A stretch of DNA of 64,000 nt from positions 620,001 to 684,000 of the forward strand of contig NZ_CP149787.1 in assembly GCF_037914945.1 (NCBI RefSeq). Direction: 5' to 3'. The notes under the pieces are model-generated. The model saw only the letters and a program-made list of their open reading frames with translations, ran no database searches and had not been told where the DNA came from. Both the position numbers and the translations under genes were made by a program. Positions 1 through 64,000 of this stretch are shown here, one piece after another. The DNA comes from Haloterrigena sp. KLK7 (GTDB lineage Archaea > Halobacteriota > Halobacteria > Halobacteriales > Natrialbaceae). Each line of letters opens with the position of its first letter. Positions within the stretch are counted from its first letter, which is position 1.

Positions 1-711
1 CACCCGCTCGTCCGGAACGGCCCCGACGGCGCGGTGTCGGTCGTCGCCTCGAGTCTCGTCGCCGACTCGCCGATCACGGGACGACCGCTCGTCCGCGATC
101 TGATCGAGCGATACGGGGCGAGCCGAGAGACGACGAGCACCGCGGAGGCGGCCCCGGCGTTCCTCGAGCGGTATGCCGGCGTCGTCGTCCCCGAGCAACT
201 CCTGTTGCTGTGCGAGTACGGCATCGCCCTCGAGAGTCACCTCCAGAACAGTCTGCTCGTCTTCGACGCCGCGGACGCGCGGCCGGTGGCGACGCTCGTC
301 CGCGACCTCGGCGGGATTCGGATTCACGGCGGCCGACTCGAGGACCGCGGCCTCTCGGTCGATCCCTATCCCGATTCGGACCTCGACGCCGACGGCGAGG
401 AGGACTTGCACCGGAAGCTGTACTACGCGCTCTTCCAGAACCACCTGGCGGAACTGGTCGCGACGATCAGCCACGAACTGGACGTCGACGAGCGCGCGTG
501 TTGGTCGCGGGTCCGTGAGCAGTGCGAGCGAGCGTTCGACGAGATTCGCGCCGAGGGAACGGTCCCCGACGCTCGAGTTCGACGCGACGAACGGGCGCTG
601 TTCGCGGATCCGGCGACCCACAAGGCGCTGACAGCGATGCGCCTGCGAGGCAAGCGCCACGAGTACGTCACGAGCGAGGTGTCGAATCCGCTGGTTCCGT
701 CCGGTCGGTAA
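1..711 (+). CDS. IucA/IucC-family siderophore synthetase, C-terminal part (5' end outside window)
   Basis: The frame is open from base 1 (HPLVRNGPDG...) to a TAA at 709-711, so this is the last ~236 codons of a longer gene; full family members are ~600 residues. The motif ALESHLQNSLLVF corresponds to the conserved E-x-H-x-QN-x-LL segment of IucA/IucC NIS synthetases, which form amide bonds between citrate-type carboxylates and amines or hydroxylamines in the cytoplasm. The remainder matches the FhuF-like C-terminal domain (YYALFQNHL). A GTG at 34 could be mistaken for a start, but the family similarity continues upstream of it. Which siderophore step it performs cannot be told from this fragment. 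Confidence 0.85.
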   Translation, partial: HPLVRNGPDGAVSVVASSLVADSPITGRPLVRDLIERYGASRETTSTAEAAPAFLERYAGVVVPEQLLLLCEYGIALESHLQNSLLVFDAADARPVATLVRDLGGIRIHGGRLEDRGLSVDPYPDSDLDADGEEDLHRKLYYALFQNHLAELVATISHELDVDERACWSRVREQCERAFDEIRAEGTVPDARVRRDERALFADPATHKALTAMRLRGKRHEYVTSEVSNPLVPSGR

Positions 712-812
712 CGGATCGTCGATTCGGTCGGAGACGCGGGGCGAGTATCGAACCCGTTCTCGTCGCCCGTCGAGAAAGCGTGACGGTTCGGTCCATCGCT
801 CCGTCCGGTCAG

Positions 813-2042
813 TTACTCCGATCCATCGACGGCAGTCGATGCGGTGGTCGAATCGCCGTCGGCCGGCAGCGTCATCGAAAACGTCGATCCCTCGCCGGGC
901 TCCGAATCGACGATGATTTCGCCCTCGTGGCGCTCGAGGATCCGGTTACACAGCGCCAGTCCGATTCCCGAACCGGGGTGTTCGTCGCTCGAGTGGAGCC
1001 GCTGGAAGATCTCGAAGATACGGTCGACGTCGTCGGGGTCGATCCCGATCCCCTCGTCGCGGATCGAAATCGTCCACGTCGCGTCCTCGCGCGCCGCCGT
1101 CACGTGGACTCGCGGCGGTTCGTCGCCGCTGTATTCGATCGCGTTGGAGACCAGGTTCTGGAACACCTGCCGTAACTGTCGCTCGTCGCCCTCGACCGTC
1201 GGCAACGGCTCCCGCGTGATCTCGGCGTCGGTCTCGTCGATCTTCAACTGGAGGTCGGTGAGCACGTCGTCGAACACGGCGTCCAGATCGACGGCGTCGA
1301 ACGAGTCGCCGCCGGTGTCGACCCGCGAGTACTCGAGGAGGCCGTCGACCATCGACTGCATGCGTTCGGCGCCGTCGGCGGCGTACGCGAGGAACTCCTC
1401 GCACTCCGAATCGAGGTCGTCCCCGTGTCGGCTCTCGATGAGTCGCAGATAACTCCGCACCATCCGCAAGGGTTCCTGCAGGTCGTGGCTGGCGGCGTAG
1501 GCGAACTGCTCTAACCGCTCGTTCGAGTCCTCCAACTGCGCGACCGCCTCCTCGAGGCGCTGCTCGGTTCGCTGTAACGCGTCGTTTCGCTCCTCGAGCG
1601 TTTCGGCGTGGATGAGCGCCTGCGCCTCGTTGATACCGATCCCGAGGCCCGCGATCGAACCGGTCGCTAACAGGACCGCCTGGGTGCCGAACGTGAACTG
1701 GACGGTGACGCCGGGATGGAGAACGCGCAGCCCGAGGACCACTCCCATCACGGCGATGCCGGCGAGGACCCACGCGACGATGCGCGGATAGAACTCGGGC
1801 CGAATCGTCGTCGTCGGCAGCCAGATACCGATATAGAGCAAGACGGCGCCGAGCGAACCGGCCAACAGCAGATCGAGCACCGCCTCCAGCAGGAGCCCGC
1901 CCTCGGCCAGCGTGGCGGCCGATCTGATGCCCGCGCTGAGGAGAAATATCAGTCCCAGTGCCGGAATAACGCGGTGCCAGAAGCGCATCTCTCCTCGGGA
2001 CGGTTCGAGAACCGCAGCGACCGCGGACGAGTCCCCACTCAT
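813..2042 (-). CDS. Membrane-bound sensor histidine kinase
   Basis: 409 residues. An N-terminal membrane region of about four or five hydrophobic segments (residues ~10-140) is followed by a coiled linker, a HisKA domain with the H-box YAASHDLQEPLR, and a HATPase domain with N-box (NLVSNAIEY), G1 (DEGIGI) and G2 (GSGIGLAL). It autophosphorylates the H-box His and passes the phosphate to an unknown partner. No PAS or GAF domain is visible, so the membrane region is the likely sensor. I chose the ATG at 2042 over an in-frame TTG at 2093, because the TATA-like TATACTAAAA lies ~40-45 bases upstream of the ATG and within the longer version. The next gene upstream is a bat-type regulator on the same strand. 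Confidence 0.9.
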   Translation of the reverse strand: MSGDSSAVAAVLEPSRGEMRFWHRVIPALGLIFLLSAGIRSAATLAEGGLLLEAVLDLLLAGSLGAVLLYIGIWLPTTTIRPEFYPRIVAWVLAGIAVMGVVLGLRVLHPGVTVQFTFGTQAVLLATGSIAGLGIGINEAQALIHAETLEERNDALQRTEQRLEEAVAQLEDSNERLEQFAYAASHDLQEPLRMVRSYLRLIESRHGDDLDSECEEFLAYAADGAERMQSMVDGLLEYSRVDTGGDSFDAVDLDAVFDDVLTDLQLKIDETDAEITREPLPTVEGDERQLRQVFQNLVSNAIEYSGDEPPRVHVTAAREDATWTISIRDEGIGIDPDDVDRIFEIFQRLHSSDEHPGSGIGLALCNRILERHEGEIIVDSEPGEGSTFSMTLPADGDSTTASTAVDGSE

Positions 2043-2098
2043 TAGCGCGTAAATTGAACGCGATCCGGTTGAGGTGTCCTTTTTAGTATACAACTCCC

Positions 2099-2767
2099 TT
2101 AAGTACCTCCCGGAGACGGAGACGAGATCGCGGAAAGCGTCCGTCCGAGAATTCGATCGATACCGCGTCGGAGGCGGGAGGCGACGGCCTGCTGAGAGAT
2201 GCCGAGTTCGTCGCCCAGTTCCGCCATCGTCACCTCGCGCGGCGAGTTGAAATATCCGCGGTCGTAGGCGAGTACCAGCGCCTCACGCTGCGGATCGGTC
2301 AGCGCGGACTCGGTGTCCGTTTCGATCGGCGTCAGCGCGTGCAGTTTCGTCAGCGTGATCGGAATGTCCAGTTCCCGGCACCGGCGCTGAAAGGACGCGA
2401 TGTCGCTTCGGTCGTCGCCGCGAACGTCGAACGTCCACTGCCGGTTCGTCCCGACCGCCTCGATGAGCGGAATCTTCGTCGCCGTCAGCGTACTCAGGAC
2501 GCCGTCGTACTCCAGCGACCACTCGACGCGCAGCAGGTACTCGTCGCCGACGGAATCGACGAGCCGGATGTCTTCGACCCCCGGATGATCGGCGAACGCG
2601 CTCTCGATGTCGTCGACTTCCGTGCCGCGAACCCAGAAGTACGGCACCACCACGTCTCGCGCCGGGATGATCCGCTCCAGTTCGACCGTCACGTCCGGCA
2701 ACCGTTCGAACACGCTCCCCAGCGGGAACGCGTCTGACGGGACCGTAAACGTCGCCTCGGTAGCCAT
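2099..2767 (-). CDS. Bat-type HTH-10 transcriptional regulator
   Basis: 222 residues. The C-terminal HTH-10 domain (residues ~160-215; LTDPQREALVLAYDRGYF, then LGISQQAVASRLRRGI) is the haloarchaeal bacterio-opsin-activator type helix-turn-helix. The N-terminal ~150 residues form the usual all-beta/alpha bat-associated sensory module, without PAS or GAF. The ATG giving MATEATFTVP is preferred over an in-frame start eight codons upstream, because family members begin with this strand. It lies 56 bases upstream of the histidine kinase in the same direction; with no receiver domain it is not an obvious phosphotransfer partner. Targets unknown. Confidence 0.88.
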   Translation of the reverse strand: MATEATFTVPSDAFPLGSVFERLPDVTVELERIIPARDVVVPYFWVRGTEVDDIESAFADHPGVEDIRLVDSVGDEYLLRVEWSLEYDGVLSTLTATKIPLIEAVGTNRQWTFDVRGDDRSDIASFQRRCRELDIPITLTKLHALTPIETDTESALTDPQREALVLAYDRGYFNSPREVTMAELGDELGISQQAVASRLRRGIDRILGRTLSAISSPSPGGT

Positions 2768-2867
2768 CGTCGGACCCGTCGCGGGCCGCACGTAAAGACC
2801 TGCTACCCGACCGCCCGGCCGCAGCGCGGAATCGGTGCGGGGAAACCGGCGCTCGAAATCGGCTCGC

Positions 2868-2877
2868 TATCCTTAAC
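2868..2877 (+). promoter_or_regulatory. TATA-like element of coaBC
   Basis: TATCCTTAAC is an AT-rich block in GC-rich surroundings, centred about 29 bases before the coaBC ATG at 2902. That spacing predicts transcription starting at or next to the start codon, i.e. a leaderless mRNA. Confidence 0.5.
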
Positions 2878-2901
2878 ACGTCCCCGTGAGAACAGCGACC
2901 C

Positions 2902-4122
2902 ATGCTCGAGGGAGTCAACGTCGCGCTCGGGGTGACGGGGTCGATCGCGGCCGTCAAGACGGTCGAACTGGCCCACGAGCTCCGGCGACAGGGGGCCGAC
3001 GTGCGCGGAGTGATGACCGAAAGCGCACAGGGGATCATCCACCCCTGGGCCGTGGAGTTCGCGACGGACGACGACGTCGTCACGGAGATCACCGGGAGCG
3101 TCGAACACGTCGACCTCTGTGGCTACGACGGCTGGGCCGACGTCCTCCTGATCGCGCCGGCGACGGCGAACACGGTCGGCAAGATCGCCGGCGCGGTCGA
3201 CGACACGCCCGTGACGACCTGCGCGACGACCGCGCTCGGCGCCGACACGCCGGTCGTGATCGCCCCCGCGATGCACGAACCGATGTACGACCACCCAGGC
3301 GTCCTCGAGGCCATCGACACCGTCGCGGAGTGGGGCGTCGACTTCGTCGACCCGCGCCTCGAGGAGGGGAAGGCCAAGATCGCCGGCGAGGACGCGATCG
3401 TCACCGACGTCGCCCGCGCGGCCGGCGAGCGCCCGCTCGAGGGCCAGCGCGTCGTCGTCACCAGCGGCGCGACGGCGGAGTCGATCGATCCGGTGCGCGT
3501 GATCACCAACCGATCGTCGGGGAAGATGGGACGCGCGGTCGCGAGGGCCTGCTACGCTCGCGGCGCGGACGTGACGCTGGTCCACGGCGTCGTCGGCCCA
3601 CGATCGATCGCGGCCGACGGCGGACCGCCCGAGACCGACGGGGAGGGCGACCTCCCCTACGCCGCGGTTCGGAGCGTCGAGAGCGCGAGCGAGATGCTCG
3701 CGGCGACCCGCGAGGCCTGTGCGGACGCGGACGCGCTGGTTTCGGCGGCCGCGATCGGCGACTACACGGTCGAGGGCAGCGACGAGAAGATCCGCTCGGG
3801 CCAACAGCTCTCGCTCGACCTCGAGCCGACGCCGAAACTCATCGACGAGATCCGCGAGGAGCGACCCGACCTGCCGATCGTCGGCTTCAAGACCGAGACC
3901 TCGGGAGACGAGCGGGCGATGATCGAGAAGGCCCGCGAGACGCTCGAGCGCGCGGGCCTGGCCTTCGTCGTCGCCAACGACGCGAGCGTGATGGGGGCCG
4001 ATCGGACCGCGGCGCTGCTGGTCCACGAAACCGACGCCGCCCGCTACGAGGGGACGAAGGCGGGACTGGGCGGCGAGATCGCCGACTCGATCGCGGCGGT
4101 CGTCGACGACAACTCTTTGTAA
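2902..4122 (+). CDS. coaBC: Bifunctional phosphopantothenoylcysteine decarboxylase / phosphopantothenate-cysteine ligase
   Basis: 406 residues, standard for CoaBC (Dfp). Residues ~1-180 are the flavin-dependent CoaC decarboxylase with the motifs APATANTVGKIA and PAMHEPMYDHP. Residues ~185-406 are the CoaB ligase, with GQRVVVTSGATAE, the nucleotide-binding NRSSGKMG, and a conserved K region at VGFKTET. It makes 4'-phosphopantothenoylcysteine and decarboxylates it to 4'-phosphopantetheine in the coenzyme A pathway. It stands alone, divergent from the bat-type regulator. The long GC-rich open frame on the opposite strand is a shadow. Confidence 0.96.
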   Translation: MLEGVNVALGVTGSIAAVKTVELAHELRRQGADVRGVMTESAQGIIHPWAVEFATDDDVVTEITGSVEHVDLCGYDGWADVLLIAPATANTVGKIAGAVDDTPVTTCATTALGADTPVVIAPAMHEPMYDHPGVLEAIDTVAEWGVDFVDPRLEEGKAKIAGEDAIVTDVARAAGERPLEGQRVVVTSGATAESIDPVRVITNRSSGKMGRAVARACYARGADVTLVHGVVGPRSIAADGGPPETDGEGDLPYAAVRSVESASEMLAATREACADADALVSAAAIGDYTVEGSDEKIRSGQQLSLDLEPTPKLIDEIREERPDLPIVGFKTETSGDERAMIEKARETLERAGLAFVVANDASVMGADRTAALLVHETDAARYEGTKAGLGGEIADSIAAVVDDNSL

Positions 4123-4164
4123 CAGAACTGAAGTTTCCGAAATCGGGGTCAAGCGGGGCAAGAG

Positions 4165-4174
4165 AATTATATAC
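4165..4174 (+). promoter_or_regulatory. TATA-like element before the 31-codon ORF
   Basis: AATTATATAC is the only AT-rich block in the 180-base gap after coaBC. Transcription would start near 4195-4198, just before the small ORF at 4203 and about 110 bases before the next full gene. Confidence 0.55.
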
Positions 4175-4202
4175 GAGGCGTTCGTGCGACGACGTAACAG
4201 CT

Positions 4203-4298
4203 ATGCGAACAGTCTCAATGGATGGTTCGATCACGGGATGGGTGTCCTTCGCTACCGCTAGCGGTTTCGAGCGGGACTCGATCGACGGCGCGAGGTGA
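4203..4298 (+). CDS. Possible 31-residue leader peptide
   Basis: An ATG-initiated ORF of 32 codons (MRTVSMDGSITGWVSFATA...) lies between the TATA box at 4165-4174 and the GTG start of the next gene at 4305, ending seven bases before it. It matches no family I know. Position and tight spacing suggest an upstream ORF translationally coupled to the DUF7344-like gene, but it may be non-coding leader. A second in-frame ATG occurs at codon 6. Confidence 0.3.
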   Translation: MRTVSMDGSITGWVSFATASGFERDSIDGAR

Positions 4299-4304
4299 CT
4301 CGAC

Positions 4305-4997
4305 GTGGCCCAACAACAGCGACGACGACCCGAGGAAACCGACGGAACGGACAGAACGGACGGAGCGGACAGAACGGATGGAACGAACAGAACGGACGGA
4401 GCGGACAGAACGGACGGGGCTGACGGAGCCGACGAGCCCGACGAGAGCGGCCCGCTTTCGAAGGGCGAAATCTTCGAAGTGCTGCGCAATCAGCGGCGAC
4501 GCTACGTCCTCCAGTACCTGAAACAGGACAGTCGCCCCGTCGAACTCGGCGATCTCGCCCAGCAGGTCGCCGCCTGGGAGTACGACACGGTCCCCGAGGA
4601 GGTGACGCCCGAACAGCGGAAACGCGTCTACACGACCCTTCAGCAGACTCACCTCCCGAAGATGGACGAGTCGGGCATCCTCGTGTTCGACTCCGACGAG
4701 GGCGTCATCGAGGCGACCGACCGAACGCGGGACATCAGCATCTATCTGGAGATCGTCCCCGGCCACGAGTTCGCCTGGCGCGAACTGTACCTCTCGCTCG
4801 GGGCGATCAGTTCCGCGCTGGTGGCCGCGCTGTGGCTCGAGATCTATCCGCTGACGCTGCTGTCGGACCTGACGTGGGCCGCGATCATCGCCCTGACGGT
4901 GACGCTGGCGGCGGCGGCCCACATCTACCACGAGCGGAACATGCGACTCGGCCACGGCGATCAGCCGCCCGAACTCAGTTTCACGAGCGAAAAGTAG
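4305..4997 (+). CDS. DUF7344-like winged-helix membrane protein with a hexapeptide-repeat N-terminus
   Basis: 230 residues with three parts. Residues ~12-44 are a low-complexity tract of repeated TDG(T/A)DR-like units. Residues ~50-140 are a winged-helix domain ([19 protein letters not shown]...) typical of the haloarchaeal DUF7344 group. Residues ~155-205 hold two hydrophobic helices ([19 protein letters not shown] and [18 protein letters not shown]). The layout suggests a membrane-anchored DNA-binding or protein-binding regulator. The GTG at 4305 is the first start that includes the whole wHTH domain. Function unknown. Confidence 0.8.
4338..4436 (+). repeat. In-frame short tandem repeat (hexapeptide-coding)
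   Basis: Imperfect copies of an 18-base unit resembling CGGACAGAACGGACGGAG encode about five TDG(T/A)(D/N)R units, ending in a GADGADE tail. The reading frame is kept throughout, so it is a coding repeat and not an intergenic array. Such tracts are prone to copy-number change by slippage. Confidence 0.85.
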
Positions 4998-5098
4998 CGG
5001 CGGCCGTCGACGCCGGGCCGCCGTTCGTCCGTGGGAGTCGACCGCATACGGCTCGAGCGGATCGTCAACTTTTACTCCGCCACCGTCCGACCCACGGC

Positions 5099-5668
5099 AT
5101 GGATCAGTTGAAGCGGTCCCTTCTCGAGGCGCCGATCATCGAGAAAAACGGCTACCACTACTTCGTCCACCCGATCAGCGACGGTGTCCCGAAGCTCGAC
5201 CCCGGCCTGCTCCGAGAGATCGTCATCCGAATCATTCGGAAAGCGAAACTCGAGGACGTCGACCGAATCGTCACGCCCGCCGCGATGGGCATTCACATCT
5301 CGACCGCGGTCTCGCTGATGACCGACATCCCGCTGACCGTGATCCGGAAGCGCCAGTACGGCCTCGACGACGAGGTCGCCATCTCCCAGAAGACCGGCTA
5401 CTCGGAGAACGAGATGTACATCAACGACGTCCGCGAGGGCGAGCGCGTGCTCGTCCTCGACGACGTCCTCTCGACGGGCGGCACGCTCGCGGCCGTCCTC
5501 GACGCCCTCGACGAGATCGGTGCGGAGGTCATCGACACGGTCGCGGTCATCAAGAAGGTCGGCGGCGAGAACAAGGCCGCCGACGCCGGCTACGACGTCA
5601 AGACGCTGATCAACGTCGACGTCGTCGACGGCGAGGTCGTCATCGTCGACGAGGACGGCGACTCGTAG
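5099..5668 (+). CDS. hpt: Hypoxanthine/guanine-type purine phosphoribosyltransferase
   Basis: 189 residues, normal for the archaeal HGPRTase/APRTase-like family. The PRPP-binding motif [14 protein letters not shown] is intact (residues ~118-131), and the N-terminus [20 protein letters not shown] is typical of archaeal Hpt. It transfers phosphoribose from PRPP to purine bases for salvage. The ATG at 5099 follows an AT-rich block (ACTTTTACT) by ~30 bases, which rejects the longer open frame running back into the upstream gene. It is monocistronic; which base it prefers is not readable from sequence. Confidence 0.93.
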
Positions 5669-5789
5669 GCGTCGCGCATCCGGCGAGTCGATCGGTCACG
5701 AATCGATCGGATATCACTATTAGTGACAAAATCGACAGCTGAGCGCTCGGTGACAAGGAATATAGTAGCGGACTGGGTATCCATTCCCA

Positions 5790-7433
5790 ATGGGACACAC
5801 TGGTGAGGGTGATTCCGTCCGACTCCCTCGTCGATCGGTGCTCGCCGGACTCGGGGGGTTCGGCGCCGTCGGCACGGCCGGCTGTATTAGCACCGACCAG
5901 GGGATCGAACTCGATAGCGATCCCGAGAGACTCATCTTCGAGGGGTTCCGGGAGGCGGGCGTCGAACCGCCCGTCGAGACGACGATTTACTCCAATGCCG
6001 AGACGAACGGGCGGAAACGGTGGGCGCAGCTGGTCAAGCGCGAACTGGACAGTACCGACCTGTTCACCGTCGAGTTCGAGACTCTCGAGTGGACCTCGTA
6101 CATCGATCTGGTCAACAACATGGCCGCCAACGAGGAGAACGCGCTGGTCTGTCTGGGATTTATCGGCGGCTGGGATCCGCATCAGTACGTCTATCCGGGC
6201 TTTCACTCCGACAGTTTCGCCCCGACCGGCCTCAACATCAACCACTACGAAAACGAGCGGGTCGACGACCTCATCGACGAGGGGGTCGCGACCGTCGACG
6301 GCGACGAGCGCGTCGAGATCTACGAGGAGTTACAGGAACTACTCGTCGAAGAATCGCCGCTGTCGTTCGTTCGCGCCCCCGAAGAGATCGTCACCTATCG
6401 AGCCGACGCGATCGAGGGATTCCGGACGTATCCGGTCCCCGGTGACGAGTACAAATCGATCTACGCGCCGACGCTCGGAACCTACACGGAACTCACCACC
6501 GGAGCGACCGAACTCGTCGGCGACGCGGGAACGGAGATCGACAGCTACGATCCGGTCCAGACGGCCGACGACGTCTCGTATATGGTCACCGGCCTCGTCT
6601 ACGAACAGCTCCTCGAGATCGACTTCGACGGGAGCGTTCGGCCGCTGCTCGCGACCGATTGGCGCCGAATCGACGAGACGACCTGGCGGTTCGACCTGCG
6701 AAAGGACGTCCGATTTCACACCGGCGAGCCGTTCACCGCCGCGGACGTCCGTGCGACCCTCGAGCGATACGAGGGGACGCCGAGCGAACGGGACGTGTAC
6801 AACTGGTACGAGAGCGCGGAGATCCTCGGCGACCACGAGATCGAGATCTCCCTCCGAAAGCCGTACGGACCGCTGGAAACGGCGATCGCGCAGGTGCCGA
6901 TCCTCCCGGAAGCCGTCGCGGACGGTACGCACGACATCTCGAAGCGGCCGGTCGGAACCGGCCCGTACGCGTTCAAGAAACACGAGCCCGCCACGCTCTG
7001 GCGGCTGGTCGCCAACGAGGACCACTGGCACGACGGGAGCAACGGCGTCCCCGCGACTCCGCCGATCGAGACCGTGACGATGCGGATTATCACCGACTCG
7101 TCGGCCCGACGCGGCGCCCTCGAGGCAGGCGATATCCACCTGACCACGGGGCTCCCGAACGAGAGCCTCGAGACGTTCGAAGCCGACGACGCGTTCGTCG
7201 TCGACCGGACGACCGGCGCCGCCGTCGACTTCCTGGGCTATCCGAGCTACCTCGAGCCGTTCTCCAATCCGAAGGTCCGGCGGGGGATCGGCCAGCTGAT
7301 CCCGCGCGAGCGGATCATCGAGGACGCGTTCCACGGCGCCGGAACCGCGGCCTACACGCCGATCTCTCCGATGCACGAGCGGTTCGTGGATCCGGAGTTC
7401 GAAGCGCGCATCGTCGACGAGTACTTCAGCTGA
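5790..7433 (+). CDS. Family-5 ABC transporter binding lipoprotein, circularly permuted
   Basis: 547 residues. The N-terminus carries a Tat lipoprotein signal (RR at 14-15, lipobox GTAGC with Cys32), so the protein is exported folded and lipid-anchored outside the membrane. It belongs to the SBP_bac_5 (peptide/nickel-type) family, but segments are in swapped order. Residues ~44-225, beginning at DPERLIFEGFREAG, match what is normally the C-terminal third. Then YDPVQTADDVSY, FDLRKDVRFHTGEPFTAADV and the rest match the normal N-terminal two thirds, ending at RRGIGQLIPRERII...FHGAGT. All pieces are present. It heads an operon with two permeases and two ATPases; the permease start is 22 bases downstream. 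Substrate unknown. Confidence 0.92.
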   Translation: MGHTGEGDSVRLPRRSVLAGLGGFGAVGTAGCISTDQGIELDSDPERLIFEGFREAGVEPPVETTIYSNAETNGRKRWAQLVKRELDSTDLFTVEFETLEWTSYIDLVNNMAANEENALVCLGFIGGWDPHQYVYPGFHSDSFAPTGLNINHYENERVDDLIDEGVATVDGDERVEIYEELQELLVEESPLSFVRAPEEIVTYRADAIEGFRTYPVPGDEYKSIYAPTLGTYTELTTGATELVGDAGTEIDSYDPVQTADDVSYMVTGLVYEQLLEIDFDGSVRPLLATDWRRIDETTWRFDLRKDVRFHTGEPFTAADVRATLERYEGTPSERDVYNWYESAEILGDHEIEISLRKPYGPLETAIAQVPILPEAVADGTHDISKRPVGTGPYAFKKHEPATLWRLVANEDHWHDGSNGVPATPPIETVTMRIITDSSARRGALEAGDIHLTTGLPNESLETFEADDAFVVDRTTGAAVDFLGYPSYLEPFSNPKVRRGIGQLIPRERIIEDAFHGAGTAAYTPISPMHERFVDPEFEARIVDEYFS

Positions 7434-7455
7434 GCACCGATCGAACTCGGTTCAG

Positions 7456-8409
7456 ATGACCCTGGCGAACTACGTCGTAAAGCGGGTGTTGGTGACGGTT
7501 CCGGTACTGCTGGGTGTGACGGCCCTGACGTTTTCGCTGCTCCACCTGACGCCGGGGAGTCCGGTCGACGCCGCGCTCGGGTTTCGGGAGGTCGACCCGG
7601 CCGTCAGGGAGGCGCTGGAAGCCGAGTACAACCTCGACCGCCCGATCTGGGAGCAGTACCTGCTCTGGCTGCGCGACGCGATCGTCCTCGAGTTCGGCGA
7701 GTCACCGATCACCGGTCGCGACGTCGGGGCGACGATCGCCGATCGGTTGCCCTACACGCTCGCACTCGGCGGCGCGGCGTGGCTCTGTTCGCTCCTGATC
7801 GGGATTCCGGCGGGTATCATCGCGGCCGTCAAGCGGGGCGAGCCCGCCGACGAGGTCAGCCGCGTCGCGGCCCTCGCCGGCATCGCGACGCCGAACTTCT
7901 GGCTGGGCCTGGTTCTCCTGTTCGTCTTCGGCGTCCGCCTCGGCTGGTTCCGGGTCATTCCGCCGGACGCGCCGCTGCTGAGCCTCGAGACCCTGCGGTT
8001 TCTGGTCCTGCCGACGATCACGCTCGGCACGGCCTCGGCCGCGCTCATCACTCGCCTGCTGCGCTCGTCGATGCGCCGGGAACTGAACGCGGCGTACGTC
8101 CGGACCGCCCGCGCGAAGGGACTGCGCGAGCGGACGGTGATCTGCAAGCACGTCCTGCGCAACGCCCTGATCGCCGTCGTCACCGTCGCCGGCCTCCAGT
8201 TGACCCTCCTCATCGACGGCGCGGTGGTCGTCGAGCAGGTGTTCTCCTGGCCCGGCACGGGGCGGCTCCTCGTCGGCGCGATCGGACGGCGCGACGTCCC
8301 GACCGTCCAGGCGACGGTGCTGGTCATCGCCGTCTCGGTCGTCGTCGCGAACCTGCTCGTCGATATCGTCTACGCAGCGCTCGACCCGCGGATCAGATAC
8401 GAACGGTGA
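7456..8409 (+). CDS. dppB: ABC transporter permease, DppB type
   Basis: 317 residues with about six membrane helices. It has the DppB/OppB hallmarks: an N-terminal helix followed by HLTPGSPVDAALG, LPYTLALGGAAWL, and the cytoplasmic coupling loop containing VRTARAKGLRE that contacts the ATPase. It forms half of the translocation channel with the next gene. It lies 22 bases after the binding-protein gene and 24 bases before the second permease, in one operon. Confidence 0.95.
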   Translation: MTLANYVVKRVLVTVPVLLGVTALTFSLLHLTPGSPVDAALGFREVDPAVREALEAEYNLDRPIWEQYLLWLRDAIVLEFGESPITGRDVGATIADRLPYTLALGGAAWLCSLLIGIPAGIIAAVKRGEPADEVSRVAALAGIATPNFWLGLVLLFVFGVRLGWFRVIPPDAPLLSLETLRFLVLPTITLGTASAALITRLLRSSMRRELNAAYVRTARAKGLRERTVICKHVLRNALIAVVTVAGLQLTLLIDGAVVVEQVFSWPGTGRLLVGAIGRRDVPTVQATVLVIAVSVVVANLLVDIVYAALDPRIRYER

Positions 8410-8433
8410 CACACGACTGATGACACACGACCG

Positions 8434-9504
8434 ATGACACGCGAAACACGGGACCGATCCACGACCGATCGCGGCCGCATTCGAATCGAGGGGTTCGACG
8501 AGGCCGTCGCGGCCGACCGCGCCGACGCCGCCGGCGACCCCTGGGCCGACGGCCGGTCGACCGATGACCGAGCGATCGAGCCAGATACCGTCTCTCGAAG
8601 GCGTCTCGAGGACTTCTGGCGCCGCTTCCGAGCGAACCGAACGGCCGTACTCGGGCTCGCGATCATCGCGGTGCTCTCGGTCGTCGCGGTCTTCGCCCGG
8701 CCGATCGCGTTCTCGGTCGCCGAGTACACGATCACCGTCCAGCCGTTCTCGCTGGCGCCGTACGATCCCGCCGAGATGTACGTCGGCCCCACCAACGCCG
8801 GTCCGTCGCCGGCCCACCCGTTCGGAACCGACTGGGCGGGCCGCGACCAGTTCTCGCGGGTCCTCGTCGGCGGCCGGTTCAGTCTCAGCATCGGGGTCGT
8901 CGCCGTCGCGCTCGCGCTGATCGTCGGGGTCCCGCTGGGCGCGATCGCCGGCTACTTCGGCGGCTGGGTCGACGAGATCATCATGCGGCTGGTCGACATC
9001 CTCTACGCGTTCCCGTTTCTGGTGCTCGCGATCGCCGTCGTCGCGGTCGTCGGCCGGGGCTACTGGAACGTCGTCGCCGCGCTCGCGCTGACCGGCTGGA
9101 TCGGCTACGCCCGCCTGTTGCGCGGCGAGATCCTCTCGGTTCGGGAACGCGAGTACGTCACTGCCGCGAAGGCCCTCGGGACGCCGGACCGAATCATCAT
9201 CGCCAGACACGTCGTTCCGAACGCCGTCGCCCCCGTCGTCGTGCAGGCGACGCTGAACGTCGGGACGGTCGTTCTGACGGCCGCGGCGCTGGGCTTTCTC
9301 GGCCTCGGACTCGAGCCGAGCACCGCCGAGTGGGGGTCGATGCTGGCGGACGGACGAGACGCGATCGCCAGCGGTCACTGGCATCTCACCGCCTTCCCCG
9401 GGCTGGCGATCTTCCTGTTCGTGATGGCGATCAACCTCGTCGGCGACGGGATCAACGACGCGCTGGATCCGCGGGGCGACACCGCCGAACGGAGGCGTCG
9501 ATAG
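8434..9504 (+). CDS. dppC: ABC transporter permease, DppC type
   Basis: 356 residues. A ~65-residue charged cytoplasmic N-terminal tail, longer than in bacterial DppC, precedes the first helix (AVLGLAIIAVLSVVAVFA). HPFGTDWAGRDQFSRVL is the family signature and AAKALGTPD the EAA coupling loop. The C-terminus (NDALDPR) is the usual end of the family. It pairs with the upstream permease. The next gene starts one base after its stop, so translation is probably coupled. Confidence 0.95.
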   Translation: MTRETRDRSTTDRGRIRIEGFDEAVAADRADAAGDPWADGRSTDDRAIEPDTVSRRRLEDFWRRFRANRTAVLGLAIIAVLSVVAVFARPIAFSVAEYTITVQPFSLAPYDPAEMYVGPTNAGPSPAHPFGTDWAGRDQFSRVLVGGRFSLSIGVVAVALALIVGVPLGAIAGYFGGWVDEIIMRLVDILYAFPFLVLAIAVVAVVGRGYWNVVAALALTGWIGYARLLRGEILSVREREYVTAAKALGTPDRIIIARHVVPNAVAPVVVQATLNVGTVVLTAAALGFLGLGLEPSTAEWGSMLADGRDAIASGHWHLTAFPGLAIFLFVMAINLVGDGINDALDPRGDTAERRRR

Positions 9505-9505
9505 C

Positions 9506-10591
9506 GTGGCGCTGCTCGAAGTCGAGGACCTCGTCGTGCAGTTCTACACCGACGACGGCGTGGTCCGCGCGGTCGACGGGATCAGCTACGAGGTCCACCG
9601 GGGCGAGACGGTCGCCGTCGTCGGCGAGAGCGGCGCCGGCAAGACCGTCACCAGCCTCGCCCTGCTTCGGCTGATCGAGGGGCCCGGCGAGATCGTCGGC
9701 GGCGAGATCCGCTTCGACGGCCGCGACGTCCTCGAGTGCTCCGACGAGGAACTCCGAAGGGTTCGCGGAAACGAGATCGCGATGGTGTTTCAGGACCCCG
9801 AGACGGCGCTCAACCCCGTCTACACCGTCGGCGAACAGATCGCCGAGGCGATCCGCGCCCACAGGGACGTCACCGACGAGCGGGCACGCGAGCGGGCGAT
9901 CGAGCTCCTCGAGCGCGTCGGGGTTCCCGACGCCGCGAGCCGCTATACCGACTACCCTCACGAGTTCTCCGGCGGCCAGCAACAGCGGGTCGTCATCGCG
10001 ATGGCGCTGTCCTGCGATCCCGACCTGCTCGTTTGCGACGAGCCGACGACCGCACTCGACGTCACGGTCGAGGCCCAACTCCTCGAGTTGCTCGAGGACC
10101 TCGCCGCGGAGTTCGACGCGGCGATCCAGTTCGTCTCGCACGACCTCGGCGTCGTCGCCGAACGCTGCGATCGCGTCCTGGTCATGTACGCCGGGCAGGT
10201 CGTCGAGCGCGCGCCCGTCGACGACCTCTACTACGACCCGAAACACCCCTACACGGTCGGACTGATGGCGTCGATCCCCCGGCTCGGCGACGACCGCGAC
10301 CGGCTACCGACGATTCCCGGGACGCCGCCGGATCTCGTGGACGCGCCGACTGGCTGTCGATTCCACCCGCGCTGTCCCTACGCCGAGGACTGCTGTGCGA
10401 TCCGCGAGCCGTCGCTCGTCGAGGCGGAGACCGGCAGCGCCGCGACGCCGGTCGACGTACCGCCCGACGACCACCTCGCCGCCTGCCACGAGTACACCGG
10501 CGACCTGGAGGGGGGACTGGACTACCACGTCGTCGTCAGGGACGCGGACGGAGACGGGGACGGAAACGGAACCGGAGGCGAGTTCGAATGA
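9506..10591 (+). CDS. dppD: ABC transporter ATP-binding protein, DppD type
   Basis: 361 residues, GTG start. Walker [12 protein letters not shown] signature FSGGQQQRV and Walker [13 protein letters not shown] are intact. The C-terminal oligopeptide/dipeptide domain has the Cys-rich [15 protein letters not shown], which in this family can bind an Fe-S cluster. The last ~20 residues are a Gly/Asp-rich tail. The stop overlaps the ATG of the partner ATPase by four bases (ATGA). Confidence 0.95.
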
Positions 10592-11940
10592 GCGACGGCG
10601 ATACCGACAGAGACGGCGGGTGCGATCGAGACGACGAACCGCTGCTTCGCGTCGAGGGCCTCGAGAAGGAGTACACGACGTCCGACGGCTTCCTCGATCG
10701 ACTGCTGGGCAACGAACGCACGGTCACGGCCGTCGACGGCGTCGACCTCGAGGTCCGCGAGGGGGAGACGCTCGGGCTGGTCGGCGAGAGCGGCTGCGGC
10801 AAGAGTTCGCTGGCCCGGTCGCTGCTCCGGCTCACCGAGCCGACCGCCGGCGCGGTGTCCTATCGCGGCACCGACCTGACCGATTGCACCCGGTCCGAAC
10901 TCCGGGCGATGCGGACGAACGTCCAGTACGTCTCCCAGAACCCCGGCGCGAGCCTGAACCCGCGGCTACCGGTCGGCGACATCGTCGGCGAACCCCTCGA
11001 GGTGCACGACATCGTCCCGCCCGAGGAGCGCGACGCTCGCGTTCGGGACCTGCTCGAGACCGTCGGGCTCGCGCCGAACCACGCCGATCGATATCCCCAC
11101 GAGTTCTCCGGCGGCCAGCGCCAGCGGATCGCCATCGCCCGCGCGCTGGCCGTCGAACCGGAGTTCGTCGTCTGCGACGAACCGGTGTCGTCGCTGGACG
11201 TCTCGGTACAGGCCCAGATCCTCAATCTATTGGCCGACCTGCAAGACGAGTTCGGCCTCTCCTATCTCTTCATCGCTCACGACCTCTCGGTCGTCGAGCA
11301 CGTCGCCGACCGGGTCGCCGTCATGTACCTCGGCGAGATCGTCGATATCGGCCCGACCGAGGCGGTCTTCGACGGGCCGTCACACCCCTACACGGCTGCC
11401 CTCCGCTCGGCGATCCCCGAACCGGACCCGCGCTGGGAGGGCGACCGGATCGTCCTCGAGGGCACCGTCCCCGATCCCAGCGACCGCCCGTCGGGCTGTC
11501 GGTTCCACACCCGCTGTCCGAAGGTGCTCTCGCCGGCCGAGTACGACCTCGAGTCCGACACGGTCCGGGCGATCCTCCGCCTGCGGAGACGGCTCGCCGA
11601 CGCCGAGGACGGTCTCGAGTCGATACTCACCACATCGGCGGCCGACGCGGACGTCCCCGCGGCGATCCGCGACGCGTTCGATATCCCGGTCGAACTCCGG
11701 GACGATGCCGCCGAGCGTGTCCTCTCGGACGCACTCGAGGTCGTCGCGGCCGGAGAACTCGACGACGGGCGGGCCCGACTCGCGTCGGCCTTCGCGACGC
11801 CGTGCGAGACCGATCGGCCGCGGCTCGAGTCCACCGATGACGGCGAGAGCGACGGCCGCTCGATCGCCTGTCACCGGTTCGACGAAACGTACGCGGACCA
11901 CCTGTCGGACGAGTCCGAGACGGCACCGTTCCACCGATGA
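10588..11940 (+). CDS. dppF: ABC transporter ATP-binding protein, DppF type, with C-terminal extension
   Basis: 450 residues, against ~320-350 for usual DppF. Walker A GESGCGKS, signature FSGGQRQRI and Walker [13 protein letters not shown] are complete. After [11 protein letters not shown] the protein does not reach the usual closely spaced Cys pair. It continues with a ~130-residue acidic helical segment (residues ~315-430), and then presents further cysteines in FATPCETD and SIACHRF. The start at 10588 is the ATG overlapping the previous stop; the longer open frame reaching back to 9736 is only the shadow of dppD. It energises the same transporter. The following gene overlaps by four bases. 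Confidence 0.94.
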
Positions 11941-12470
11941 CGCGAAAACGAGCCGACGACTCGAGCGCGCTCGAGCGAGACGCGGACGATCCGTTCGCGC
12001 CCGCGGCGAACGCGGGCGAGAACGGTCGTCGCTCGATCGACTGGGACGCGTTCAGCCACGCGTTCGCGCCCGTCGCGCTTCGCACGCGGGCCATCGAGGT
12101 CTCGATCGCGACCGACCGCGACGTCTACGAGCGCGGCGAGTCCGTCGCCGTCGGCATCGAGTTCCGCAACCGGCTCCCGTTCCCGGTCCGACTGCGGACC
12201 GACTCCCCGGAGCGCTGGACCTGGACCGTCGACGGAGCGACGGCCGCCTCGCGGCTCGAACGGTCGATTCCCGACCGTCCCGACGTGTTCTCCTTCGCTC
12301 GAAGCGAGCGCAAGCGATTCAGTCGCGAGTGGCCCCAGCGGATCCGTATCGCGGAGAACGAGTGGAAACCCGTCGATCCCGGACGCTACACGCTCGCGGC
12401 GCGGGTCAATCGCGAGGACGCGGCCGACCGCGGACTCGTCGCCGCGACCGAGATCGAGATCCGGGAGTGA
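11937..12470 (+). CDS. Uncharacterised protein with a predicted Ig-like/BsuPI-like domain
   Basis: 177 residues; the ATG overlaps the dppF stop, so it is the last gene of the transporter operon. No signal peptide or membrane segment is present. After a charged N-terminus, residues ~55-177 look like a beta-sandwich: VYERGESVAVGIEFRNRLPF and VRLRTDSPERWTWTVDG resemble domains describing protein-protein or carbohydrate contacts, such as BsuPI-type inhibitors. That assignment rests on pattern only. Coupling to the transporter suggests an accessory cytoplasmic role. Confidence 0.75.
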   Translation: MTRKRADDSSALERDADDPFAPAANAGENGRRSIDWDAFSHAFAPVALRTRAIEVSIATDRDVYERGESVAVGIEFRNRLPFPVRLRTDSPERWTWTVDGATAASRLERSIPDRPDVFSFARSERKRFSREWPQRIRIAENEWKPVDPGRYTLAARVNREDAADRGLVAATEIEIRE

Positions 12471-12473
12471 CGG

Positions 12474-13454
12474 TCACGTCTCCTCTGACCGTCGGCCCGT
12501 CGGCGGCTCGTCGTTCGACGGACTCTCGACGTCGGCCCCGTCGTCGGCGTCGCCGTACTCGTCGTCCTCGGCGGACGGAGACGGATCGACCGGCGCGTTC
12601 GTCCCCGTGAGCCGCCGGAGTCGGGCCGCGTACTCGTCGACCTCGAGGCCGAAGTCCTCCGAGAGCGACCACCGGCCGACGAGCCGGTCGGCGGCGTACA
12701 CCGTGAAGGTCGCAAGCAGGATACCTGCGACGACGTCGATCGCCCAGTGGATGCCCAGATACATCGTCGAGATCGCGATACTCGCCGCCAGCGGAACCGC
12801 GACGGCGAACCAGATCGGGTACTCCTCCCTCGTTCGATAGGCGAAGATCGCGATCGTCGCCGACAGCGAGGTGTGCAGCGAGGGGAAGACGTTGGTGTTG
12901 TGGTTGACCTCCCCAGTCAGGTACTGATACTGCGGCCGGAAATCGTACAGCACGGTCCCGATCTCGGTGGGCATGATGTTTCGCGGCCCGTAGGCGATCA
13001 CCAGGAGGTAGAGGAACAGTCCGAGTAGGTAGTTGAGCGCGTAGGCGGACAACAGTTCTCTGAGCGGTCGCGTATCCGACAGCGCGAAGTACGCGATCAC
13101 GGGGAAGATCAGAATGAAGACGTAGCCGTAGATGTAGACGAACGAAAAGTACCGCGTGACGGGCGGGCTGGCGAACTGCTGAAACCAGACGATCGCCTCT
13201 CCTTCGATGGCGTAAAACGTCGGCGTCAGGTTCCAGTCGATCGCCCAGGAGAGATCGGGAAGGTGCTGTCGAGTGAACCGGTTCGCGAGCAACACGACGA
13301 GCACCACGCCCGCGACGGGTGCGGACTCTCGCATCCGGTCCCGCCACTCGCGGCGGGTCCTCCGAAACCGGTGTCGGCCGATACAGAGGGGGACGAACCC
13401 GACGAGCAGGACGACGATGACGACCGCTACCTGCGTCAATAGCTCGGCGAGCAT
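12474..13454 (-). CDS. PAP2-superfamily membrane phosphatase (lipid phosphatase / Aur1-like)
   Basis: 326 residues with about six or seven membrane helices. The PAP2 catalytic motifs are visible: PSLHTS (C2, with the catalytic-site His) and the C3 motif STMYLGIHWAIDVVAG with the nucleophilic His. The long N-terminal region and AYGPRNIMPTEIG resemble the inositol-phosphotransferase/Aur1 branch more than short PAP2 phosphatases. It probably acts on a polyprenyl or archaeal lipid phosphate at the membrane. Its ATG (13452-13454) overlaps the stop of the upstream binding-protein gene, so the two are translationally coupled. The C-terminal ~60 residues are acidic and disordered. Confidence 0.88.
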   Translation of the reverse strand: MLAELLTQVAVVIVVLLVGFVPLCIGRHRFRRTRREWRDRMRESAPVAGVVLVVLLANRFTRQHLPDLSWAIDWNLTPTFYAIEGEAIVWFQQFASPPVTRYFSFVYIYGYVFILIFPVIAYFALSDTRPLRELLSAYALNYLLGLFLYLLVIAYGPRNIMPTEIGTVLYDFRPQYQYLTGEVNHNTNVFPSLHTSLSATIAIFAYRTREEYPIWFAVAVPLAASIAISTMYLGIHWAIDVVAGILLATFTVYAADRLVGRWSLSEDFGLEVDEYAARLRRLTGTNAPVDPSPSAEDDEYGDADDGADVESPSNDEPPTGRRSEET

Positions 13455-15229
13455 CAGGACCTCACGATGTATTCTCCGTCTTCGTCGTACTGAAATCCGT
13501 GCCGTTCGAAGGCTCGCTTCGCCCGTTCCACGTCCAGTTCACTCGTACCCTCACTGTCCGTTTCATCACGGAAAAAGGGCGCGTATGGTGCCTCGCCGTC
13601 CCACTCGAGGTCGTCGGGAACCCACTCCGCTGCGACCGGTGTGACGGTCGGGCTCGCCTGCCCGTTGAAGACGTCCGCCACGATCGATTCCCTGTCGATC
13701 AATCGGGCGACGTTTCGCCGGAAGTGGAGGTTGCTGAACGGCGAATTCCTGACGTTGAACCCGATGTGGTAGAACGTCCACGATTCGGACTCGACGAGTT
13801 CGAGGCCCGACGGGACCTCCCCGACAGTCTCCGATCCGAGAATGGAGGCCGTCATGTCGGCGTTCCCCGCCTCGAGCTGGTTGACGGCCGCACCGCTGTT
13901 CGGTTCGACGTGAAAGACGAGTTCGTCGACGTGCGGTTCCGGAAGGTCGACGTATCCGCGGCGGGTGAAGTGGTCGTCGAAGCGCTCGAATCGGAGGTGC
14001 GAACGCGGTTCCTGCTCGGTGAGCGCGAACGGACCGCTGCCGATCGTCGGGATCTCGTCCGTGGTCACGATCTCCCACGTCCCCTGTATGGGCTTCGCAC
14101 CGCTCTCGAGGCTGTCTTCGACCGCCGTCTTCCAGATGTGTTTCGGGAGGATCGGCACCGTAAACGCCAGTTCGCCGACCTCGTCGCTCGTACTGAATCG
14201 CATCCGAACGGTTCGATCGTCGACGGCCGTGACCGATTCGACGGCGTCTCCCAGTCCGCGGTACCTCGGCGCCGGCGACAGCCCCTCGCGCGCTCCGAGC
14301 GAGGTGTCGTTCAGGAAGTCGTACGTGAACTTGACGTCGTCGGCGGTGACCGGTTCGCCGTCGTGGAACCGACAGTTCGATCTGAGCGTGACCGTCGCGA
14401 CCGCGTCGTCCCACTCCCAGTCCTCGGCGAGCCACGGCCGAATCTCGCCGTCGTCCTCGGTCGCCACCGAGTCGTAGAGGAGATCGACGAACGCGCCCCG
14501 ATAGCGGTACGGCGCGGCCAGCGGGTTGATGTTTCTGGAGGGGCTCGAGTCGGTGATGACCGCGTTCAGGACCACGTCGTCCTCGAACGCGTCGTCCTTG
14601 GGCTCGAGGCCGAGAAAGCCGAGTCGCGTCCCGAGGTGGTGGTCGTTCCAGCCGTCGAACCGATCCGTTCTGACGAGTCGACGCTCGTCGGGAACGCAGA
14701 TCGGGACGATCGGATGCGTTTGCGCCAGTCGGTCGAGAACCTCGCCGACGGCTTGCTCGCGTTCCGAGCCCGCCGTCGAGCGCTGGCGCTCGAGCGCGTC
14801 GTCGATCTCGGTGTTCACGAGGCCGTAGGGGTTCTGCCAGCCGGCCTCGGGGGCGAACTTCGAGTGAAACGTCTCGTAGAGATAGTCGGGGTCGTGGCCG
14901 CCCGGATGGCGACTGATGTAACAATCGAAGTCGTGCTCGAGCAAGACCGTCTGCAGCAACTCGGGATCGGCGCGGGGCTCTATCCGAACGTTGATACCGA
15001 CCGCCTTGAGCTTCTCCTCGAGTCGGCGGGCGATCTTGATGGCCTGCCGATCGTTGTCAGTCGGCAGCGTCAAGATCGTTATCGAGAGCTGATCGCTGGC
15101 GGTGCCGGTGATGAGCTGCTGTATTCGGTCCGTACAGCCGGCTACCGAGCCGGCGATTCCTGTACTTCCAGCGGCGAGCACGGCACGTCTACTTACTCGG
15201 TCGTTAGACCGATCCGACGGGAGGGTCAT
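13454..15229 (-). CDS. Second circularly permuted family-5 ABC binding lipoprotein
   Basis: 591 residues. The Tat lipoprotein signal has RR at 14-15 and a lipobox SVAGC with Cys32, the same spacing as the other binding protein. Residues ~46-225 (LSITILTLPTDNDRQ ... HHLGTRLGFLGLEP) match the usual C-terminal third of SBP_bac_5. Residues ~240-591 (NINPLAAPYRYRGAFVDLLYDS, then CRFHDGEPVTADDVKFTYDF) match the usual N-terminal part. The chain ends with LDVERAKRAFERHGF, the helix that normally leads directly into what is here the N-terminus. No permease or ATPase is adjacent; it is followed, overlapping, by the PAP2 gene. It may share the facing transporter or act as a sensor. Confidence 0.92.
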   Translation of the reverse strand: MTLPSDRSNDRVSRRAVLAAGSTGIAGSVAGCTDRIQQLITGTASDQLSITILTLPTDNDRQAIKIARRLEEKLKAVGINVRIEPRADPELLQTVLLEHDFDCYISRHPGGHDPDYLYETFHSKFAPEAGWQNPYGLVNTEIDDALERQRSTAGSEREQAVGEVLDRLAQTHPIVPICVPDERRLVRTDRFDGWNDHHLGTRLGFLGLEPKDDAFEDDVVLNAVITDSSPSRNINPLAAPYRYRGAFVDLLYDSVATEDDGEIRPWLAEDWEWDDAVATVTLRSNCRFHDGEPVTADDVKFTYDFLNDTSLGAREGLSPAPRYRGLGDAVESVTAVDDRTVRMRFSTSDEVGELAFTVPILPKHIWKTAVEDSLESGAKPIQGTWEIVTTDEIPTIGSGPFALTEQEPRSHLRFERFDDHFTRRGYVDLPEPHVDELVFHVEPNSGAAVNQLEAGNADMTASILGSETVGEVPSGLELVESESWTFYHIGFNVRNSPFSNLHFRRNVARLIDRESIVADVFNGQASPTVTPVAAEWVPDDLEWDGEAPYAPFFRDETDSEGTSELDVERAKRAFERHGFQYDEDGEYIVRS

Positions 15230-15469
15230 CCAGGGCTACTAGTTGGGTCTGCGTTTCAAATATAACAATTTTGCGAACCGGTGCCGTGATATTTAGATCC
15301 GTGTACCGCTCGCATCGGGCGAGCGTTACGCCGTCTCGTCTCGAGTACGGATCGGGACGCGCTAGTGAACCATCTCGTTATCCTCACTCTGTTCGAGAGC
15401 CGCCCAGTTAAACTCCGCCCATGCTATGGATGGCGCTCACTGTTTCGTTTGCGCCGAAGCATCGAAGGA

Positions 15470-15536
15470 GGGAGGTTTGAACTACGCCGAGACGTGCTCG
15501 CGACCGCTGTGCGCGTCTCGTCTGGTTCAAATCTAC
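15470..15536. other. tRNA T-arm-like fragments in both orientations
   Basis: The 438-base gap 15230-15667 has no credible gene. GGGAGGTTTGAACTAC at 15470-15485 equals the 3' part of the neighbouring tRNA (GGGAGG...TTTGAACTAC) with five bases missing. GGTTCAAATCTAC at 15524-15536 is the same T-arm in the opposite orientation. This looks like debris of tRNA-targeted recombination on the 3' side of the tRNA. Confidence 0.5.
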
Positions 15537-15577
15537 TCGTCGTCTTTTCAGCGACTCAGGACTCTCTCCTCGTGGTT

Positions 15578-15648
15578 CGAAAGACGCTACGCGTCTTTCG
15601 TCATCACGAAACAGCGAAGCTGTTTCGAACGACTACGCTCGTCGTTCG
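15578..15648. repeat. Cluster of short perfect hairpins
   Basis: Three inverted repeats follow each other: CGAAAGACGC/GCGTCTTTCG with loop TAC (15578-15600), CGAAACAGC/GCTGTTTCG with loop GAA (15607-15627), and CGAACGAC/GTCGTTCG with a seven-base loop (15626-15648). The last two overlap by two bases. Stems have no mismatches. There is no T-tract, so a simple terminator is unlikely. Confidence 0.8.
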
Positions 15649-15667
15649 TCGTTGAATCCCTGAAAAG

Positions 15668-15742
15668 TAGCGGGAGGTAGATTTGAACTACCGATCTGCG
15701 GGTTATGAGCCCGCCGGAATCTCCTGGCTATCCCATCCCGCT
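15668..15742 (-). tRNA. Initiator tRNA-Met (CAU)
   Basis: 75 bases including the discriminator A; CCA is not encoded. The acceptor stem is AGCGGGA/TCCCGCT, the anticodon loop CTCATAA gives CAU, and the anticodon stem ends in three consecutive G:C pairs (GGG/CCC), the hallmark of initiator tRNA. The A1:U72 acceptor pair is also typical of archaeal initiators. The T-arm reads GGTAG TTCAAAT CTACC. No intron is seen. Confidence 0.93.
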
Positions 15743-15808
15743 ACCACATCATACCCGAGTGCACTAGTTAAGGGTTGTGATTCGACTGCCGTATGGGGAT
15801 TTCTACCG

Positions 15809-16255
15809 TCAGTCGTGATGGACTTTCCACGTGTAGAGGCTTTCGCAGGTGTAGTTGACGAAGAAACCGATCGCGATCCCGATTATGTTCGCCACTAAAT
15901 ACCAGACGTCGAACCGATCGACGAGCACTGCGTACACCGTCAACGTCACCAGAAAGCCCGCGAATCGAACCGCGTTCGAGCGCAGAAACCGCCGCGCCAG
16001 CGCTCGAGGCGTCATGACGCCGTAGTTGGCGAACGTCCAGCGCTCGTTGATCGCGAAGATGACCACGATCGACAGCTCCCACGAGATCGTCTTCGCCCCC
16101 AGATACCAGAGCTCGAGCACGTCGACCAGCAGCGCGAGACCGACCATATCGACGGTCGCACCGACGATCCCGACGCCGGCGAACTGGCCGAACCGCGCCG
16201 TCGAGAGCAACGCGCGAAACCGGGTCCGAACGGCCTCGGCGAGCGAATCACTCAT
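15809..16255 (-). CDS. GtrA-family membrane protein
   Basis: 148 residues with four membrane helices, the GtrA/DPMS-associated fold: FGQFAGVGIVGATVDMVGLA, YLGAKTISWELSIVVIFAIN, a conserved N-E-R-W-T-F, and a last helix ending VNYTCESLYTWK. GtrA proteins are thought to move or present polyprenyl-linked sugars and usually sit beside a glycosyltransferase; none is adjacent here. The ATG at 16255 is chosen by family length; the open frame continues upstream without similarity. It overlaps the end of a small upstream ORF by eight bases. Confidence 0.88.
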   Translation of the reverse strand: MSDSLAEAVRTRFRALLSTARFGQFAGVGIVGATVDMVGLALLVDVLELWYLGAKTISWELSIVVIFAINERWTFANYGVMTPRALARRFLRSNAVRFAGFLVTLTVYAVLVDRFDVWYLVANIIGIAIGFFVNYTCESLYTWKVHHD

Positions 16256-16472
16256 CGTCGGCTCTCTCGGGGGATCGTTCGGCGGTCTCGATCGACGTAC
16301 GCACGATGGTACCGACTCCTGACTCGAGCGTCGGTATCGGTTTTGCGACCCCGCCGGGGACTCGATCGCCGGCCGCGACGGCCTCGAGTCGGTCCGCGTA
16401 ACGGAGCGTTCGGGCGCGTTCAGCGTCGCCTTCCTCGCACGTCGCCGGCCGGGTGTCGTGGGAGCTACACAT
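16248..16472 (-). CDS. Small uncharacterised protein upstream of GtrA
   Basis: A 74-residue ORF beginning MCSSHDTRPATCEEGDAER and overlapping the GtrA start (GATGAGTGA). Composition and frame use look haloarchaeal: acidic, with a readable LRYADRLEAVAAGDRVPGG segment. A TATA-like ATTCTTTTGT lies ~40 bases before the ATG. No family recognised. It could be coupled to GtrA; a chance GC-rich frame is possible. Confidence 0.42.
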   Translation of the reverse strand: MCSSHDTRPATCEEGDAERARTLRYADRLEAVAAGDRVPGGVAKPIPTLESGVGTIVRTSIETAERSPERADDE

Positions 16473-16557
16473 CTGTCCGTGGCCGCGACAGTATCGACCG
16501 TGGACACAAAAGAATTCGGGGATGCGTCGGCGCCGACATCGGATCGGCGGGCAGCGT

Positions 16558-16824
16558 TCAGACCGCGAGGTTGGCTTTCGTCCGGACGACGTCGACGTCC
16601 TCGGCGTCGACGCGGTCGACATCGAGGAAGTGGGGCGTGTAGTTGCGCTTCTCGTAGTCCTCGTACTCGTCCTCGGTGCCGACGGTACACCACAGCTGGA
16701 CCTCCTCGGGACCGTGCCACTCGCCGTTGCGATTGATCCCGAAGCAGACCAGTTCCGTCCCGTCGTAGTCGACGATGGCCCCCTTCCGGATCCCGGGATC
16801 GCCGTGGATGATGAGCCGCTTCAT
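16558..16824 (-). CDS. HAH_0734-family protein
   Basis: 88 residues beginning MKRLIIHGDPGIRKGAIVDY, with FGINRNGEWHGPEE and a YEKRNYTPHFLDVD segment near the C-terminus, as in the small haloarchaea-specific HAH_0734 family. It is soluble and compact, with no known role. The ATG at 16824 is set by the conserved N-terminus. It lies between the nitric oxide reductase and the small ORF, all on the same strand. Confidence 0.85.
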   Translation of the reverse strand: MKRLIIHGDPGIRKGAIVDYDGTELVCFGINRNGEWHGPEEVQLWCTVGTEDEYEDYEKRNYTPHFLDVDRVDAEDVDVVRTKANLAV

Positions 16825-16957
16825 ACCGGCGCCTTCTCGCGAGAACGGATTAAGCCTTCTGACTCCGGTGCTATCGGTCGAACGACGGGTACAGCGGAGA
16901 TCGGACCGACGTCGAGCGACGCGAGAAACCGCGAGGGCTCGAGCGACCCGCGAGCCG

Positions 16958-19900
16958 TCACTGGGTCGCCAGCCGCTGCTTCCGGGCGTCCCAGAGGTGG
17001 CGTATCGACGCCGCGGTGAACGCGAGCGCACCGAGGATCATCGGCGTGTCGCCGAGCGTTCGGGCCCACAGCAGCGTCTGGACGTGGTCCTGTTCGTAGA
17101 ACTCGAGGTCGCGCGCGGCGGCGTAGCCGTCCTGATAGGCGGTCTGCAGCTGTAGGAACCCGATCGGGAGCAGCGAGGCGACGGTCATGACGGTGAGCCC
17201 GATATTGGTCAGCCAGAACGCGCCGCGGAACCACGTCGGGTTCCACGCCGATTCGGGGGTGACGACCCGCAGGATGTAGGTGCCCAGTCCGAGCGCGAGC
17301 AGGCCGAAGGCGCCGAACATCGACGTGTGCGCGTGGGCGACGGTCAGGTAGGTCCCGTGCTCGTAGTAGTTGATCAGCGGCAGGTTGATGAAGAAGCCGA
17401 GCACCCCGCCGCCGACGAAGTTCCAGACGGAGGAGCCGACGATGAAGAGCAGCGGGAGCGTGTAGGGGAACTCCTCGCCCTGGGCCCGCAGCGAGCGGTA
17501 CTCGCCGATGCTCCGGTAGAGGACGAAGACGAGCGGGACGAACTCGAGCGTCGAGAACGTCGTGCCGATGGGGACCCAGACGTCGGGGAGGCCGACCCAC
17601 CAGTAGTGGTGCGAGACGCCGACGATGCCGGCGGCCATGATCGCGAACACCTCGAAGAGGATCGCCTTCTCGGCGTCGGCCTTCTCGATCAGGTCCATCG
17701 ACACCAGTGCGGCGGAGATGACGGCAGTGACGAAGAACTCGAAGACGCCCTCGACCCACATGTGGACGACCCACCAGCGCCAGAACTCGGTCACGGCCAT
17801 GTTCGTCTCGGGCGTGTAGAGCATGCTCGCGGCGAACATGAGCGCGATCGAGCCGCCGGCGTAGGTCATGAAGTGTCCCAGGCCGGTCGGCGATTCGTCC
17901 AGTTGTCTGACGCCGCGGAGCACCAGCCCCGTCCAGACGCCGAAGCCGGCGAGCAGTCCCAGTTTCCAGACCCGACCGACCTCGAGGTACTCGAGGCCCT
18001 CGCTGCCGAGCCACCACCAGAGGTCGCCGTCGTCACTGCCGCTCCCGGGCGAACCGAACGCGCCGCGGGTACCGAGCCAGACGCCCGCGAACGCGCCGAC
18101 CGTGATGGCGACGAGCGCGCCCAGCAGCGCGGTCGCGCCCTCGGCCTGCCACGGCGGATCGCACTCGCTGAACAGCCCCGGCAGGAAGAGCCCGCCCGCG
18201 AGCCACAGCGTCGTGATCCAGAGGATGCCGAGATTGACGTGCCAGGTGCGACCCACCGAGAACGGCACCAGCGACACGAGATCGATATCGAGCGCGTCGC
18301 CGATCCCGTAGAAGCCGGTTCGTTCGACATAGTAGTGGGCCAGATAGGCGCCGACGAGGACCTGCGCGACGAACAGCGCGCCGGCGACGGGAACGTACCG
18401 CGCCGCGGCGTACTGGCTCGGCGTCACGGAGACGGAATCGGGCGAGGGAACGTCGACGAGCTCGGTCGTCGGTTCGGCCACGTCGAAGGAGTGGTAGGCC
18501 CAGACGCCGAACCCGCCGCCGCCGATGAGCAGGACGACGGCGATCGTGCTCCAGACGACGACCTGTCCGGTCGGCCGATTCCCGGCCGCGGGCACGTACG
18601 GCCAGTCGTTCGTGTAGGAGTGGTTCGAATCGGGTCGGTTGGTGTGGGCCATCCACGCCGTCCAGCACGCGAAGTCGGCGATACGGGCGGCTTCCTCGGG
18701 CGAATCGACGTACCCCTGCGGGATTCCGCGCTCGGGGGAGCCCCCGTAGTAGCGGTCGACGTACTGGTCGCGAATCCGGCGATGGGCGAACACCTCTGCG
18801 TCGGAGTAGCGGGCGACCGACCCTTCGGGCGCGTCGGAGTCGAGCTCCCGTTCCACGCGCCGTTCGACGGCCGCCTGATCGCCGTCCGCGAGCTCCTCGA
18901 ACGAGTCGCTCCCGCGCTGGCGCGCGTAGTACTCCCGCATGTACTCGGCTTTCAGGTCGAGCGCGTCGGCCGTCAGATCGACGCCGAAGTACGAGCCGTT
19001 CCCCAGGATCGACCCCTGATTCATGAGCCCGTTGGCCTGGAACGCCTTCTTCCCCAGCTTCACCTGCTCGTCGGTCACGACGGTCTCGCCGTTCGGCCCG
19101 CGGATCTCGTCGGGGATCGGCGGCGCCCGCTCTCGAGAGACGTAGGCCCCGAGCGTCATCGCGGCGAGGTTGGCCACGAACAGTCCCACGAGCGCCAGCG
19201 AGCCGGTCGAGTTCGACCGGAGCGCGTCGAGGTCGAAGCCGAGGTCGCTGTTCGCCCCCGTCTGCAACAGTAACGGTACCAGTTCGCTGAGAACCCGTTC
19301 GGTCGGGACGCCGCTACCCCCGTCACTGGCCTGTAACAGCCCCGTCGCCAGCTCCCCGACCGCGGGATCGACGCCGTCGCCGTCCGAGAGCATCGTCGTC
19401 GCCGCGACGGCCATCGCGACGGCCGATCGGACGCTCCCCGAGTGGACGCGTCCCGACCGACCGTGCGCCGTCGAGCCGCCGTCGCTTCCCTCGTTCGGGG
19501 CCACATTGAACGACCTCGTTCTCGAGCCCGCGCGGTCTTCGGCCTCTAGCTCCGCCATCTCCGATTCCAGTTCCGCCGCGAGCGCCGGCAGTTCCTCCGT
19601 GAGCACCCGCTCGAGTTCGTGGCCGACCGCGATGGCGTCGCGCTCGAGGAGGTCCTCGAACAGACCGTCGACGGGTCGGTCCGCCGTCCCGTCCAGTCGC
19701 GCGCGGAGTCGCGAACACGCTTCGGCGAGCGGATCGTCGGTCGGAAGCTCCGTCTCGTCGGCCGAGTCGGATCCCGACGTCGACCGCCCGCTCAGCACCT
19801 GCTCGAGTAGTTCCTCGGGATCCACGTCGGCCCCGGCGACCGACAGCCGGGTCCGGATCGCGTCCAGCGTGCGGTCGTCCAACCGATCCTCGTCGAGACC

Positions 19901-20218
19901 GTACCGTCGCAGGAAGTCCTCGAGCGCGCGATCGAGCGGATCGGTCGGTCCGAACTCGGACTCATCGTCGCCGCGGCCGAGTCCCGATTCCGTGAGCAGT
20001 TCGTCGGCGCTCCGATCGATCGCGCGCTCGAGCAGTTCGTCGACGGCCCGCTCGGCGGCGTCGGTCGCCCGCTGGCTCACCGCGTCGCGGACCCGCGTCG
20101 ACAGTTCGCCGACCGCTTCGGTACTCGACTCGAGTCGATTCGTCACGGAGTCGGTCACTTCCCGGCGGCCGTCCGTCCCGAGACGGTCGGAATCCGGGAG
20201 GAGATCGCTGATACCCAT
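16958..20218 (-). CDS. norB: Quinol-dependent nitric oxide reductase with a long N-terminal extension
   Basis: 1086 residues; ordinary qNOR is ~750-760. Residues ~341-1086 are a full qNOR: TM1 followed by APPIPDEI, a heme-less cytochrome-c-like domain (LGKKAFQANGLMNQGS), then the heme-copper-oxidase-like core. Visible ligands are H660 (RTWHVNLG), H819 with E823 (HMWVEG), H870/H871 (SHHYWW) and H962/H964 (AHAHTSMFG), consistent with heme b, heme b3 and FeB. It reduces 2 NO to N2O with quinol electrons at the membrane. Residues 1-~335 are a charged, mostly helical region rich in Asp, Glu, Arg and Leu, without similarity I recognise. The ATG at 20218 follows AT-rich promoter-like sequence. No other denitrification gene is nearby. 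Confidence 0.93.
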   Translation of the reverse strand: MGISDLLPDSDRLGTDGRREVTDSVTNRLESSTEAVGELSTRVRDAVSQRATDAAERAVDELLERAIDRSADELLTESGLGRGDDESEFGPTDPLDRALEDFLRRYGLDEDRLDDRTLDAIRTRLSVAGADVDPEELLEQVLSGRSTSGSDSADETELPTDDPLAEACSRLRARLDGTADRPVDGLFEDLLERDAIAVGHELERVLTEELPALAAELESEMAELEAEDRAGSRTRSFNVAPNEGSDGGSTAHGRSGRVHSGSVRSAVAMAVAATTMLSDGDGVDPAVGELATGLLQASDGGSGVPTERVLSELVPLLLQTGANSDLGFDLDALRSNSTGSLALVGLFVANLAAMTLGAYVSRERAPPIPDEIRGPNGETVVTDEQVKLGKKAFQANGLMNQGSILGNGSYFGVDLTADALDLKAEYMREYYARQRGSDSFEELADGDQAAVERRVERELDSDAPEGSVARYSDAEVFAHRRIRDQYVDRYYGGSPERGIPQGYVDSPEEAARIADFACWTAWMAHTNRPDSNHSYTNDWPYVPAAGNRPTGQVVVWSTIAVVLLIGGGGFGVWAYHSFDVAEPTTELVDVPSPDSVSVTPSQYAAARYVPVAGALFVAQVLVGAYLAHYYVERTGFYGIGDALDIDLVSLVPFSVGRTWHVNLGILWITTLWLAGGLFLPGLFSECDPPWQAEGATALLGALVAITVGAFAGVWLGTRGAFGSPGSGSDDGDLWWWLGSEGLEYLEVGRVWKLGLLAGFGVWTGLVLRGVRQLDESPTGLGHFMTYAGGSIALMFAASMLYTPETNMAVTEFWRWWVVHMWVEGVFEFFVTAVISAALVSMDLIEKADAEKAILFEVFAIMAAGIVGVSHHYWWVGLPDVWVPIGTTFSTLEFVPLVFVLYRSIGEYRSLRAQGEEFPYTLPLLFIVGSSVWNFVGGGVLGFFINLPLINYYEHGTYLTVAHAHTSMFGAFGLLALGLGTYILRVVTPESAWNPTWFRGAFWLTNIGLTVMTVASLLPIGFLQLQTAYQDGYAAARDLEFYEQDHVQTLLWARTLGDTPMILGALAFTAASIRHLWDARKQRLATQ

Positions 20219-20354
20219 CGCTTGCTGTCACACTCTGTTACCGTGGTACAAATTTCCAAACATTGGGATAAGAGTACACGCGTCAGTCGCCAGTCACTTA
20301 TTCCCGGGTGACAGTTTCCGCACCCGATCGACTGACGGCGACGAACCAAACGGG

Positions 20355-20362
20355 TTTTAAAC
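20355..20362 (+). promoter_or_regulatory. TATA-like element of the ribosomal/aIF2-alpha cluster
   Basis: TTTTAAAC, preceded by a purine-rich BRE-like ACCAAACG, lies ~38 bases before the L44e ATG. It is the only promoter-like sequence before five closely packed genes. Confidence 0.55.
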
Positions 20363-20396
20363 AGCGCTGCCTTAGCCCACGCCAAGTGAGATAACC

Positions 20397-20678
20397 ATGC
20401 AGATGCCACGCCGATTCAATACGTACTGTCCGCACTGCAACGAACACCACGAACACGAAGTCGAGAAGGCCCGAACCGGCCGTTCCTCGGGCCTAAAGTG
20501 GGACGCTCGCCGAACTCGGCGAAGCACCTCGAGCATCGGTAACTCCGGTCGCTTCTCGAAGGTGCCCGTCGGCGAGAAGCCCACCAAGAAGACCGACCTC
20601 AAGTACCGCTGCAGCGAGTGCGGCAAGGCCCACCTCCGCGAGGGATGGCGTACCGGCCGACTCGAGTTCCAGGAGTGA
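20397..20678 (+). CDS. rpl44e: Large-subunit ribosomal protein eL42 (L44e)
   Basis: 93 residues, full length. Zinc-ribbon cysteines are present as CPHC near the N-terminus and CSEC near the C-terminus, and a basic central region ([15 protein letters not shown]) is typical. It binds 23S rRNA near the E site. It is the first gene of a compact cluster; S27e follows after five bases. Confidence 0.97.
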
Positions 20679-20683
20679 TTCCA

Positions 20684-20857
20684 ATGGCAGGAAATTTCTA
20701 CAGCGTTCGATGCAGTGACTGCGAGAACGAACAGACCGTCTTCGGCAAGGCCTCCTCGGAGGTCGCCTGCGCCGTCTGCGGCACGACGCTGGCGCGACCG
20801 ACCGGCGGCAAAGCCGAGATCGAACACGAGATCGTAGACACAGTCGAGTCACGATGA
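20684..20857 (+). CDS. rps27e: Small-subunit ribosomal protein eS27 (S27e)
   Basis: 57 residues with the complete zinc finger: CSDC ... CAVC at conserved spacing. The start [10 protein letters not shown] is standard. It sits between L44e and aIF2-alpha; its stop overlaps the next ATG (ATGA). The longer in-frame reading from 20618 only covers the end of L44e. Confidence 0.97.
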
Positions 20858-21654
20858 AATACAGCGGCTGGCCCGACCCCGGCGAACTCGTCGTCGGGAA
20901 GATCGACGAGATCGAGGACTTCGGCGTCTTCGTCGATCTCGAGGAGTATCGGGACAAGCGCGGCCTGATCCACATCTCCGAAGTCGCGAGCGGTTGGATC
21001 AAGAACGTCCGCGATCACGTCCGCGAGGGCCAGATCGTCGTCTGCAAGGTCCTCGAGATCGACGAGGAGTCCCAGCAGATCGATCTCTCGCTGAAAGACG
21101 TCAACGACCACCAGCGCTCCGACAAGATCCAGGAGTGGAAAAACGAGCAGAAGGCCGACAACTGGATGGGTATCGCGCTGGGCGAGGACGTCGACGACGA
21201 GACCTACACCGCGATCGCCAACGAACTGATCACCGAACACGGGAGCCTCTACGACGGCTTCAAACAGGCCGCGATCCACGGCGAGGAGGCCCTCGAGAAC
21301 ACCGATCTCTCCGACGACGAGATCGAGTCGATCGTCGACACGGCCCGCGAGAACGTCTCGGTGCCGTACGTCAACGTCACCGGCTACGTCGACCTCGAGA
21401 ACCCGTCGCCGAGCGGCGTCGACGGCATCCGTACCGCCCTCGAGGCCGCCGAAGGCAACGGTGAAGTGCCCGACGAAGTCGACCTCGAGGTCAGCTACGT
21501 CGGCGCGCCCGAGTATCGCATCGAGGTGCAGGCGCCCAACTACAAGACCGCCGAGAGCCAGCTCGAGGAGAGCGCACAGCGCGCGGTCCGAGCGATCGAG
21601 AGCGAAGGCGGTTCGGGCGAGTACCACCGCGAGCGTCGCACCGACGACGAATAA
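20854..21654 (+). CDS. Translation initiation factor aIF2, alpha subunit
   Basis: 266 residues, standard. Residues ~5-85 are an S1/OB RNA-binding domain ([20 protein letters not shown]). It is followed by the helical middle domain ([16 protein letters not shown]) and a C-terminal alpha/beta domain ([20 protein letters not shown]). With the beta and gamma subunits it carries initiator tRNA-Met to the small subunit. Overlap with S27e and three-base spacing to Nop10 show a single operon, conserved across archaea. Confidence 0.97.
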
Positions 21655-21657
21655 CGC

Positions 21658-21837
21658 ATGAAGTCGGATATCCGGGTGTGTTCGGCGTGGCGCGACGCAC
21701 ACGACCGCCCGGTGTATACCCTCTCTGACTCCTGTCCCGACTGCGGCGCCGACGCGGAAAACAGCGCGCCGGCCCCGTTCGATCCGAACGATCCGTACGG
21801 CGAGTACCGACGCGCTCTTAAACGTCGCCGTCGCTGA
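21658..21837 (+). CDS. nop10: H/ACA ribonucleoprotein subunit Nop10
   Basis: 59 residues (MKSDIRVCSAWRDAH...). Archaeal Nop10 features are seen: an N-terminal Cys, the CPDCG zinc knuckle half, the conserved PAPFDPNDPYGEYRR linker and a basic tail. It joins Cbf5 and L7Ae in guide-RNA-directed pseudouridylation of rRNA. The usual four-Cys ribbon is reduced: only C8, C26 and C29 are present. It starts three bases after the aIF2-alpha stop. Confidence 0.92.
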   Translation: MKSDIRVCSAWRDAHDRPVYTLSDSCPDCGADAENSAPAPFDPNDPYGEYRRALKRRRR

Positions 21838-21843
21838 TACGGT

Positions 21844-22620
21844 ATGGACGAACTCGAGATCGACGCCGTCGCCGAGGTCGAACTGGACGACCCCGTCCTC
21901 GTCGAGGGGCTGCCGGGTGTGGGACACGTCGGAAGCCTCGCCGTCGAGCACCTGCTCGAGGAACTCGAGGCCGACAGCACGCTCGTGCGCCGGGTCTACT
22001 CCCGGGAGTTCCCGCCGCAGGTGAGCGTCGAAGACGGCGTCGCGGACCTCACGTGTGCCGAGATCCACGCCGTCTCCGTCCCGGAGGGTCGGGACCTGTT
22101 ACTGCTGACCGGGGATCATCAGGCCCAGACCAACGACGGGCACTACGTGCTGACCGACGCGTTCCTGGATATCGCCGAGGAGTTCGGCGCGAGCGAGATC
22201 TACGCGCTGGGCGGCGTCCCGACGGGCGAACTCATCGAGGAGTACGCCGTCGTCGGCGCCATCAGCGACGAATCGATGCTCGAGGAACTCGAATCGCTCG
22301 GCGTCGAGTTCCGCGAGGACGAGCCCGCCGGCGGCATCGTCGGCGTCTCCGGGCTCCTGCTCGGACTGGGCCAGCGGCGGGGCCTCAAGGCGGCCTGCCT
22401 GATGGGCGAGACCAGCGGCTACCTCGTCGATCCCAAGAGCGCCCGCGCGGTCCTCGAGGTCCTCGAGGATCGACTCGGCTTCGACCTCGAGTACGAGTCG
22501 CTGGACGAGCGGGCCGACGAGATGGAGGAAGTCATCGGCAAGATCCAGGAGATGGAACAGCAACAGCAGCAACAGCAGATGGACGTGCCGACGGACGACG
22601 ACCTGCGGTACATCGGCTGA
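21844..22620 (+). CDS. PAC2-family protein (proteasome assembly chaperone-like)
   Basis: 258 residues. It has the PAC2/ATP-grasp-associated fold: DPVLVEGLPGVGHVG near the N-terminus, LLLLTGDHQAQTNDGHY, and GVSGLLLGLGQRRGLKA. The C-terminus ends in a Gln-rich helix (EMEQQQQQQQMDVP). Archaeal members are adjacent to Nop10 and aIF2-alpha in many genomes and are proposed proteasome-assembly factors, which has little direct proof. It is the last gene of the translation cluster, six bases after Nop10. Confidence 0.9.
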   Translation: MDELEIDAVAEVELDDPVLVEGLPGVGHVGSLAVEHLLEELEADSTLVRRVYSREFPPQVSVEDGVADLTCAEIHAVSVPEGRDLLLLTGDHQAQTNDGHYVLTDAFLDIAEEFGASEIYALGGVPTGELIEEYAVVGAISDESMLEELESLGVEFREDEPAGGIVGVSGLLLGLGQRRGLKAACLMGETSGYLVDPKSARAVLEVLEDRLGFDLEYESLDERADEMEEVIGKIQEMEQQQQQQQMDVPTDDDLRYIG

Positions 22621-22704
22621 GCGAGCGCCCACGGAACGATCTCCCGTACTGTCGGTCGCTGAACGACCCGGAGCGACGGGTGTCGTCCGGCGGGCGCCGC
22701 TCGC

Positions 22705-22836
22705 TCAACCGACCAGCGCCACCGCGAGGAAGCCGACGGCGATCGCTGCCGTCAGCGTGATCGCGACGGAGAGACCGACGCCAACGACTGGTGAAATGGG
22801 GCGTGCCGAACCGCGCGTCGCCGATCTCGGAGCCAT
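22705..22836 (-). CDS. 43-residue protein resembling an isolated type IV pilin N-terminus
   Basis: MAPRSATRGSARPISPVVGV starts with a short basic segment and then runs into a single hydrophobic helix to the C-terminus (VAITLTAAIAVGFLAVALVG). This is the pattern of the archaeal pilin N-terminal domain (basic residues, S-P-V-x-G-V, then hydrophobic helix), but there is no globular domain. It may be a membrane microprotein, a minor pilin-like factor or a truncated pilin gene. The ATG at 22834-22836 is the only good start. It is too short for most gene finders. Confidence 0.55.
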   Translation of the reverse strand: MAPRSATRGSARPISPVVGVGLSVAITLTAAIAVGFLAVALVG

Positions 22837-23017
22837 ATCTTCTACCTCTACCGGAGTCTCGAGTCCCTCGGGAGAAGAACGTACGCATCGACTCAGCGCT
22901 CGATTCGCGCGCTGTACCCGCCGGCGGTCAGTATCGCTTCGCTCGGCGGTCGTCCCGTGTCGGTGCCGGATCGCCACAGCCGATCGGTCGGTTACCGTCG
23001 GCACGTCGGCGATCGAC

Positions 23018-23137
23018 TTACGGTTTCGCCGCCGGAGACCGAAACAGCGCGCAGTTCGGACACCAGATCGAGCCGTCGGCGCGTCGCTTTCGCTTCCCGT
23101 TACAGTCGGCACAGCGCTCGGCCGCGTATTCCACCAT
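23018..23137 (-). CDS. 39-residue zinc-ribbon microprotein
   Basis: The ATG-initiated ORF reads MVEYAAERCADCNGKRKRR..., with a second knuckle CPNC after 13 residues and a short C-terminal tail (ALFRSPAAKP). Two C-x2-C pairs at this spacing make a single four-Cys zinc ribbon, like the one-domain zinc-finger small proteins known in haloarchaea. Partner and role unknown. It is upstream of, and on the same strand as, the pilin-like micro-ORF, 181 bases away. Confidence 0.6.
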   Translation of the reverse strand: MVEYAAERCADCNGKRKRRADGSIWCPNCALFRSPAAKP

Positions 23138-23215
23138 GCGGAATCGAAGAAACCTTCGTCCCTCGAGCTATGAACCTTTCGGCGACGTGAAATTTAACGA
23201 GCACGTTCGACGCAG

Positions 23216-24043
23216 TCACGCGTCTCCGTCCGGTGCGAGCGCGTCGATGACTCGGCAGGCGTTCTTCGAAAATACCCGCCACAGTTTGTCCTCCGAGACG
23301 TCGAGCGTGAGGATTTCCATGACGGCGACGTCGGGGTGACAGGCGGGCGCGCCGCTGCCGAACAGGACCCGATCGGGGTGTTCGAGCAGCGCCCGCTCGA
23401 GGGGGTCGCGGTAGCGGACGAAGCTCGTCTCGAGGTAGCAGCCGTCGTACTCCTCGAGCAGGTCGATCAGGTCGTGCATGAGCGACCGATCGAGGGGGTG
23501 GCCGCCGAAGTGCGCGACGATAACGGGAAACGAGCGCTCGAACAGGGTGTCCGCGAGGGTTTCGGGGGTGGCGTCGGCGCCGCCGCGAACGATGACGGGG
23601 AGGTCGACGGCCTCGAGGGCCGCGAGGACGTCCTCGTCGGGGTACTCGTCGGCACCGGGGTCGAGGACGAAGCCGTGGAACCGGTCGTCATAGGCGTAGC
23701 GTTCGATGTCCGCCGGCGACGTGTGGTGGTCCTCGCGGCTCCGGACCGCGTTGCGCAGGCGGTCGGTCGCCGACGCCGTCGGCCGCCGCGTGCCGTTGAT
23801 CCGCGCGAAGGCGACGAACGGGCGGTCGACGCTGCGGCGGGCGACGCCGTTGTTCGGCGCGAGGTAGCGCCGGTCCGGCCGCACGGGCGGGAAGACGACC
23901 GATCTCGTGATCCCCGACTGGTGCATCTCCCGCTCGAGCTGATCGGGCGTGACCGAGCGACCGTCGACGCGGGAGCCGGTATCGCCGGGGGAGAGCCGCG
24001 CGTAGACGTCGACGACGCGAAACCCGTGTTCCAGCTCGAGCAT
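23216..24043 (-). CDS. Amidohydrolase-2 family (TIM-barrel) hydrolase
   Basis: 275 residues. The frame has the amidohydrolase_2 pattern: VVDVYARLSPGD near the N-terminus, FHGFVLDPGADEYP, FPVIVAHFGGHPLD and LFGSGAPACHPDVAV at the C-terminus. The usual N-terminal H-x-H is not seen (DVYAR instead of D-x-H-x-H), so metal binding is altered or single-site. Likely cytosolic. The start MLELEHGFRV is the first Met that keeps the barrel's first strand; the longer frame upstream is not protein-like. Substrate unknown; decarboxylation or C-C hydrolysis are family possibilities. Confidence 0.78.
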   Translation of the reverse strand: MLELEHGFRVVDVYARLSPGDTGSRVDGRSVTPDQLEREMHQSGITRSVVFPPVRPDRRYLAPNNGVARRSVDRPFVAFARINGTRRPTASATDRLRNAVRSREDHHTSPADIERYAYDDRFHGFVLDPGADEYPDEDVLAALEAVDLPVIVRGGADATPETLADTLFERSFPVIVAHFGGHPLDRSLMHDLIDLLEEYDGCYLETSFVRYRDPLERALLEHPDRVLFGSGAPACHPDVAVMEILTLDVSEDKLWRVFSKNACRVIDALAPDGDA

Positions 24044-24266
24044 TCCTGTCGGCCCTTTCCACCGGAACCATATCTCCCTACCGGCCCGCGGAGCGGTCGG
24101 CGTCGACGGTGGGTGAGTCGCGTCTCGGTACGTCCGACTGCGACCGGCACACCGAACCCGATACCTGAGTCCGCGATTCGCGGGCCGAAGACGGGGAATC
24201 CGGGATACAGTGGGTGACGTTCTCATCCGTGCAATCGCCAGACGGAGCGGTGACGAGTGGGAAACT

Positions 24267-24274
24267 TTTATATA
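24267..24274 (+). promoter_or_regulatory. Strong TATA box of the thermosome gene
   Basis: TTTATATA directly preceded by a GAAAC BRE-like element lies ~40 bases before the ATG at 24310. It is the clearest archaeal promoter in the window, as expected for a highly expressed, heat-induced chaperonin. The predicted leader is ~10 bases. Confidence 0.75.
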
Positions 24275-24309
24275 GAAGTGCTGACGACATAGGTAGTGAG
24301 GATTCAACT

Positions 24310-25887
24310 ATGGCACAACAGCGACGCATGGGCGGACAGCCTATGTTCATTATGAGCGAGGATAGTCAGCGAACGCAGGGCCGCGACGCCCAGTCGTCCA
24401 ACATCATGGCCGGCAAGGCCGTCGCCGAGTCGGTACGCACGACACTGGGTCCCCGCGGGATGGACAAGATGCTCGTCGACTCCAGCGGCGAGGTCGTCAT
24501 CACCAACGACGGCGCCACGATTCTCAACGAGATGGACATCGAACACCCCGCGGCCCAGATGATCGTCGAGGTCGCCGACTCCCAGGAGGAAGAGGTCGGC
24601 GACGGGACGACGACCGCGGCCGTGATCGCTGGCAACCTGCTCGGTGAGGCCGAAGACCTCATCGAACAGGACGTCCATGCGACGACGATCGTCGAGGGCT
24701 ACCACGAGGCCAGCGAGATCGCCCTCGAGGCGATTTCGGAACAGGTCAGCGAAGAGGTCGTCGACGACGAGGTGCTCAAGCAGGTCGCCGAATCGAGCAT
24801 GACCGGCAAGGGAACCGGCGGTCTCACCGCCGAGTCGCTGGCCGAGACGGTCGTCGAAGCGATCCGTCACGTCGAACTCGAGGACGGCGTCGCCCGCGAC
24901 AACGTCACCGTCCACACCCAGATCGGCGCCTCCTCGAACGCGACGGAGCTCGTCCCGGGGATCGTCATCGACGAGGAGCCCGCCCACGACGGCATGCCGA
25001 GCGAGGTCGAGGACGCCTCGATCGCCGTCCTCGACGTCGAACTCGGCGTCCGCACCGGCGAGATCGACGCGGAGTACGCAATCGACTCGATCGACCAGCT
25101 CAACAGCGCCATCGACGCCGAGGAGAGCGAGGTCCGCGGCTACGCCGAGACCGTCGCCGAGAGCGGCGCCGACGTCGTCTTCACGACCGAGGACGTCGAC
25201 GACCGCGTCGCCTCGTATCTCGCCGGTGAGGGCGTGCTCGTCTTCGAGGGCGTCGGCGACAGCGACGCCAAGGACATCGTCTCCGCGACCGGCGCCACCC
25301 GCGTCGGCGCCCTCGACGACCTCGAGGAGGCCGACTTCGGCGCGGCCGACCGCATCAGCGCCGAGAACTACGGCGACGACGACCTCGCGTTCGTCGAGGG
25401 CGGCGCGGCCGCCGAGACGGTCACCGTCTTCGTCCGCGGCGGCACCGAACACGTCGTCGACGAGCTCGAGCGCGCCATCGGCGACGCGCTGGACGTCGTC
25501 GCGACCGCGCTGGCCTCCGGCGAGGTCGTTCCCGGCGCCGGCGCGACCGAGATCGCCATCGCGGACAAGATCCGCGAGGAGGCCGCCGGCATCGAGGGCC
25601 GCAAGCAGCTGGCCGTCAACGCCTTCGCCGACGCGCTGGACATCGTCCCGCGCACGCTGGCAGCCAACACCGGCCGAGACCCAATCGACGCGCTCGTCGA
25701 TCTCCGTTCCGCCCACGACTCGACGGGACGGGCCGGCCTGATCACCAGCGGCGAGGAGGTCACGATCGACGATCCGTTCGACTACGGGGTCGTCGACCCG
25801 GCCGACGTCAAGCGCGAGGCCATCGAGAGCGCCACCGAGGCCGCGACGATGATCGCCCGCATCGACGACGTCATCGCCGCCGAATAA
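24310..25887 (+). CDS. Thermosome (group II chaperonin) subunit without GGM tail
   Basis: 525 residues. ATP-binding motifs are intact: [20 protein letters not shown] and [13 protein letters not shown], with [16 protein letters not shown] in the C-terminal equatorial half. It forms eight-membered double rings that refold proteins. The chain stops at [12 protein letters not shown] and lacks the Gly-Gly-Met-rich tail of most haloarchaeal subunits; Haloferax Cct3 is similarly short. It is probably one of several paralogues. The Met chosen ([15 protein letters not shown]) fits the promoter spacing. Confidence 0.97.
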
Positions 25888-26023
25888 CGCACCCGCCACA
25901 CCGTCGCTCGGCCCAGTTCCGTTTTTCTCGTTTCGATGCGTTCGGTCCGTCTTCGCGCCGTAGACGGCGGTCCGTCGGTCGGCCATTATCGTTAAGTGAT
26001 ATCACACGACAGCTTGAATTATC

Positions 26024-26389
26024 ATGTCCAGAACCGATCCGAGAGGAAGGTTGACGCCGATCGACGACACCGCCGGACACACGATCTACTACGACGAGGA
26101 TCGGAAAACCTACCACACGTGGTGTGACGACGCCGACGACTCGGCGATCACGGCCGTCGTCGCCGCTATCGCGTCGGCGCTCGAGGTCGAGCCCGACGAA
26201 CTCGACCCGCTCTCGGACGCGATCGATCCGGACGCACTGGACGCGCTGGTGGACCACTGGCGAGGCACCGCGAGGGCCAGCGACGGCGCCGTCACGTTTC
26301 CGTTCGCCGACCACTCGATCGCGGTGCGCTCGAGCGGCGAGGTCGTGATCGAGCCGATCGACCGGCGCGTCCGCGCGAGCGACGACTGA
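26024..26389 (+). CDS. HalOD1 output-domain protein
   Basis: 121 residues forming a single HalOD1 domain (ITAVVAAIASALEVEPDELDPLSDAIDPDALDAL... and VTFPFADHSIAVRSSGEVVI). HalOD1 is a haloarchaeal output module of unknown action found alone or fused to receiver domains. It is soluble. Its own TATA-like TTAAGTGATATC lies ~30 bases upstream. It is convergent with the SAM hydrolase gene, eight bases apart. Confidence 0.88.
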   Translation: MSRTDPRGRLTPIDDTAGHTIYYDEDRKTYHTWCDDADDSAITAVVAAIASALEVEPDELDPLSDAIDPDALDALVDHWRGTARASDGAVTFPFADHSIAVRSSGEVVIEPIDRRVRASDD

Positions 26390-26397
26390 GTCCGTCC

Positions 26398-27279
26398 TCA
26401 GTTTCCGCCGTCCGCGACCGGCTCGAGGACGACCCGATCGCCGGCCTCGAGTCCGAACGCCGCCGCGCCTCGCCCCCGATTGACGTCCAGTTCCACGTAG
26501 CCGTGGCTCCCGACGGTCGCGAGCCACTGGCCGGCCGGGACGGCAGCGAAGGTCTCGCCGACGGGAACCGTCTCGCCGTTCGCAATGATTTCGTCGCGCC
26601 CCGCCAGAAAGCCGCCGGGGACGTTCGTGACGACGTTTCCGAACCCGTCGACGACCAGCACCTCGCCCGTCGCGCGGTCGTCCTCGAGGGTCGCGTCGGG
26701 GAGGCGACAGTCGACGGGACCGCCGTCGAGCGGGGCGAGCCACTCGAGGTCAGCGAGGGCCTCGAGTCCGGCCTCGTGGACGTCGCCGGCGGCGGGCGCG
26801 AAGACGTCTCGTCCGTGGAAGGTGGCGCTGGCCGGCCCCTCGCGATCGTCGCCGCTGTCGTCGTCGCCGGTCTCGCCACCCCTCGAGAGCGTCGTCGCGC
26901 TCGGACCGACCGGGCCGCCGGCGGGCTCGACCGGCTCGAGACGGTTCTCGTCGACCACGTAGGGCTCGAGGCTTCCGCCGCCGGCGAGTCGGCGCGCGGC
27001 GGGGAGCAGGACGCCGTTGTCGGGACCGACGAGCGCGTGGTCGCCCGCGCGGACGACTACCGCGTTGCGGTCGGTGCCGACGCCGGGATCGATCACGATC
27101 AGGTGGATCGCCGGCGGGAAGTAGGGCAACACCTCTCGGAGCCAGAAGGCGGCGGCGCGAACGTCCTGCCGGGGGAAATCGTGGGCGACGTCGACCAGTC
27201 TGGCGTCCGTTCGCCGACAGAGGACACCCTTCATCGCCGCGGGATACGGCGTGCCGAAGTCCGACGCGAGCGTGATCAT
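26398..27279 (-). CDS. S-adenosyl-L-methionine hydrolase (SAM hydroxide adenosyltransferase family)
   Basis: 293 residues. The DUF62/SAM-hydrolase hallmarks are present: N-terminal TLASDFGTPYPAAMKG, DVAHDFPRQDVRAAAFWL, LIVIDPGVGTDRN, LVGPDNGVLLPAA and VVDGFGNVVTN. It uses hydroxide to split SAM into adenosine and methionine. An acidic insertion (residues ~125-150) is a halophilic feature. It follows nadM on the same strand, 142 bases away. Confidence 0.93.
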   Translation of the reverse strand: MITLASDFGTPYPAAMKGVLCRRTDARLVDVAHDFPRQDVRAAAFWLREVLPYFPPAIHLIVIDPGVGTDRNAVVVRAGDHALVGPDNGVLLPAARRLAGGGSLEPYVVDENRLEPVEPAGGPVGPSATTLSRGGETGDDDSGDDREGPASATFHGRDVFAPAAGDVHEAGLEALADLEWLAPLDGGPVDCRLPDATLEDDRATGEVLVVDGFGNVVTNVPGGFLAGRDEIIANGETVPVGETFAAVPAGQWLATVGSHGYVELDVNRGRGAAAFGLEAGDRVVLEPVADGGN

Positions 27280-27421
27280 GGGCGGCGATACGAGGCGAAC
27301 GATGAAAATCGATGCGTCTCGGTGTCGGCCGGCCGTCTCGAGGGTGTTCGGGCGGTCTCAGGAGCGGTCGGGCGGTCTCGGTAGCAGCCCGGGACCGCGA
27401 TCGGCCGTGACTCGAGGGCGG

Positions 27422-27940
27422 TCAGGCGCCGTTCGAGTCCGAGTCGCTGATCATCTGAATCCGTTCGATACCGCCGATCTCGGTGACGACGTCGGCGACG
27501 GCGGCGGGAACCAGCGACTCCCAGTCGCCGCCCGTTATCATCCGCTCGCGGACCTCGCTGCCCTCTAGGACCTCCCGGTTGAACATCGGCGACTGGCGGA
27601 TCTCGATATCGGCCTCGCGGAACAGCTGGATGACCAGCGGGTTGTTCGAGTAGGCGACGTCGAAATCGGGGCTCATGCTCTGGACGTGGCTCACCCACAC
27701 CGAGTTCCGTTCGAGGTCCTCGATCGGCACGGCGTAGGTGACGAGGTCGTAGTCGACGAGCGACTTCGTGATCATCATGATGCGTTCGCCCGCCGTGAAC
27801 GGGTTGCGGACGGTGTGCGAGTCGTCGGCGCTCCCGATCCCGAGCACGAGCTCGTCGACGTCCTCGGCGATCTGTTCGACCATGCTGAGGTGGCCGTTGT
27901 GGAAGGGCTGAAACCGGCCGATGTAGAACCCCCGGGTCAT
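27422..27940 (-). CDS. nadM: Nicotinamide-nucleotide adenylyltransferase
   Basis: 172 residues, the archaeal NadM length. GRFQPFHNGH is the HxGH nucleotidyltransferase motif, and the C-terminal GSEVRERMITGGDWESLVP carries the ISGT/R-like phosphate-binding segment. It joins ATP and NMN to NAD. The ATG at 27940 begins MTRGFYIGRFQP, the conserved N-terminus; the frame is open further but without similarity. It is divergent from lonB. Confidence 0.96.
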   Translation of the reverse strand: MTRGFYIGRFQPFHNGHLSMVEQIAEDVDELVLGIGSADDSHTVRNPFTAGERIMMITKSLVDYDLVTYAVPIEDLERNSVWVSHVQSMSPDFDVAYSNNPLVIQLFREADIEIRQSPMFNREVLEGSEVRERMITGGDWESLVPAAVADVVTEIGGIERIQMISDSDSNGA

Positions 27941-28208
27941 GCCGGAAACTGCTCGGGCGGCGTGCTTAAGCGTGGCGAGTTCGGCGACGCGACGACCGGG
28001 TCGCGGAGAGCGGGACGACAGCGACGTACTGTGAGTTATGCTACCAAACGTTTCGCTCCGAAATACCGCTCGACGAGAACGCCACACCGAAACGCTGAAC
28101 CACCCCGTCGGGCGCTGTGGGGCCGGGTTTCAGCCACTGTCACCATCCTCCGCATGGAGAAAGTATATCAGTCCCAATCCCTTCGAATCAGGTACTGAAC
28201 AGAGTTCT

Positions 28209-30401
28209 ATGAGTAACGATACGAACGTTGACGACCCTCCCGAAGACGCCACCGACGCTGGACCTGACGAGGAGCAGGCCCAGCCACGGCCCCAGGACAC
28301 GGAGCCGGAGTCGGAGCGTCAGGGAGATCGGTCGCCGCTCGAGGAGGACGGTGACCAGCGCGACGACGTCGACGACGGGGACGAGTTCGACGATCCGATC
28401 GACGAGTTCGAGCCCGACTCGAGCGAGGACGACATCGAAACCGTCGAAGACCTCGGCAGCGAGGTCGAGGTCGATCCGGGCGTCGAAATCGACGAGGACG
28501 CCGCCGAGGACGATCTGCTCGGCGGCCTCCAGATCGATTCGACCGAGGAGATCGAGGTTCCCGACCGACTCGTCGACCAGGTCATCGGCCAGGACGAGGC
28601 ACGAGATATCATCATTAAGGCAGCCAAGCAACGTCGCCACGTCATGATGATCGGCTCGCCGGGGACCGGCAAGTCGATGCTGGCGAAGGCGATGAGTCAG
28701 CTGCTTCCCCAGGAAGATCTCCAGGACGTCTTAGTCTATCACAACCCGGACGACGGCAACGAGCCGAAGGTCCGTACCGTCCCGGCCGGGAAGGGCGAAC
28801 AGATCATCGACGCCCACAAGGAAGAGGCTCGCAAGCGCAACCAGATGCGCTCGATCCTGATGTGGATCATCGTCGCGATCATCCTCGCGTACGCGATCCT
28901 CATCGCCCAGAACATTCTGCTCGGCATCCTCGCGGCGGGGATCGTCTGGCTGATCTTCCGCTACACGAACCGCGGAAGCGACGCGATGGTGCCCAACATG
29001 ATCGTCAACAACGGCGACAAGCGCACCGCGCCCTTCGAGGACGCGACCGGCGCCCACGCCGGCGCGCTGCTGGGCGACGTCCGCCACGACCCCTTCCAGT
29101 CCGGTGGGATGGAGACCCCGAGCCACGACCGCGTGGAACCCGGCTCGATCCACCAGGCCAACAAGGGCGTGCTGTTCGTCGACGAGATCAACACGCTCGA
29201 CATCCGCACCCAGCAGAAGCTGATGACCGCGATCCAGGAGGGCGAGTTCGCCATCACGGGCCAGTCCGAGCGCTCCTCGGGCGCGATGGTCCAGACCGAG
29301 CCCGTCCCCTGTGACTTCATCATGATCGCGGCGGGGAACCTCGACGCCATGGAGAACATGCACCCCGCGCTCCGGAACCGTATCAAGGGGTACGGGTACG
29401 AGGTCTACATGGAGGACACCATCGAGGACACCCCCGAGATGCGGCGCAAGTACGCGCGCTTCATCGCTCAGGAGGTCGAACGCGACGGTCGCCTCCCCCA
29501 CTTCACCGACGAGGCCGTCGAGGAGGTCATCCTCGAGGCCAAGCGTCGCTCGGGTCGGAAGAATCACCTCACGCTGCACTTCCGGACCCTCGGCGGACTG
29601 GTCCGCGTCGCGGGCGACATCGCCCGCTCGGAGGACCGGGAGTTCACCACCCGCGAGGACGTCCTGCAGGCCAAGGGCCGCTCGCGCTCGATCGAGCAAC
29701 AGCTCGCCGACGACTACATCGAGCGCCGCAAGGACTACGAGCTCGAGGTCGCCGACGGCGGCGTCGAGGGACGGGTCAACGGCCTCGCCGTCATGGGCGA
29801 GGACTCGGGCATCATGCTCCCGGTCATGGCCGAGATCGCGCCCGCACAGGGCGGCGGTCAGGTGATCGCCACCGGGAAGTTAAAGGAGATGGCCGAGGAG
29901 TCGGTCCAGAACGTCTCCGCGATCATCAAGAAGTTCTCCGACGTCGACCTCTCGGAGAAGGACATCCACATCCAGTTCGTCCAGGCCGGCCAACAGGGCG
30001 TCGACGGCGACTCCGCCTCCATCACCGTGGCGACCGCCGTCATCAGCGCCTTAGAGGACATCCCGGTCGACCAGTCGGTCGCGATGACCGGCTCGCTGTC
30101 GGTCCGGGGCGACGTGCTCCCGGTCGGCGGAGTCACCCACAAGATCGAGGCCGCCGCGAAGGCCGGCTGCTCGAAGGTCATCATCCCGAAGGCCAACGAG
30201 CAGGACGTGATGATCGAAGACGAGTACGAGGAGATGATCGAGATCATCCCGTGTTCGAACATCAGCGAAGTGCTCGACGTCGCGCTGATGGGCGAACCGA
30301 AGAAGGACTCGCTGGTCGATCGCCTCAAGTCGATCACCAGCAACGCGTTCGAGGGGAGCCAGGGGTCCGTCGGCAGCGGCTCCAACCCGAGTCCGCAGTA
30401 A
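28209..30401 (+). CDS. lonB: Membrane-anchored ATP-dependent Lon protease, archaeal LonB
   Basis: 730 residues. A ~110-residue very acidic N-terminus precedes the AAA+ domain (Walker A GSPGTGKS; Walker [13 protein letters not shown]). Two transmembrane helices are inserted between them ([19 protein letters not shown] and [15 protein letters not shown]), which anchors the protease to the cytoplasmic face. The C-terminal S16 protease domain holds the catalytic Ser in GDSAS and Lys in THKIEAA. LonB is essential in Haloferax and controls carotenoid and membrane-protein turnover. The TATA-like AGTATATC ~45 bases upstream supports the ATG at 28209. Confidence 0.97.
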
Positions 30402-30414
30402 CGACCTACCGAGA

Positions 30415-31479
30415 ATGGCCCAGTGGGCGACGTTCGCGGGCGTTACGGGCGTCGTCCTCGTTTTGCTGCTCGCTCTCTCGCATCTGACACAGAGCGCGTT
30501 CTCCGACGACGATTCGACCGCCAGCGGCGGCACCGTTTCCGATACCGACGCCGCATCGTCACGGTCGGCGTCCGCCTCGAGCGCTCGAGGCGACGCGTCG
30601 CCGCCCGAATCGACGACCGACGACGCGTCCGAACCGGACCTCGATCGTCGCGACTCGAGCGGGGATACAGACGCGGGAACGGGGATCGGATCGGATTCCG
30701 ACGGCTCGTCCGGTCGTAACGCTCCGTCCAGCGGCGACGTCGATCGGACGGCCGCCGCCGAACGCGCGGCCGAGAACGGGGTCGGTCAGTCGCCCGAATC
30801 CGCGACGCGATCCGGATCCGAATTCGGCACGCGCTCCGGCGACCGACCGCGGCAGGGAGTCGATCCGCAGTCGCTGTCGCCGGGGGAACTGCTGGCGAAC
30901 GTCGCGCTCTCGCAGGGGCTGTTCGCGAGCGTCCTGCTCGGAGCGGTCCTCTACACGGGCATCCCCGTCGATGCGCTGGGGATCGAGTTCTCGACGGCGT
31001 ACCTCCTACAGGGGCTCGCGTGGGGAACGGCGGCCGGCCTCGTCCTCTACGCGGCCAACGAGGTCGGTGCGGCGGCGGCGACGCACCTCGGGTTCGACCA
31101 CGACGAACAGTTGCGGACGCTGCTGGCGCCGGACACGGCGCGGGGATGGCTGGTGCTGCTGGCGTTCGTCCTCCCGCTGATCGCCGGCTTCGAGGAGTTG
31201 CTGTTCCGCGCGGCGCTGATCGGCGCGCTCTCGGCCGGCTTCGGCGTCGACCCGTGGCTGCTGGCGGTCGTCTCCTCGATCGCCTTCGCAATCGGTCACG
31301 GGATGCAGGGGTCGGTCGGGATCGTCGTCACCGGCCTGCTCGGATTCGTCCTCGCGGCGATCTTCGTCGTCACCGGGAGCCTCCTGGTCGTCGTCGTCGC
31401 CCACTACCTGATCAACGCCCTCGAGTTCGCCGTCCACGAGGGCCTCGAGTTCGACTGGGCAGAGACCCTCGAAAGCTAA
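30415..31479 (+). CDS. CPBP-family intramembrane glutamic protease (CAAX/Rce1-like)
   Basis: 354 residues. Residues ~1-20 form one hydrophobic helix and ~25-155 an acidic Ser/Asp-rich disordered region. Residues ~160-350 form the CPBP (Abi) membrane domain with the catalytic EELLFRAALIG motif, FAIGHGMQG (second motif His) and VAHYLINAL (third motif). It cleaves within or next to membrane proteins; natural substrates in archaea are unknown. The start lies 13 bases after the lonB stop, so the two proteases are probably co-expressed. Confidence 0.9.
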   Translation: MAQWATFAGVTGVVLVLLLALSHLTQSAFSDDDSTASGGTVSDTDAASSRSASASSARGDASPPESTTDDASEPDLDRRDSSGDTDAGTGIGSDSDGSSGRNAPSSGDVDRTAAAERAAENGVGQSPESATRSGSEFGTRSGDRPRQGVDPQSLSPGELLANVALSQGLFASVLLGAVLYTGIPVDALGIEFSTAYLLQGLAWGTAAGLVLYAANEVGAAAATHLGFDHDEQLRTLLAPDTARGWLVLLAFVLPLIAGFEELLFRAALIGALSAGFGVDPWLLAVVSSIAFAIGHGMQGSVGIVVTGLLGFVLAAIFVVTGSLLVVVVAHYLINALEFAVHEGLEFDWAETLES

Positions 31480-31504
31480 GGGTTTGGACTCGGTCGGTAC
31501 TGGT

Positions 31505-31864
31505 ATGGCTACGAACGGGCTCGACGAGGTTCCGGCGGCGGTCTACCGCGGGATCTTCCTCGCCGTCGTCTTCTACTTCGTCCTCCTGCTCTACGGGCAG
31601 GTGGCGGCCGAACCGCTGGCGACCTACGCCGCCGAGTTCGTCTTCGGGGTGATCGCGATCGGCGTCGGAACGGTCCTCTTCCTGCAACGCGAGGCGACTC
31701 GCGCCTCGCGGGCGACCGTCGGCGCGGCCGCCTGCCTCGTCGCCGGCGGCGTCCTCCAGTTGACGTTCCTGTTCACTCGAGTGCCGTCGCTCGATCAGGC
31801 GTCCTCGCTGGTCGTCTTCGCCGGCATCGGACTGTACATCTACGCCGTTTGGATCGTCGACTAA
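31505..31864 (+). CDS. Four-helix membrane protein of unknown function
   Basis: 119 residues that are almost entirely membrane: IFLAVVFYFVLLLYGQV, TYAAEFVFGVIAIGVGTVLF, a third helix around VGAAACLVAGGVLQLTFLF and a fourth ending LYIYAVWIVD. No charged catalytic residues stand out. It follows the CPBP protease by 25 bases and may belong to the same transcript. The ATG at 31505 gives the short natural N-terminus MATNGLDEV. Confidence 0.75.
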   Translation: MATNGLDEVPAAVYRGIFLAVVFYFVLLLYGQVAAEPLATYAAEFVFGVIAIGVGTVLFLQREATRASRATVGAAACLVAGGVLQLTFLFTRVPSLDQASSLVVFAGIGLYIYAVWIVD

Positions 31865-31955
31865 CGGGGAACTCAGGGATAGTCAATACGGGACCGAGAA
31901 ACCGATCTGCTGCTTCGAGCGCCGTCCGCCGGACGTCGAGGGGGTCGCGGTGGGG

Positions 31956-32426
31956 TTACAGCCCCTCGAGCGACCGCAACTTCTGTTCGACGGCCGGCGG
32001 CGCGGCGCTGGGGCCGTCGCGCACGCGATGGTCCGGGATCAGAATCGGTGCCGGGTTCTGATCCAGCGCGGTTCGCACGAGGATGACGTCGTCCTCGTCC
32101 TCGTGATCGAGTCCGGAGGTCATCCGCGCCAGCGTGTCGACGGTGACCTGGTCGCCGTAGGGGATCTCCCGGACCGACTCGAGGACGGCCCGCTGGTCGG
32201 TCGGCACCGTCAGGGCGACCTGTACGTCGTCGAAGGTGATCTCCTCGAGGCCGTCGAGGTACTCGAAGACCCGATCGAGCACGGGGTGGTCCGCCTCGGC
32301 GTCGTCGTCGGGCCGATCGGGAAACGTGACGCTCAGCACGCGCCCGCTGGCGGCGCCGAGCTGGACGTATCGATCGAGGTACGACGATTCCCGCGCGTAG
32401 ATTCCGGCGTCCGTGACGTCCTCCAT
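31956..32426 (-). CDS. Alkyltransferase-like protein (MGMT fold, catalytic Cys replaced by Asp)
   Basis: 156 residues. The C-terminal half is the O6-alkylguanine-DNA alkyltransferase DNA-binding domain: VREIPYGDQVTVDTLARMTS is the helix-turn-helix, and NPAPILIPDHRV matches the active-site signature NPxPIxIPCHRV. The Cys that accepts the alkyl group is Asp here, so it cannot act as a suicide methyltransferase. Bacterial and yeast ATL proteins lacking this Cys bind O6-alkylguanine and recruit nucleotide excision repair; the same role is inferred. The ATG at 32426 is the first good start. Confidence 0.85.
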   Translation of the reverse strand: MEDVTDAGIYARESSYLDRYVQLGAASGRVLSVTFPDRPDDDAEADHPVLDRVFEYLDGLEEITFDDVQVALTVPTDQRAVLESVREIPYGDQVTVDTLARMTSGLDHEDEDDVILVRTALDQNPAPILIPDHRVRDGPSAAPPAVEQKLRSLEGL

Positions 32427-32622
32427 ACGTCGTCGTAGGCGATAGGGACTTGAATAATCGCCGGTCGCCGTTCTCGGACCGGGACCGATAGGAAGCCGGT
32501 CCGTAGCAGCTCCGTATCCGACGAAGACACGAGTGTTCCGCAGCTCCTGGCAACGATGAGGGCCACCCCTCCCCAACCGACTGCGGTCCTCGCTCACGGG
32601 CCGTTCCTCCCCGTTCGCTGTC

Positions 32623-32816
32623 CGAGGCGCGAGCGCCTCGCGATGCTCCCACGGGTCGCTGCGGTCCTCACCCACTGGAAGACGCTTCGCATCTTCCAAG
32701 CCGTCACTCGCTCCGTCTGCTCACGGGCCGTGCGCGGCGCGCAGCGCCGCGAATTCGAGGCGGTGAAACCGCCTCGTACGGCCGTTCGCACGGTATGCGA
32801 GACCGAAGGTCTCGCA
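32623..32816. repeat. Array of five short hairpins before the trp operon
   Basis: The 508-base gap 32427-32934 has no credible gene. It holds consecutive inverted repeats: CGAGGCGC/GCGCCTCG (32623-32640); TGGAAGACGC/GCATCTTCCA with loop TTC and one C-A mismatch (32676-32698); CGCGGCGC/GCGCCGCG with loop GCA (32733-32751); CGAGGCGGT/ACCGCCTCG with loop GAA (32756-32776); and TGCGAGACC/GGTCTCGCA with loop GAA (32796-32816). Stem lengths and GAA loops match the cluster at 15578-15648. Confidence 0.8.
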
Positions 32817-32904
32817 CTACTCGCGACGACCTCGCACGCTGTCGCCGATCGATGCGAGCGGATGTGGGGATCGATCGACCGCGCGTTCCGATGGCGCAAG
32901 CCTT

Positions 32905-32932
32905 TTGTACATATGAGTACGTCGATGTACAA
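32905..32932 (+). promoter_or_regulatory. Candidate tryptophan operator: paired TGTACA boxes overlapping the trpC promoter
   Basis: TTGTACAT (32905-32912) and ATGTACAA (32925-32932) form an 8-bp inverted repeat, giving two TGTACA hexamers 20 bp apart. The second ends two bases before the trpC ATG at 32935. The first overlaps the only TATA-like sequence (CTTTTGTACATAT), so a bound protein would cover both TATA and start site. TGTACA is the TRP-box consensus of the repressor TrpY in Methanothermobacter; no trpY is visible here. Confidence 0.6.
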
Positions 32933-32934
32933 CA

Positions 32935-33723
32935 ATGGAGACTGATACGGATCTCGCACCGGCGGTCGAGTCGATCCTCGAGGCCGCCCGGGAGCGCACC
33001 GGGGGCGACGAGGTCGTCGACGTCGACGCGCGGTCGCTGCCCGACGCCGTCGCGCGGGCCGAGGCCGACGGCCGGGTCCCGGTGATCGCCGAGGTAAAGC
33101 CGACGAGTCCCACCGCCGACGGGACGCGCGACGACGACCCCGTCGAACTCGCGGAAGCGATGGTCGAGGGCGGGGCGACGGCTATCTCGGTGCTCACCGA
33201 ACCGAGCCACTTCGGCGGGTCGCCCGAGGCGCTGACCCGGATCCGCGAGGCCGTCGACGTCCCCGTCCTCCGGAAGGACTTCGTCCTCGAGGAGGAGGGG
33301 ATGGACGTCGTCGAGGCCGATCTGCTGCTGCTGATCGCCCGCTTCGTCGATGACCTCGAGGGCCTCGTCGCGGCCGCCCGCGAGCGCGGCTTCCAGCCGC
33401 TCGTCGAGGTCCACGACCGGGCGGAGCTCGAGACCGCCGTCGAGGCGGGCGCCGAGATCATCGGGGTGAACAACCGGGATCTGGCGCGACTCGAGGTCGA
33501 CCTCGAAACCTTCGAGTCGGTCGCGCCCGAGGTTCCGGACGACGTGACGCTGATCGCCGAGAGCGGCGTGTCCTCGCCCGCGGACGTCAGGCGGATGCGC
33601 GCGGCGGGCGCCGACGCCCTGCTGGTCGGCAGCGCCATCATGGACCACGGCGCGGGCGACAGCGACGTGACCGAGAACACCCGGCGATTGGTGCGGACGG
33701 GAGACGGAGACGATCAGACATGA
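32935..33723 (+). CDS. trpC: Indole-3-glycerol phosphate synthase
   Basis: 262 residues, TIM barrel. Conserved strands are visible: [14 protein letters not shown] (catalytic Lys after E), [10 protein letters not shown] (second Lys), [16 protein letters not shown] and [16 protein letters not shown]. It closes the anthranilate-derived chain to indoleglycerol phosphate, the substrate of TrpA. The ATG follows the paired TGTACA boxes by two bases and the mRNA is probably leaderless. First gene of trpCBA. Confidence 0.96.
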
Positions 33724-33754
33724 GCGACCACACGCACGACCACGGAGACGAGAC

Positions 33755-35032
33755 ATGAGCACGAGCGACCACTCGGACGACCGCAACCGTAATCGCGACC
33801 GCGACAGCGAGGCCACCTTCGGTGACTACGGCGGCCAGTACGTCCCCGAGGCCCTGATGCCGGCCGTTCAGGAGCTCGAGGACGCCTACGAGCGCTACGT
33901 CCTGAACAACGAGGACGGCTTCATGGACGAGTTCCGCGAGCGGATGCGCGATTTCGGCGGGCGACCGACGCCGCTCCAGCGCGCGGATCGCCTCAGCGAG
34001 CGCTACGATCGGGAGGTCTACCTCAAGCGCGAGGACCTGGTCCACGGCGGCGCCCACAAGCTGAACAACGCCCTCGGACAGGTGCTGCTGGCCAAGTACA
34101 TGGGCAAGGAGCGCGTCATCGCCGAGACCGGCGCCGGGCAGCACGGCACCGCGACCGCGATGGCCGCGGCCCACCTCGACATGCCCTGCGAGATCTACAT
34201 GGGGCGGACGGACGTCAACCGACAGCGGCCCAACGTCTACCGGATGCGGATGAACGGCGCCGAGGTCAACCCCGTCGAGGCCGGCAGCGGGACGCTGAAG
34301 GAGGCGATCAACGAGACGTTTCGCGACTGGGCGACGACCGTCGAGCGGACCCACTACGTCATCGGTAGCGTGGTGGGGCCACACCCCTTCCCGAAGCTGG
34401 TCCGGGACTTCCAGGCCGTCATCGGCCGGGAGGCCCGCGAGCAGATCCGGGAGAAGACCGGCCGCCTCCCCGACAGCGTCGTCGCCTGCGCCGGCGGCGG
34501 TTCGAACACGATGGGGACGTTCCACGAGTTCATTCCGGACGACGGCGTGGATCTGTACGCGGTCGAGGCCGGCGGCTCGAGCCTCGAGATCGACGCCGAG
34601 GAGGGGCTCGCGCCCAACTCCGCGACGCTCTCGACGGGCACCGACGGCGTCCTCCACGGCGCGATGACCAGACTCCTCCAGAGCGAGGAGGGTCAGATCA
34701 TGGAGTCCCACAGCGTCAGCGCGGGACTGGACTACGCCGGTGTCGGTCCGGAACTCGCCCATCTCGTCGAGACCGGTCGCGTGACGCCGGTCAACGTCGA
34801 CGACGAGGCCGCGCTCAACGGCTTTCACCGACTGTCGCGACTCGAGGGGATCATTCCGGCGCTCGAGTCGAGCCACGCCCTGGGGTACCTGGAAGAAGCG
34901 CACGACGAACTCGGTGACCTCGTCGTCGTCAACGTCTCCGGCCGCGGCGACAAGGACCTCGAGACGGTGCTCGAGGAGACGGAGAAACGCGATCTCGAGG
35001 CGGCGCCGGACGTCGAGGTGTTCGACGGATGA
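33755..35032 (+). CDS. trpB: Tryptophan synthase, beta subunit
   Basis: 425 residues. The PLP-binding Lys lies in [14 protein letters not shown], the Gly-rich phosphate cup in [10 protein letters not shown], and [10 protein letters not shown] marks the N-terminus. It condenses indole with serine. The sequence is of the standard TrpB1 type that complexes with TrpA, not the TrpB2 type, since it lacks the longer N-terminus. It begins 31 bases after trpC and overlaps trpA by four bases. Confidence 0.97.
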
Positions 35033-35898
35033 GCCGCGAGGATCGACGACCGGCGGGACGCGGCAGCGACATCGAGGCCGCGATCCGCGAGAATCACCCC
35101 GCGCTGATCACCTACCTCACGGCGGGCGATCCCTCGCTCGAGGACACGAAGGCGTACGTCGAGGCCCTCGACCGGGGCGGCGCGGACCTGATCGAACTCG
35201 GGCTCCCGTTCTCGGAACCGGTCGCCGAGGGGGCGACGATTCAGGCCGCGATCAACCGCGCGCTCGAGGCCGGCACGACGCCCGAGGGCTTCTTCGAACT
35301 GGTCGACGACCTCGAGACGGAGGCGCCGCTGCTGGTGATGACCTACTACAATATGATCCTGCAATACGGATCCGAACCGGACGTTCGGCCCTTCGTCGAG
35401 CGGGCCGCTGAGGCGGGCCTCTCGGGGATCATCGTCCCCGACCTGCCCGCCGAGGAGGCCGATCCGCTCCGCGACGCGTGCGATGAGCACGGCCTCGATC
35501 TCGTCTTCATCATCGCGCCGACGACCGAGGGCGAACGCCTCGAGCACATCATGTCGCAGGTCTCCGGGTTCGCCTACGTGCAGGCCCGGCTCGGGACGAC
35601 CGGCGCCCGCGCGGACGTCTCGACGGCGACCCACGAGAGCCTCGAGCGCCTGTCCGACTACGACGTTCCGAAGGCGGTCGGGTTCGGCGTCAGCGAGGGC
35701 GACCACGCGGCCGAAATCGTCGAGGCCGGCGCCGACGGCGTCATCGTCGGCAGCGCGCTCATCGATATCGTGGCGAGCAGCGACGATCCGGCGGCCGACC
35801 TCGAGGCCAAGGCCGAGGAACTCAAACGCGGCGCGGTCCGCGGTGCGGAGTCCCTCACGGTCGATACAGAAGATACACCGGAACCAGAACAGCCATAA
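35029..35898 (+). CDS. trpA: Tryptophan synthase, alpha subunit
   Basis: 289 residues. Catalytic Glu and Asp are in [11 protein letters not shown] and [13 protein letters not shown], and the phosphate site near [10 protein letters not shown] is present. It splits indoleglycerol phosphate to indole, channelled to TrpB. The ATG overlaps the trpB stop (ATGA), so stoichiometric translation is likely. The last ~15 residues are an acidic tail. The AroA' homologue follows 24 bases later. Confidence 0.97.
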
Positions 35899-35922
35899 CC
35901 GCAAGATTGCTACACACTCGCA

Positions 35923-36720
35923 ATGACTACCACAGGCATTGACGCGCGACTCGACAGGATCGGTACAGACGACTCGTACGTGATCATCCCGATGGACCAC
36001 GGCATCACGATGGGCGCCGTACAGGGGCTGAAGGACATCGAATCGACCATCGACGGCGTGACCCGCGGCGGCGCGGACGCCGTCCTCACCCAGAAGGGGA
36101 TCGCCCCCCGCGTCCACGAGAACAAGAACGACAAGGGATACATCGTCCACCTCAACGGCTCGACGACGATCGGTCCCGACGAGCAAGACAAACGGATGAC
36201 CGGCACCGTCGAGGAGGCCGTCCGCGTCGGCGCCGACGCCGTCTCCTTCCACATCAACGTCGGCTCCGATCACGAACCCGACCAGATCGCCCAGCTCGCG
36301 GAGGTCACCGAAGACGCCCAGCGCTTCGGCATGCCGGTCCTCGCGATGGCCTACGCCCGCGGTCCGGGCGTCGACTCCGCGGACCCCGAGGCGCTCGGCC
36401 ACGCCGTCCGCCTCGCCGAGGAACTCGGCGCCGACATCGTCAAGACGGGCTACAGCGGCGACGCCGAGAGCTTCCAGCACGTCGTCGAGTCGACCCGCCT
36501 GCCGGTCATCATCGCCGGCGGCTCGAAGGGCACCGACCGCGAGACGATCGAGATGGTCCGCGGGACGATGGACGCCGGCGGCGCGGGCATCTCGATGGGC
36601 CGTTCGATCTTCCAGCACGAGGACCCAGAAGCCATCGCGACGGCCGTTTCGGGCGTCGTCCACGAGGATCTGTCGACCGAAGAGGCGCTCTCGAAGGCCG
36701 GGCTGGCCCTCGAGGCCTGA
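35923..36720 (+). CDS. aroA': 2-amino-3,7-dideoxy-D-threo-hept-6-ulosonate synthase (class I aldolase-like)
   Basis: 265 residues, Fba/DeoC-like barrel. IIPMDHGITMGAVQGL and VGADAVSFHINVGSD are family signatures, and the Schiff-base Lys is in DIVKTGYSGD. It performs the first step of the archaeal route to dehydroquinate, from 6-deoxy-5-ketofructose phosphate and aspartate semialdehyde. Placement right after trpCBA puts aromatic precursor supply under the same promoter. The partner dehydroquinate synthase II is not in this window. Confidence 0.93.
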   Translation: MTTTGIDARLDRIGTDDSYVIIPMDHGITMGAVQGLKDIESTIDGVTRGGADAVLTQKGIAPRVHENKNDKGYIVHLNGSTTIGPDEQDKRMTGTVEEAVRVGADAVSFHINVGSDHEPDQIAQLAEVTEDAQRFGMPVLAMAYARGPGVDSADPEALGHAVRLAEELGADIVKTGYSGDAESFQHVVESTRLPVIIAGGSKGTDRETIEMVRGTMDAGGAGISMGRSIFQHEDPEAIATAVSGVVHEDLSTEEALSKAGLALEA

Positions 36721-36902
36721 ACTGCGTCGGTCCCGCTCCCCACCGACTCGAGGCGATTCCGTTTCGATATCTGTTCGATAACCGGTGTAATCGACCCACA
36801 GCGGAGACTACAGTCGACGTGTACTGGATTTCGTGACGTACCGCGAGCCGTTCCAAGCGACTCGTCTCCGAGACCGACTGTCCGGCTATTTTTGATATGA
36901 GG

Positions 36903-36950
36903 CGGCTTGCAGCTGCCGGCCGCTTATCCGTCGGTGGCCGGTGCAAGCCG
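36903..36950 (+). other. Long stem-loop in the leader of the Nramp-like gene
   Basis: The 333-base gap 36721-37053 contains no gene. CGGCTTGCA (36903-36911) pairs with TGCAAGCCG (36942-36950); inside it CCGGCC (36916-36921) pairs with GGCCGG (36936-36941), with a 5' bulge of four bases and a 14-base loop. It lies just after a TATA-like CTATTTTTGATAT and ~100 bases before the ATG. It could be an RNA element or an operator. Confidence 0.6.
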
Positions 36951-37039
36951 AACCCACTCCCCCATCTTGGCGCATTGCTCTGTATGGAATCACGTTCCGC
37001 TGCGGTACCCCAGACAATCGCGCCGTCCGATCGGTATCC

Positions 37040-37046
37040 GGAGGTG
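37040..37046 (+). promoter_or_regulatory. Shine-Dalgarno sequence fixing the start of the Nramp-like gene
   Basis: GGAGGTG ends seven bases before the ATG at 37054, a good match to the 16S 3' end and unusual in a region of mostly leaderless genes. It selects MASETYRVGG over longer in-frame readings and agrees with a long 5' leader. Confidence 0.65.
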
Positions 37047-37053
37047 GTCGTCG

Positions 37054-38295
37054 ATGGCAAGTGAAACGTACCGTGTCGGCGGCGTGCAGGCGAAGGTCGC
37101 CGATCTCCTGGAAACGTACGGGCTCGGCGTGCTGTTCGCGGCGAACGTCTTCGGAGCGGGATCGGTCTACATTCTGGCCGACACCGGCGCGAACTTCGCG
37201 TTCGCGCTGCTGTGGGTGCTCCCACTGGCCTTCCTCATCGACATCGCCCTCCACGACATGTCGGCCCGACTGGCGGTCTCTCGGGAACCGCTGACCGACT
37301 ACATCGTCGACTACCTGCCCGGCGCCAGCGGTCGCGCCCTCATCGTCTTGATGGCCGCGATGAGCGCTCTCTGGTCGATCTCGAACTACGCGATCGCCGG
37401 CGCGGCGCTGGCGTGGCTCGTTCCGGGACTGGACAACGTCCTCATCGGCATCCTGCTGGCGGCCGGCGTCGGCGTCGCACTGGTGCAACTGCGGGTCTAC
37501 GAGCGCATCGAGGGCGCGATCGCCGCGATGGTGATCACCGTCTTCGCCTCCTACGGCCTGCTACTGGTCGGACTCGATATCCCCATCGGTGACGTCGCCG
37601 CCGGACTCGTTCCGGCACTGGTCAGCGATATCGGTTATCTCACGGCCGTCATCGCGCTGCTGGGGACGACCGTCTACTGGCCGAACTTCTTCATCCAGTC
37701 GAGCATGGGCCCGACCAAGGAGTGGACCGACGTCAACAGCTACCGGCGCGACAACGCCGCCGGGATCATGACCACGCTCACGATCGGCGCGTTCGTGATG
37801 ATCGTCTCGGCGATCACGCTGACCGAGGGGACGATGACGCTCACCGGCCCCGGCGAACCGCTGGCGGCGTCCCTCGGGCAGGGCGCGCTCTACGTCTTCC
37901 TGATCGCGGCGCTGCTCGCCAGCTTCAGTTCGGCGACCGGGACGCTGTTCGGCGCCGGCTACATGGTGCCACAGGCGCTCGGCCACCACACCGTCTTCGG
38001 CGACGCGCGGTTCCGCGCGACCGTCGTCGGCCTCATCGTCCTCTCGGCGCTGGCCGCGTTCTGGCTGCTGCTCAACACCGGCCTCACGCCCGTCCGGATG
38101 GCGATCATCATGCCCGCGATCAACGGGCTGATCGCCCTGCCGGTCACCGTCCTCGGACTCATCGGCGCCGTCAACCGGTACGGCGACGTCTCGAAGAAAG
38201 AGAACGTCGCCTTCGCGCTCGTCGCGCTCATCCTGTTGGTCGGCAGCGCCATGACGGCCGAGTCGCTCGCGACGACCCTCGCCGGCTGGCTCTAG
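37054..38295 (+). CDS. Nramp-superfamily transporter with substituted metal-binding motifs
   Basis: 413 residues, about eleven membrane helices. Overall pattern matches Nramp: TM1 region followed by FAFALLWVLPLAFL and ARLAVSREPLTDYI, TM6 region LLGTTVYWPNFFIQSS, and ATGTLFGAGYMVPQAL. The TM1 DPGN motif is GAGS here, and the TM6 MPH motif reads YWP. These residues bind Mn2+/Fe2+ in canonical Nramp. The Nramp-related magnesium transporters also lack the canonical set, so Mg2+ or another substrate is possible. It is a single gene with a long structured leader. Confidence 0.82.
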   Translation: MASETYRVGGVQAKVADLLETYGLGVLFAANVFGAGSVYILADTGANFAFALLWVLPLAFLIDIALHDMSARLAVSREPLTDYIVDYLPGASGRALIVLMAAMSALWSISNYAIAGAALAWLVPGLDNVLIGILLAAGVGVALVQLRVYERIEGAIAAMVITVFASYGLLLVGLDIPIGDVAAGLVPALVSDIGYLTAVIALLGTTVYWPNFFIQSSMGPTKEWTDVNSYRRDNAAGIMTTLTIGAFVMIVSAITLTEGTMTLTGPGEPLAASLGQGALYVFLIAALLASFSSATGTLFGAGYMVPQALGHHTVFGDARFRATVVGLIVLSALAAFWLLLNTGLTPVRMAIIMPAINGLIALPVTVLGLIGAVNRYGDVSKKENVAFALVALILLVGSAMTAESLATTLAGWL

Positions 38296-38336
38296 ACGGG
38301 CCGAGAACTTTTTCGGACGATCGCGTACCCGACGTC

Positions 38337-38927
38337 GTGACTCGAGCGACGGTTCGGACCCGCAGACTCGAGGAGACCGACACCGGCCACTACACCGAGT
38401 TCCTGTCCGACGACGGCGAGAACGACGAGGTACTGGTCTGTGCCGCCCACGGCGGCCAGGTCGAGCCCTGGACTGCAGAACAGGCGATCGACCTGAGCGC
38501 CCGGCTCCCGAACGCCAGCTGCTGGGCCTGTCTGGGTTTCGACGACCGGCGGCAGCCGTTCGAGCTGTGGCACCCGCCCTCGAGCGCCTTCTCCCCCGAG
38601 GAGTACCCGCTGCTCGGCGAGATCGCCGACCGCGGGTTCGAGACGGTCGTCAGCTTCCACGGCCTCGGCGACGATCGCGTGCTCGTCGGCGGCGCCACCG
38701 ACGCCGAGACGAAACGACGCGTCAGCGACCGCCTCGGGACGGCGGTCTCCGATCCCGTCGAACCGGTCTCGTCGGGGCCGTACGCCGGCGTCAGTCCGAA
38801 CAACTTCGTCAACTGGCTCTCGCGGGACGGCGCCCTGCAACTCGAGCAGAGCCGGGCCGTCCGCGACGACGAGCGCGAGGCCGTCGTCGCCGCGCTCGAG
38901 GCCCTCCGGGACGACGGCGTGCTCTGA
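38337..38927 (+). CDS. Poly-gamma-glutamate hydrolase family protein
   Basis: 196 residues, GTG start. VLVCAAHGGQVEPWT is the conserved zinc-binding H-G-G-x-x-E motif of the phage PghP/PGA_hydrolase family, and a second His occurs in TVVSFHGLGD. The family cleaves gamma-glutamyl bonds of poly-gamma-glutamate. No signal peptide is present, so it may act inside the cell or after lysis. Some haloarchaea make PGA capsules. It lies 41 bases after the Nramp-like gene, on the same strand. Confidence 0.8.
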   Translation: MTRATVRTRRLEETDTGHYTEFLSDDGENDEVLVCAAHGGQVEPWTAEQAIDLSARLPNASCWACLGFDDRRQPFELWHPPSSAFSPEEYPLLGEIADRGFETVVSFHGLGDDRVLVGGATDAETKRRVSDRLGTAVSDPVEPVSSGPYAGVSPNNFVNWLSRDGALQLEQSRAVRDDEREAVVAALEALRDDGVL

Positions 38928-39139
38928 CGTTCGCAGGGACGAGTTACCGGATCGGGAGCGGTATCAGTAGTCGGTACCCGGGCTCGTTACTCGGAGTTGG
39001 CCGTGAAAACGGCGCCCAGTACGGGCGACGTAGATACCGAAGCGACGAGCGAGTTATCTGGAAGATCGCAGAAACTGCGTGCCGAATACAGCGGATGGAT
39101 CGATCAACCGGGCGACCCGGTCGGTATCGAGCCGAGTAG

Positions 39140-39967
39140 TTACGACCCCGCCGCGTCCGCCACCCAGTCCGGTTTCTCGACGTCAGTGCTCCCCACGTCG
39201 GACAGGGTGTACGCCCGCGAAAACTTCAACCGAGTACGGCGTTCGGGAGGTTTCTCGAACGTGTACTCGTAGTGGCGGATGACGCCGTCTTCATCGAGCA
39301 GGAGCGTCGCGGAGAACTCCTCGAAGTTCGAGCTCGCGTTCTCGCCCCCCGCCCACCGGTCGGGCAGCGCGTCGACGCCGGTGGCCTCGTACCGCATCAC
39401 CGGAACGCCCTGGAACCACTCGACGCCCTCGCGCTCGTAGGTGGCGTTAATCGCAGCGAAATCGTACCCGGGGTCGCTGTCGTTGTTGAACCATCCATTC
39501 CAGAGATAATACTCGCCCGATTCGTTGAACACCGACACTCGGGAGAGTTCCCTCACCTCCGTCCAGTCGTTCTCCCGTGACAGCACGTACTCCGCACTTC
39601 CGTTCGAGTAGGTGGAACCGTTCCCCGAAAAGTAGCCGGTGGTGTGTTCGAGGTACTGGGAGGCGTCGGGCTCGACGAGAGTCCGGCTCGTATCGTTCAT
39701 GTGGCTAAAATCACCCTCTCTGCCTGGGAGACTTCGGTCTGTCCGGTTTTGCTGGAACGTGAGCGTGAAACTCGTGTTCCCCATCTCGGTCGCGTGGGTG
39801 TCGAACACCGACGGACCGATCTCCGACGCGTTCGGGAACTCGTTGGGGGACACGTCAGGGGGCGTGTCGGGCGACGACTGGTTCTCACTCGCGTTCGGAA
39901 GCCCAACACACCCCGCGAGGACCAGCAGGGCGACAACGGCGATCACTGAGAGCGGAGACGTACGCAT
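39140..39967 (-). CDS. Haloarchaeal lipoprotein, DUF7537-like
   Basis: 275 residues. A short Sec-type signal ends in the lipobox LAGCVG (Cys ~20). This is followed by an Asn/Ser/Pro-rich linker and a beta-rich domain with LolA/LppX-like texture (FTLTFQQNRTD, EYVLSRENDWTEV, GVPVMRYEATGVDALP). N-x-S/T sequons are frequent, so glycosylation is likely at the cell surface. A TATA-like TTTAATTATAAT lies ~25 bases before the ATG. Function unknown; lipid or ligand carriage is a guess from fold texture. Confidence 0.8.
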   Translation of the reverse strand: MRTSPLSVIAVVALLVLAGCVGLPNASENQSSPDTPPDVSPNEFPNASEIGPSVFDTHATEMGNTSFTLTFQQNRTDRSLPGREGDFSHMNDTSRTLVEPDASQYLEHTTGYFSGNGSTYSNGSAEYVLSRENDWTEVRELSRVSVFNESGEYYLWNGWFNNDSDPGYDFAAINATYEREGVEWFQGVPVMRYEATGVDALPDRWAGGENASSNFEEFSATLLLDEDGVIRHYEYTFEKPPERRTRLKFSRAYTLSDVGSTDVEKPDWVADAAGS

Positions 39968-40070
39968 AGGAAACTATTCAATCCTATTATAATTAAATCT
40001 ATGGATGATTCAGCGGTCAGAGAGGATCGTTGCCACCGTAACCCGGTGTCGTGGCTCTCAGGAGCTACTG

Positions 40071-41060
40071 TTACGCGGAGCGCTCTGCGCCGATTCCGAG
40101 CGGATCCGCCTCGATCAGGGCCTCGACGATCGCGCTCCCGACGCGGGCGGCGTTGTCGATCGCCAGTGCCAGACTCGCCGGGTCGCCGTCGAAGCTCTCG
40201 GCGACGGACTCGCCGGGGGCCGGACGGTCGTAGTTCGAGACGGCCCGCACGCTCAGGTAGCGATCCCCGAGATCGAACCGCTCGAGGGCGGTCGCCGTCG
40301 CAGCGTCTTCCATCTGGGTCGTCACGTACGGGCCGACGCCGTACTCGTCGCAGAGCCACGCGACCTCCCGCGCGTAGCGGGGCCCGTGCCAGAACTCGTC
40401 GCCGCAGACGGTCGTTCCGCGCTCGATCGTCGGCCCCGAATCGGGCGCCGCGGGATACGTCCGCTGGTACGCTCGAGCGTCGTCGTCTTCGAGCAAGTCG
40501 ACGTCGCCGGCGGCCGCGAGTGCGCGCTCGACGAGGGCGTCCTCGAGTCGGTGGACGTAGTCCCGCGGACGGTAGGCCAGCAGATCGATCGGGCGTTCGC
40601 GTTCGTCAGCCGAGTCCCCGATTTCGCCGGTGTCGTTCCCGTCCGTGTCCCCGTTCCCGTGATCCCACCGGTGTTTCCGGTCCCAGTCGACGACCGCGTC
40701 CGCGATTGCGACCGAACCCAGCGCGGTAGTGTTGGGCGACGACCCCGCGATGCCACAGGAGACGACGTAGGCCGACTCGAGGTCGATGCCTGGCGCCGCG
40801 AGCAGGGCGGTGACGGTCGTCGCCGCGTCGCTCTTGCCGATGCCGGTGGTCGTGACGGCGATTCCCGCGTCGGTCAGGTAGACCGGCGTCTCGGCGCCCG
40901 GAACCTCGAGGGCGTCGGTGATCTCGTAGCGCTCGAGCCATGGTCGGCGCTCGTCGAGCGGGTCCTCGAACGCTGCAGTGAGGACGAGCGCAGCGGGGAC
41001 GACGGGGTCGTCCGGGTCCGGACTGCGAGCGATCGAGAGCGCGTTATCGCTGGCGGCCAT
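40071..41060 (-). CDS. Purine nucleoside permease (NUP)-family protein
   Basis: 329 residues. The NUP family pattern is clear: AVTTTGIGKSDAATTVTALL, YVVSCGIAGSSPNTTALGSVAIA, VVDWDRKH and TQMEDAATATALERF. Despite its name this family has the fold of nucleoside phosphorylases, and the E-D in QMEDAA resembles the nucleoside-binding site. Archaeal members lack a signal peptide, as here. A ~20-residue acidic insertion (GNGDTDGNDTGEIGD) is a halophilic surface loop. The start at 41060 (MAASDNAL) is favoured over an ATG seven codons upstream. Confidence 0.85.
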   Translation of the reverse strand: MAASDNALSIARSPDPDDPVVPAALVLTAAFEDPLDERRPWLERYEITDALEVPGAETPVYLTDAGIAVTTTGIGKSDAATTVTALLAAPGIDLESAYVVSCGIAGSSPNTTALGSVAIADAVVDWDRKHRWDHGNGDTDGNDTGEIGDSADERERPIDLLAYRPRDYVHRLEDALVERALAAAGDVDLLEDDDARAYQRTYPAAPDSGPTIERGTTVCGDEFWHGPRYAREVAWLCDEYGVGPYVTTQMEDAATATALERFDLGDRYLSVRAVSNYDRPAPGESVAESFDGDPASLALAIDNAARVGSAIVEALIEADPLGIGAERSA

Positions 41061-41394
41061 GGGTGGTCCTCGCCGAAGCAAACGGTCCGTTCAGTTGCAC
41101 GGCTACCGAGTAACGCGTCTCCGCGAGACGATAAATCATTTCGACTCGGTATTCGTCCTCGATAGCGAGCTGACCGTACGGCGTAGATCAGTTCTCCTGC
41201 GCTGTCCCGGATATAATCTGGCAGTATGGGCATTTATTCACGATTCTATGAGCGGTATAAGCACCTATCACAGGGCGATACCGGAATGGAAGTAAATCAC
41301 TGATTTTTACCGAGGGATACGTAGAACATTACCAGCAGAATAGTTAGGACGCAATCGGATACTTATAAGTCTTCTAGGAGGTACTGACCATGGT
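41061..41394. other. Intergenic region between divergent genes
   Basis: 334 bases without a gene. It becomes AT-rich toward 41395. ACTTATAAGT at 41361-41370 is a palindromic TATA-like element, and TAGGAGGT at 41375-41382 a Shine-Dalgarno sequence for the lipoprotein gene at 41395. Another AT-rich block, GGATATAATCT near 41211, could serve either direction. Nothing else is recognised. Confidence 0.5.
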
Positions 41395-43242
41395 ATGGGG
41401 AATCAAGGCATACGTGACGACCTTCGAAACGTCAGTAGACGTCGATTTGTAGCGGCGTTGAGCGTCGCGACGGGGAGCGTTCTCGCAGGCTGTTCGGACG
41501 GGAGCGTCGAAGGGCAGTCGGAACCGAACGATCCTCCCGAACCGGGCGATCGGATCACAGACGCACGTCGTATCGGCCCGCGCGACGTCAGCGACTTCGG
41601 ATACAAGGATCTGTGGGGATACCGAAAGCGACAGGCCGTCGAAACGGTGCTCGCAGATCCAGCGGTGAACGATGTAGCGAGCGAGTGGGTGGCGTCGTTC
41701 GAAGCCTACGATCCGCTAACCAATGATCTCGATGCCATCAGCGTCCAGGGGACGACCGGAATGAGTGTCGATGGTAGCCGCGAATCCGGGGAGTTCGAGG
41801 TCACAGCGGAGCAACGGCAGGTCGCTTACGGTCTCGTCGATCGGCACACGGAGGAGCTACGGGCACTCCACATCACCGATCCAATCGATGTAACGTGGAA
41901 CCGCGACTATCCGGACGAAGAGGGGCGTCGACGCCACGAGTACGTCCTCGATCACGACGAGGTCTGGCAACACCTCGAGGGGAATGACTGGTATCCCATG
42001 GAGAAGGCCGCGGAGATCATCACCGCGTACGGCGACTACGCCCACGGGGAGGTCTCGCCCGCGATGTACTACGTGATGCAGGACGGCGAACTCAACGTCG
42101 TAAGCACGTTCATCAACGTCGCGGGCGACGATATCGAACTCCTGGACGTGGTCCTCGTCGAGGATTTCGCCGAACATCCACCGCAGCAACTCGCGAGAGA
42201 GATGAATCCGGACGGCGAAACGGTTCTCGGCAGCGTCCCAGAACCGCCGATGCTGCAGCGGCCGCAGATCACTGCACCGGAAGGATACCACCGCGTCGAA
42301 AGCGTCGACGAAGTCATCGAGGACGCGGGGTGGTCCGTCGAGTGGTCGGGTCCGCGAACCGTCGGTGCGGAGGTCAGTGCGACCTACAACGGCAAACCGG
42401 CGTTCGAGTACATCGCTCCGGTGAGCACGTCGACCGGCTACGCCCTTCCGGAGCGGAACGGCCGCAACACCCGCGAGTTCATGTTTCCCGACGACGAGCC
42501 CGTCTTCAGCGGGGAACTGCTGTACTGGGACATCCACAGCAACGACTTCGGTGGACCCGGTGTGCTCGGGACGACCGAGTATCCGGAGACCCCCGAGCAC
42601 CCGCGCGGGTTCCGACTTCGGACGCACTTCCACACGGGTGCGGTCCCGAACGCCCGTGACTTCCACTCCGGACATCGGTTCGCCCCGTACAACTACTACA
42701 TCAACTACGACTTCTACGAGGACGGCGTCTTCATGCCGGTCTGGCAGCGTCAGGGCCCCGGCTACGTGACGGAGTTCCAGACCTACCGCGACGTGGAGTA
42801 CGGCGGACCGACGATCTTCTACGTCTCGAAGTGGGTAACCCGACCGACTCCCGGAACGACGGACGGCGTCGAGACACAGATTTTCGACGGGAGCGAGTGG
42901 ACCACGCCGGAGACGGAATTCTACCTCACGGGCGACGAGGAGACGCTGGTCCGGTTCCGGAACCCCGACGGCCCCGAGAGCATCACCCTCGCGCTCGACG
43001 ATCTCAAGGAAGTCGTCGTCGTCCGCCCCAAGGAAGGCGAGATCGGCGAAGCCATCCGCGCCCTCGATCCGGAAGCCGAGTTCGAGTTCTACCATCCCGC
43101 CCAGTACGTCGACGACGAACTCATCCAGGGCGAGGAGGTCTTCGCCTGGCTGCTGATGGAAGGCCGACCGGACGAGGTGCCCCATCCGTCGGGAATAACC
43201 ACGTACACGAGGCTCGGCGAGTTCACGCTCAGAGGCTATTGA
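41395..43242 (+). CDS. Large Tat lipoprotein with a copper-amine-oxidase-like C-terminal half
   Basis: 615 residues. The Tat lipoprotein signal contains VSRRRFVAALSVATG and lipobox VLAGC. Residues ~290-520 resemble the catalytic beta-sandwich of copper amine oxidases: ITAPEGYHRV, GWSVEWSGPRTVGAEVSATY, then APYNYYINYDFYEDGVF, which lines up with the strand GNYDYxFxWxFxxDG that carries the topaquinone Tyr. The Tyr is kept, but the following D/E is Asn and the HxH copper ligands ~50 residues later are missing. Amine oxidase activity is therefore doubtful. It acts outside the membrane. No partner gene adjoins. Confidence 0.75.
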   Translation: MGNQGIRDDLRNVSRRRFVAALSVATGSVLAGCSDGSVEGQSEPNDPPEPGDRITDARRIGPRDVSDFGYKDLWGYRKRQAVETVLADPAVNDVASEWVASFEAYDPLTNDLDAISVQGTTGMSVDGSRESGEFEVTAEQRQVAYGLVDRHTEELRALHITDPIDVTWNRDYPDEEGRRRHEYVLDHDEVWQHLEGNDWYPMEKAAEIITAYGDYAHGEVSPAMYYVMQDGELNVVSTFINVAGDDIELLDVVLVEDFAEHPPQQLAREMNPDGETVLGSVPEPPMLQRPQITAPEGYHRVESVDEVIEDAGWSVEWSGPRTVGAEVSATYNGKPAFEYIAPVSTSTGYALPERNGRNTREFMFPDDEPVFSGELLYWDIHSNDFGGPGVLGTTEYPETPEHPRGFRLRTHFHTGAVPNARDFHSGHRFAPYNYYINYDFYEDGVFMPVWQRQGPGYVTEFQTYRDVEYGGPTIFYVSKWVTRPTPGTTDGVETQIFDGSEWTTPETEFYLTGDEETLVRFRNPDGPESITLALDDLKEVVVVRPKEGEIGEAIRALDPEAEFEFYHPAQYVDDELIQGEEVFAWLLMEGRPDEVPHPSGITTYTRLGEFTLRGY

Positions 43243-43418
43243 CTGGAACACTCCGGTCCAATCACGATCGGGTCTTCCCGATCACGCTTCGGCCAAACCG
43301 CTTCGCATGATTTGAGTAGCGCGTCCATCGTTTCGTGTCTGAAAACCGGCTCTTCCAGAAGCGGTACTCGAACGTCAATTCGCGCCCATTCCGCTCGATG
43401 TAGCGCGTTACGCATCAC
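43236..43418 (-). pseudogene. Possible remnant of a haloarchaeal HTH/nucleotidyltransferase-type gene
   Basis: A 60-codon frame contains RIDVRVPLLEEPVFRHETMD, which resembles from memory the N-terminus of haloarchaeal winged-helix plus nucleotidyltransferase (MNT-like) proteins. The reading continues only a few tens of residues before losing similarity, in a 268-base intergenic gap with no promoter. It overlaps the end of the previous gene by seven bases. A weak call. Confidence 0.22.
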
Positions 43419-43510
43419 CTCGATTCGAGTGAGGAATCGCCGAAATTCTCACTTCATTGCGCTCGAGTTCGATCGAAACACTCTCGAGATCCGCCTTCGT
43501 TCGTCGGTCC

Positions 43511-44083
43511 GTGACCGACGAGGACGACCTCACGGTCGACGACGAAATCGTCGCCCGCGCCCGCATCCACGCCCGCGAGGTCCTCGCGTCCCACGACCTC
43601 GAGATCGACCGCGACGCCCTCGAGTGGGACGTCTCGACGCGCGCCCGTCGACGCGCGGGCGCCTGTCGATGGGACGCCGACAGCGAGGTGGCGACGATCG
43701 TGCTCACGCGGGCGGCCTACCGGCAGTACGACTGGGAGACGTTCGCCGGCGTCGTCAGACACGAACTCGTCCACGCCTGGGAGTTCCAGCGGTTCGGCGA
43801 GTCGGGGCACGGGTCGCGATTCCGAGAGCAGGCGGCGCGACTCGAGGCGCCGCGCCACTGCGAGTCGTTTTCGGACCCCCGGTACGTCCTCCGCTGTCGC
43901 AGCGCCGACTGCGACTGGGAGGCGCGGCGCCACCGCGCCTCGAGGCCCGTGAAGGCGCCCGATCGGTACCGGTGTGGCGCCTGCGGTGAGGCCTACGAGG
44001 TCGAACACGCGGAGAGCGGACGGACGTGGACGACCGCGAGCGAGTTCGGCGGCGCGAAGGCGGCGCTCGGTTCCGAGTGGTGA
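43511..44083 (+). CDS. SprT-like metalloprotease with zinc ribbon
   Basis: 190 residues, GTG start. RHELVHAWEFQRFG is the HExxH zinc-protease motif of SprT/Spartan, and a third ligand His is likely in GHGSRFREQA. A C-terminal four-Cys zinc ribbon follows (CRSADC ... CGAC). Eukaryotic Spartan removes DNA-protein crosslinks; that role in archaea is inferred. An in-frame TTG at 43457 is less likely because the added residues are not conserved-looking. It stands alone. Confidence 0.85.
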   Translation: MTDEDDLTVDDEIVARARIHAREVLASHDLEIDRDALEWDVSTRARRRAGACRWDADSEVATIVLTRAAYRQYDWETFAGVVRHELVHAWEFQRFGESGHGSRFREQAARLEAPRHCESFSDPRYVLRCRSADCDWEARRHRASRPVKAPDRYRCGACGEAYEVEHAESGRTWTTASEFGGAKAALGSEW

Positions 44084-44208
44084 GTCGCAGCCGGCTCGCG
44101 GCGAGCGACGGGCGACGATCAGCAGTCGGCGGTCCCGAACCGAAACCCGATCCCGAACCGCGAGACGGCCACGGAACACTTATTCGACTTCCGGTGTCTC
44201 TTTCGAGT

Positions 44209-44745
44209 ATGGGCATACTCGAGTTGATGCTGGGCGAATCGGGCCCCGGCGAGAGCGGCGTGGAGGGTCGATCGTACAAACTGCCGAAGGAGAACCACGA
44301 CTTCGTCTACCCCGTCGCCGTCCGCCGGTCGGAGATCGAGGCGTTTCGCGAGTTGCTCGCGGCCGACGCCGACGCGCCGTCGGCCGCCGACGACGCCGAG
44401 GAACTCGAGGCGGCCTTCGATCAGGTCCTCGGCGAGACCGATATCGACGCGGAGGAGTTGGCCGAGCGACAGCGGAAACCCCGACTCGAGACGGAGGCGA
44501 TCATCGACCACTGGGACGAGCAACTGAGCGAGGAGATCGGCGTCGTCTACGCCCGACAGGGAACCTATCCGACGCTGCTCTCGTTCGTCAAGCGCTGCAA
44601 ACAGCGCGACGAGGACGGTACCGACCCCTTCGAACTGCCCGAGAGCGTCTCCGACGGCACTGCCTTCCTCGGCCGACTCGAGACCGCGACGAACGAACAG
44701 TATCGGGCCGTCGTCCACACGGATCTGTTGCCGTCGAGCGCGTAA
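44209..44745 (+). CDS. Uncharacterised haloarchaeal protein
   Basis: 178 residues, acidic and soluble, with no signal or membrane segment. The N-terminus MGILELMLGESGPGESG is followed by a domain with YKLPKENHDFVYPVAV, and a C-terminal part with IGVVYARQGTYPTLLSFV. No family recognised. ATG at 44209 is the first start after an AT-rich block (CACTTATTCGACTT). It lies downstream of the SprT gene and 168 bases before pyk. Confidence 0.7.
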   Translation: MGILELMLGESGPGESGVEGRSYKLPKENHDFVYPVAVRRSEIEAFRELLAADADAPSAADDAEELEAAFDQVLGETDIDAEELAERQRKPRLETEAIIDHWDEQLSEEIGVVYARQGTYPTLLSFVKRCKQRDEDGTDPFELPESVSDGTAFLGRLETATNEQYRAVVHTDLLPSSA

Positions 44746-44913
44746 CGGCCTCGACGGCGTCGCCGATCGCCACCGTCTGCGCCGACGGCCAGTGTCGACG
44801 GCGTCCGCTCGACGAGCGGAACCCGATTCGCGCGGCACGGGACGGCACAACGGGAACTCGAGTCCGAGTTCCCTACCCCACCCTTTTTGGCCGTACTCCC
44901 GCAACGTCGATCC

Positions 44914-46668
44914 ATGCGCAACGCGAAGATCGTCTGTACGCTGGGGCCCGCCTCGAGCGATCGGGGCACGATTCAGGAGCTCGCCGATGCGGGGATGTCC
45001 GTCGCGCGATTGAACGCCAGCCACGGCAGCCGGGAGGACCGCGCCGAACTGATCGATCGCGTTCGGGCCGTCGACGAGGCCCGTCCGGAGCCCGTCGCAG
45101 TGATGCTCGACATGCAGGGGCCGGAGATCCGGACCGCGCCGCTGCCCGACGGCGAGACGGTCACCCTCGAGACCGGTTCCGAGATCCGGTTCGTCGAGGG
45201 CGACGAGGCGAACGCGGAGACCGTCGGGCTCTCCCTGCCCATCGGCGCCGTCGAGGAGGGCGACCGGATCCTGCTCGACGACGGGCTGATCGAGACGACC
45301 GTCCTCGAGCACGACGGGGACTCGGTCCGCGCTCGCGTCGACGCCGGCGGCGAACTGGCCGGCCGCAAGGGGGTCAACGTCCCCGGCGTCGACCTCGATC
45401 TGGACATCGTCACCGAGAAAGACCGGAAGGACCTCGAACTGGCCGCCGAGAAGGAGGTCGACTTCGTCGCGGCGAGTTTCGTCCGCGACGCCGAGGACGT
45501 CTACGAGGTCAGCGAAGTGCTCGAGGAGTTGGGCGTCGAGATCCCGCTGGTCGCGAAGATCGAGCGGGCGGGCGCGGTGGCGAACCTCGAAGAGATCATC
45601 GAAGCGTCCTACGGGATCATGGTCGCCCGCGGCGATCTGGGCGTGGAGTGTCCGATGGAGGACGTCCCGATGATCCAGAAGCGGATCATCCGGAACTGTC
45701 GCGAGGCGGGGTCGCCGGTGATCACCGCCACGGAGATGCTCGACTCGATGGTTCACGCCCGGCGGCCGACCCGCGCCGAGGCCTCGGACGTTGCCAACGC
45801 CGTCCTCGACGGCACCGACGCGGTGATGCTGTCCGCCGAAACCGCCATCGGCGACCACCCCGCCGAAGTCGTCGACGCGATGGACAGCATCATTCACGAG
45901 GTCGAGGAGTCCGACGAGTACGACGAGTTACTCGAGCAACGCGTCCCCGCCGCCGGTGAGGCGCGGACGGACGCGCTGGCGCGCTCGGCGCGCTTTCTCG
46001 CGCGGGATATCGACGCGGACGCCGTCGTCGCCGCGACCGAGTCCGGATACACGGCGCTGAAGACGGCCAAGTACCGGCCGGGCGTACCGGTCGTCGCCTC
46101 GACCCCGAGCCACCGCGTTCGCCGGCAACTGTCTCTCACGTGGGGCGTGACGCCGCTGTACGCCCAGGTGTCTGATCAGGGCGCCGGTGCAGTCGTCGAA
46201 CGGGCCGTCCAGGCCGCGCTGGAGGCCGGCGTCGCCGACAGCGGCGACACGGTCGTCGTCCTCTGTGGCATGATGACCGAACTCGAGGGCGCGAACACGA
46301 CCAACATGCTGAAGGTCCACGTCGCCGCGGAGGCGCTGACGACCGGCCGCGTCGTCGTCGACGGTCGGGTGACCGGCCCCGTCGTCGAACTCGCCGACGG
46401 CGACCTCACGGACGTGCCCGAGGGGGCGATCCTCTCGCTGCCGACGGACTTCGACGACGAGTTCACGGGCGATCCGACGAAGATCGGCGGAATCGTCGAC
46501 GCCCAGCGGGGGCTGACGGGCTACCCGGCGCTGATCGCCCGCGAGATGGACATCCCGATGATCAGCGGTGCCGACCTCTCCGAGGCCGACGGAGACGTCG
46601 TGACGCTCGACGCCGAACGCGGCGTCGTCTACGGCGGGGATCTCGGCACTCGAGCCGATCGGCCGTAG
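44914..46668 (+). CDS. pyk: Pyruvate kinase with C-terminal PEP-utiliser-like domain
   Basis: 584 residues, longer than the ~470-residue core and like the Bacillus type. The core has RLNASHGSREDR, MLDMQGPEIRT, the catalytic Lys in VAKIERAGAVANLEEI and MVARGDLGVE. Residues ~475-584 form an extra domain resembling the phosphohistidine swivelling domain of PEP synthase (GAILSLPTDFDDEFTGDPTK ... LIAREMDIPMISGA), but the catalytic His motif is absent. It converts PEP and ADP to pyruvate and ATP. The ATG at 44914 begins the universal MRNAKIVCTLGP. Confidence 0.97.
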   Translation: MRNAKIVCTLGPASSDRGTIQELADAGMSVARLNASHGSREDRAELIDRVRAVDEARPEPVAVMLDMQGPEIRTAPLPDGETVTLETGSEIRFVEGDEANAETVGLSLPIGAVEEGDRILLDDGLIETTVLEHDGDSVRARVDAGGELAGRKGVNVPGVDLDLDIVTEKDRKDLELAAEKEVDFVAASFVRDAEDVYEVSEVLEELGVEIPLVAKIERAGAVANLEEIIEASYGIMVARGDLGVECPMEDVPMIQKRIIRNCREAGSPVITATEMLDSMVHARRPTRAEASDVANAVLDGTDAVMLSAETAIGDHPAEVVDAMDSIIHEVEESDEYDELLEQRVPAAGEARTDALARSARFLARDIDADAVVAATESGYTALKTAKYRPGVPVVASTPSHRVRRQLSLTWGVTPLYAQVSDQGAGAVVERAVQAALEAGVADSGDTVVVLCGMMTELEGANTTNMLKVHVAAEALTTGRVVVDGRVTGPVVELADGDLTDVPEGAILSLPTDFDDEFTGDPTKIGGIVDAQRGLTGYPALIAREMDIPMISGADLSEADGDVVTLDAERGVVYGGDLGTRADRP

Positions 46669-46750
46669 CCGCCTCGACGGCCGTCACGACCGCCCGGCCA
46701 CCGACTCTCGTGACCGCGGGTTTTTGACGCCGGGGCTGTTATGGCCTCGT

Positions 46751-47128
46751 ATGGCAGACGACGCGGCCGGGACCGACGACGGCGCGGACCGGCGACGGCG
46801 GTCACCGGGGTCCGACTCGGACACCGGCTACTCGATCGACGACCGGTCGGTCTTCGATGCGGGGGAGTCGACGGAGCGCGACGACGGCGACGGAGTCGAC
46901 GACCGTTCACGCGGTGACGACGAGTACCGCGTTCCGCTGGATCTCTCCGGAGACGACGACACGGCGACGGACGACGGCGACGCGGACGGGGACGACCAGT
47001 ACGCTCCCGAACCGAACTCGACGCCGATCGAACCCGGCGACCCGGATCTCGAGAGCGCGATCTTCGTCGTCCTCGGCGCGGTCGCGATGACGCTCGTCCT
47101 GCTCCGAGTCATGACCCTTCCGCTGTGA
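46751..47128 (+). CDS. Acidic single-span membrane protein, DUF7312-like
   Basis: 125 residues. A ~95-residue strongly acidic, probably unstructured N-terminal region (Asp-rich) ends with PEPNSTPIEPGDPDLESAIF and one C-terminal helix (VVLGAVAMTLVLLRVMTL). This matches the general layout of a small haloarchaeal family of tail-anchored proteins. Role unknown. It follows pyk on the same strand with its own possible start signal. Confidence 0.7.
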   Translation: MADDAAGTDDGADRRRRSPGSDSDTGYSIDDRSVFDAGESTERDDGDGVDDRSRGDDEYRVPLDLSGDDDTATDDGDADGDDQYAPEPNSTPIEPGDPDLESAIFVVLGAVAMTLVLLRVMTLPL

Positions 47129-47281
47129 CCGTCCGCAGTGCCCGCGTCGACGGCTCTCCGCGACGGCAGGCGTCGCTCCCCTACTCCTCTGTCTCCGTCA
47201 CGCCGGACGGCCCGTCTGACTCGCATCCCGCGCCACCGTCGCTCGCCAACCTTTAATTCGGGTGAGAACTTAGCTGACAGT

Positions 47282-47860
47282 ATGCTGGAACTCCTCGTCG
47301 GGAACATGCCGCTCGCGCTCCTGATCGCGGGGCTCGTACTCATGGGTCTCGAGGCGCTTTCGCCGGGCGCACACCTCATCGTGATCGGGGTCGCACTGGT
47401 CGGCGCGGGACTGATCGGCGTGCTCGTCCCCGTCGCCCTGAGCCCGATTATTCTGGCGGCGTTGACGCTCGTCATCGGCGTCGGGGCGGCCTACGTCTAC
47501 CGCGAGTTCGACTTCTACGGCGGCAAGGGGACCGCCCAGACCTCCGACTCGAGCTCGCTGTCCGGTGCGACGGGATACGTGACCGAGACCGTCACGGCGC
47601 GCGAGGGACAGGTCAAACTCGAGGAGGGCGGGTTCTCGCCCTACTACAGCGCCCGGTCGACGGGCGGAACGATCGAAGAGGGAGAGGAGGTCATCGTCCT
47701 CGATCCCGGCGGCGGCAACGTGTTGACGGTCGAAGCGCTCGGCTCGATCGGCGAGGACGAGATCGATCGCGCGCTCGCCGAGGACCGAAGCGACGACGCC
47801 GCCGACGAAAATCTCCAGTCCGAATCCGAAGCGGAGACCGAGACGGAGAAATCGAGCTGA
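47282..47860 (+). CDS. NfeD-family membrane protein
   Basis: 192 residues. Three or four membrane helices come first (residues ~5-75, with LVLMGLEALSPGAHLIVIGV). They are followed by the small OB-fold NfeD domain (LSGATGYVTETVTAREGQV ... GEEVIVLDPGGGNVLTVEAL) and an acidic tail. NfeD proteins pair with SPFH proteins in membrane microdomains, and exactly such a gene follows. The short form without the serine-protease domain is seen. Confidence 0.9.
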   Translation: MLELLVGNMPLALLIAGLVLMGLEALSPGAHLIVIGVALVGAGLIGVLVPVALSPIILAALTLVIGVGAAYVYREFDFYGGKGTAQTSDSSSLSGATGYVTETVTAREGQVKLEEGGFSPYYSARSTGGTIEEGEEVIVLDPGGGNVLTVEALGSIGEDEIDRALAEDRSDDAADENLQSESEAETETEKSS

Positions 47861-47895
47861 ATCGATCGAACCGGCGAAACATGTTGACGAAATAA

Positions 47896-47912
47896 GGGAA
47901 CGTTTTTCCCTC
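47896..47912. other. Small inverted repeat between nfeD and the SPFH gene
   Basis: AGGGAA and TTCCCT flank a five-base CGTTT centre, 20 bases before the SPFH ATG. It may be a weak terminator after nfeD or part of the SPFH promoter region. Confidence 0.3.
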
Positions 47913-47932
47913 CACCGCCGCAAGAGCGAAAT

Positions 47933-49138
47933 ATGGTCGTAGAACAACTCCCGTTGCAATCCGTCGCCGGAGGTGCCCTGCTGTTCGTCGGCGCGCTCGT
48001 CCTCCTCGTCGTCATCGCCGCACTGCTCAGTGCGATCGAGATCGTCGACGCCTACGAGAAACGCGCCCTGACCGTCTTCGGCGAGTACCGCAAACTCTTA
48101 GAGCCGGGGATCAACTTCGTCCCGCCGTTCGTCTCGAACACCTATCGGTTCGACATGCGAACGCAGACCCTGGACGTTCCCCGCCAGGAAGCGATCACGC
48201 GCGACAACTCCCCCGTGACGGCCGACGCCGTCGTCTACATCAAGGTCATGGACGCCAAGAAGGCGTTCCTGCAGGTCGACAACTACAAGAAGGCCGTCTC
48301 CAACCTCGCCCAGACAACCCTTCGCGCCGTGCTGGGCGACATGGAACTCGACGACACGCTGAACAAGCGCCAGGAGATCAACGCGCGCATTCGCCAGGAA
48401 CTCGACGAACCCACCGACGAGTGGGGCATTCGCGTGGAGAGCGTCGAGGTCCGCGAGGTCAACCCCTCGAAGGACGTCCAGCGCGCGATGGAGCAACAGA
48501 CCTCCGCCGAGCGGAAACGGCGCGCGATGATCCTCGAGGCACAGGGTGAACGCCGCAGCGCCGTCGAGAAGGCCGAAGGTGACAAACAGAGCGAGATCAT
48601 CCGCGCACAGGGTGAGAAGCAGAGCCAGATCCTCGAGGCACAGGGTGACGCGATCTCGACGGTCCTGCGCGCGAAGTCCGCCGAGTCGATGGGCGAACGC
48701 GCGGTCATCGACAAGGGGATGGAGACGCTGGCCGACATCGGCCAGGGCGAATCGACGACGTTCGTCATGCCCCAGGAGCTCACCTCGCTGGTCGGCCGCT
48801 ACGGCAAGCACCTCTCGGGGAGCGACGTCGAGGCCGACGGTGCGGAGCTCGAGAGCCGCGAGTTCGACGACGAGACGCGCGAACTGATCGGCCTCGACGA
48901 CATCGCCGAGATCATCGGCGAGATCGACGAGGAGGCCGAGATGGATCTCGAGGCGATGGAACAGGAGGCCCAGGCGATCAAGGAGGGGAAGGACGCCGGT
49001 ACCATCTCCGATCCCGACGCGGTCATCGAGGAGATGGATCAGGACTTCCAGGGACGAACCGACGGCGGCTCCGAGACGGCGAGCGAGACCGACGCCGAAC
49101 CGTCTCCCGACGACGGCGACGACTCGACGACGAACTGA
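47933..49138 (+). CDS. SPFH/Band 7 protein (slipin-like)
   Basis: 401 residues. One N-terminal membrane helix (GALLFVGALVLLVVIAALLS) precedes the SPFH domain (YEKRALTVFGEYRKLLEPGI ... VRAVLGDMELDDTL-like segment with TTLRAVLGDMELDD). A heptad-rich region follows with repeated QGE(R/K) units (AQGERRSAVEKAEGDKQSE ...), then an acidic tail of ~110 residues. Such proteins form large membrane-bound cages. It pairs with the NfeD gene 72 bases upstream, the classic slipin/NfeD arrangement. Confidence 0.93.
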   Translation: MVVEQLPLQSVAGGALLFVGALVLLVVIAALLSAIEIVDAYEKRALTVFGEYRKLLEPGINFVPPFVSNTYRFDMRTQTLDVPRQEAITRDNSPVTADAVVYIKVMDAKKAFLQVDNYKKAVSNLAQTTLRAVLGDMELDDTLNKRQEINARIRQELDEPTDEWGIRVESVEVREVNPSKDVQRAMEQQTSAERKRRAMILEAQGERRSAVEKAEGDKQSEIIRAQGEKQSQILEAQGDAISTVLRAKSAESMGERAVIDKGMETLADIGQGESTTFVMPQELTSLVGRYGKHLSGSDVEADGAELESREFDDETRELIGLDDIAEIIGEIDEEAEMDLEAMEQEAQAIKEGKDAGTISDPDAVIEEMDQDFQGRTDGGSETASETDAEPSPDDGDDSTTN

Positions 49139-49314
49139 ACTCCCGCTCCTCGTGACAGTTCCGCGTTCGAACCGCCGTTTCCGAGTCCCCCGGCCGGTCA
49201 CCGCCGGGAAACCGATTCCGCCACATACGTCGAGTAGAGACTGTCACGGTTCACGAAACGAATCGGAGCGAAACCTGTTTTACGTCCCGCCGCATTACTC
49301 GTAGTAAGCACAGC

Positions 49315-49932
49315 ATGACGACATCAAACGGGGTCGACGACGAGAAACGAGCGACCCTCCGCCGCTTCGCCGCGCTCGGAGCGGCATCACCGCTCGCCGG
49401 CCTCTCCGAGTCAGCCGCGGCCGACACGGGCGAGAGCGACGCTCGCGACGCGATCGCCGGCTATCTCTCGACGACGCCCGGCGCACACTTCTCGAAGATT
49501 CGGGACGACCTCCAGTTGGGGACCGGGGAGACCCAACACCACCTGCGACGCCTCGAGGAACTCGAGGTAATCGAACGTTACCGCGACGGCGATTACAAGC
49601 GGTTCGTGCCGGCCGGCCGATTCGACGAGTTCGAGAAGCAGGCGCTTGGCTATCTCCGCCGGGAGACGCCCCGCGGGATGCTGATCGAACTCCTCCGGAA
49701 CCCGGCGGCGACCGGCGGCGACCTCGCGAGCGTGCTCGACGTCTCGCCGCCGACCGTCAGCAAGTACGCCGGCGAGCTCGAGGACGAGGGACTGCTCTCC
49801 CGGGAGGACGGCTACGCCGTCGAACGACCCGAGACGGTGCTGATCCTGGTCGTCCGTCACGCCGACTCCTTCGGCGACGCGGCCCGCCGACTCGCGCGGA
49901 ACGCCGATCAGTACCTCACCTACGACGGCTAA
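49315..49932 (+). CDS. Double winged-helix transcriptional regulator with a Tat-like N-terminus
   Basis: 205 residues. Two wHTH domains are seen: residues ~45-100 (AIAGYLSTTPGAHFSKIRDD ... TQHHLRRLEELEVIERY) and ~115-170 (GMLIELLRNPAATGGDLASV ... PTVSKYAGELEDEGLL). Residues ~12-40 (ATLRRFAALGAASPLAGL...) look like a degenerate twin-arginine signal. A TATA-like CTGTTTTACG lies ~38 bases before the ATG. DNA target unknown; the paired domains resemble other haloarchaeal membrane-linked regulators. Confidence 0.8.
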   Translation: MTTSNGVDDEKRATLRRFAALGAASPLAGLSESAAADTGESDARDAIAGYLSTTPGAHFSKIRDDLQLGTGETQHHLRRLEELEVIERYRDGDYKRFVPAGRFDEFEKQALGYLRRETPRGMLIELLRNPAATGGDLASVLDVSPPTVSKYAGELEDEGLLSREDGYAVERPETVLILVVRHADSFGDAARRLARNADQYLTYDG

Positions 49933-49990
49933 GCGCGCGCTACCGGCCGGTAATAGCGTATTACGCCGTCCGTCGCGGCGGTTTTATCGA

Positions 49991-50641
49991 TCAGACCACG
50001 TCGTCGAGCGCCGCCAGCGACTCGAGTTCGACCGTCGCCTCGGCGGGCCGATCGAGGTCGCGATTGTGCGGGCGGCGGAGGAACGCCGTCTCGAGGCCGG
50101 CCGCCCGGCCGGCCGTGACGTCTTTGATCGAATCGCCGACGTAGAACCCCTCACTGACGCCGAGTTCGTCGAGCGCTTCCTCGATGTAATCGGGCTCGGG
50201 TTTGCGCCGCCGGTAGCCCTCGAACGTGGGGTCGCGGCCGCGGACGACCTCGAAGTCAATGCCGACGTAGTCGGCGACGAACTCGGCGGTCTCGTGGCGG
50301 TTGTTGGTCACGAGTCCGATCGTGGTTCGTTCGGCTAGGCGCTCGATCGCGTCGATGTCGTCGTACAGTCCGCGCGCGCCGGTCCGGAGGCGCTCGTGGG
50401 TCCCCTGCGAGGCGTAGCGCTCCTTCAGTTCCCAGAATCGCGCCGGATCGATACCCAGGGCCTCGCAGTGATCGATGACGTTTTCGAGACCGTTTCGCCG
50501 GAGATTGTCCCGCTGCGTCGGCGTGGGGTCGGCCTCGAGTTCGGCGAGGGCGGCGTCGGCCGCGTCGGCATAGACCTGCGGATCGGTCCCCGGACCCTCG
50601 AGGATAACCCCGTCCATATCGAACAGAATCGGCTGTGGCAT
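49991..50641 (-). CDS. HAD-superfamily hydrolase
   Basis: 216 residues. Motif I is FDMDGVIL (nucleophile and acid Asp), motif II is IGLVTNN, the Lys of motif III is in RRRKPEPD, and motif IV is GFYVGDSIKDV. The cap inserted after motif I is helical (C1 type), as in phosphoglycolate phosphatases. Cytosolic phosphatase; substrate not readable. It is followed upstream by the DUF7123 gene on the same strand. Confidence 0.9.
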   Translation of the reverse strand: MPQPILFDMDGVILEGPGTDPQVYADAADAALAELEADPTPTQRDNLRRNGLENVIDHCEALGIDPARFWELKERYASQGTHERLRTGARGLYDDIDAIERLAERTTIGLVTNNRHETAEFVADYVGIDFEVVRGRDPTFEGYRRRKPEPDYIEEALDELGVSEGFYVGDSIKDVTAGRAAGLETAFLRRPHNRDLDRPAEATVELESLAALDDVV

Positions 50642-50725
50642 TGCTCGCCGGAGCCTACGCCGTGGCCCGTGAAAAAACGGCTGCTGCGCTACCGGATGCG
50701 TTACGAAACGGAAGAGACGGGGAGG

Positions 50726-50744
50726 GGCGCCGAATACCGGCGCC
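50726..50744 (-). terminator. Hairpin after the DUF7123 gene
   Basis: GGCGCCG and CGGCGCC form a seven-base-pair stem with loop AATAC, 18 bases past the DUF7123 stop in its direction of transcription. A run of six T on that strand follows ~50 bases later (50672-50677). The T-run, more than the hairpin, is expected to terminate archaeal transcription. Confidence 0.4.
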
Positions 50745-50761
50745 GCCCGGTGTTACGAGCG

Positions 50762-50995
50762 TTAAACGTCGACTTTCCACGTCGTACTCGAGGAATAACC
50801 CCATTTTTCGATTTCGACGTCGAAGTTGCCGTCCTGCAGCGCCGTGATGTTCGATCCGACCTCTTTCGCGGTCATCCCGAGTTCCTGGCCAATGAGACGG
50901 GATTTGAAGTAGGTCTTCGTTCCAGCGTTGTCGCGGAGGTACTGGAGAATACGGCGTTGCTTGCTCGTGAGGTCGGCGGCCATTGCAGTGCTCAT
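50762..50995 (-). CDS. DUF7123-family small winged-helix protein
   Basis: 77 residues. LTSKQRRILQYLRDNAGTKT begins a single wHTH domain and the C-terminus VEIEKWGYSSSTTWKVDV is the strongly conserved family end. Small, soluble, probably DNA-binding; no experimentally known role that I can name. The promoter region upstream contains two 17-base direct repeats. The ATG at 50995 keeps the usual short N-terminus. Confidence 0.87.
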   Translation of the reverse strand: MSTAMAADLTSKQRRILQYLRDNAGTKTYFKSRLIGQELGMTAKEVGSNITALQDGNFDVEIEKWGYSSSTTWKVDV

Positions 50996-51029
50996 ACTTC
51001 GTTCGATGGCAGGAACACTCTTAGGGGGT

Positions 51030-51126
51030 TTGGTACGCGCGGTTAACCCGACGCCCGCTTGCGGTTTCCCCGGTGGTTAATGGGAGCATAATCGACGAGA
51101 AAGCTCCCGTTGGTACGTGCGGTTAA
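51030..51126. repeat. Two 17-base direct repeats upstream of the DUF7123 gene
   Basis: TTGGTACGCGCGGTTAA (51030-51046) and TTGGTACGTGCGGTTAA (51110-51126) differ at one base and start exactly 80 bases apart. Between them a partial copy CGGTGGTTAA (51071-51080) and an inverted GGGAGC/GCTCCC pair occur. The first lies ~35-50 bases before the DUF7123 start, where BRE/TATA should be. Confidence 0.7.
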
Positions 51127-51235
51127 TATATGTCTTACGATGACCATCCCGAGGGAGAGACCATCACGGGCGGCTGACGGTGCTATCGGGGTTGATATCG
51201 GTTCTACTGACCAATTGCGCTGTGATACGGCAGCG

Positions 51236-51763
51236 CTATCCGCGGTCGGGAGCTGACTCCCCCGCGACGAACGGACCGAACGCACACGCGACCGCCTCGC
51301 CGAGCGCTCGCGTTCGGTTCGTCAGGCCGGCCGTCAGGACGCCGGCGGCGCCCTCGGTCTCGGCGATTCCGTCCGTCCCGAGACGGTCGTCCATTACCGG
51401 CCCCAGCTCGGCTCCGTCCTCGAGACGAGCCGCGACGTCGTCCGGGAGGCGAAGCGTCGGTCCGCCGCCGCGTTCCAATCGGTCGCCGTTCGTGGCGGCG
51501 GCCCACATGATCAGTGACAGCCCCGGGACGCCGTCGATGCGGGCGACGCCGCCCTCGAGACCGATCCCGTAGTCGGCGTCGGTCGTCGCGAGCGCGCGCC
51601 GAGCGCGGTTCTCGGCGCCGGTAACGGTCTCCTCGATCGACCACGGCTGCTCGGGGACGCCGGAGTCGACCGCCGCGTCGACGACGGTCGGCTCGAATCG
51701 CTCGAGGGTCCGTTCGACCGCGTCGATCTTGACCGGGTTCGTGCTTCCGACTGCGACCTTCAT
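51236..51763 (-). CDS. yjjX: Inosine/xanthosine triphosphatase (YjjX/NTPase family)
   Basis: 175 residues. VAVGSTNPVKIDAVE is the family N-terminus, and GIGLEGGVARIDGVPGLSLI, GPTLRLPDDV and LTNRTRALGEAVACAFGPF follow in order. It hydrolyses non-canonical purine triphosphates to protect nucleotide pools. Start MKVAVGSTN is unambiguous. Divergent from tfb. Confidence 0.93.
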   Translation of the reverse strand: MKVAVGSTNPVKIDAVERTLERFEPTVVDAAVDSGVPEQPWSIEETVTGAENRARRALATTDADYGIGLEGGVARIDGVPGLSLIMWAAATNGDRLERGGGPTLRLPDDVAARLEDGAELGPVMDDRLGTDGIAETEGAAGVLTAGLTNRTRALGEAVACAFGPFVAGESAPDRG

Positions 51764-51981
51764 AGCGGCGGTTCGAACGGGCCGAAGTTGGGGCCTCCGG
51801 TTCGGCAGTGCACACTGTATGACTGTTGTGATCGTTCATACTAGTTCCGACGAATTACCCGCTCTCGAGAGGTGTCTGCTCGCGATTTCGAAACCCTTAA
51901 CCATCGAGTGTCTGAACGTGGAAGGTAACGAATCCGTCCGGGCTTTTGCAGCTAGTTCGGCCGGTCAGCATTCGCCATCGT

Positions 51982-52971
51982 ATGAGCAACACACCATCGA
52001 ACACGAGAGTACGGCGTACCGAGCGCGAAACAGACGACACGACCGAAACGACGGACGAAAGCGAGCAGAGCGACCTCGACTGCCCCGAGTGTACGGGCAA
52101 CCTCGTCGTCGACGACGAACACGGCGAGACCGTCTGCGAGGACTGCGGACTGGTCGTCGAGGAGGACTCGGTCGACCGCGGTCCCGAGTGGCGGGCCTTC
52201 GACGCCACCGAGAAAAACGAGAAGTCCCGCGTGGGCGCGCCCACGACGAACACGATGCACGACAAGGGGCTCTCGACGAACATCGACTGGCGCAACAAGG
52301 ACGCCTACGGGAACTCCCTCGGGTCGCGCCAGCGCGAGAAGATGCAGCGCCTGCGCAAGTGGAACGAGCGGTTCCGCACCCGCGACTCCAAGGAGCGCAA
52401 CCTGAAGCAGGCGCTCGGCGAGATCGACCGGATGGCCTCCGCGCTCGGTCTCCCGACGAACGTCCGCGAGACCGCGTCGGTCATCTATCGGCGCGCGCTC
52501 GACGAGGACCTGCTCCCCGGCCGTTCGATCGAGGGCGTCTCGACGGCCTGCGTCTACGCCGCCGCCCGCCAGGCCGGCGTCCCCCGCAGTCTGGACGAGA
52601 TCGCCGACGTCTCCCGCGTCGAGAAGAACGAGATCGCCCGCACCTACCGCTACGTGGTCCGGGAACTCGGACTCGAGGTCCAGCCCGCCGACCCCGAGAG
52701 CTACGTCCCCCGCTTCGCCTCGGGACTCGACCTCTCGGACGAGGCCGAACACCGCGCCCGCGCGCTGCTGCAGAACGCCAAGGAGAAGGGCGTCCACAGC
52801 GGCAAGTCGCCGGTCGGCCTCGCGGCCGCCGCGGTCTACGCCGCCGCCTTGCTGACCAACGAGAAGACCACGCAGGCCGCCGTCAGTGACGTCGCCGACA
52901 TCTCCGAAGTGACTATTCGGAACCGGTACCACGAACTCCTCGAGGCCGAGGAGACGCTGGGTCTCGCGTAA
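51982..52971 (+). CDS. tfb: Transcription initiation factor TFB
   Basis: 329 residues, full length. The N-terminal zinc ribbon (CPECTGNL ... CEDCGLVV), the B-finger region (RGPEWRAFDATEKNEKSRVG), and two cyclin repeats (from ~residue 125 and ~220; SPVGLAAAAVYAAALLTNEK in the second) are intact. It bridges TBP-TATA and RNA polymerase. Haloarchaea carry several TFBs; this one has a complete reader helix region (ISEVTIRNRYHEL). A promoter-like CGAAACCCTTAACC lies ~90 bases upstream, giving a leader of ~60 bases. Confidence 0.97.
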   Translation: MSNTPSNTRVRRTERETDDTTETTDESEQSDLDCPECTGNLVVDDEHGETVCEDCGLVVEEDSVDRGPEWRAFDATEKNEKSRVGAPTTNTMHDKGLSTNIDWRNKDAYGNSLGSRQREKMQRLRKWNERFRTRDSKERNLKQALGEIDRMASALGLPTNVRETASVIYRRALDEDLLPGRSIEGVSTACVYAAARQAGVPRSLDEIADVSRVEKNEIARTYRYVVRELGLEVQPADPESYVPRFASGLDLSDEAEHRARALLQNAKEKGVHSGKSPVGLAAAAVYAAALLTNEKTTQAAVSDVADISEVTIRNRYHELLEAEETLGLA

Positions 52972-53565
52972 GCGCTCCGCTCGACTTTTCGTCGCCGTTT
53001 CGACTGACCACGCTCCCGATCCGCTGCAGTTCGCGACGCACTCGCTCGCGGTATTGAACTCCGTTCTCGATGGACTCCATCTCAATCGGTAGCATCGCCG
53101 CCGCGGACCGACCGGTAGAGTCCTCGATCCAGTGACCAGTCCGACAGCGTTTTTCTGGAACGCCGAGACCAGATCCCAATAGGCCGTCTATACACCATAT
53201 TCCAAATACTTCTTGAGACTTATCTTCTAAGTTACTATATTTAGAAGAATAGCCGATAGACAACTCTAATACGATATTTCTGGATATAGAGGCCCATTCA
53301 GACAGAACCGGTGGCTGTAAACCAAAATATACTCTATCTAAGTTCGATTCTACCCATCTACTCTAGCTCCCCTTTATCTTCGGCCTACTATTCCAAATAC
53401 CTCTCGAGAAGCAGTATATGCCCCATCATTCGCCGACCTGCAAATCCACAGCGGTCTCGGATATTATTCTGATATCTGTTTCCCGACTATTCTCTCATTC
53501 AGTTAGTTCTGCTTTCCTCGATCGAGACAGGGAAGACGAACAGCGGAATGTGGCCACAGCGACGA
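52972..53565. other. AT-rich gene-poor island
   Basis: 594 bases after tfb without a gene that I can support. From ~53180 to ~53500 base composition shifts sharply to AT, unlike the rest of the window, with many TATA-like words. A 21-base sequence, TATTCCAAATACTTCTTGAG plus A (53198-53218), recurs with two changes at 53389-53409. The island may be a recombination footprint or foreign insert. Confidence 0.6.
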
Positions 53566-53712
53566 TCAGCCGGCCGCCGTTTCGAGCAGTGGACCATCCG
53601 GTGTCCCGGCCCAGTGCCACGACGTCGCGACGGTCCCGGCGGGCGCGATCAGTTCGAGTACGGCCCCCGAAGCGGCGATTATCTCCTCGAGTTGCGTGCG
53701 GTGTCGATTCAT
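53566..53712 (-). CDS. Possible 48-residue protein downstream of the PPC gene
   Basis: MNRHRTQLEEIIAASGAVLE begins a short frame that reads as a helix, followed by a beta-rich end (GTVATSWHWAGTPDG). It lies 61 bases after the PPC-domain gene on the same strand. No family recognised. It could be a small protein or a chance frame. Confidence 0.3.
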   Translation of the reverse strand: MNRHRTQLEEIIAASGAVLELIAPAGTVATSWHWAGTPDGPLLETAAG

Positions 53713-53773
53713 ACCGACGCTGCACTGTCGGCGAGAACGGAGACCGGTATCCGTATCCGGTTCGGCGCGACGC

Positions 53774-54181
53774 TCAGAGGTCGAACACGTCGAGCCCCGT
53801 CCGCTCGTCCAGTTGGTGGGTGAGCGAGGTCTCGCCGGGGAAGACGACGATCTCGAACGTGCCGGAGACGACCGCTTCCGAGCAGTGACCACCGAGGGAT
53901 TCGAACTCCTCGTTCCCGAGTTGAATGTGGGTGTGGATCTTGTCGGGACCGATGTTCCCGAGGAAGCTCGTCACCTCGTACTGGCCGGTGAACCGCCCCT
54001 CGCTGTACGCCTGCTCGGACACGTCGTAGTGACCGAGCACGACCTCGTCGACGGCGCCGATCCCCATCAGAAAGCCCTGCTCGAGTCCGCGGTCGTCGCG
54101 GAGCGTCTCGAGCGACGCCAGCACTTCGTCGCCGGGGTCCAATCGAACCACGAGTCGGTCGGATTCCTCAGTGTACTCCAT
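53774..54181 (-). CDS. PPC (DUF296) domain protein
   Basis: 135 residues, a single PPC domain: LVVRLDPGDEVLASLETL, FLMGIGAVDEVVLGHYD, and the conserved His set HTHIQLG ... GGH, which binds metal in archaeal trimers. In plants the domain is found in AT-hook proteins; the archaeal stand-alone form is of uncertain role, often annotated DNA-binding. The ATG at 54181 gives MEYTEESDRL. The upstream MFS gene is divergent. Confidence 0.9.
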   Translation of the reverse strand: MEYTEESDRLVVRLDPGDEVLASLETLRDDRGLEQGFLMGIGAVDEVVLGHYDVSEQAYSEGRFTGQYEVTSFLGNIGPDKIHTHIQLGNEEFESLGGHCSEAVVSGTFEIVVFPGETSLTHQLDERTGLDVFDL

Positions 54182-54329
54182 TGTGCGTCGACCTGACGGG
54201 AGACGAATAAATAATAGTGTCCCTCCGTTCGACTCGGGCGTCGTTCCGACATCGTCGGAGACGGAGTTCCGGAACGCGTCCGGACGCTTCACAGCGTTTA
54301 GATAGCTGTTCCTCGAAGCCCCGCCCAGA

Positions 54330-55502
54330 ATGCGGTGGCAGTATCGCGACACGGTGTTGGTCGTCTGTACGTTCGCCCTCTTCGTGACGGTGTTCGGTCG
54401 GGTCGCGCTCAGCCCGGTCGTTCCCGACGTCGCCGCCGAGTTCGGGCTCTCGAACGCGGTGATCGGCCTCGCACTGACGGGAATGTGGTTCGCCTACGCG
54501 CTCACGCAGTTTCCCAGCGGGATCCTCGCCGAGTGGTACGGCGAACGACCGGTCGTTCTCGCGTCGGTCAGTGGCACCGGCCTCGCCACGTTCGTGATCG
54601 TCGGCGCGCCCGGGTTCGTCGTCTTCGCGCTGGGAGCGATCCTGCTGGGCGGCCTCGCGGGGCTCCACTACAGCGTCGCGACGACGCTGCTCACTCGCCT
54701 CTACGGCGACATCGGGACGGCGATCGGGATTCACAACTCCGGGGCGCCGCTGGCCGGCCTCGTCACGCCGGTCGTCGTCTCGTGGACCGCCGTCCGGTAC
54801 GGCTGGCGCCCCGCCGTCGCGCTCACCGTGGTCGCCGCGCTCGTGATCTTCGCGCTCGCCGTCCGGAGCCTCCGGCCGACCGAGCCGCGCAGCCCCGACC
54901 GGCCGCTGAGCGAACTGCTCGAGACGGGACCGATCCTGAACCTGCTCTCCCGACCGCCGATCGTTTTCACCGGCGTCATCGCCATCGTTGCGGAGTTCAC
55001 CTGGCAGGGGGTGGCGTCGTTCCTGCCGGCGTTTTTCGCTCAGTACCACGGCTACTCGACGACGCTCGCGGGGACCCTCTTCGGCGCGTACTTCGTCACG
55101 CAGGGCGTGTTACAGGTCGGCGTGGGGATGGTCGCCGATCGCTTCGGTCGCGACCTCGCGATCGGGATCTGTATGACGACCGGAATCATCGGCTTCCTGT
55201 TACTCGTCGCCGGTCCCGGACTCGTCCCGATCGTCGCCGGCGCTCTCCTCCTCGGCGTCGGGATGGGGTGGGGCGCGGCGGTCTTCCCGCGGTTCATGGA
55301 TCGACTCGCGGACGCCGAGCGATCCTTCGGGTTCGGGCTCTTTCGGACGGCCTACATGACCGTCGCGGCCAGCGGTTCCGTCGTCGTCGGGCTCCTCGCG
55401 GATCTGTTCGGCTGGCCCGCCTCCTTCGGATTCCTGACTGCTCTGCTCGGTCTCGTCTGCGGGCTTCTCCTCATCAATCACGTCCTCGGTCTCGGCTACT
55501 GA
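54330..55502 (+). CDS. Major facilitator superfamily transporter
   Basis: 390 residues, twelve helices. The N-terminal half has ALTGMWFAYALTQFPSGILA and the loop motif G-x-x-x-D/E-R-x-G variant EWYGERPVV. The second half has FGAYFVTQGVLQVGVGMVAD followed by RFGRDLAIG. It is close in pattern to nitrate/cyanate or drug-efflux-like MFS carriers, but the substrate cannot be assigned. No neighbour suggests one. Confidence 0.88.
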   Translation: MRWQYRDTVLVVCTFALFVTVFGRVALSPVVPDVAAEFGLSNAVIGLALTGMWFAYALTQFPSGILAEWYGERPVVLASVSGTGLATFVIVGAPGFVVFALGAILLGGLAGLHYSVATTLLTRLYGDIGTAIGIHNSGAPLAGLVTPVVVSWTAVRYGWRPAVALTVVAALVIFALAVRSLRPTEPRSPDRPLSELLETGPILNLLSRPPIVFTGVIAIVAEFTWQGVASFLPAFFAQYHGYSTTLAGTLFGAYFVTQGVLQVGVGMVADRFGRDLAIGICMTTGIIGFLLLVAGPGLVPIVAGALLLGVGMGWGAAVFPRFMDRLADAERSFGFGLFRTAYMTVAASGSVVVGLLADLFGWPASFGFLTALLGLVCGLLLINHVLGLGY

Positions 55503-55621
55503 GCGACTCCCGTCGCGGCGGACGTCCTCGAGCGGAACAGAACGGAGCCATCCGAGTTACCTGCGAACTCGTCAGTCCCGGTGCCAGTCGCGACACCGGA
55601 GCATTGCCGAATGCGTTTCGA

Positions 55622-55729
55622 CAATATTGAATCACTATTAACTACTGGCGCAGAAATGGCACGGTTGTTTACAACCATACTATAGTAATTCCCTGCCAGA
55701 GTTCGACGCACTATTTCAATAGTATTGAA
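55622..55729. promoter_or_regulatory. Cluster of short palindromes in the gap 55503-55846
   Basis: The 344-base gap has no gene. It contains CAATATTG (55622-55629), GGTTGT-TT-ACAACC (55663-55676) and TTCAAT-AGT-ATTGAA (55715-55729), all perfect, in an AT-rich segment. The words ATTGAATCA recur after the first and last. They suggest binding sites for one or more dimeric regulators upstream of the epimerase gene. Confidence 0.5.
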
Positions 55730-55803
55730 TCATATCCTCACCCCTACAACGCCATAGATGACCGACTCGAGGGTCGTAGCCGACGGCGAGCGCGAATTCG
55801 ATG

Positions 55804-55824
55804 ACGCTAACTATTAAATAGCGT
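55804..55824 (+). promoter_or_regulatory. Inverted repeat enclosing the TATA box of the epimerase gene
   Basis: ACGCTA (55804-55809) and TAGCGT (55819-55824) enclose ACTATTAAA, the TATA-like element ~31 bases before the ATG at 55847. A dimer binding here would block TBP. Confidence 0.55.
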
Positions 55825-55846
55825 TCGTCCGTAGACGGGCGTATCG

Positions 55847-56755
55847 ATGGCGACGCAAAACGTACTCGTTACCGGACCGTACGGCGAAGCCGGCGAAGCG
55901 ATTCTCAACCACCTGCTGGACGACGAGCGGTACGAGTTCACCTTCCTGAACCGCAGCGACCACCCCGACTACGAGACTCACGTCGCCGACATCGCCGACT
56001 ACGAGGCGATTCGGCCGGCGTTCGACGATCAGGACGCGGTGATTCACCTCGCCGCCCAGTCCGACGCCGGTGCGGAGTTCGAGGAGGTCGTCGAGCCGAA
56101 CATCATTGGCACGTACAATATCCTGAAGGCGATGGAGGACGCCGGGGTCGAGAAACTCATCTTCGCGTCCTCGCAGCGCGTCATGGGACTCTACGAGGAG
56201 GATCACGCGCCGGAGCTCTACGAGGAGGACTACCCGAGCGAGTTCGATCCGTTCCGACTCACCCACGAGACGCTGCCGAAGCCCGACGGCTACTACGGTG
56301 CCACAAAGGTGTTCGGCGAGAACATCTGTCGCGTCCACGCGCGACGCGACGGCGCGCCCGAACAGGTGTACTCGCTTCGCATCTCGAGCGTGCGAACCGA
56401 GGAGTACGATCACCCGTACGGTGATGCCGAGCGCGGCGTCGACCGCAGCGAGGAGCACAAAGTCGACGAGGACGAGGTCTGGGACCAGTCTCAGACCGGT
56501 TCCTGGGAACGGGGCAGCGAGGAGTACCAGGAGATGGTCGACCGACTGAAGGCCTCCTGGACCTCCCAGCGGGACTTCGCGCACATGCTCGAGTGCTGTC
56601 TCGAGGACGAGTCGGTGACCTACGACACGTTCTACGCGGTCAGCGGAAACGCCGCCCGATGGTTCGGTATCGAGCACGCGAAAGCCGTTCTCGGCTACGA
56701 GCCGCGGGACGACGCCTCGGAGTGGGACAGTCCGCCGGCCGACGCGACGGAATAA
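55847..56755 (+). CDS. NAD-dependent epimerase/dehydratase, uronate-dehydrogenase-like
   Basis: 302 residues, extended SDR fold. The nucleotide-binding motif is VTGPYGEAG, DQDAVIHLAAQSDAG lies in strand 4, and the catalytic YxxxK is in GYYGATKVFGE. Length and the NIIGTYNILKAMEDAGVEKL segment resemble uronate dehydrogenase and related sugar dehydrogenases. An acidic insertion ~residues 190-225 (SEEHKVDEDEVWDQS) is halophilic. It probably oxidises a sugar or uronate. Its promoter carries an inverted repeat over the TATA box. It is near a Tct transporter and two lactonase-like hydrolases. Confidence 0.85.
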   Translation: MATQNVLVTGPYGEAGEAILNHLLDDERYEFTFLNRSDHPDYETHVADIADYEAIRPAFDDQDAVIHLAAQSDAGAEFEEVVEPNIIGTYNILKAMEDAGVEKLIFASSQRVMGLYEEDHAPELYEEDYPSEFDPFRLTHETLPKPDGYYGATKVFGENICRVHARRDGAPEQVYSLRISSVRTEEYDHPYGDAERGVDRSEEHKVDEDEVWDQSQTGSWERGSEEYQEMVDRLKASWTSQRDFAHMLECCLEDESVTYDTFYAVSGNAARWFGIEHAKAVLGYEPRDDASEWDSPPADATE

Positions 56756-56824
56756 TGGAATCGATGTCGGAATCGCCGTCGTCTTCGGAATCGACCTCGT
56801 CTCGAAACGGACGACCGATCGCCG

Positions 56825-57265
56825 TCAGTTCGTCGTAACCGTTACCGGCCCGTCGAATCGGAGGAGCACCGCCTGGGCGATGTCGCCGAACAGCGCCTTC
56901 CCCGTCGGCGAGCGTTTCCGACCGGAGACGAACACGTGGCCGCAGTCCCGTTCGTCCGCGACCTCGATGATCTTCTTCGGAAGTTCCCCCGCCGCGCCGA
57001 TCGCCGTGTAGGAGACGTCGGCGTCCGCGAAGGCCCGATCCGCGGCGGCCGTCGCTTCCTCCTCGGCCTCTTCTTCGATCATCTCGATGGTCTGAACCTG
57101 CTTGCCGTCCCGCGCCTCGTTGCGGGCGTCGCTCTGGTACTCCTTTCGATCGATGAACCGACAGACCAGGAGTTCGGTGTCGGTCCCCGTCGCGTATCGT
57201 TTCGCCGCATCCAACAGTCGTTCGTCCGTCGATTCGTCGGTAAGCACGACTAATGCCGTGTGCAT
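56825..57265 (-). CDS. Universal stress protein (UspA family)
   Basis: 146 residues. ALVVLTDESTDERLLDAAKR starts the fold. The usual ATP-loop G-2x-G-9x-G(S/T) is degenerate, appearing as VSGRKRSPTGKALFG-like GRKRSPTGKALFGDIAQAVL. An acidic coiled insertion (residues ~60-85) is unusual. Cytosolic; role in stress inferred from family. It is convergent with the epimerase gene and divergent from the GNAT gene. Confidence 0.88.
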   Translation of the reverse strand: MHTALVVLTDESTDERLLDAAKRYATGTDTELLVCRFIDRKEYQSDARNEARDGKQVQTIEMIEEEAEEEATAAADRAFADADVSYTAIGAAGELPKKIIEVADERDCGHVFVSGRKRSPTGKALFGDIAQAVLLRFDGPVTVTTN

Positions 57266-57445
57266 ACCGGATACTGTTCGGCCGAGTACAAAAAAGTACG
57301 CTCCCGATCAGGTTCGGAACCCCGCGAGACGGCCGCAGCCGTTCCGATCGCCCCATCTCGAGGCACGCGCCGCGACGACCCGATGGCGTCGCGATCGAAG
57401 ATGTTCCCGCGAACGCTTACGTCGCCGTGTCCCGCAGCATCTCAC

Positions 57446-58048
57446 ATGAGTACTCGAGAGGAGTCGACCGTCTGTGCCTACTGGGACCCCTCGGCGTGTG
57501 AAGGAACGGTCGGCTGTCCGCCGCGGTGTCCGCGAGCGATCGACGAGCGGGGCGTCCCGTTTCTGGTTCGACCGTATCGATCGGCCGATTTCGAGCCGCT
57601 CGTCGAGATGTACGAGGGCCTCGACGAGTCGGCGGCGACGATGGGTCTTCCGCCGTTCACGCGCCCGCGAATCGAAGCGTGGCTCACCGAGCTGACGTCG
57701 AACGGCTGGAACCTGGTCGCGCTGCTCGACGACCGAATCGTCGGTCACGTCGCCGTGACGCCGGCCGACGATCCCGATCCGGAGTTCGTCGTCTTCGTCG
57801 ACAGCGACGTGCAGGACCGGGGGATCGGGAGCGAACTGCTCAAACAGCTCATCGCCTACGCCGACGACAGGGACCACGAGGCGCTGTGTCTGGATGTCTC
57901 GACCGACAACCAGCGCGCCGTCACCGTCTACGAGAACGTCGGCTTCGAGACGATCGGTCAGTCGGACCTGAATCGGACGATGCAGCTCCCACTGGACGGT
58001 CCGATCGCCGATCGCGTCCAGCGACCGCCGGCAGAGCGACTCGAGTAG
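57446..58048 (+). CDS. GNAT acetyltransferase with Cys-rich N-terminus
   Basis: 200 residues. The GNAT core spans ~37-180: FLVRPYRSADFEPLVEMYEG, LVALLDDRIVGHVAV, and the acetyl-CoA motif VQDRGIGSELLKQLIAYA, with AVTVYENVGFETIG. Residues 10-30 hold four Cys (CAYWDPSACEGTVGCPPRCP), which could form a small metal site. Substrate unknown. ATG at 57446 is chosen because it includes the Cys segment and follows an intergenic region. Confidence 0.85.
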   Translation: MSTREESTVCAYWDPSACEGTVGCPPRCPRAIDERGVPFLVRPYRSADFEPLVEMYEGLDESAATMGLPPFTRPRIEAWLTELTSNGWNLVALLDDRIVGHVAVTPADDPDPEFVVFVDSDVQDRGIGSELLKQLIAYADDRDHEALCLDVSTDNQRAVTVYENVGFETIGQSDLNRTMQLPLDGPIADRVQRPPAERLE

Positions 58049-58109
58049 GGACGCGTCGGTCAGTATCGAACACGCGGGAAAACGGGGAGGCGACTCGGAA
58101 CCGGCGTCC

Positions 58110-59591
58110 CTAGCTTCGCAGCGCTCGCGCAGCCGGGACCAAGAGCGCGGCCACGCTCAGCAGGAGGACGACGAGCGCGATCGGACTGGTATAGAAGATG
58201 TCCAGCGAGCCGTTAGAGAGGACCAGCGAGCGCCGGAGGTTCTCCTCGGCGATCGGCGCGAGGATTAGTCCGAGCACCATCGGTGCCAACGGATAGCCGC
58301 GCAATCGCATCACGTACCCGAGCCCGCCGGCGGCGAGCATGATCCACGCGTCGAAGACGTTCCCGCGAAGCGCGATCGCTCCGATCACGCAGAGGACGAA
58401 GATCACGGGCCAGATGAGCGATTGCGGGATGTTGATCAACCGTGCCCAGTAGTTGGCTCCGAGGAGCCCGAAGATCAGGATGAACACGTAGATGAGGAGG
58501 AATCCGACGAAGATCGTGTACAGCAGACCGGTCTCCTCCTGATAGAGCGCGGGTCCGGGGTTGACGTCGTGGACGAGCAACGCGCCGATGAGGATCGCCG
58601 AGACGGAATCACCGGGAATCCCGAGCGTGAACGTCGGAATCAGTGCACCGCCGGTACTGGCGTTGTTCCCGGACTCCGCCGCGGCGACGCCCCGAATGTT
58701 CCCGTCACCGAACGACGGTGTCGTGTTCTTGAGCCACCGCGTCGCCTCGTTGTAGGTGATAAACGATGCGATGTCGCCACCGGCGCCGGGAACCGCCCCG
58801 ACCAGCGAGCCGAGGATCCCCGAGCCAATCGAGACCGGCGCGATAGACTTGACGTCCGCGAACGACGGCAGGACGCCAGTGATCTTCTGGTTTACCCTGT
58901 CCTGTTCGTCACTGATTCCCAGGGAGTACGTCCGGAGTCCCTCGGCGATGCCGAACAGTCCGATCATCACCGCGATGAACTCGACGCCGGTGAGGAGTTC
59001 GGGAATTCCGAACGTGAACCGTTGATAGCCGGTGACCGGATCGATTCCGACGGTCGCGACGAGCATACCGAGCAGGCCCGAGACCATTCCCTTCGCGAGC
59101 GAGTCGCCGCTCACGCTTGCGATGATCGTCAGCCCGAATACGGCCAGCGCGAAGAACTCCGGTGAGCGGAATCGGAGCGCCGCATCCGCGACGACCGGCG
59201 AGAAGAACATGAGCACGAGCACGCTGATGATACCGCCGACGAACGACGCGACGGTGCTGATCCTGATGGCCCGGCCGGCTTCCCCCTTCTGAGAGAGCGG
59301 ATAGCCGTCGAAGATCGTCGCCGCGGCCGACGGCGTCCCCGGGGTTCGGATTAGAATCGCCGGAATCGACCCCGCGTAGACCGCGCCGCCATAGATCCCG
59401 AGCAGGAGCATCATTCCGGTCGCCGGCTCCATCGTAAACGTAAACGACAGTAGGACTGCAATGGTCATCGTCGCCGTCATCCCGGGGATCGATCCCATCA
59501 GCAGGCCGAGGAAGATCCCGGTGATCATCAGGATCAACACGACCGGATCCATGACGTTCGCGAACCCCTGTAGAATGTGTTCGACCGCCAT
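58110..59591 (-). CDS. tctA: Tripartite tricarboxylate transporter, large permease TctA
   Basis: 493 residues, about eleven or twelve helices. TctA hallmarks: GLLMGSIPGMTATM near the N-terminus, IPAILIRTPGTPSAAAT, and the mirrored repeat VGAVPGAGGDIASFITY plus FTLGIPGDSVSAIL. With TctB it moves a carboxylate or sugar acid delivered by TctC, driven by an ion gradient. Its ATG overlaps the tctB stop by one base (TAATG). Confidence 0.95.
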   Translation of the reverse strand: MAVEHILQGFANVMDPVVLILMITGIFLGLLMGSIPGMTATMTIAVLLSFTFTMEPATGMMLLLGIYGGAVYAGSIPAILIRTPGTPSAAATIFDGYPLSQKGEAGRAIRISTVASFVGGIISVLVLMFFSPVVADAALRFRSPEFFALAVFGLTIIASVSGDSLAKGMVSGLLGMLVATVGIDPVTGYQRFTFGIPELLTGVEFIAVMIGLFGIAEGLRTYSLGISDEQDRVNQKITGVLPSFADVKSIAPVSIGSGILGSLVGAVPGAGGDIASFITYNEATRWLKNTTPSFGDGNIRGVAAAESGNNASTGGALIPTFTLGIPGDSVSAILIGALLVHDVNPGPALYQEETGLLYTIFVGFLLIYVFILIFGLLGANYWARLINIPQSLIWPVIFVLCVIGAIALRGNVFDAWIMLAAGGLGYVMRLRGYPLAPMVLGLILAPIAEENLRRSLVLSNGSLDIFYTSPIALVVLLLSVAALLVPAARALRS

Positions 59592-60106
59592 TAGAGCACC
59601 ACCAGCGGAAGCTGTGGCAGGAGCCGCGAGACGGGGAGTATCTGACTTTCGGGTAATCGGACCAGGAAGATACGACTGAAGACGTAAAACAGCAGGATCG
59701 GGAAGCCGATCGAGATGGCGCCGATCAGGAGTTTCGACCGCACGTCAGAGTAGTATAGCACGGTCGGGAGGAACAGCATCGTCCCGACTAGAAACCCCGT
59801 ATACGGCATCAGAAAGACGTATGCGAATAGAATTCCGCTAACGATGACGATCGGCGCTACGTCGACGTCGCTCAGGTCGAGTTCCGTCTCGTCGTCGGTC
59901 GCCAGGTCTACGATAGCGAACAGGATAATCCCGACGGACAGCATGATCGGGAAGAATCCGGCACCGATTTCACCCCCGTCGGGGAACTGGTTCGCGTAGT
60001 AGATAACCACGAGCGAGAACAGTATGAATGCTATCGAAAGCGGATTCGACTTCACCGTATCCGCGTCGATCTGACGGATATTGCGCGTTACCTTTTTTAT
60101 AATCAT
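59591..60106 (-). CDS. tctB: Tripartite tricarboxylate transporter, small permease TctB
   Basis: 171 residues, four or five helices: SIAFILFSLVVIYYANQF, GAGFFPIMLSVGIILFAIVD, VVIVSGILFAYVFLMPY and a C-terminal hydrophobic pair. It is typical TctB: variable sequence, fixed topology. I chose the ATG at 60106, since the TATA-like AATTTTATG at ~60148-60156 predicts a start site downstream of the alternative GTG at 60130. First gene of tctBA. Confidence 0.9.
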   Translation of the reverse strand: MIIKKVTRNIRQIDADTVKSNPLSIAFILFSLVVIYYANQFPDGGEIGAGFFPIMLSVGIILFAIVDLATDDETELDLSDVDVAPIVIVSGILFAYVFLMPYTGFLVGTMLFLPTVLYYSDVRSKLLIGAISIGFPILLFYVFSRIFLVRLPESQILPVSRLLPQLPLVVL

Positions 60107-60329
60107 TAATCTCCCGTCCTCGTAATACACTCCCTTTCACGGATCAGCATAAAATTACTGGTCTTGGCATCTCAGGCGTGATCTCTCGGACAGTTCGGTT
60201 CCGTTATCGGTTGTCTACGGCGATCCGGCGAGACTCGTTTGGACTCGAGCCGATCGCTCGACCGACTCCGCGAACGGGTGGGATCACCGACAGGTTTAAT
60301 TAGGGATGTGCCGCAATTAGTAACTGCTA

Positions 60330-61010
60330 ATGAGCCTGAGTAGCGTAACCGACGGTATCGATCAGGTCCAGTTCGACCACGTTCGGGTGTTAGTACTCGA
60401 GGACGTGCCGGAAGGTCAGACGACCCTGGTCGACACTGCGTTCGACGAGAACGGCGAGGAACTCGTGGAGACGCTCGAAGCGGAGTACGGAGACATCGAC
60501 CGCGTCATTCTCACCCACGGCGATCACGGTCACCACGGCGGTCTCGAGTACGTGATGGAGGCGTTCGATCCGAAACTCGTCATGCCGGCCGACGAGTCGA
60601 AGCTCTACGAGCACCTCGAGGAGGCAGGGCTCGACTTCGAACCCGACGTCGCCTACGAGGACGACGACCTGCTCGAGGGCAATATCCGTATCATTCAGAT
60701 CCCCGGGCACACGGAGGCGACATCGGCCCTGTTGCTCGAGGATCGCGGAATCCTGATTTCCGGCGACACGCTGGATGGGTCCGACCGCGGCGGAATGCCA
60801 CCGGGGTATCTCCTCCCACCGCCGGCCCTGTTCAACATCGATCACGAGGCCGCCGAACTCAACCTCTACGACCTGCTCGGCTATGACTTCGATACGGTGC
60901 TGGTCTTCCACGGCTCGCACGTCTTCGAGAATCCGAAGGAGAAACTCGACGACTTCCTCGTCGAACGGGAGTGGAACGACTGGGACCCGCGTACCGACGA
61001 CGACGATTGA
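60330..61010 (+). CDS. Metallo-beta-lactamase-fold hydrolase (variant motif)
   Basis: 226 residues. Overall MBL fold: TTLVDTAFDENGEELVETL, IQIPGHTEATSALLLED, ILISGDTLDGSD and a late FHGSHV. The usual metal signature THxHxDHxGG appears as THGDHGHHGG, keeping the first and last His but with Asp for the second His and Gly for the Asp. GHT and SGDT ligand motifs remain. It is a likely lactonase or thioesterase of the glyoxalase II type, probably with a modified metal site. TATA-like TTTAAT ~33 bases upstream. A paralogue lies at the window's right end. Confidence 0.87.
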   Translation: MSLSSVTDGIDQVQFDHVRVLVLEDVPEGQTTLVDTAFDENGEELVETLEAEYGDIDRVILTHGDHGHHGGLEYVMEAFDPKLVMPADESKLYEHLEEAGLDFEPDVAYEDDDLLEGNIRIIQIPGHTEATSALLLEDRGILISGDTLDGSDRGGMPPGYLLPPPALFNIDHEAAELNLYDLLGYDFDTVLVFHGSHVFENPKEKLDDFLVEREWNDWDPRTDDDD

Positions 61011-61201
61011 TCAGTCTGTACGGTCGGTGAACTGCCGCGCTCGTTTTCGGCTGGTTCGGTTCGAGCGGACCGTTTTCTATATCGACGCCCGACGCGGTCA
61101 CTTCGGAGAACGGAAGCCGGGGCGGAATCGGAACGATTCGATGCGACCGACTACTTCTTCGCCGTCAGCGGACGGAATCGCTGTCGACCGTGCTGACGGA
61201 C

Positions 61202-62245
61202 TCAGTCACGCAGCACGGAGACGTCGAAGACGGGCTTACAGGTGTCGCCCTCGAGGAACGTTTCGAAGGCCTCGTCGGCCTCGAGCAGACTGAAGCGGTC
61301 GTCGAGGAAGGTCGCGTGATCGACGTCGCCCGAACCGATCAGTCGCAGCGCGCGTTCGAAGTCCTCGTACATCGCGCTGTAGGTACACTGGAGGTCAATC
61401 TCCGACCGGACCAGCGGCGTGAACTCCATCGTCGTCTCGCCGGTCTGGCCGACGAGGACGATCTGGCCGCCCTTGCGGACCTCGTCGACGGCCATCGTCA
61501 GTCCCGACGGGTGACCGGTCGTGTCGAAGACGACGTCGTAGCCCACGCCGTCGGTCAGCTCCTCGCGATAGGCCTCGAGATCGTCGGCCTCGACGTTGAG
61601 CGTCTCGAAGCCGAGCTCCTCGGCGAGCGGCAGCCGGTACGCGGTGTCCCGCCCGACGCCGGCGACCACGACGTCGGCACCCTGCGCGTTCGCGACCTGG
61701 GCGGCAAGGATACCCATCGGTCCCGGGCCCGCGACGAACACGCGGTCGCCGGGCTTGACGCGCGAGTTCCGGATGACCGCTCGAGTGGTGATCGCCGTCG
61801 GTTCCACGAGCGCTGCGTGTCGGGGTTCAACGTCGTCGGGGACCGCGTGCAGGTCGTCCTCGGGAACGGCGATGTATCCCGCGTACGCGCCGTCGTGATC
61901 GACGCCGGTGATCTCCTTGTTCGGACAGACGTTCGCCTGACCGACCTCGCACTGGTAGCAGTCGCCGCAGCTGCGGATCGGTCGTTCGACGACGCGGTCG
62001 CCGACCGAGAACTTCGAGACCTCGTCGCCGACCTCGACGATGCGGCCGGTGTACTCGTGACCGATGATCGTCGGCAGCTCCATCCGTTCGAACGACGACT
62101 TGAAGGCGTAGATCCCGGCGTCGCTCCCGCAGAGTCCGGCGTACTCGACTTCGATCAGCGCCTCGTCGGCCGCCGGTTCGGGCGTCTCGACGTCGACGAG
62201 TTCCATACTCCCAGCACTACGACTGGTCTTAGCTAACCCGCGCAT
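61202..62245 (-). CDS. Zinc-dependent alcohol/polyol dehydrogenase (MDR family)
   Basis: 347 residues. Catalytic zinc ligands: C in YAGLCGSDAG, H-E in IIGHEYTGRI. Structural zinc Cys: CGDCYQCEVGQANVC. Rossmann motif VAGPGPMGILAAQ binds NAD(P). It resembles sorbitol, threonine and galactitol/sugar-acid dehydrogenases. In this neighbourhood an aldonate or polyol substrate is plausible. It is divergent from tctC. Confidence 0.93.
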   Translation of the reverse strand: MRGLAKTSRSAGSMELVDVETPEPAADEALIEVEYAGLCGSDAGIYAFKSSFERMELPTIIGHEYTGRIVEVGDEVSKFSVGDRVVERPIRSCGDCYQCEVGQANVCPNKEITGVDHDGAYAGYIAVPEDDLHAVPDDVEPRHAALVEPTAITTRAVIRNSRVKPGDRVFVAGPGPMGILAAQVANAQGADVVVAGVGRDTAYRLPLAEELGFETLNVEADDLEAYREELTDGVGYDVVFDTTGHPSGLTMAVDEVRKGGQIVLVGQTGETTMEFTPLVRSEIDLQCTYSAMYEDFERALRLIGSGDVDHATFLDDRFSLLEADEAFETFLEGDTCKPVFDVSVLRD

Positions 62246-62332
62246 AGACCCAGTTCGGCCCGGGCCAGCTATAAACTTACGGATGGTATCTCGTCTCCAG
62301 CGATCGGTTCGAGCCGACTGGCGGCGCGATTA

Positions 62333-62403
62333 TACTATTAATATAATATACGTTCCCTTTAGAAATGAGGGATGCTACCGTACTTTCCGAAGAGTTTAAA
62401 TAC
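62333..62403 (+). promoter_or_regulatory. Two TATA-like elements before tctC
   Basis: TATACTATTAATATAATATA (62332-62351) is an AT-rich block that would fit a leaderless start at the ATG 62365. TTTAAATA (62395-62402) fits the ATGs at 62419 or 62428. The shorter reading gives a normal Tat signal, so the second element is favoured. Confidence 0.5.
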
Positions 62404-62418
62404 TTGGCTCCATCTGCT

Positions 62419-63429
62419 ATGAGTAGAATGGTATCGAATACCAATAGCGAGCGAAGGGTGCTGAATCGACGGACTGCCTTGAAGACCCTGGGTGCGACGG
62501 GTCTCGCGATGACGGCGGGCTGTATCGGCGATTTACAGGGCGGCGAGTGGCCGTCGCGACAGGTCGAGATTGTCTCCCCGTGGGCGGCCGGTGGCGGCGC
62601 CGACCGGACGAGTCGTGCGGTCGCCGACGCGGCCGAAAATCACACCGACGTCTCCTGGAACGTCAGCAACCAGACCGGCGGTTCCGGTTCGGTCGGAATG
62701 AACGCGGCCGCGAACTCCGATCCCGACGGCCACACCCTGGGCTGTACGGCTCCAGAGATCGCGCTGTTCCAGCACCTCGGTATCGCCGAACTCGGTCCCG
62801 ACGACATTACGCCGATCATGCAGTACACCGAGTTCCCGGCCGCCCTCGTCGTCCATCAGGACTCGGACATTTCCTCGCTCGACGACTGGATCTCCTACGG
62901 GGAGGACAATCCTGGCGAGATGCAGATGGCCAACTCCGGGAACGGCTCCTCGTGGCACATGGCCGCTGCCGGTATCGCCAGCGAGGCGGGTATCGAGGTC
63001 GAACACGTCTCGTACGACGGCGCTAGCCCCGCGATACAGGCCGTCGTGAACGGCGAGGCCGACTGCACGGCCGTCGGTGCTGCCGAAGTGGCACCGCAAG
63101 TCCGGGACGGCGACCTCGAAGCCCTCGGCGTCGCGTTCAGCGAACAGGTCGACTCGCTACCGGACACGCAGACGATGAAGGAGCAGGGACTGGACATCGA
63201 GATCGGCTCCTGGCTGGGGCACTTCGCGCCGGCGGATATCGACGACGAGACCCGCGACGCGATCGTCGACGTCTACGAATCGATCTACGAGGACGACCAG
63301 TTCATCGAGTTCATGGAGAACAACAACTTCATGCGCGTTCAGCGCGGTCCCGAGGAGTTCAGTACCTTCCTCGACGAACAGTACGAGTACTACGGCAACC
63401 TCGTCGAGGAACTGGACATCAACGCGTAA
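62419..63429 (+). CDS. tctC: Tripartite tricarboxylate transporter binding lipoprotein TctC
   Basis: 336 residues. Tat lipoprotein signal LNRRTALKTLGATGLAMTAG with lipobox TAGC. The Bug/TctC domain is complete: EIVSPWAAGGGADRTSRAVA, NQTGGSGSVGMNAAANSDPD, GNGSSWHMAAAGIASEAGI and VSYDGASPAIQAVVNGEAD. The carboxylate-pinning loops are kept. It delivers the substrate to TctBA, encoded on the opposite strand 2.3 kb away. Starts at 62365 and 62428 are alternatives. Confidence 0.93.
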   Translation: MSRMVSNTNSERRVLNRRTALKTLGATGLAMTAGCIGDLQGGEWPSRQVEIVSPWAAGGGADRTSRAVADAAENHTDVSWNVSNQTGGSGSVGMNAAANSDPDGHTLGCTAPEIALFQHLGIAELGPDDITPIMQYTEFPAALVVHQDSDISSLDDWISYGEDNPGEMQMANSGNGSSWHMAAAGIASEAGIEVEHVSYDGASPAIQAVVNGEADCTAVGAAEVAPQVRDGDLEALGVAFSEQVDSLPDTQTMKEQGLDIEIGSWLGHFAPADIDDETRDAIVDVYESIYEDDQFIEFMENNNFMRVQRGPEEFSTFLDEQYEYYGNLVEELDINA

Positions 63430-63470
63430 CGTAATCGATCATATCCGACGACGATTTTCTCTTCGCGGCG

Positions 63471-64000
63471 TTATGAGTACGTCAACGTCCACTCCCGATC
63501 GAGCAACCAGTCGTTGAGTTTCTCCAGGGGATCCTCGTGGACGCTCGTCCCGTGGTAGACCAGTACCGCGTCGATCTCGTAGTCGAACAGTTTGACCAGG
63601 TTCCGTTCCGCGGCGGCGTGGCTATCGTCGTTGAACTGCTCGGCCGGCGGCACGAGATACCCCGGCGGCAGGCCGCGCCGATCCGACCCCTCGAGCGTAT
63701 CGCCGGCGATCAGCGTCCGGTCGTCCTCGAGGAGGAACGCGGTCGTCGCCACCGTATGGCCGGGAATCTCGATCGCGCGGATACCGCCGGCCAGCGGGTC
63801 CCCGTCGACGAACTCGACGTCGGGATCGACATCCAGTGCCTCGTAAAAGACCTTCGCGCCCGCCGGAACAGCGAGTTCCGGATCGAACCGGTCGACCAGC
63901 GCCGGGACGCCGCCAAAGTGGCCCTCGTCCCCGTGGGTGACGAGGAGTCGATCGAGGCCGCCGAACTCCGACTCGAGGACGTCGGCGAGTTCCTCGCCGT
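63471..64000 (-). CDS. Metallo-beta-lactamase-fold hydrolase, paralogue (5' end outside window)
   Basis: About 176 residues are visible up to the stop; the N-terminus lies past base 64000. It aligns throughout with the protein at 60330-61010: THGDEGHFGG, IEIPGHTVATTAFLLED, TLIAGDTLEGSDRRGLPPGY and VYHGTSVHEDPLEKLNDWL. The first metal motif has the same Asp/Gly substitutions (THGDxGHxGG). Likely the same reaction class on a related substrate. It faces tctC convergently. Confidence 0.9.
   Translation of the reverse strand, partial: GEELADVLESEFGGLDRLLVTHGDEGHFGGVPALVDRFDPELAVPAGAKVFYEALDVDPDVEFVDGDPLAGGIRAIEIPGHTVATTAFLLEDDRTLIAGDTLEGSDRRGLPPGYLVPPAEQFNDDSHAAAERNLVKLFDYEIDAVLVYHGTSVHEDPLEKLNDWLLDREWTLTYS

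Follow-up and report, generated by a model that had tools for sequence, protein, structure and literature searches.

What kind of protein heads the transporter operon at positions 5790-7433 of this stretch of Haloterrigena sp. KLK7 DNA (64,000 nt; the window), and how did it come by its present chain order? The original prediction was that this binding protein (SBP), here called P0001, is a circular permutant of the SBP_bac_5 fold. We hold with high confidence a somewhat broader reading: P0001 is a working, membrane-tethered SBP of the DppA/OppA/NikA family that is circularly permuted and most likely arose in place by duplication, as has happened at least three times in the family. The fold, the role in transport and the duplication route are the inferred parts of that reading.

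Segment order of P0001

The gene and its parts are as follows.

5790..7433, + strand: permuted SBP_bac_5 lipoprotein, 547 aa, clade A (P0001); from Pfam, PDB and segment profiles and the rotated alignment
5790..5885, + strand: Tat signal peptide and lipobox, aa 1-32 (Cys32); from sequence and conservation in permuted proteins
5916..6467, + strand: old C-terminal segment, now first, aa 43-226; from the match to 5u4o 356-505 and the C-segment profile
6468..6503, + strand: junction linker from old C-terminus to old N-terminus, aa 227-238; from the rotated alignment with L025
6504..7430, + strand: old N-terminal segment, now last, aa 239-547; from the match to 5u4o 55-331 and the N-segment profile

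The lipobox is TAGC, preceded by a Tat-type RR motif; across 68 permuted proteins RR14-15 and G31 are invariant and Cys32 is nearly so. Family membership is clear. The Pfam model PF00496 (SBP_bac_5) matches with an E-value of 2.5e-59 and a score of 201.7 bits, above the gathering score of 32.4. The match falls in two stretches, the better of which places aa 283-533 on profile positions 2-255. A search against solved structures gives the order of the parts: aa 251-527 correspond to 5u4o 55-331 (i-E 9e-35), and the earlier aa 55-211 correspond to the later 5u4o 356-505 (i-E 2.6e-6, a modest match taken alone). The order is likewise swapped against 1xoc (AppA), 1uqw (YliB/GsiB) and 3m8u. Profiles built in this analysis assign aa 50-220 to the C-segment and aa 239-539 to the N-segment, in agreement with the predicted switch at residue ~225, and together with the swapped 5u4o matches they bear out the claim that the C-terminal part directly follows the lipobox. 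The chain was also said to stop where the C-terminal third would begin. Indeed, its end falls between two helices of the canonical fold, just before the C-segment: helices 535-546 and 44-56 of P0001 are helices 358-373 and 377-391 of the canonical protein L025. P0001 thus fails the collinear N-to-C order of the SBP_bac_5 fold, making it a permuted variant rather than an ordinary member.

Comparison with a canonical relative

After its orthologues, the next closest relatives of P0001 in a search of 97 Halobacteria genomes are canonical-order genes in three other genomes. L025 is a canonical-order relative from another haloarchaeon, at the head of the same kind of operon. When L025 is rotated at the loop before 'YDQEQANTLLEEG', it aligns with P0001 over 507 columns with 217 identities (43%) and a score of 1128, versus 321 columns and a score of 501 for the collinear alignment. 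Across all rotations of L025 the best score is at that loop, and the median is 749. The whole chain is therefore covered by the rotated alignment and not by the collinear one, which is the criterion for a circular permutant; no end-to-end collinear alignment was obtained with either the PDB matches or L025. The predicted secondary-structure state is equal at 480 of the 507 positions (95%). This evidence identifies P0001 as a circularly permuted form of the SBP_bac_5 (DppA/OppA/NikA) fold.

Could P0001 be a chimera, with its first segment drawn from a different paralogue? The authors of the study of TpMglB-2, a permuted SBP of Treponema pallidum, considered this option for their protein and could not rule out that one part came from another gene (PMC4990184). 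Trees built from the N-segment only and the C-segment only do disagree, although in weakly supported places. However, both segments of P0001 match the same canonical relatives, L023-L025, at similar levels (43-48% for the N-segment, 40-44% for the C-segment), and clade A (9 rows) and the L233+L234 pair described below are recovered in both segment trees (87/91 and 92/97). A chimeric origin is highly improbable, leaving rearrangement of a single gene as the preferred reading.

Predicted structure

AlphaFold2 models of P0001 (pLDDT 90.8, pTM 0.87) and L025 (pLDDT 88.9, pTM 0.85) were made from input alignments holding only permuted and only canonical sequences, respectively. The P0001 model shows all the fold elements of L025 in rotated order. 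In Foldseek, which requires sequential order, the L025 model has whole-length PDB matches (TM by target mostly 0.7-0.9), and the P0001 model has partial matches to the same PDB families (TM by query 0.35-0.43), the difference that permutation predicts. Structure prediction had been proposed as a check on the original claim, and by AlphaFold2 and Foldseek the fold as predicted is not a different one. The two models were compared without a permutation-aware superposition, so that retention of the two-lobed clamp fold is inferred from a confident model.

Distribution of the permuted order

Is the swapped order peculiar to one genome? A search for haloarchaeal homologues with the same order, also proposed at the outset, found them in other genomes and genera. 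Copies of P0001 at 86-91% identity occur in other genomes of the genus, and one at 86% in a named record of Haloterrigena salina, all with the permuted order kept. Orthologues in other genera are 47-53% identical with the same order, and those from the 97 Halobacteria genomes (47-50%) align end-to-end. Because orthologues have the order in common, it can be neither chance nor an assembly error, and the latter is ruled out. More generally, an artefact of assembly or frame choice has no observation in its favor and a negligible chance of being the explanation, given the same order in many independent genomes and named NCBI records and a high-confidence structure model.

Segment profiles applied to the loci fetched found 137 permuted, 90 canonical and 3 incomplete proteins. 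The 137 of 227 classified proteins are not a census, as sampling tracked similarity to permuted queries. The original prediction stands as to the permutation, and what lies beyond it is that the order is common and recurrent in haloarchaea and that the window holds a second example. The source genome encodes at least four permuted family-5 SBPs: P0001, loci L006 and L008, and the following.

13454..15229, - strand: another permuted SBP_bac_5 lipoprotein (clade E, 591 aa), with its C-segment at aa 41-203 and its N-segment at aa 221-544

No permease genes adjoin this second gene. About 60 of the 97 sampled genomes carry a homologue that matches its product at better than 1e-60; its clade is near-universal in the window's haloarchaeal family, and elsewhere often occurs as tandem permuted pairs.

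Permuted SBPs are also found in non-haloarchaeal Halobacteriota (L267-L270). L267 (4730-6472, - strand) lacks a lipobox and has a C-terminal hydrophobic segment, indicating that it is anchored at the other end. Others are on plasmids of Alphaproteobacteria (Nitratireductor, Ketogulonicigenium, Maritalea, Roseomonas and Microvirga). The plasmid-borne SBPs L277-L282 belong to clade C, and some lie beside hydantoinase/oxoprolinase or peptidase genes. Transfer between domains is the likely source of the alphaproteobacterial clade-C proteins. Bacterial occurrence was judged from plasmid records only; a search of genome contigs gave two loci, one of which is a canonical bacterial SBP. In Neorhizobium galegae VafX2 (L283, 2746-4507), the permuted SBP gene is in two ORFs, reflecting a frame break or a sequencing error.

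Operon context and inferred function

Does the permuted protein still take part in transport? P0001 is encoded by the first gene of an SBP-DppB-DppC-DppD-DppF operon (OppBCDF-type permeases and ATPases), whose other members are listed here.

7456..8409, + strand: DppB/OppB-type permease; PF00528 1.5e-42
8434..9504, + strand: DppC/OppC-type permease; PF00528 5.4e-39, OppC_N
9506..10591, + strand: DppD-type ATPase; ABC_tran 1.8e-29, oligo_HPY
10588..11940, + strand: DppF-type ATPase; ABC_tran 1.6e-33, oligo_HPY

This layout is common to permuted and canonical relatives. The expectation of an intact permuted protein ahead of a full permease and ATPase set is met by the complete DppBCDF-type operon, with transport itself inferred. 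Orthologues of P0001 have a dN/dS of 0.19-0.46 over the mature part, indicating purifying selection; this ratio and the open frame rule out a pseudogene. It is possible to argue that permuted copies no longer serve transport, either having become orphan receptors or sensors or being in decay: no permease genes adjoin the gene of the clade-E protein at 13454-15229, and one clade-A copy (genome G164) is split. That argument is very unlikely to hold, since in every flank that was read the permuted genes of clades A and B stand first in a complete transporter operon, selection on the orthologues is purifying, and the reading frame is open over its full length in the great majority of clade-A copies. 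The preferred reading, in which P0001 captures a ligand and hands it to the downstream permeases and ATPases, is an inference, with the ligand unidentified and no binding or uptake data. Substrates of the SBP_bac_5 family include peptides, nickel chelates, glutathione and opine-like compounds.

Number of origins

How often has the order changed? In trees built on the re-ordered alignment, six order changes are needed over 145 rows, at least four of them forced by well-supported branches. Trees of clade A and family B alone (58 rows) require 5-6 changes, and a single origin is allowed by 0 of 200 bootstrap trees. Clade A, including P0001, is compatible with a single permutation event, and a single permuted clade inside family B (a ~650-aa family) is rejected (p 4.5e-5). 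Within family B, L233 (canonical) and L234 (permuted) group as sisters (support 100/99). They share 72% identity across the two segments, their signal peptides are alike, and their operon is the same. Permuted clades C, D and E and the non-haloarchaeal proteins may be the product of one old event. The breakpoints also differ: before the helix '(D)PERLIFEGF' in clade A, after it in family B, and after both that helix and the following hairpin in clades C/D/E. Together, the trees and the differing breakpoints support at least three independent permutations, which is a careful minimum.

A single ancient permutation behind all permuted SBPs would require the canonical members near clade A and in family B to be later returns. 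Some observations can be accommodated in this way. Clades C, D, E and the non-haloarchaeal proteins can be held as one clade (not rejected, p 0.11), and canonical L217 and L233, nested among permuted family-B genes, read '..FPLEV/FPIEV' at the helix-strand join, like the heads of permuted proteins; other canonical family-B members read '..TPIEV', '..APLEV' or '..YPLEV'. This join hints, on sequence grounds, at a return to canonical order, so returns may occur. On the other hand, permuted A and B rows as one clade are rejected (p-AU 7e-37), the breakpoints of A, B and C/D/E share neither a position nor a linker trait, and the order is canonical in the relatives that branch at the base of clade A and of family B. 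A single origin is accordingly unlikely, and several origins remain the preferred reading.

A further possibility, which we put forward only tentatively and would not favor at present, is that permutation both recurs and can be reversed. The two orders would then have been interconverted several times at one orthologous operon position, with returns to canonical order included, perhaps because tethered archaeal SBPs are hardly affected by a move of the anchor, or sometimes benefit from it. In family B, the direction of some order changes may have been blurred by gene conversion.

Proposed mechanism and anchor position

How could a gene be permuted in place? The most likely route would be that the mature coding region was duplicated in tandem and that the first N-segment and the last C-segment were then lost. 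In P0001 a short linker joins the old termini, and the new termini lie in an inter-helix loop at about 60% of the canonical chain. The signal peptide and lipobox stayed 5', leaving the lipid anchor ahead of the old C-terminal segment, which by the domain boundaries of DppA would put it in domain III rather than domain I. The permuted protein would still fold as a two-lobed clamp and pass its ligand (peptides, metal chelates or similar) to the downstream transporter. Family-B permuted junctions consist of a complete old C-terminal end and part of the old linker from lipobox to first strand, the make-up expected from tandem duplication and loss of the outer pieces under the general model of permutation by duplication (PMC3320104). 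The SBP case departs from that model in that permutation recurs in a single family, takes place inside an operon without moving the gene, and keeps the signal peptide in front. No tandem-duplicate intermediate was found, none of the 227 classified ORFs having doubled segments, and no leftover half-genes lie beside permuted genes, where the only partial copies are neighboring SBP genes cut by locus ends. Any benefit from the relocated lipid anchor is inferred; tethering was considered as a cause of permutation in TpMglB-2 (PMC4990184).

Relation to known systems and implications

P0001 is homologous over both segments to the cluster C (PF00496) proteins DppA, OppA, AppA, NikA and GsiB. It shares with DppA/OppA-type SBPs the predicted secondary-structure elements, the lipoprotein character and the company of two permeases and two oligo_HPY ATPases, but differs in its swapped segments, in having its termini in the loop that precedes the C-segment and in an anchor attached ahead of the old C-terminal segment. 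The closest precedent is TpMglB-2 (Tp0684), a circularly permuted "Type Ic / Cluster Bc" SBP (PMC4990184). Both are naturally permuted, lipid-tethered SBPs of ABC transporters with a two-lobed fold (predicted for P0001), whereas TpMglB-2 belongs to a cluster B sugar-binding family, has another breakpoint and lacks near-identical canonical orthologues. Membership of P0001 in the TpMglB-2 type was rejected, as Pfam and solved structures give family-5 matches only and no cluster B match. A literature search, with most subscription journals outside its reach, turned up nothing beyond engineered proteins and the T. pallidum precedent, and thus no permuted SBP of family 5; nor is there one in the PDB among the matches listed.

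What are the implications? P0001 itself is a permuted variant of a well-known family, and the unusual part is that the swapping has happened repeatedly, in part recently, and may be reversible. Most natural circular permutations on record are one-off, ancient events that set distant homologues apart. First, the same operon position here holds differing chain orders at 72% identity, and separate lineages have different breakpoints. Second, with near-matched natural pairs, the path, tolerance and possible benefit of permutation become testable. Third, a large set of transporter proteins from archaea, with some from Alphaproteobacteria, is only partly covered by collinear profile models. Fourth, natural permuted scaffolds with relocated termini are on offer.

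Elsewhere in the window, a 1086-aa ORF (16958-20218, - strand) resembles, by eye only, a nitric oxide reductase of the quinol type that carries a long, acidic extension at its N-terminus.
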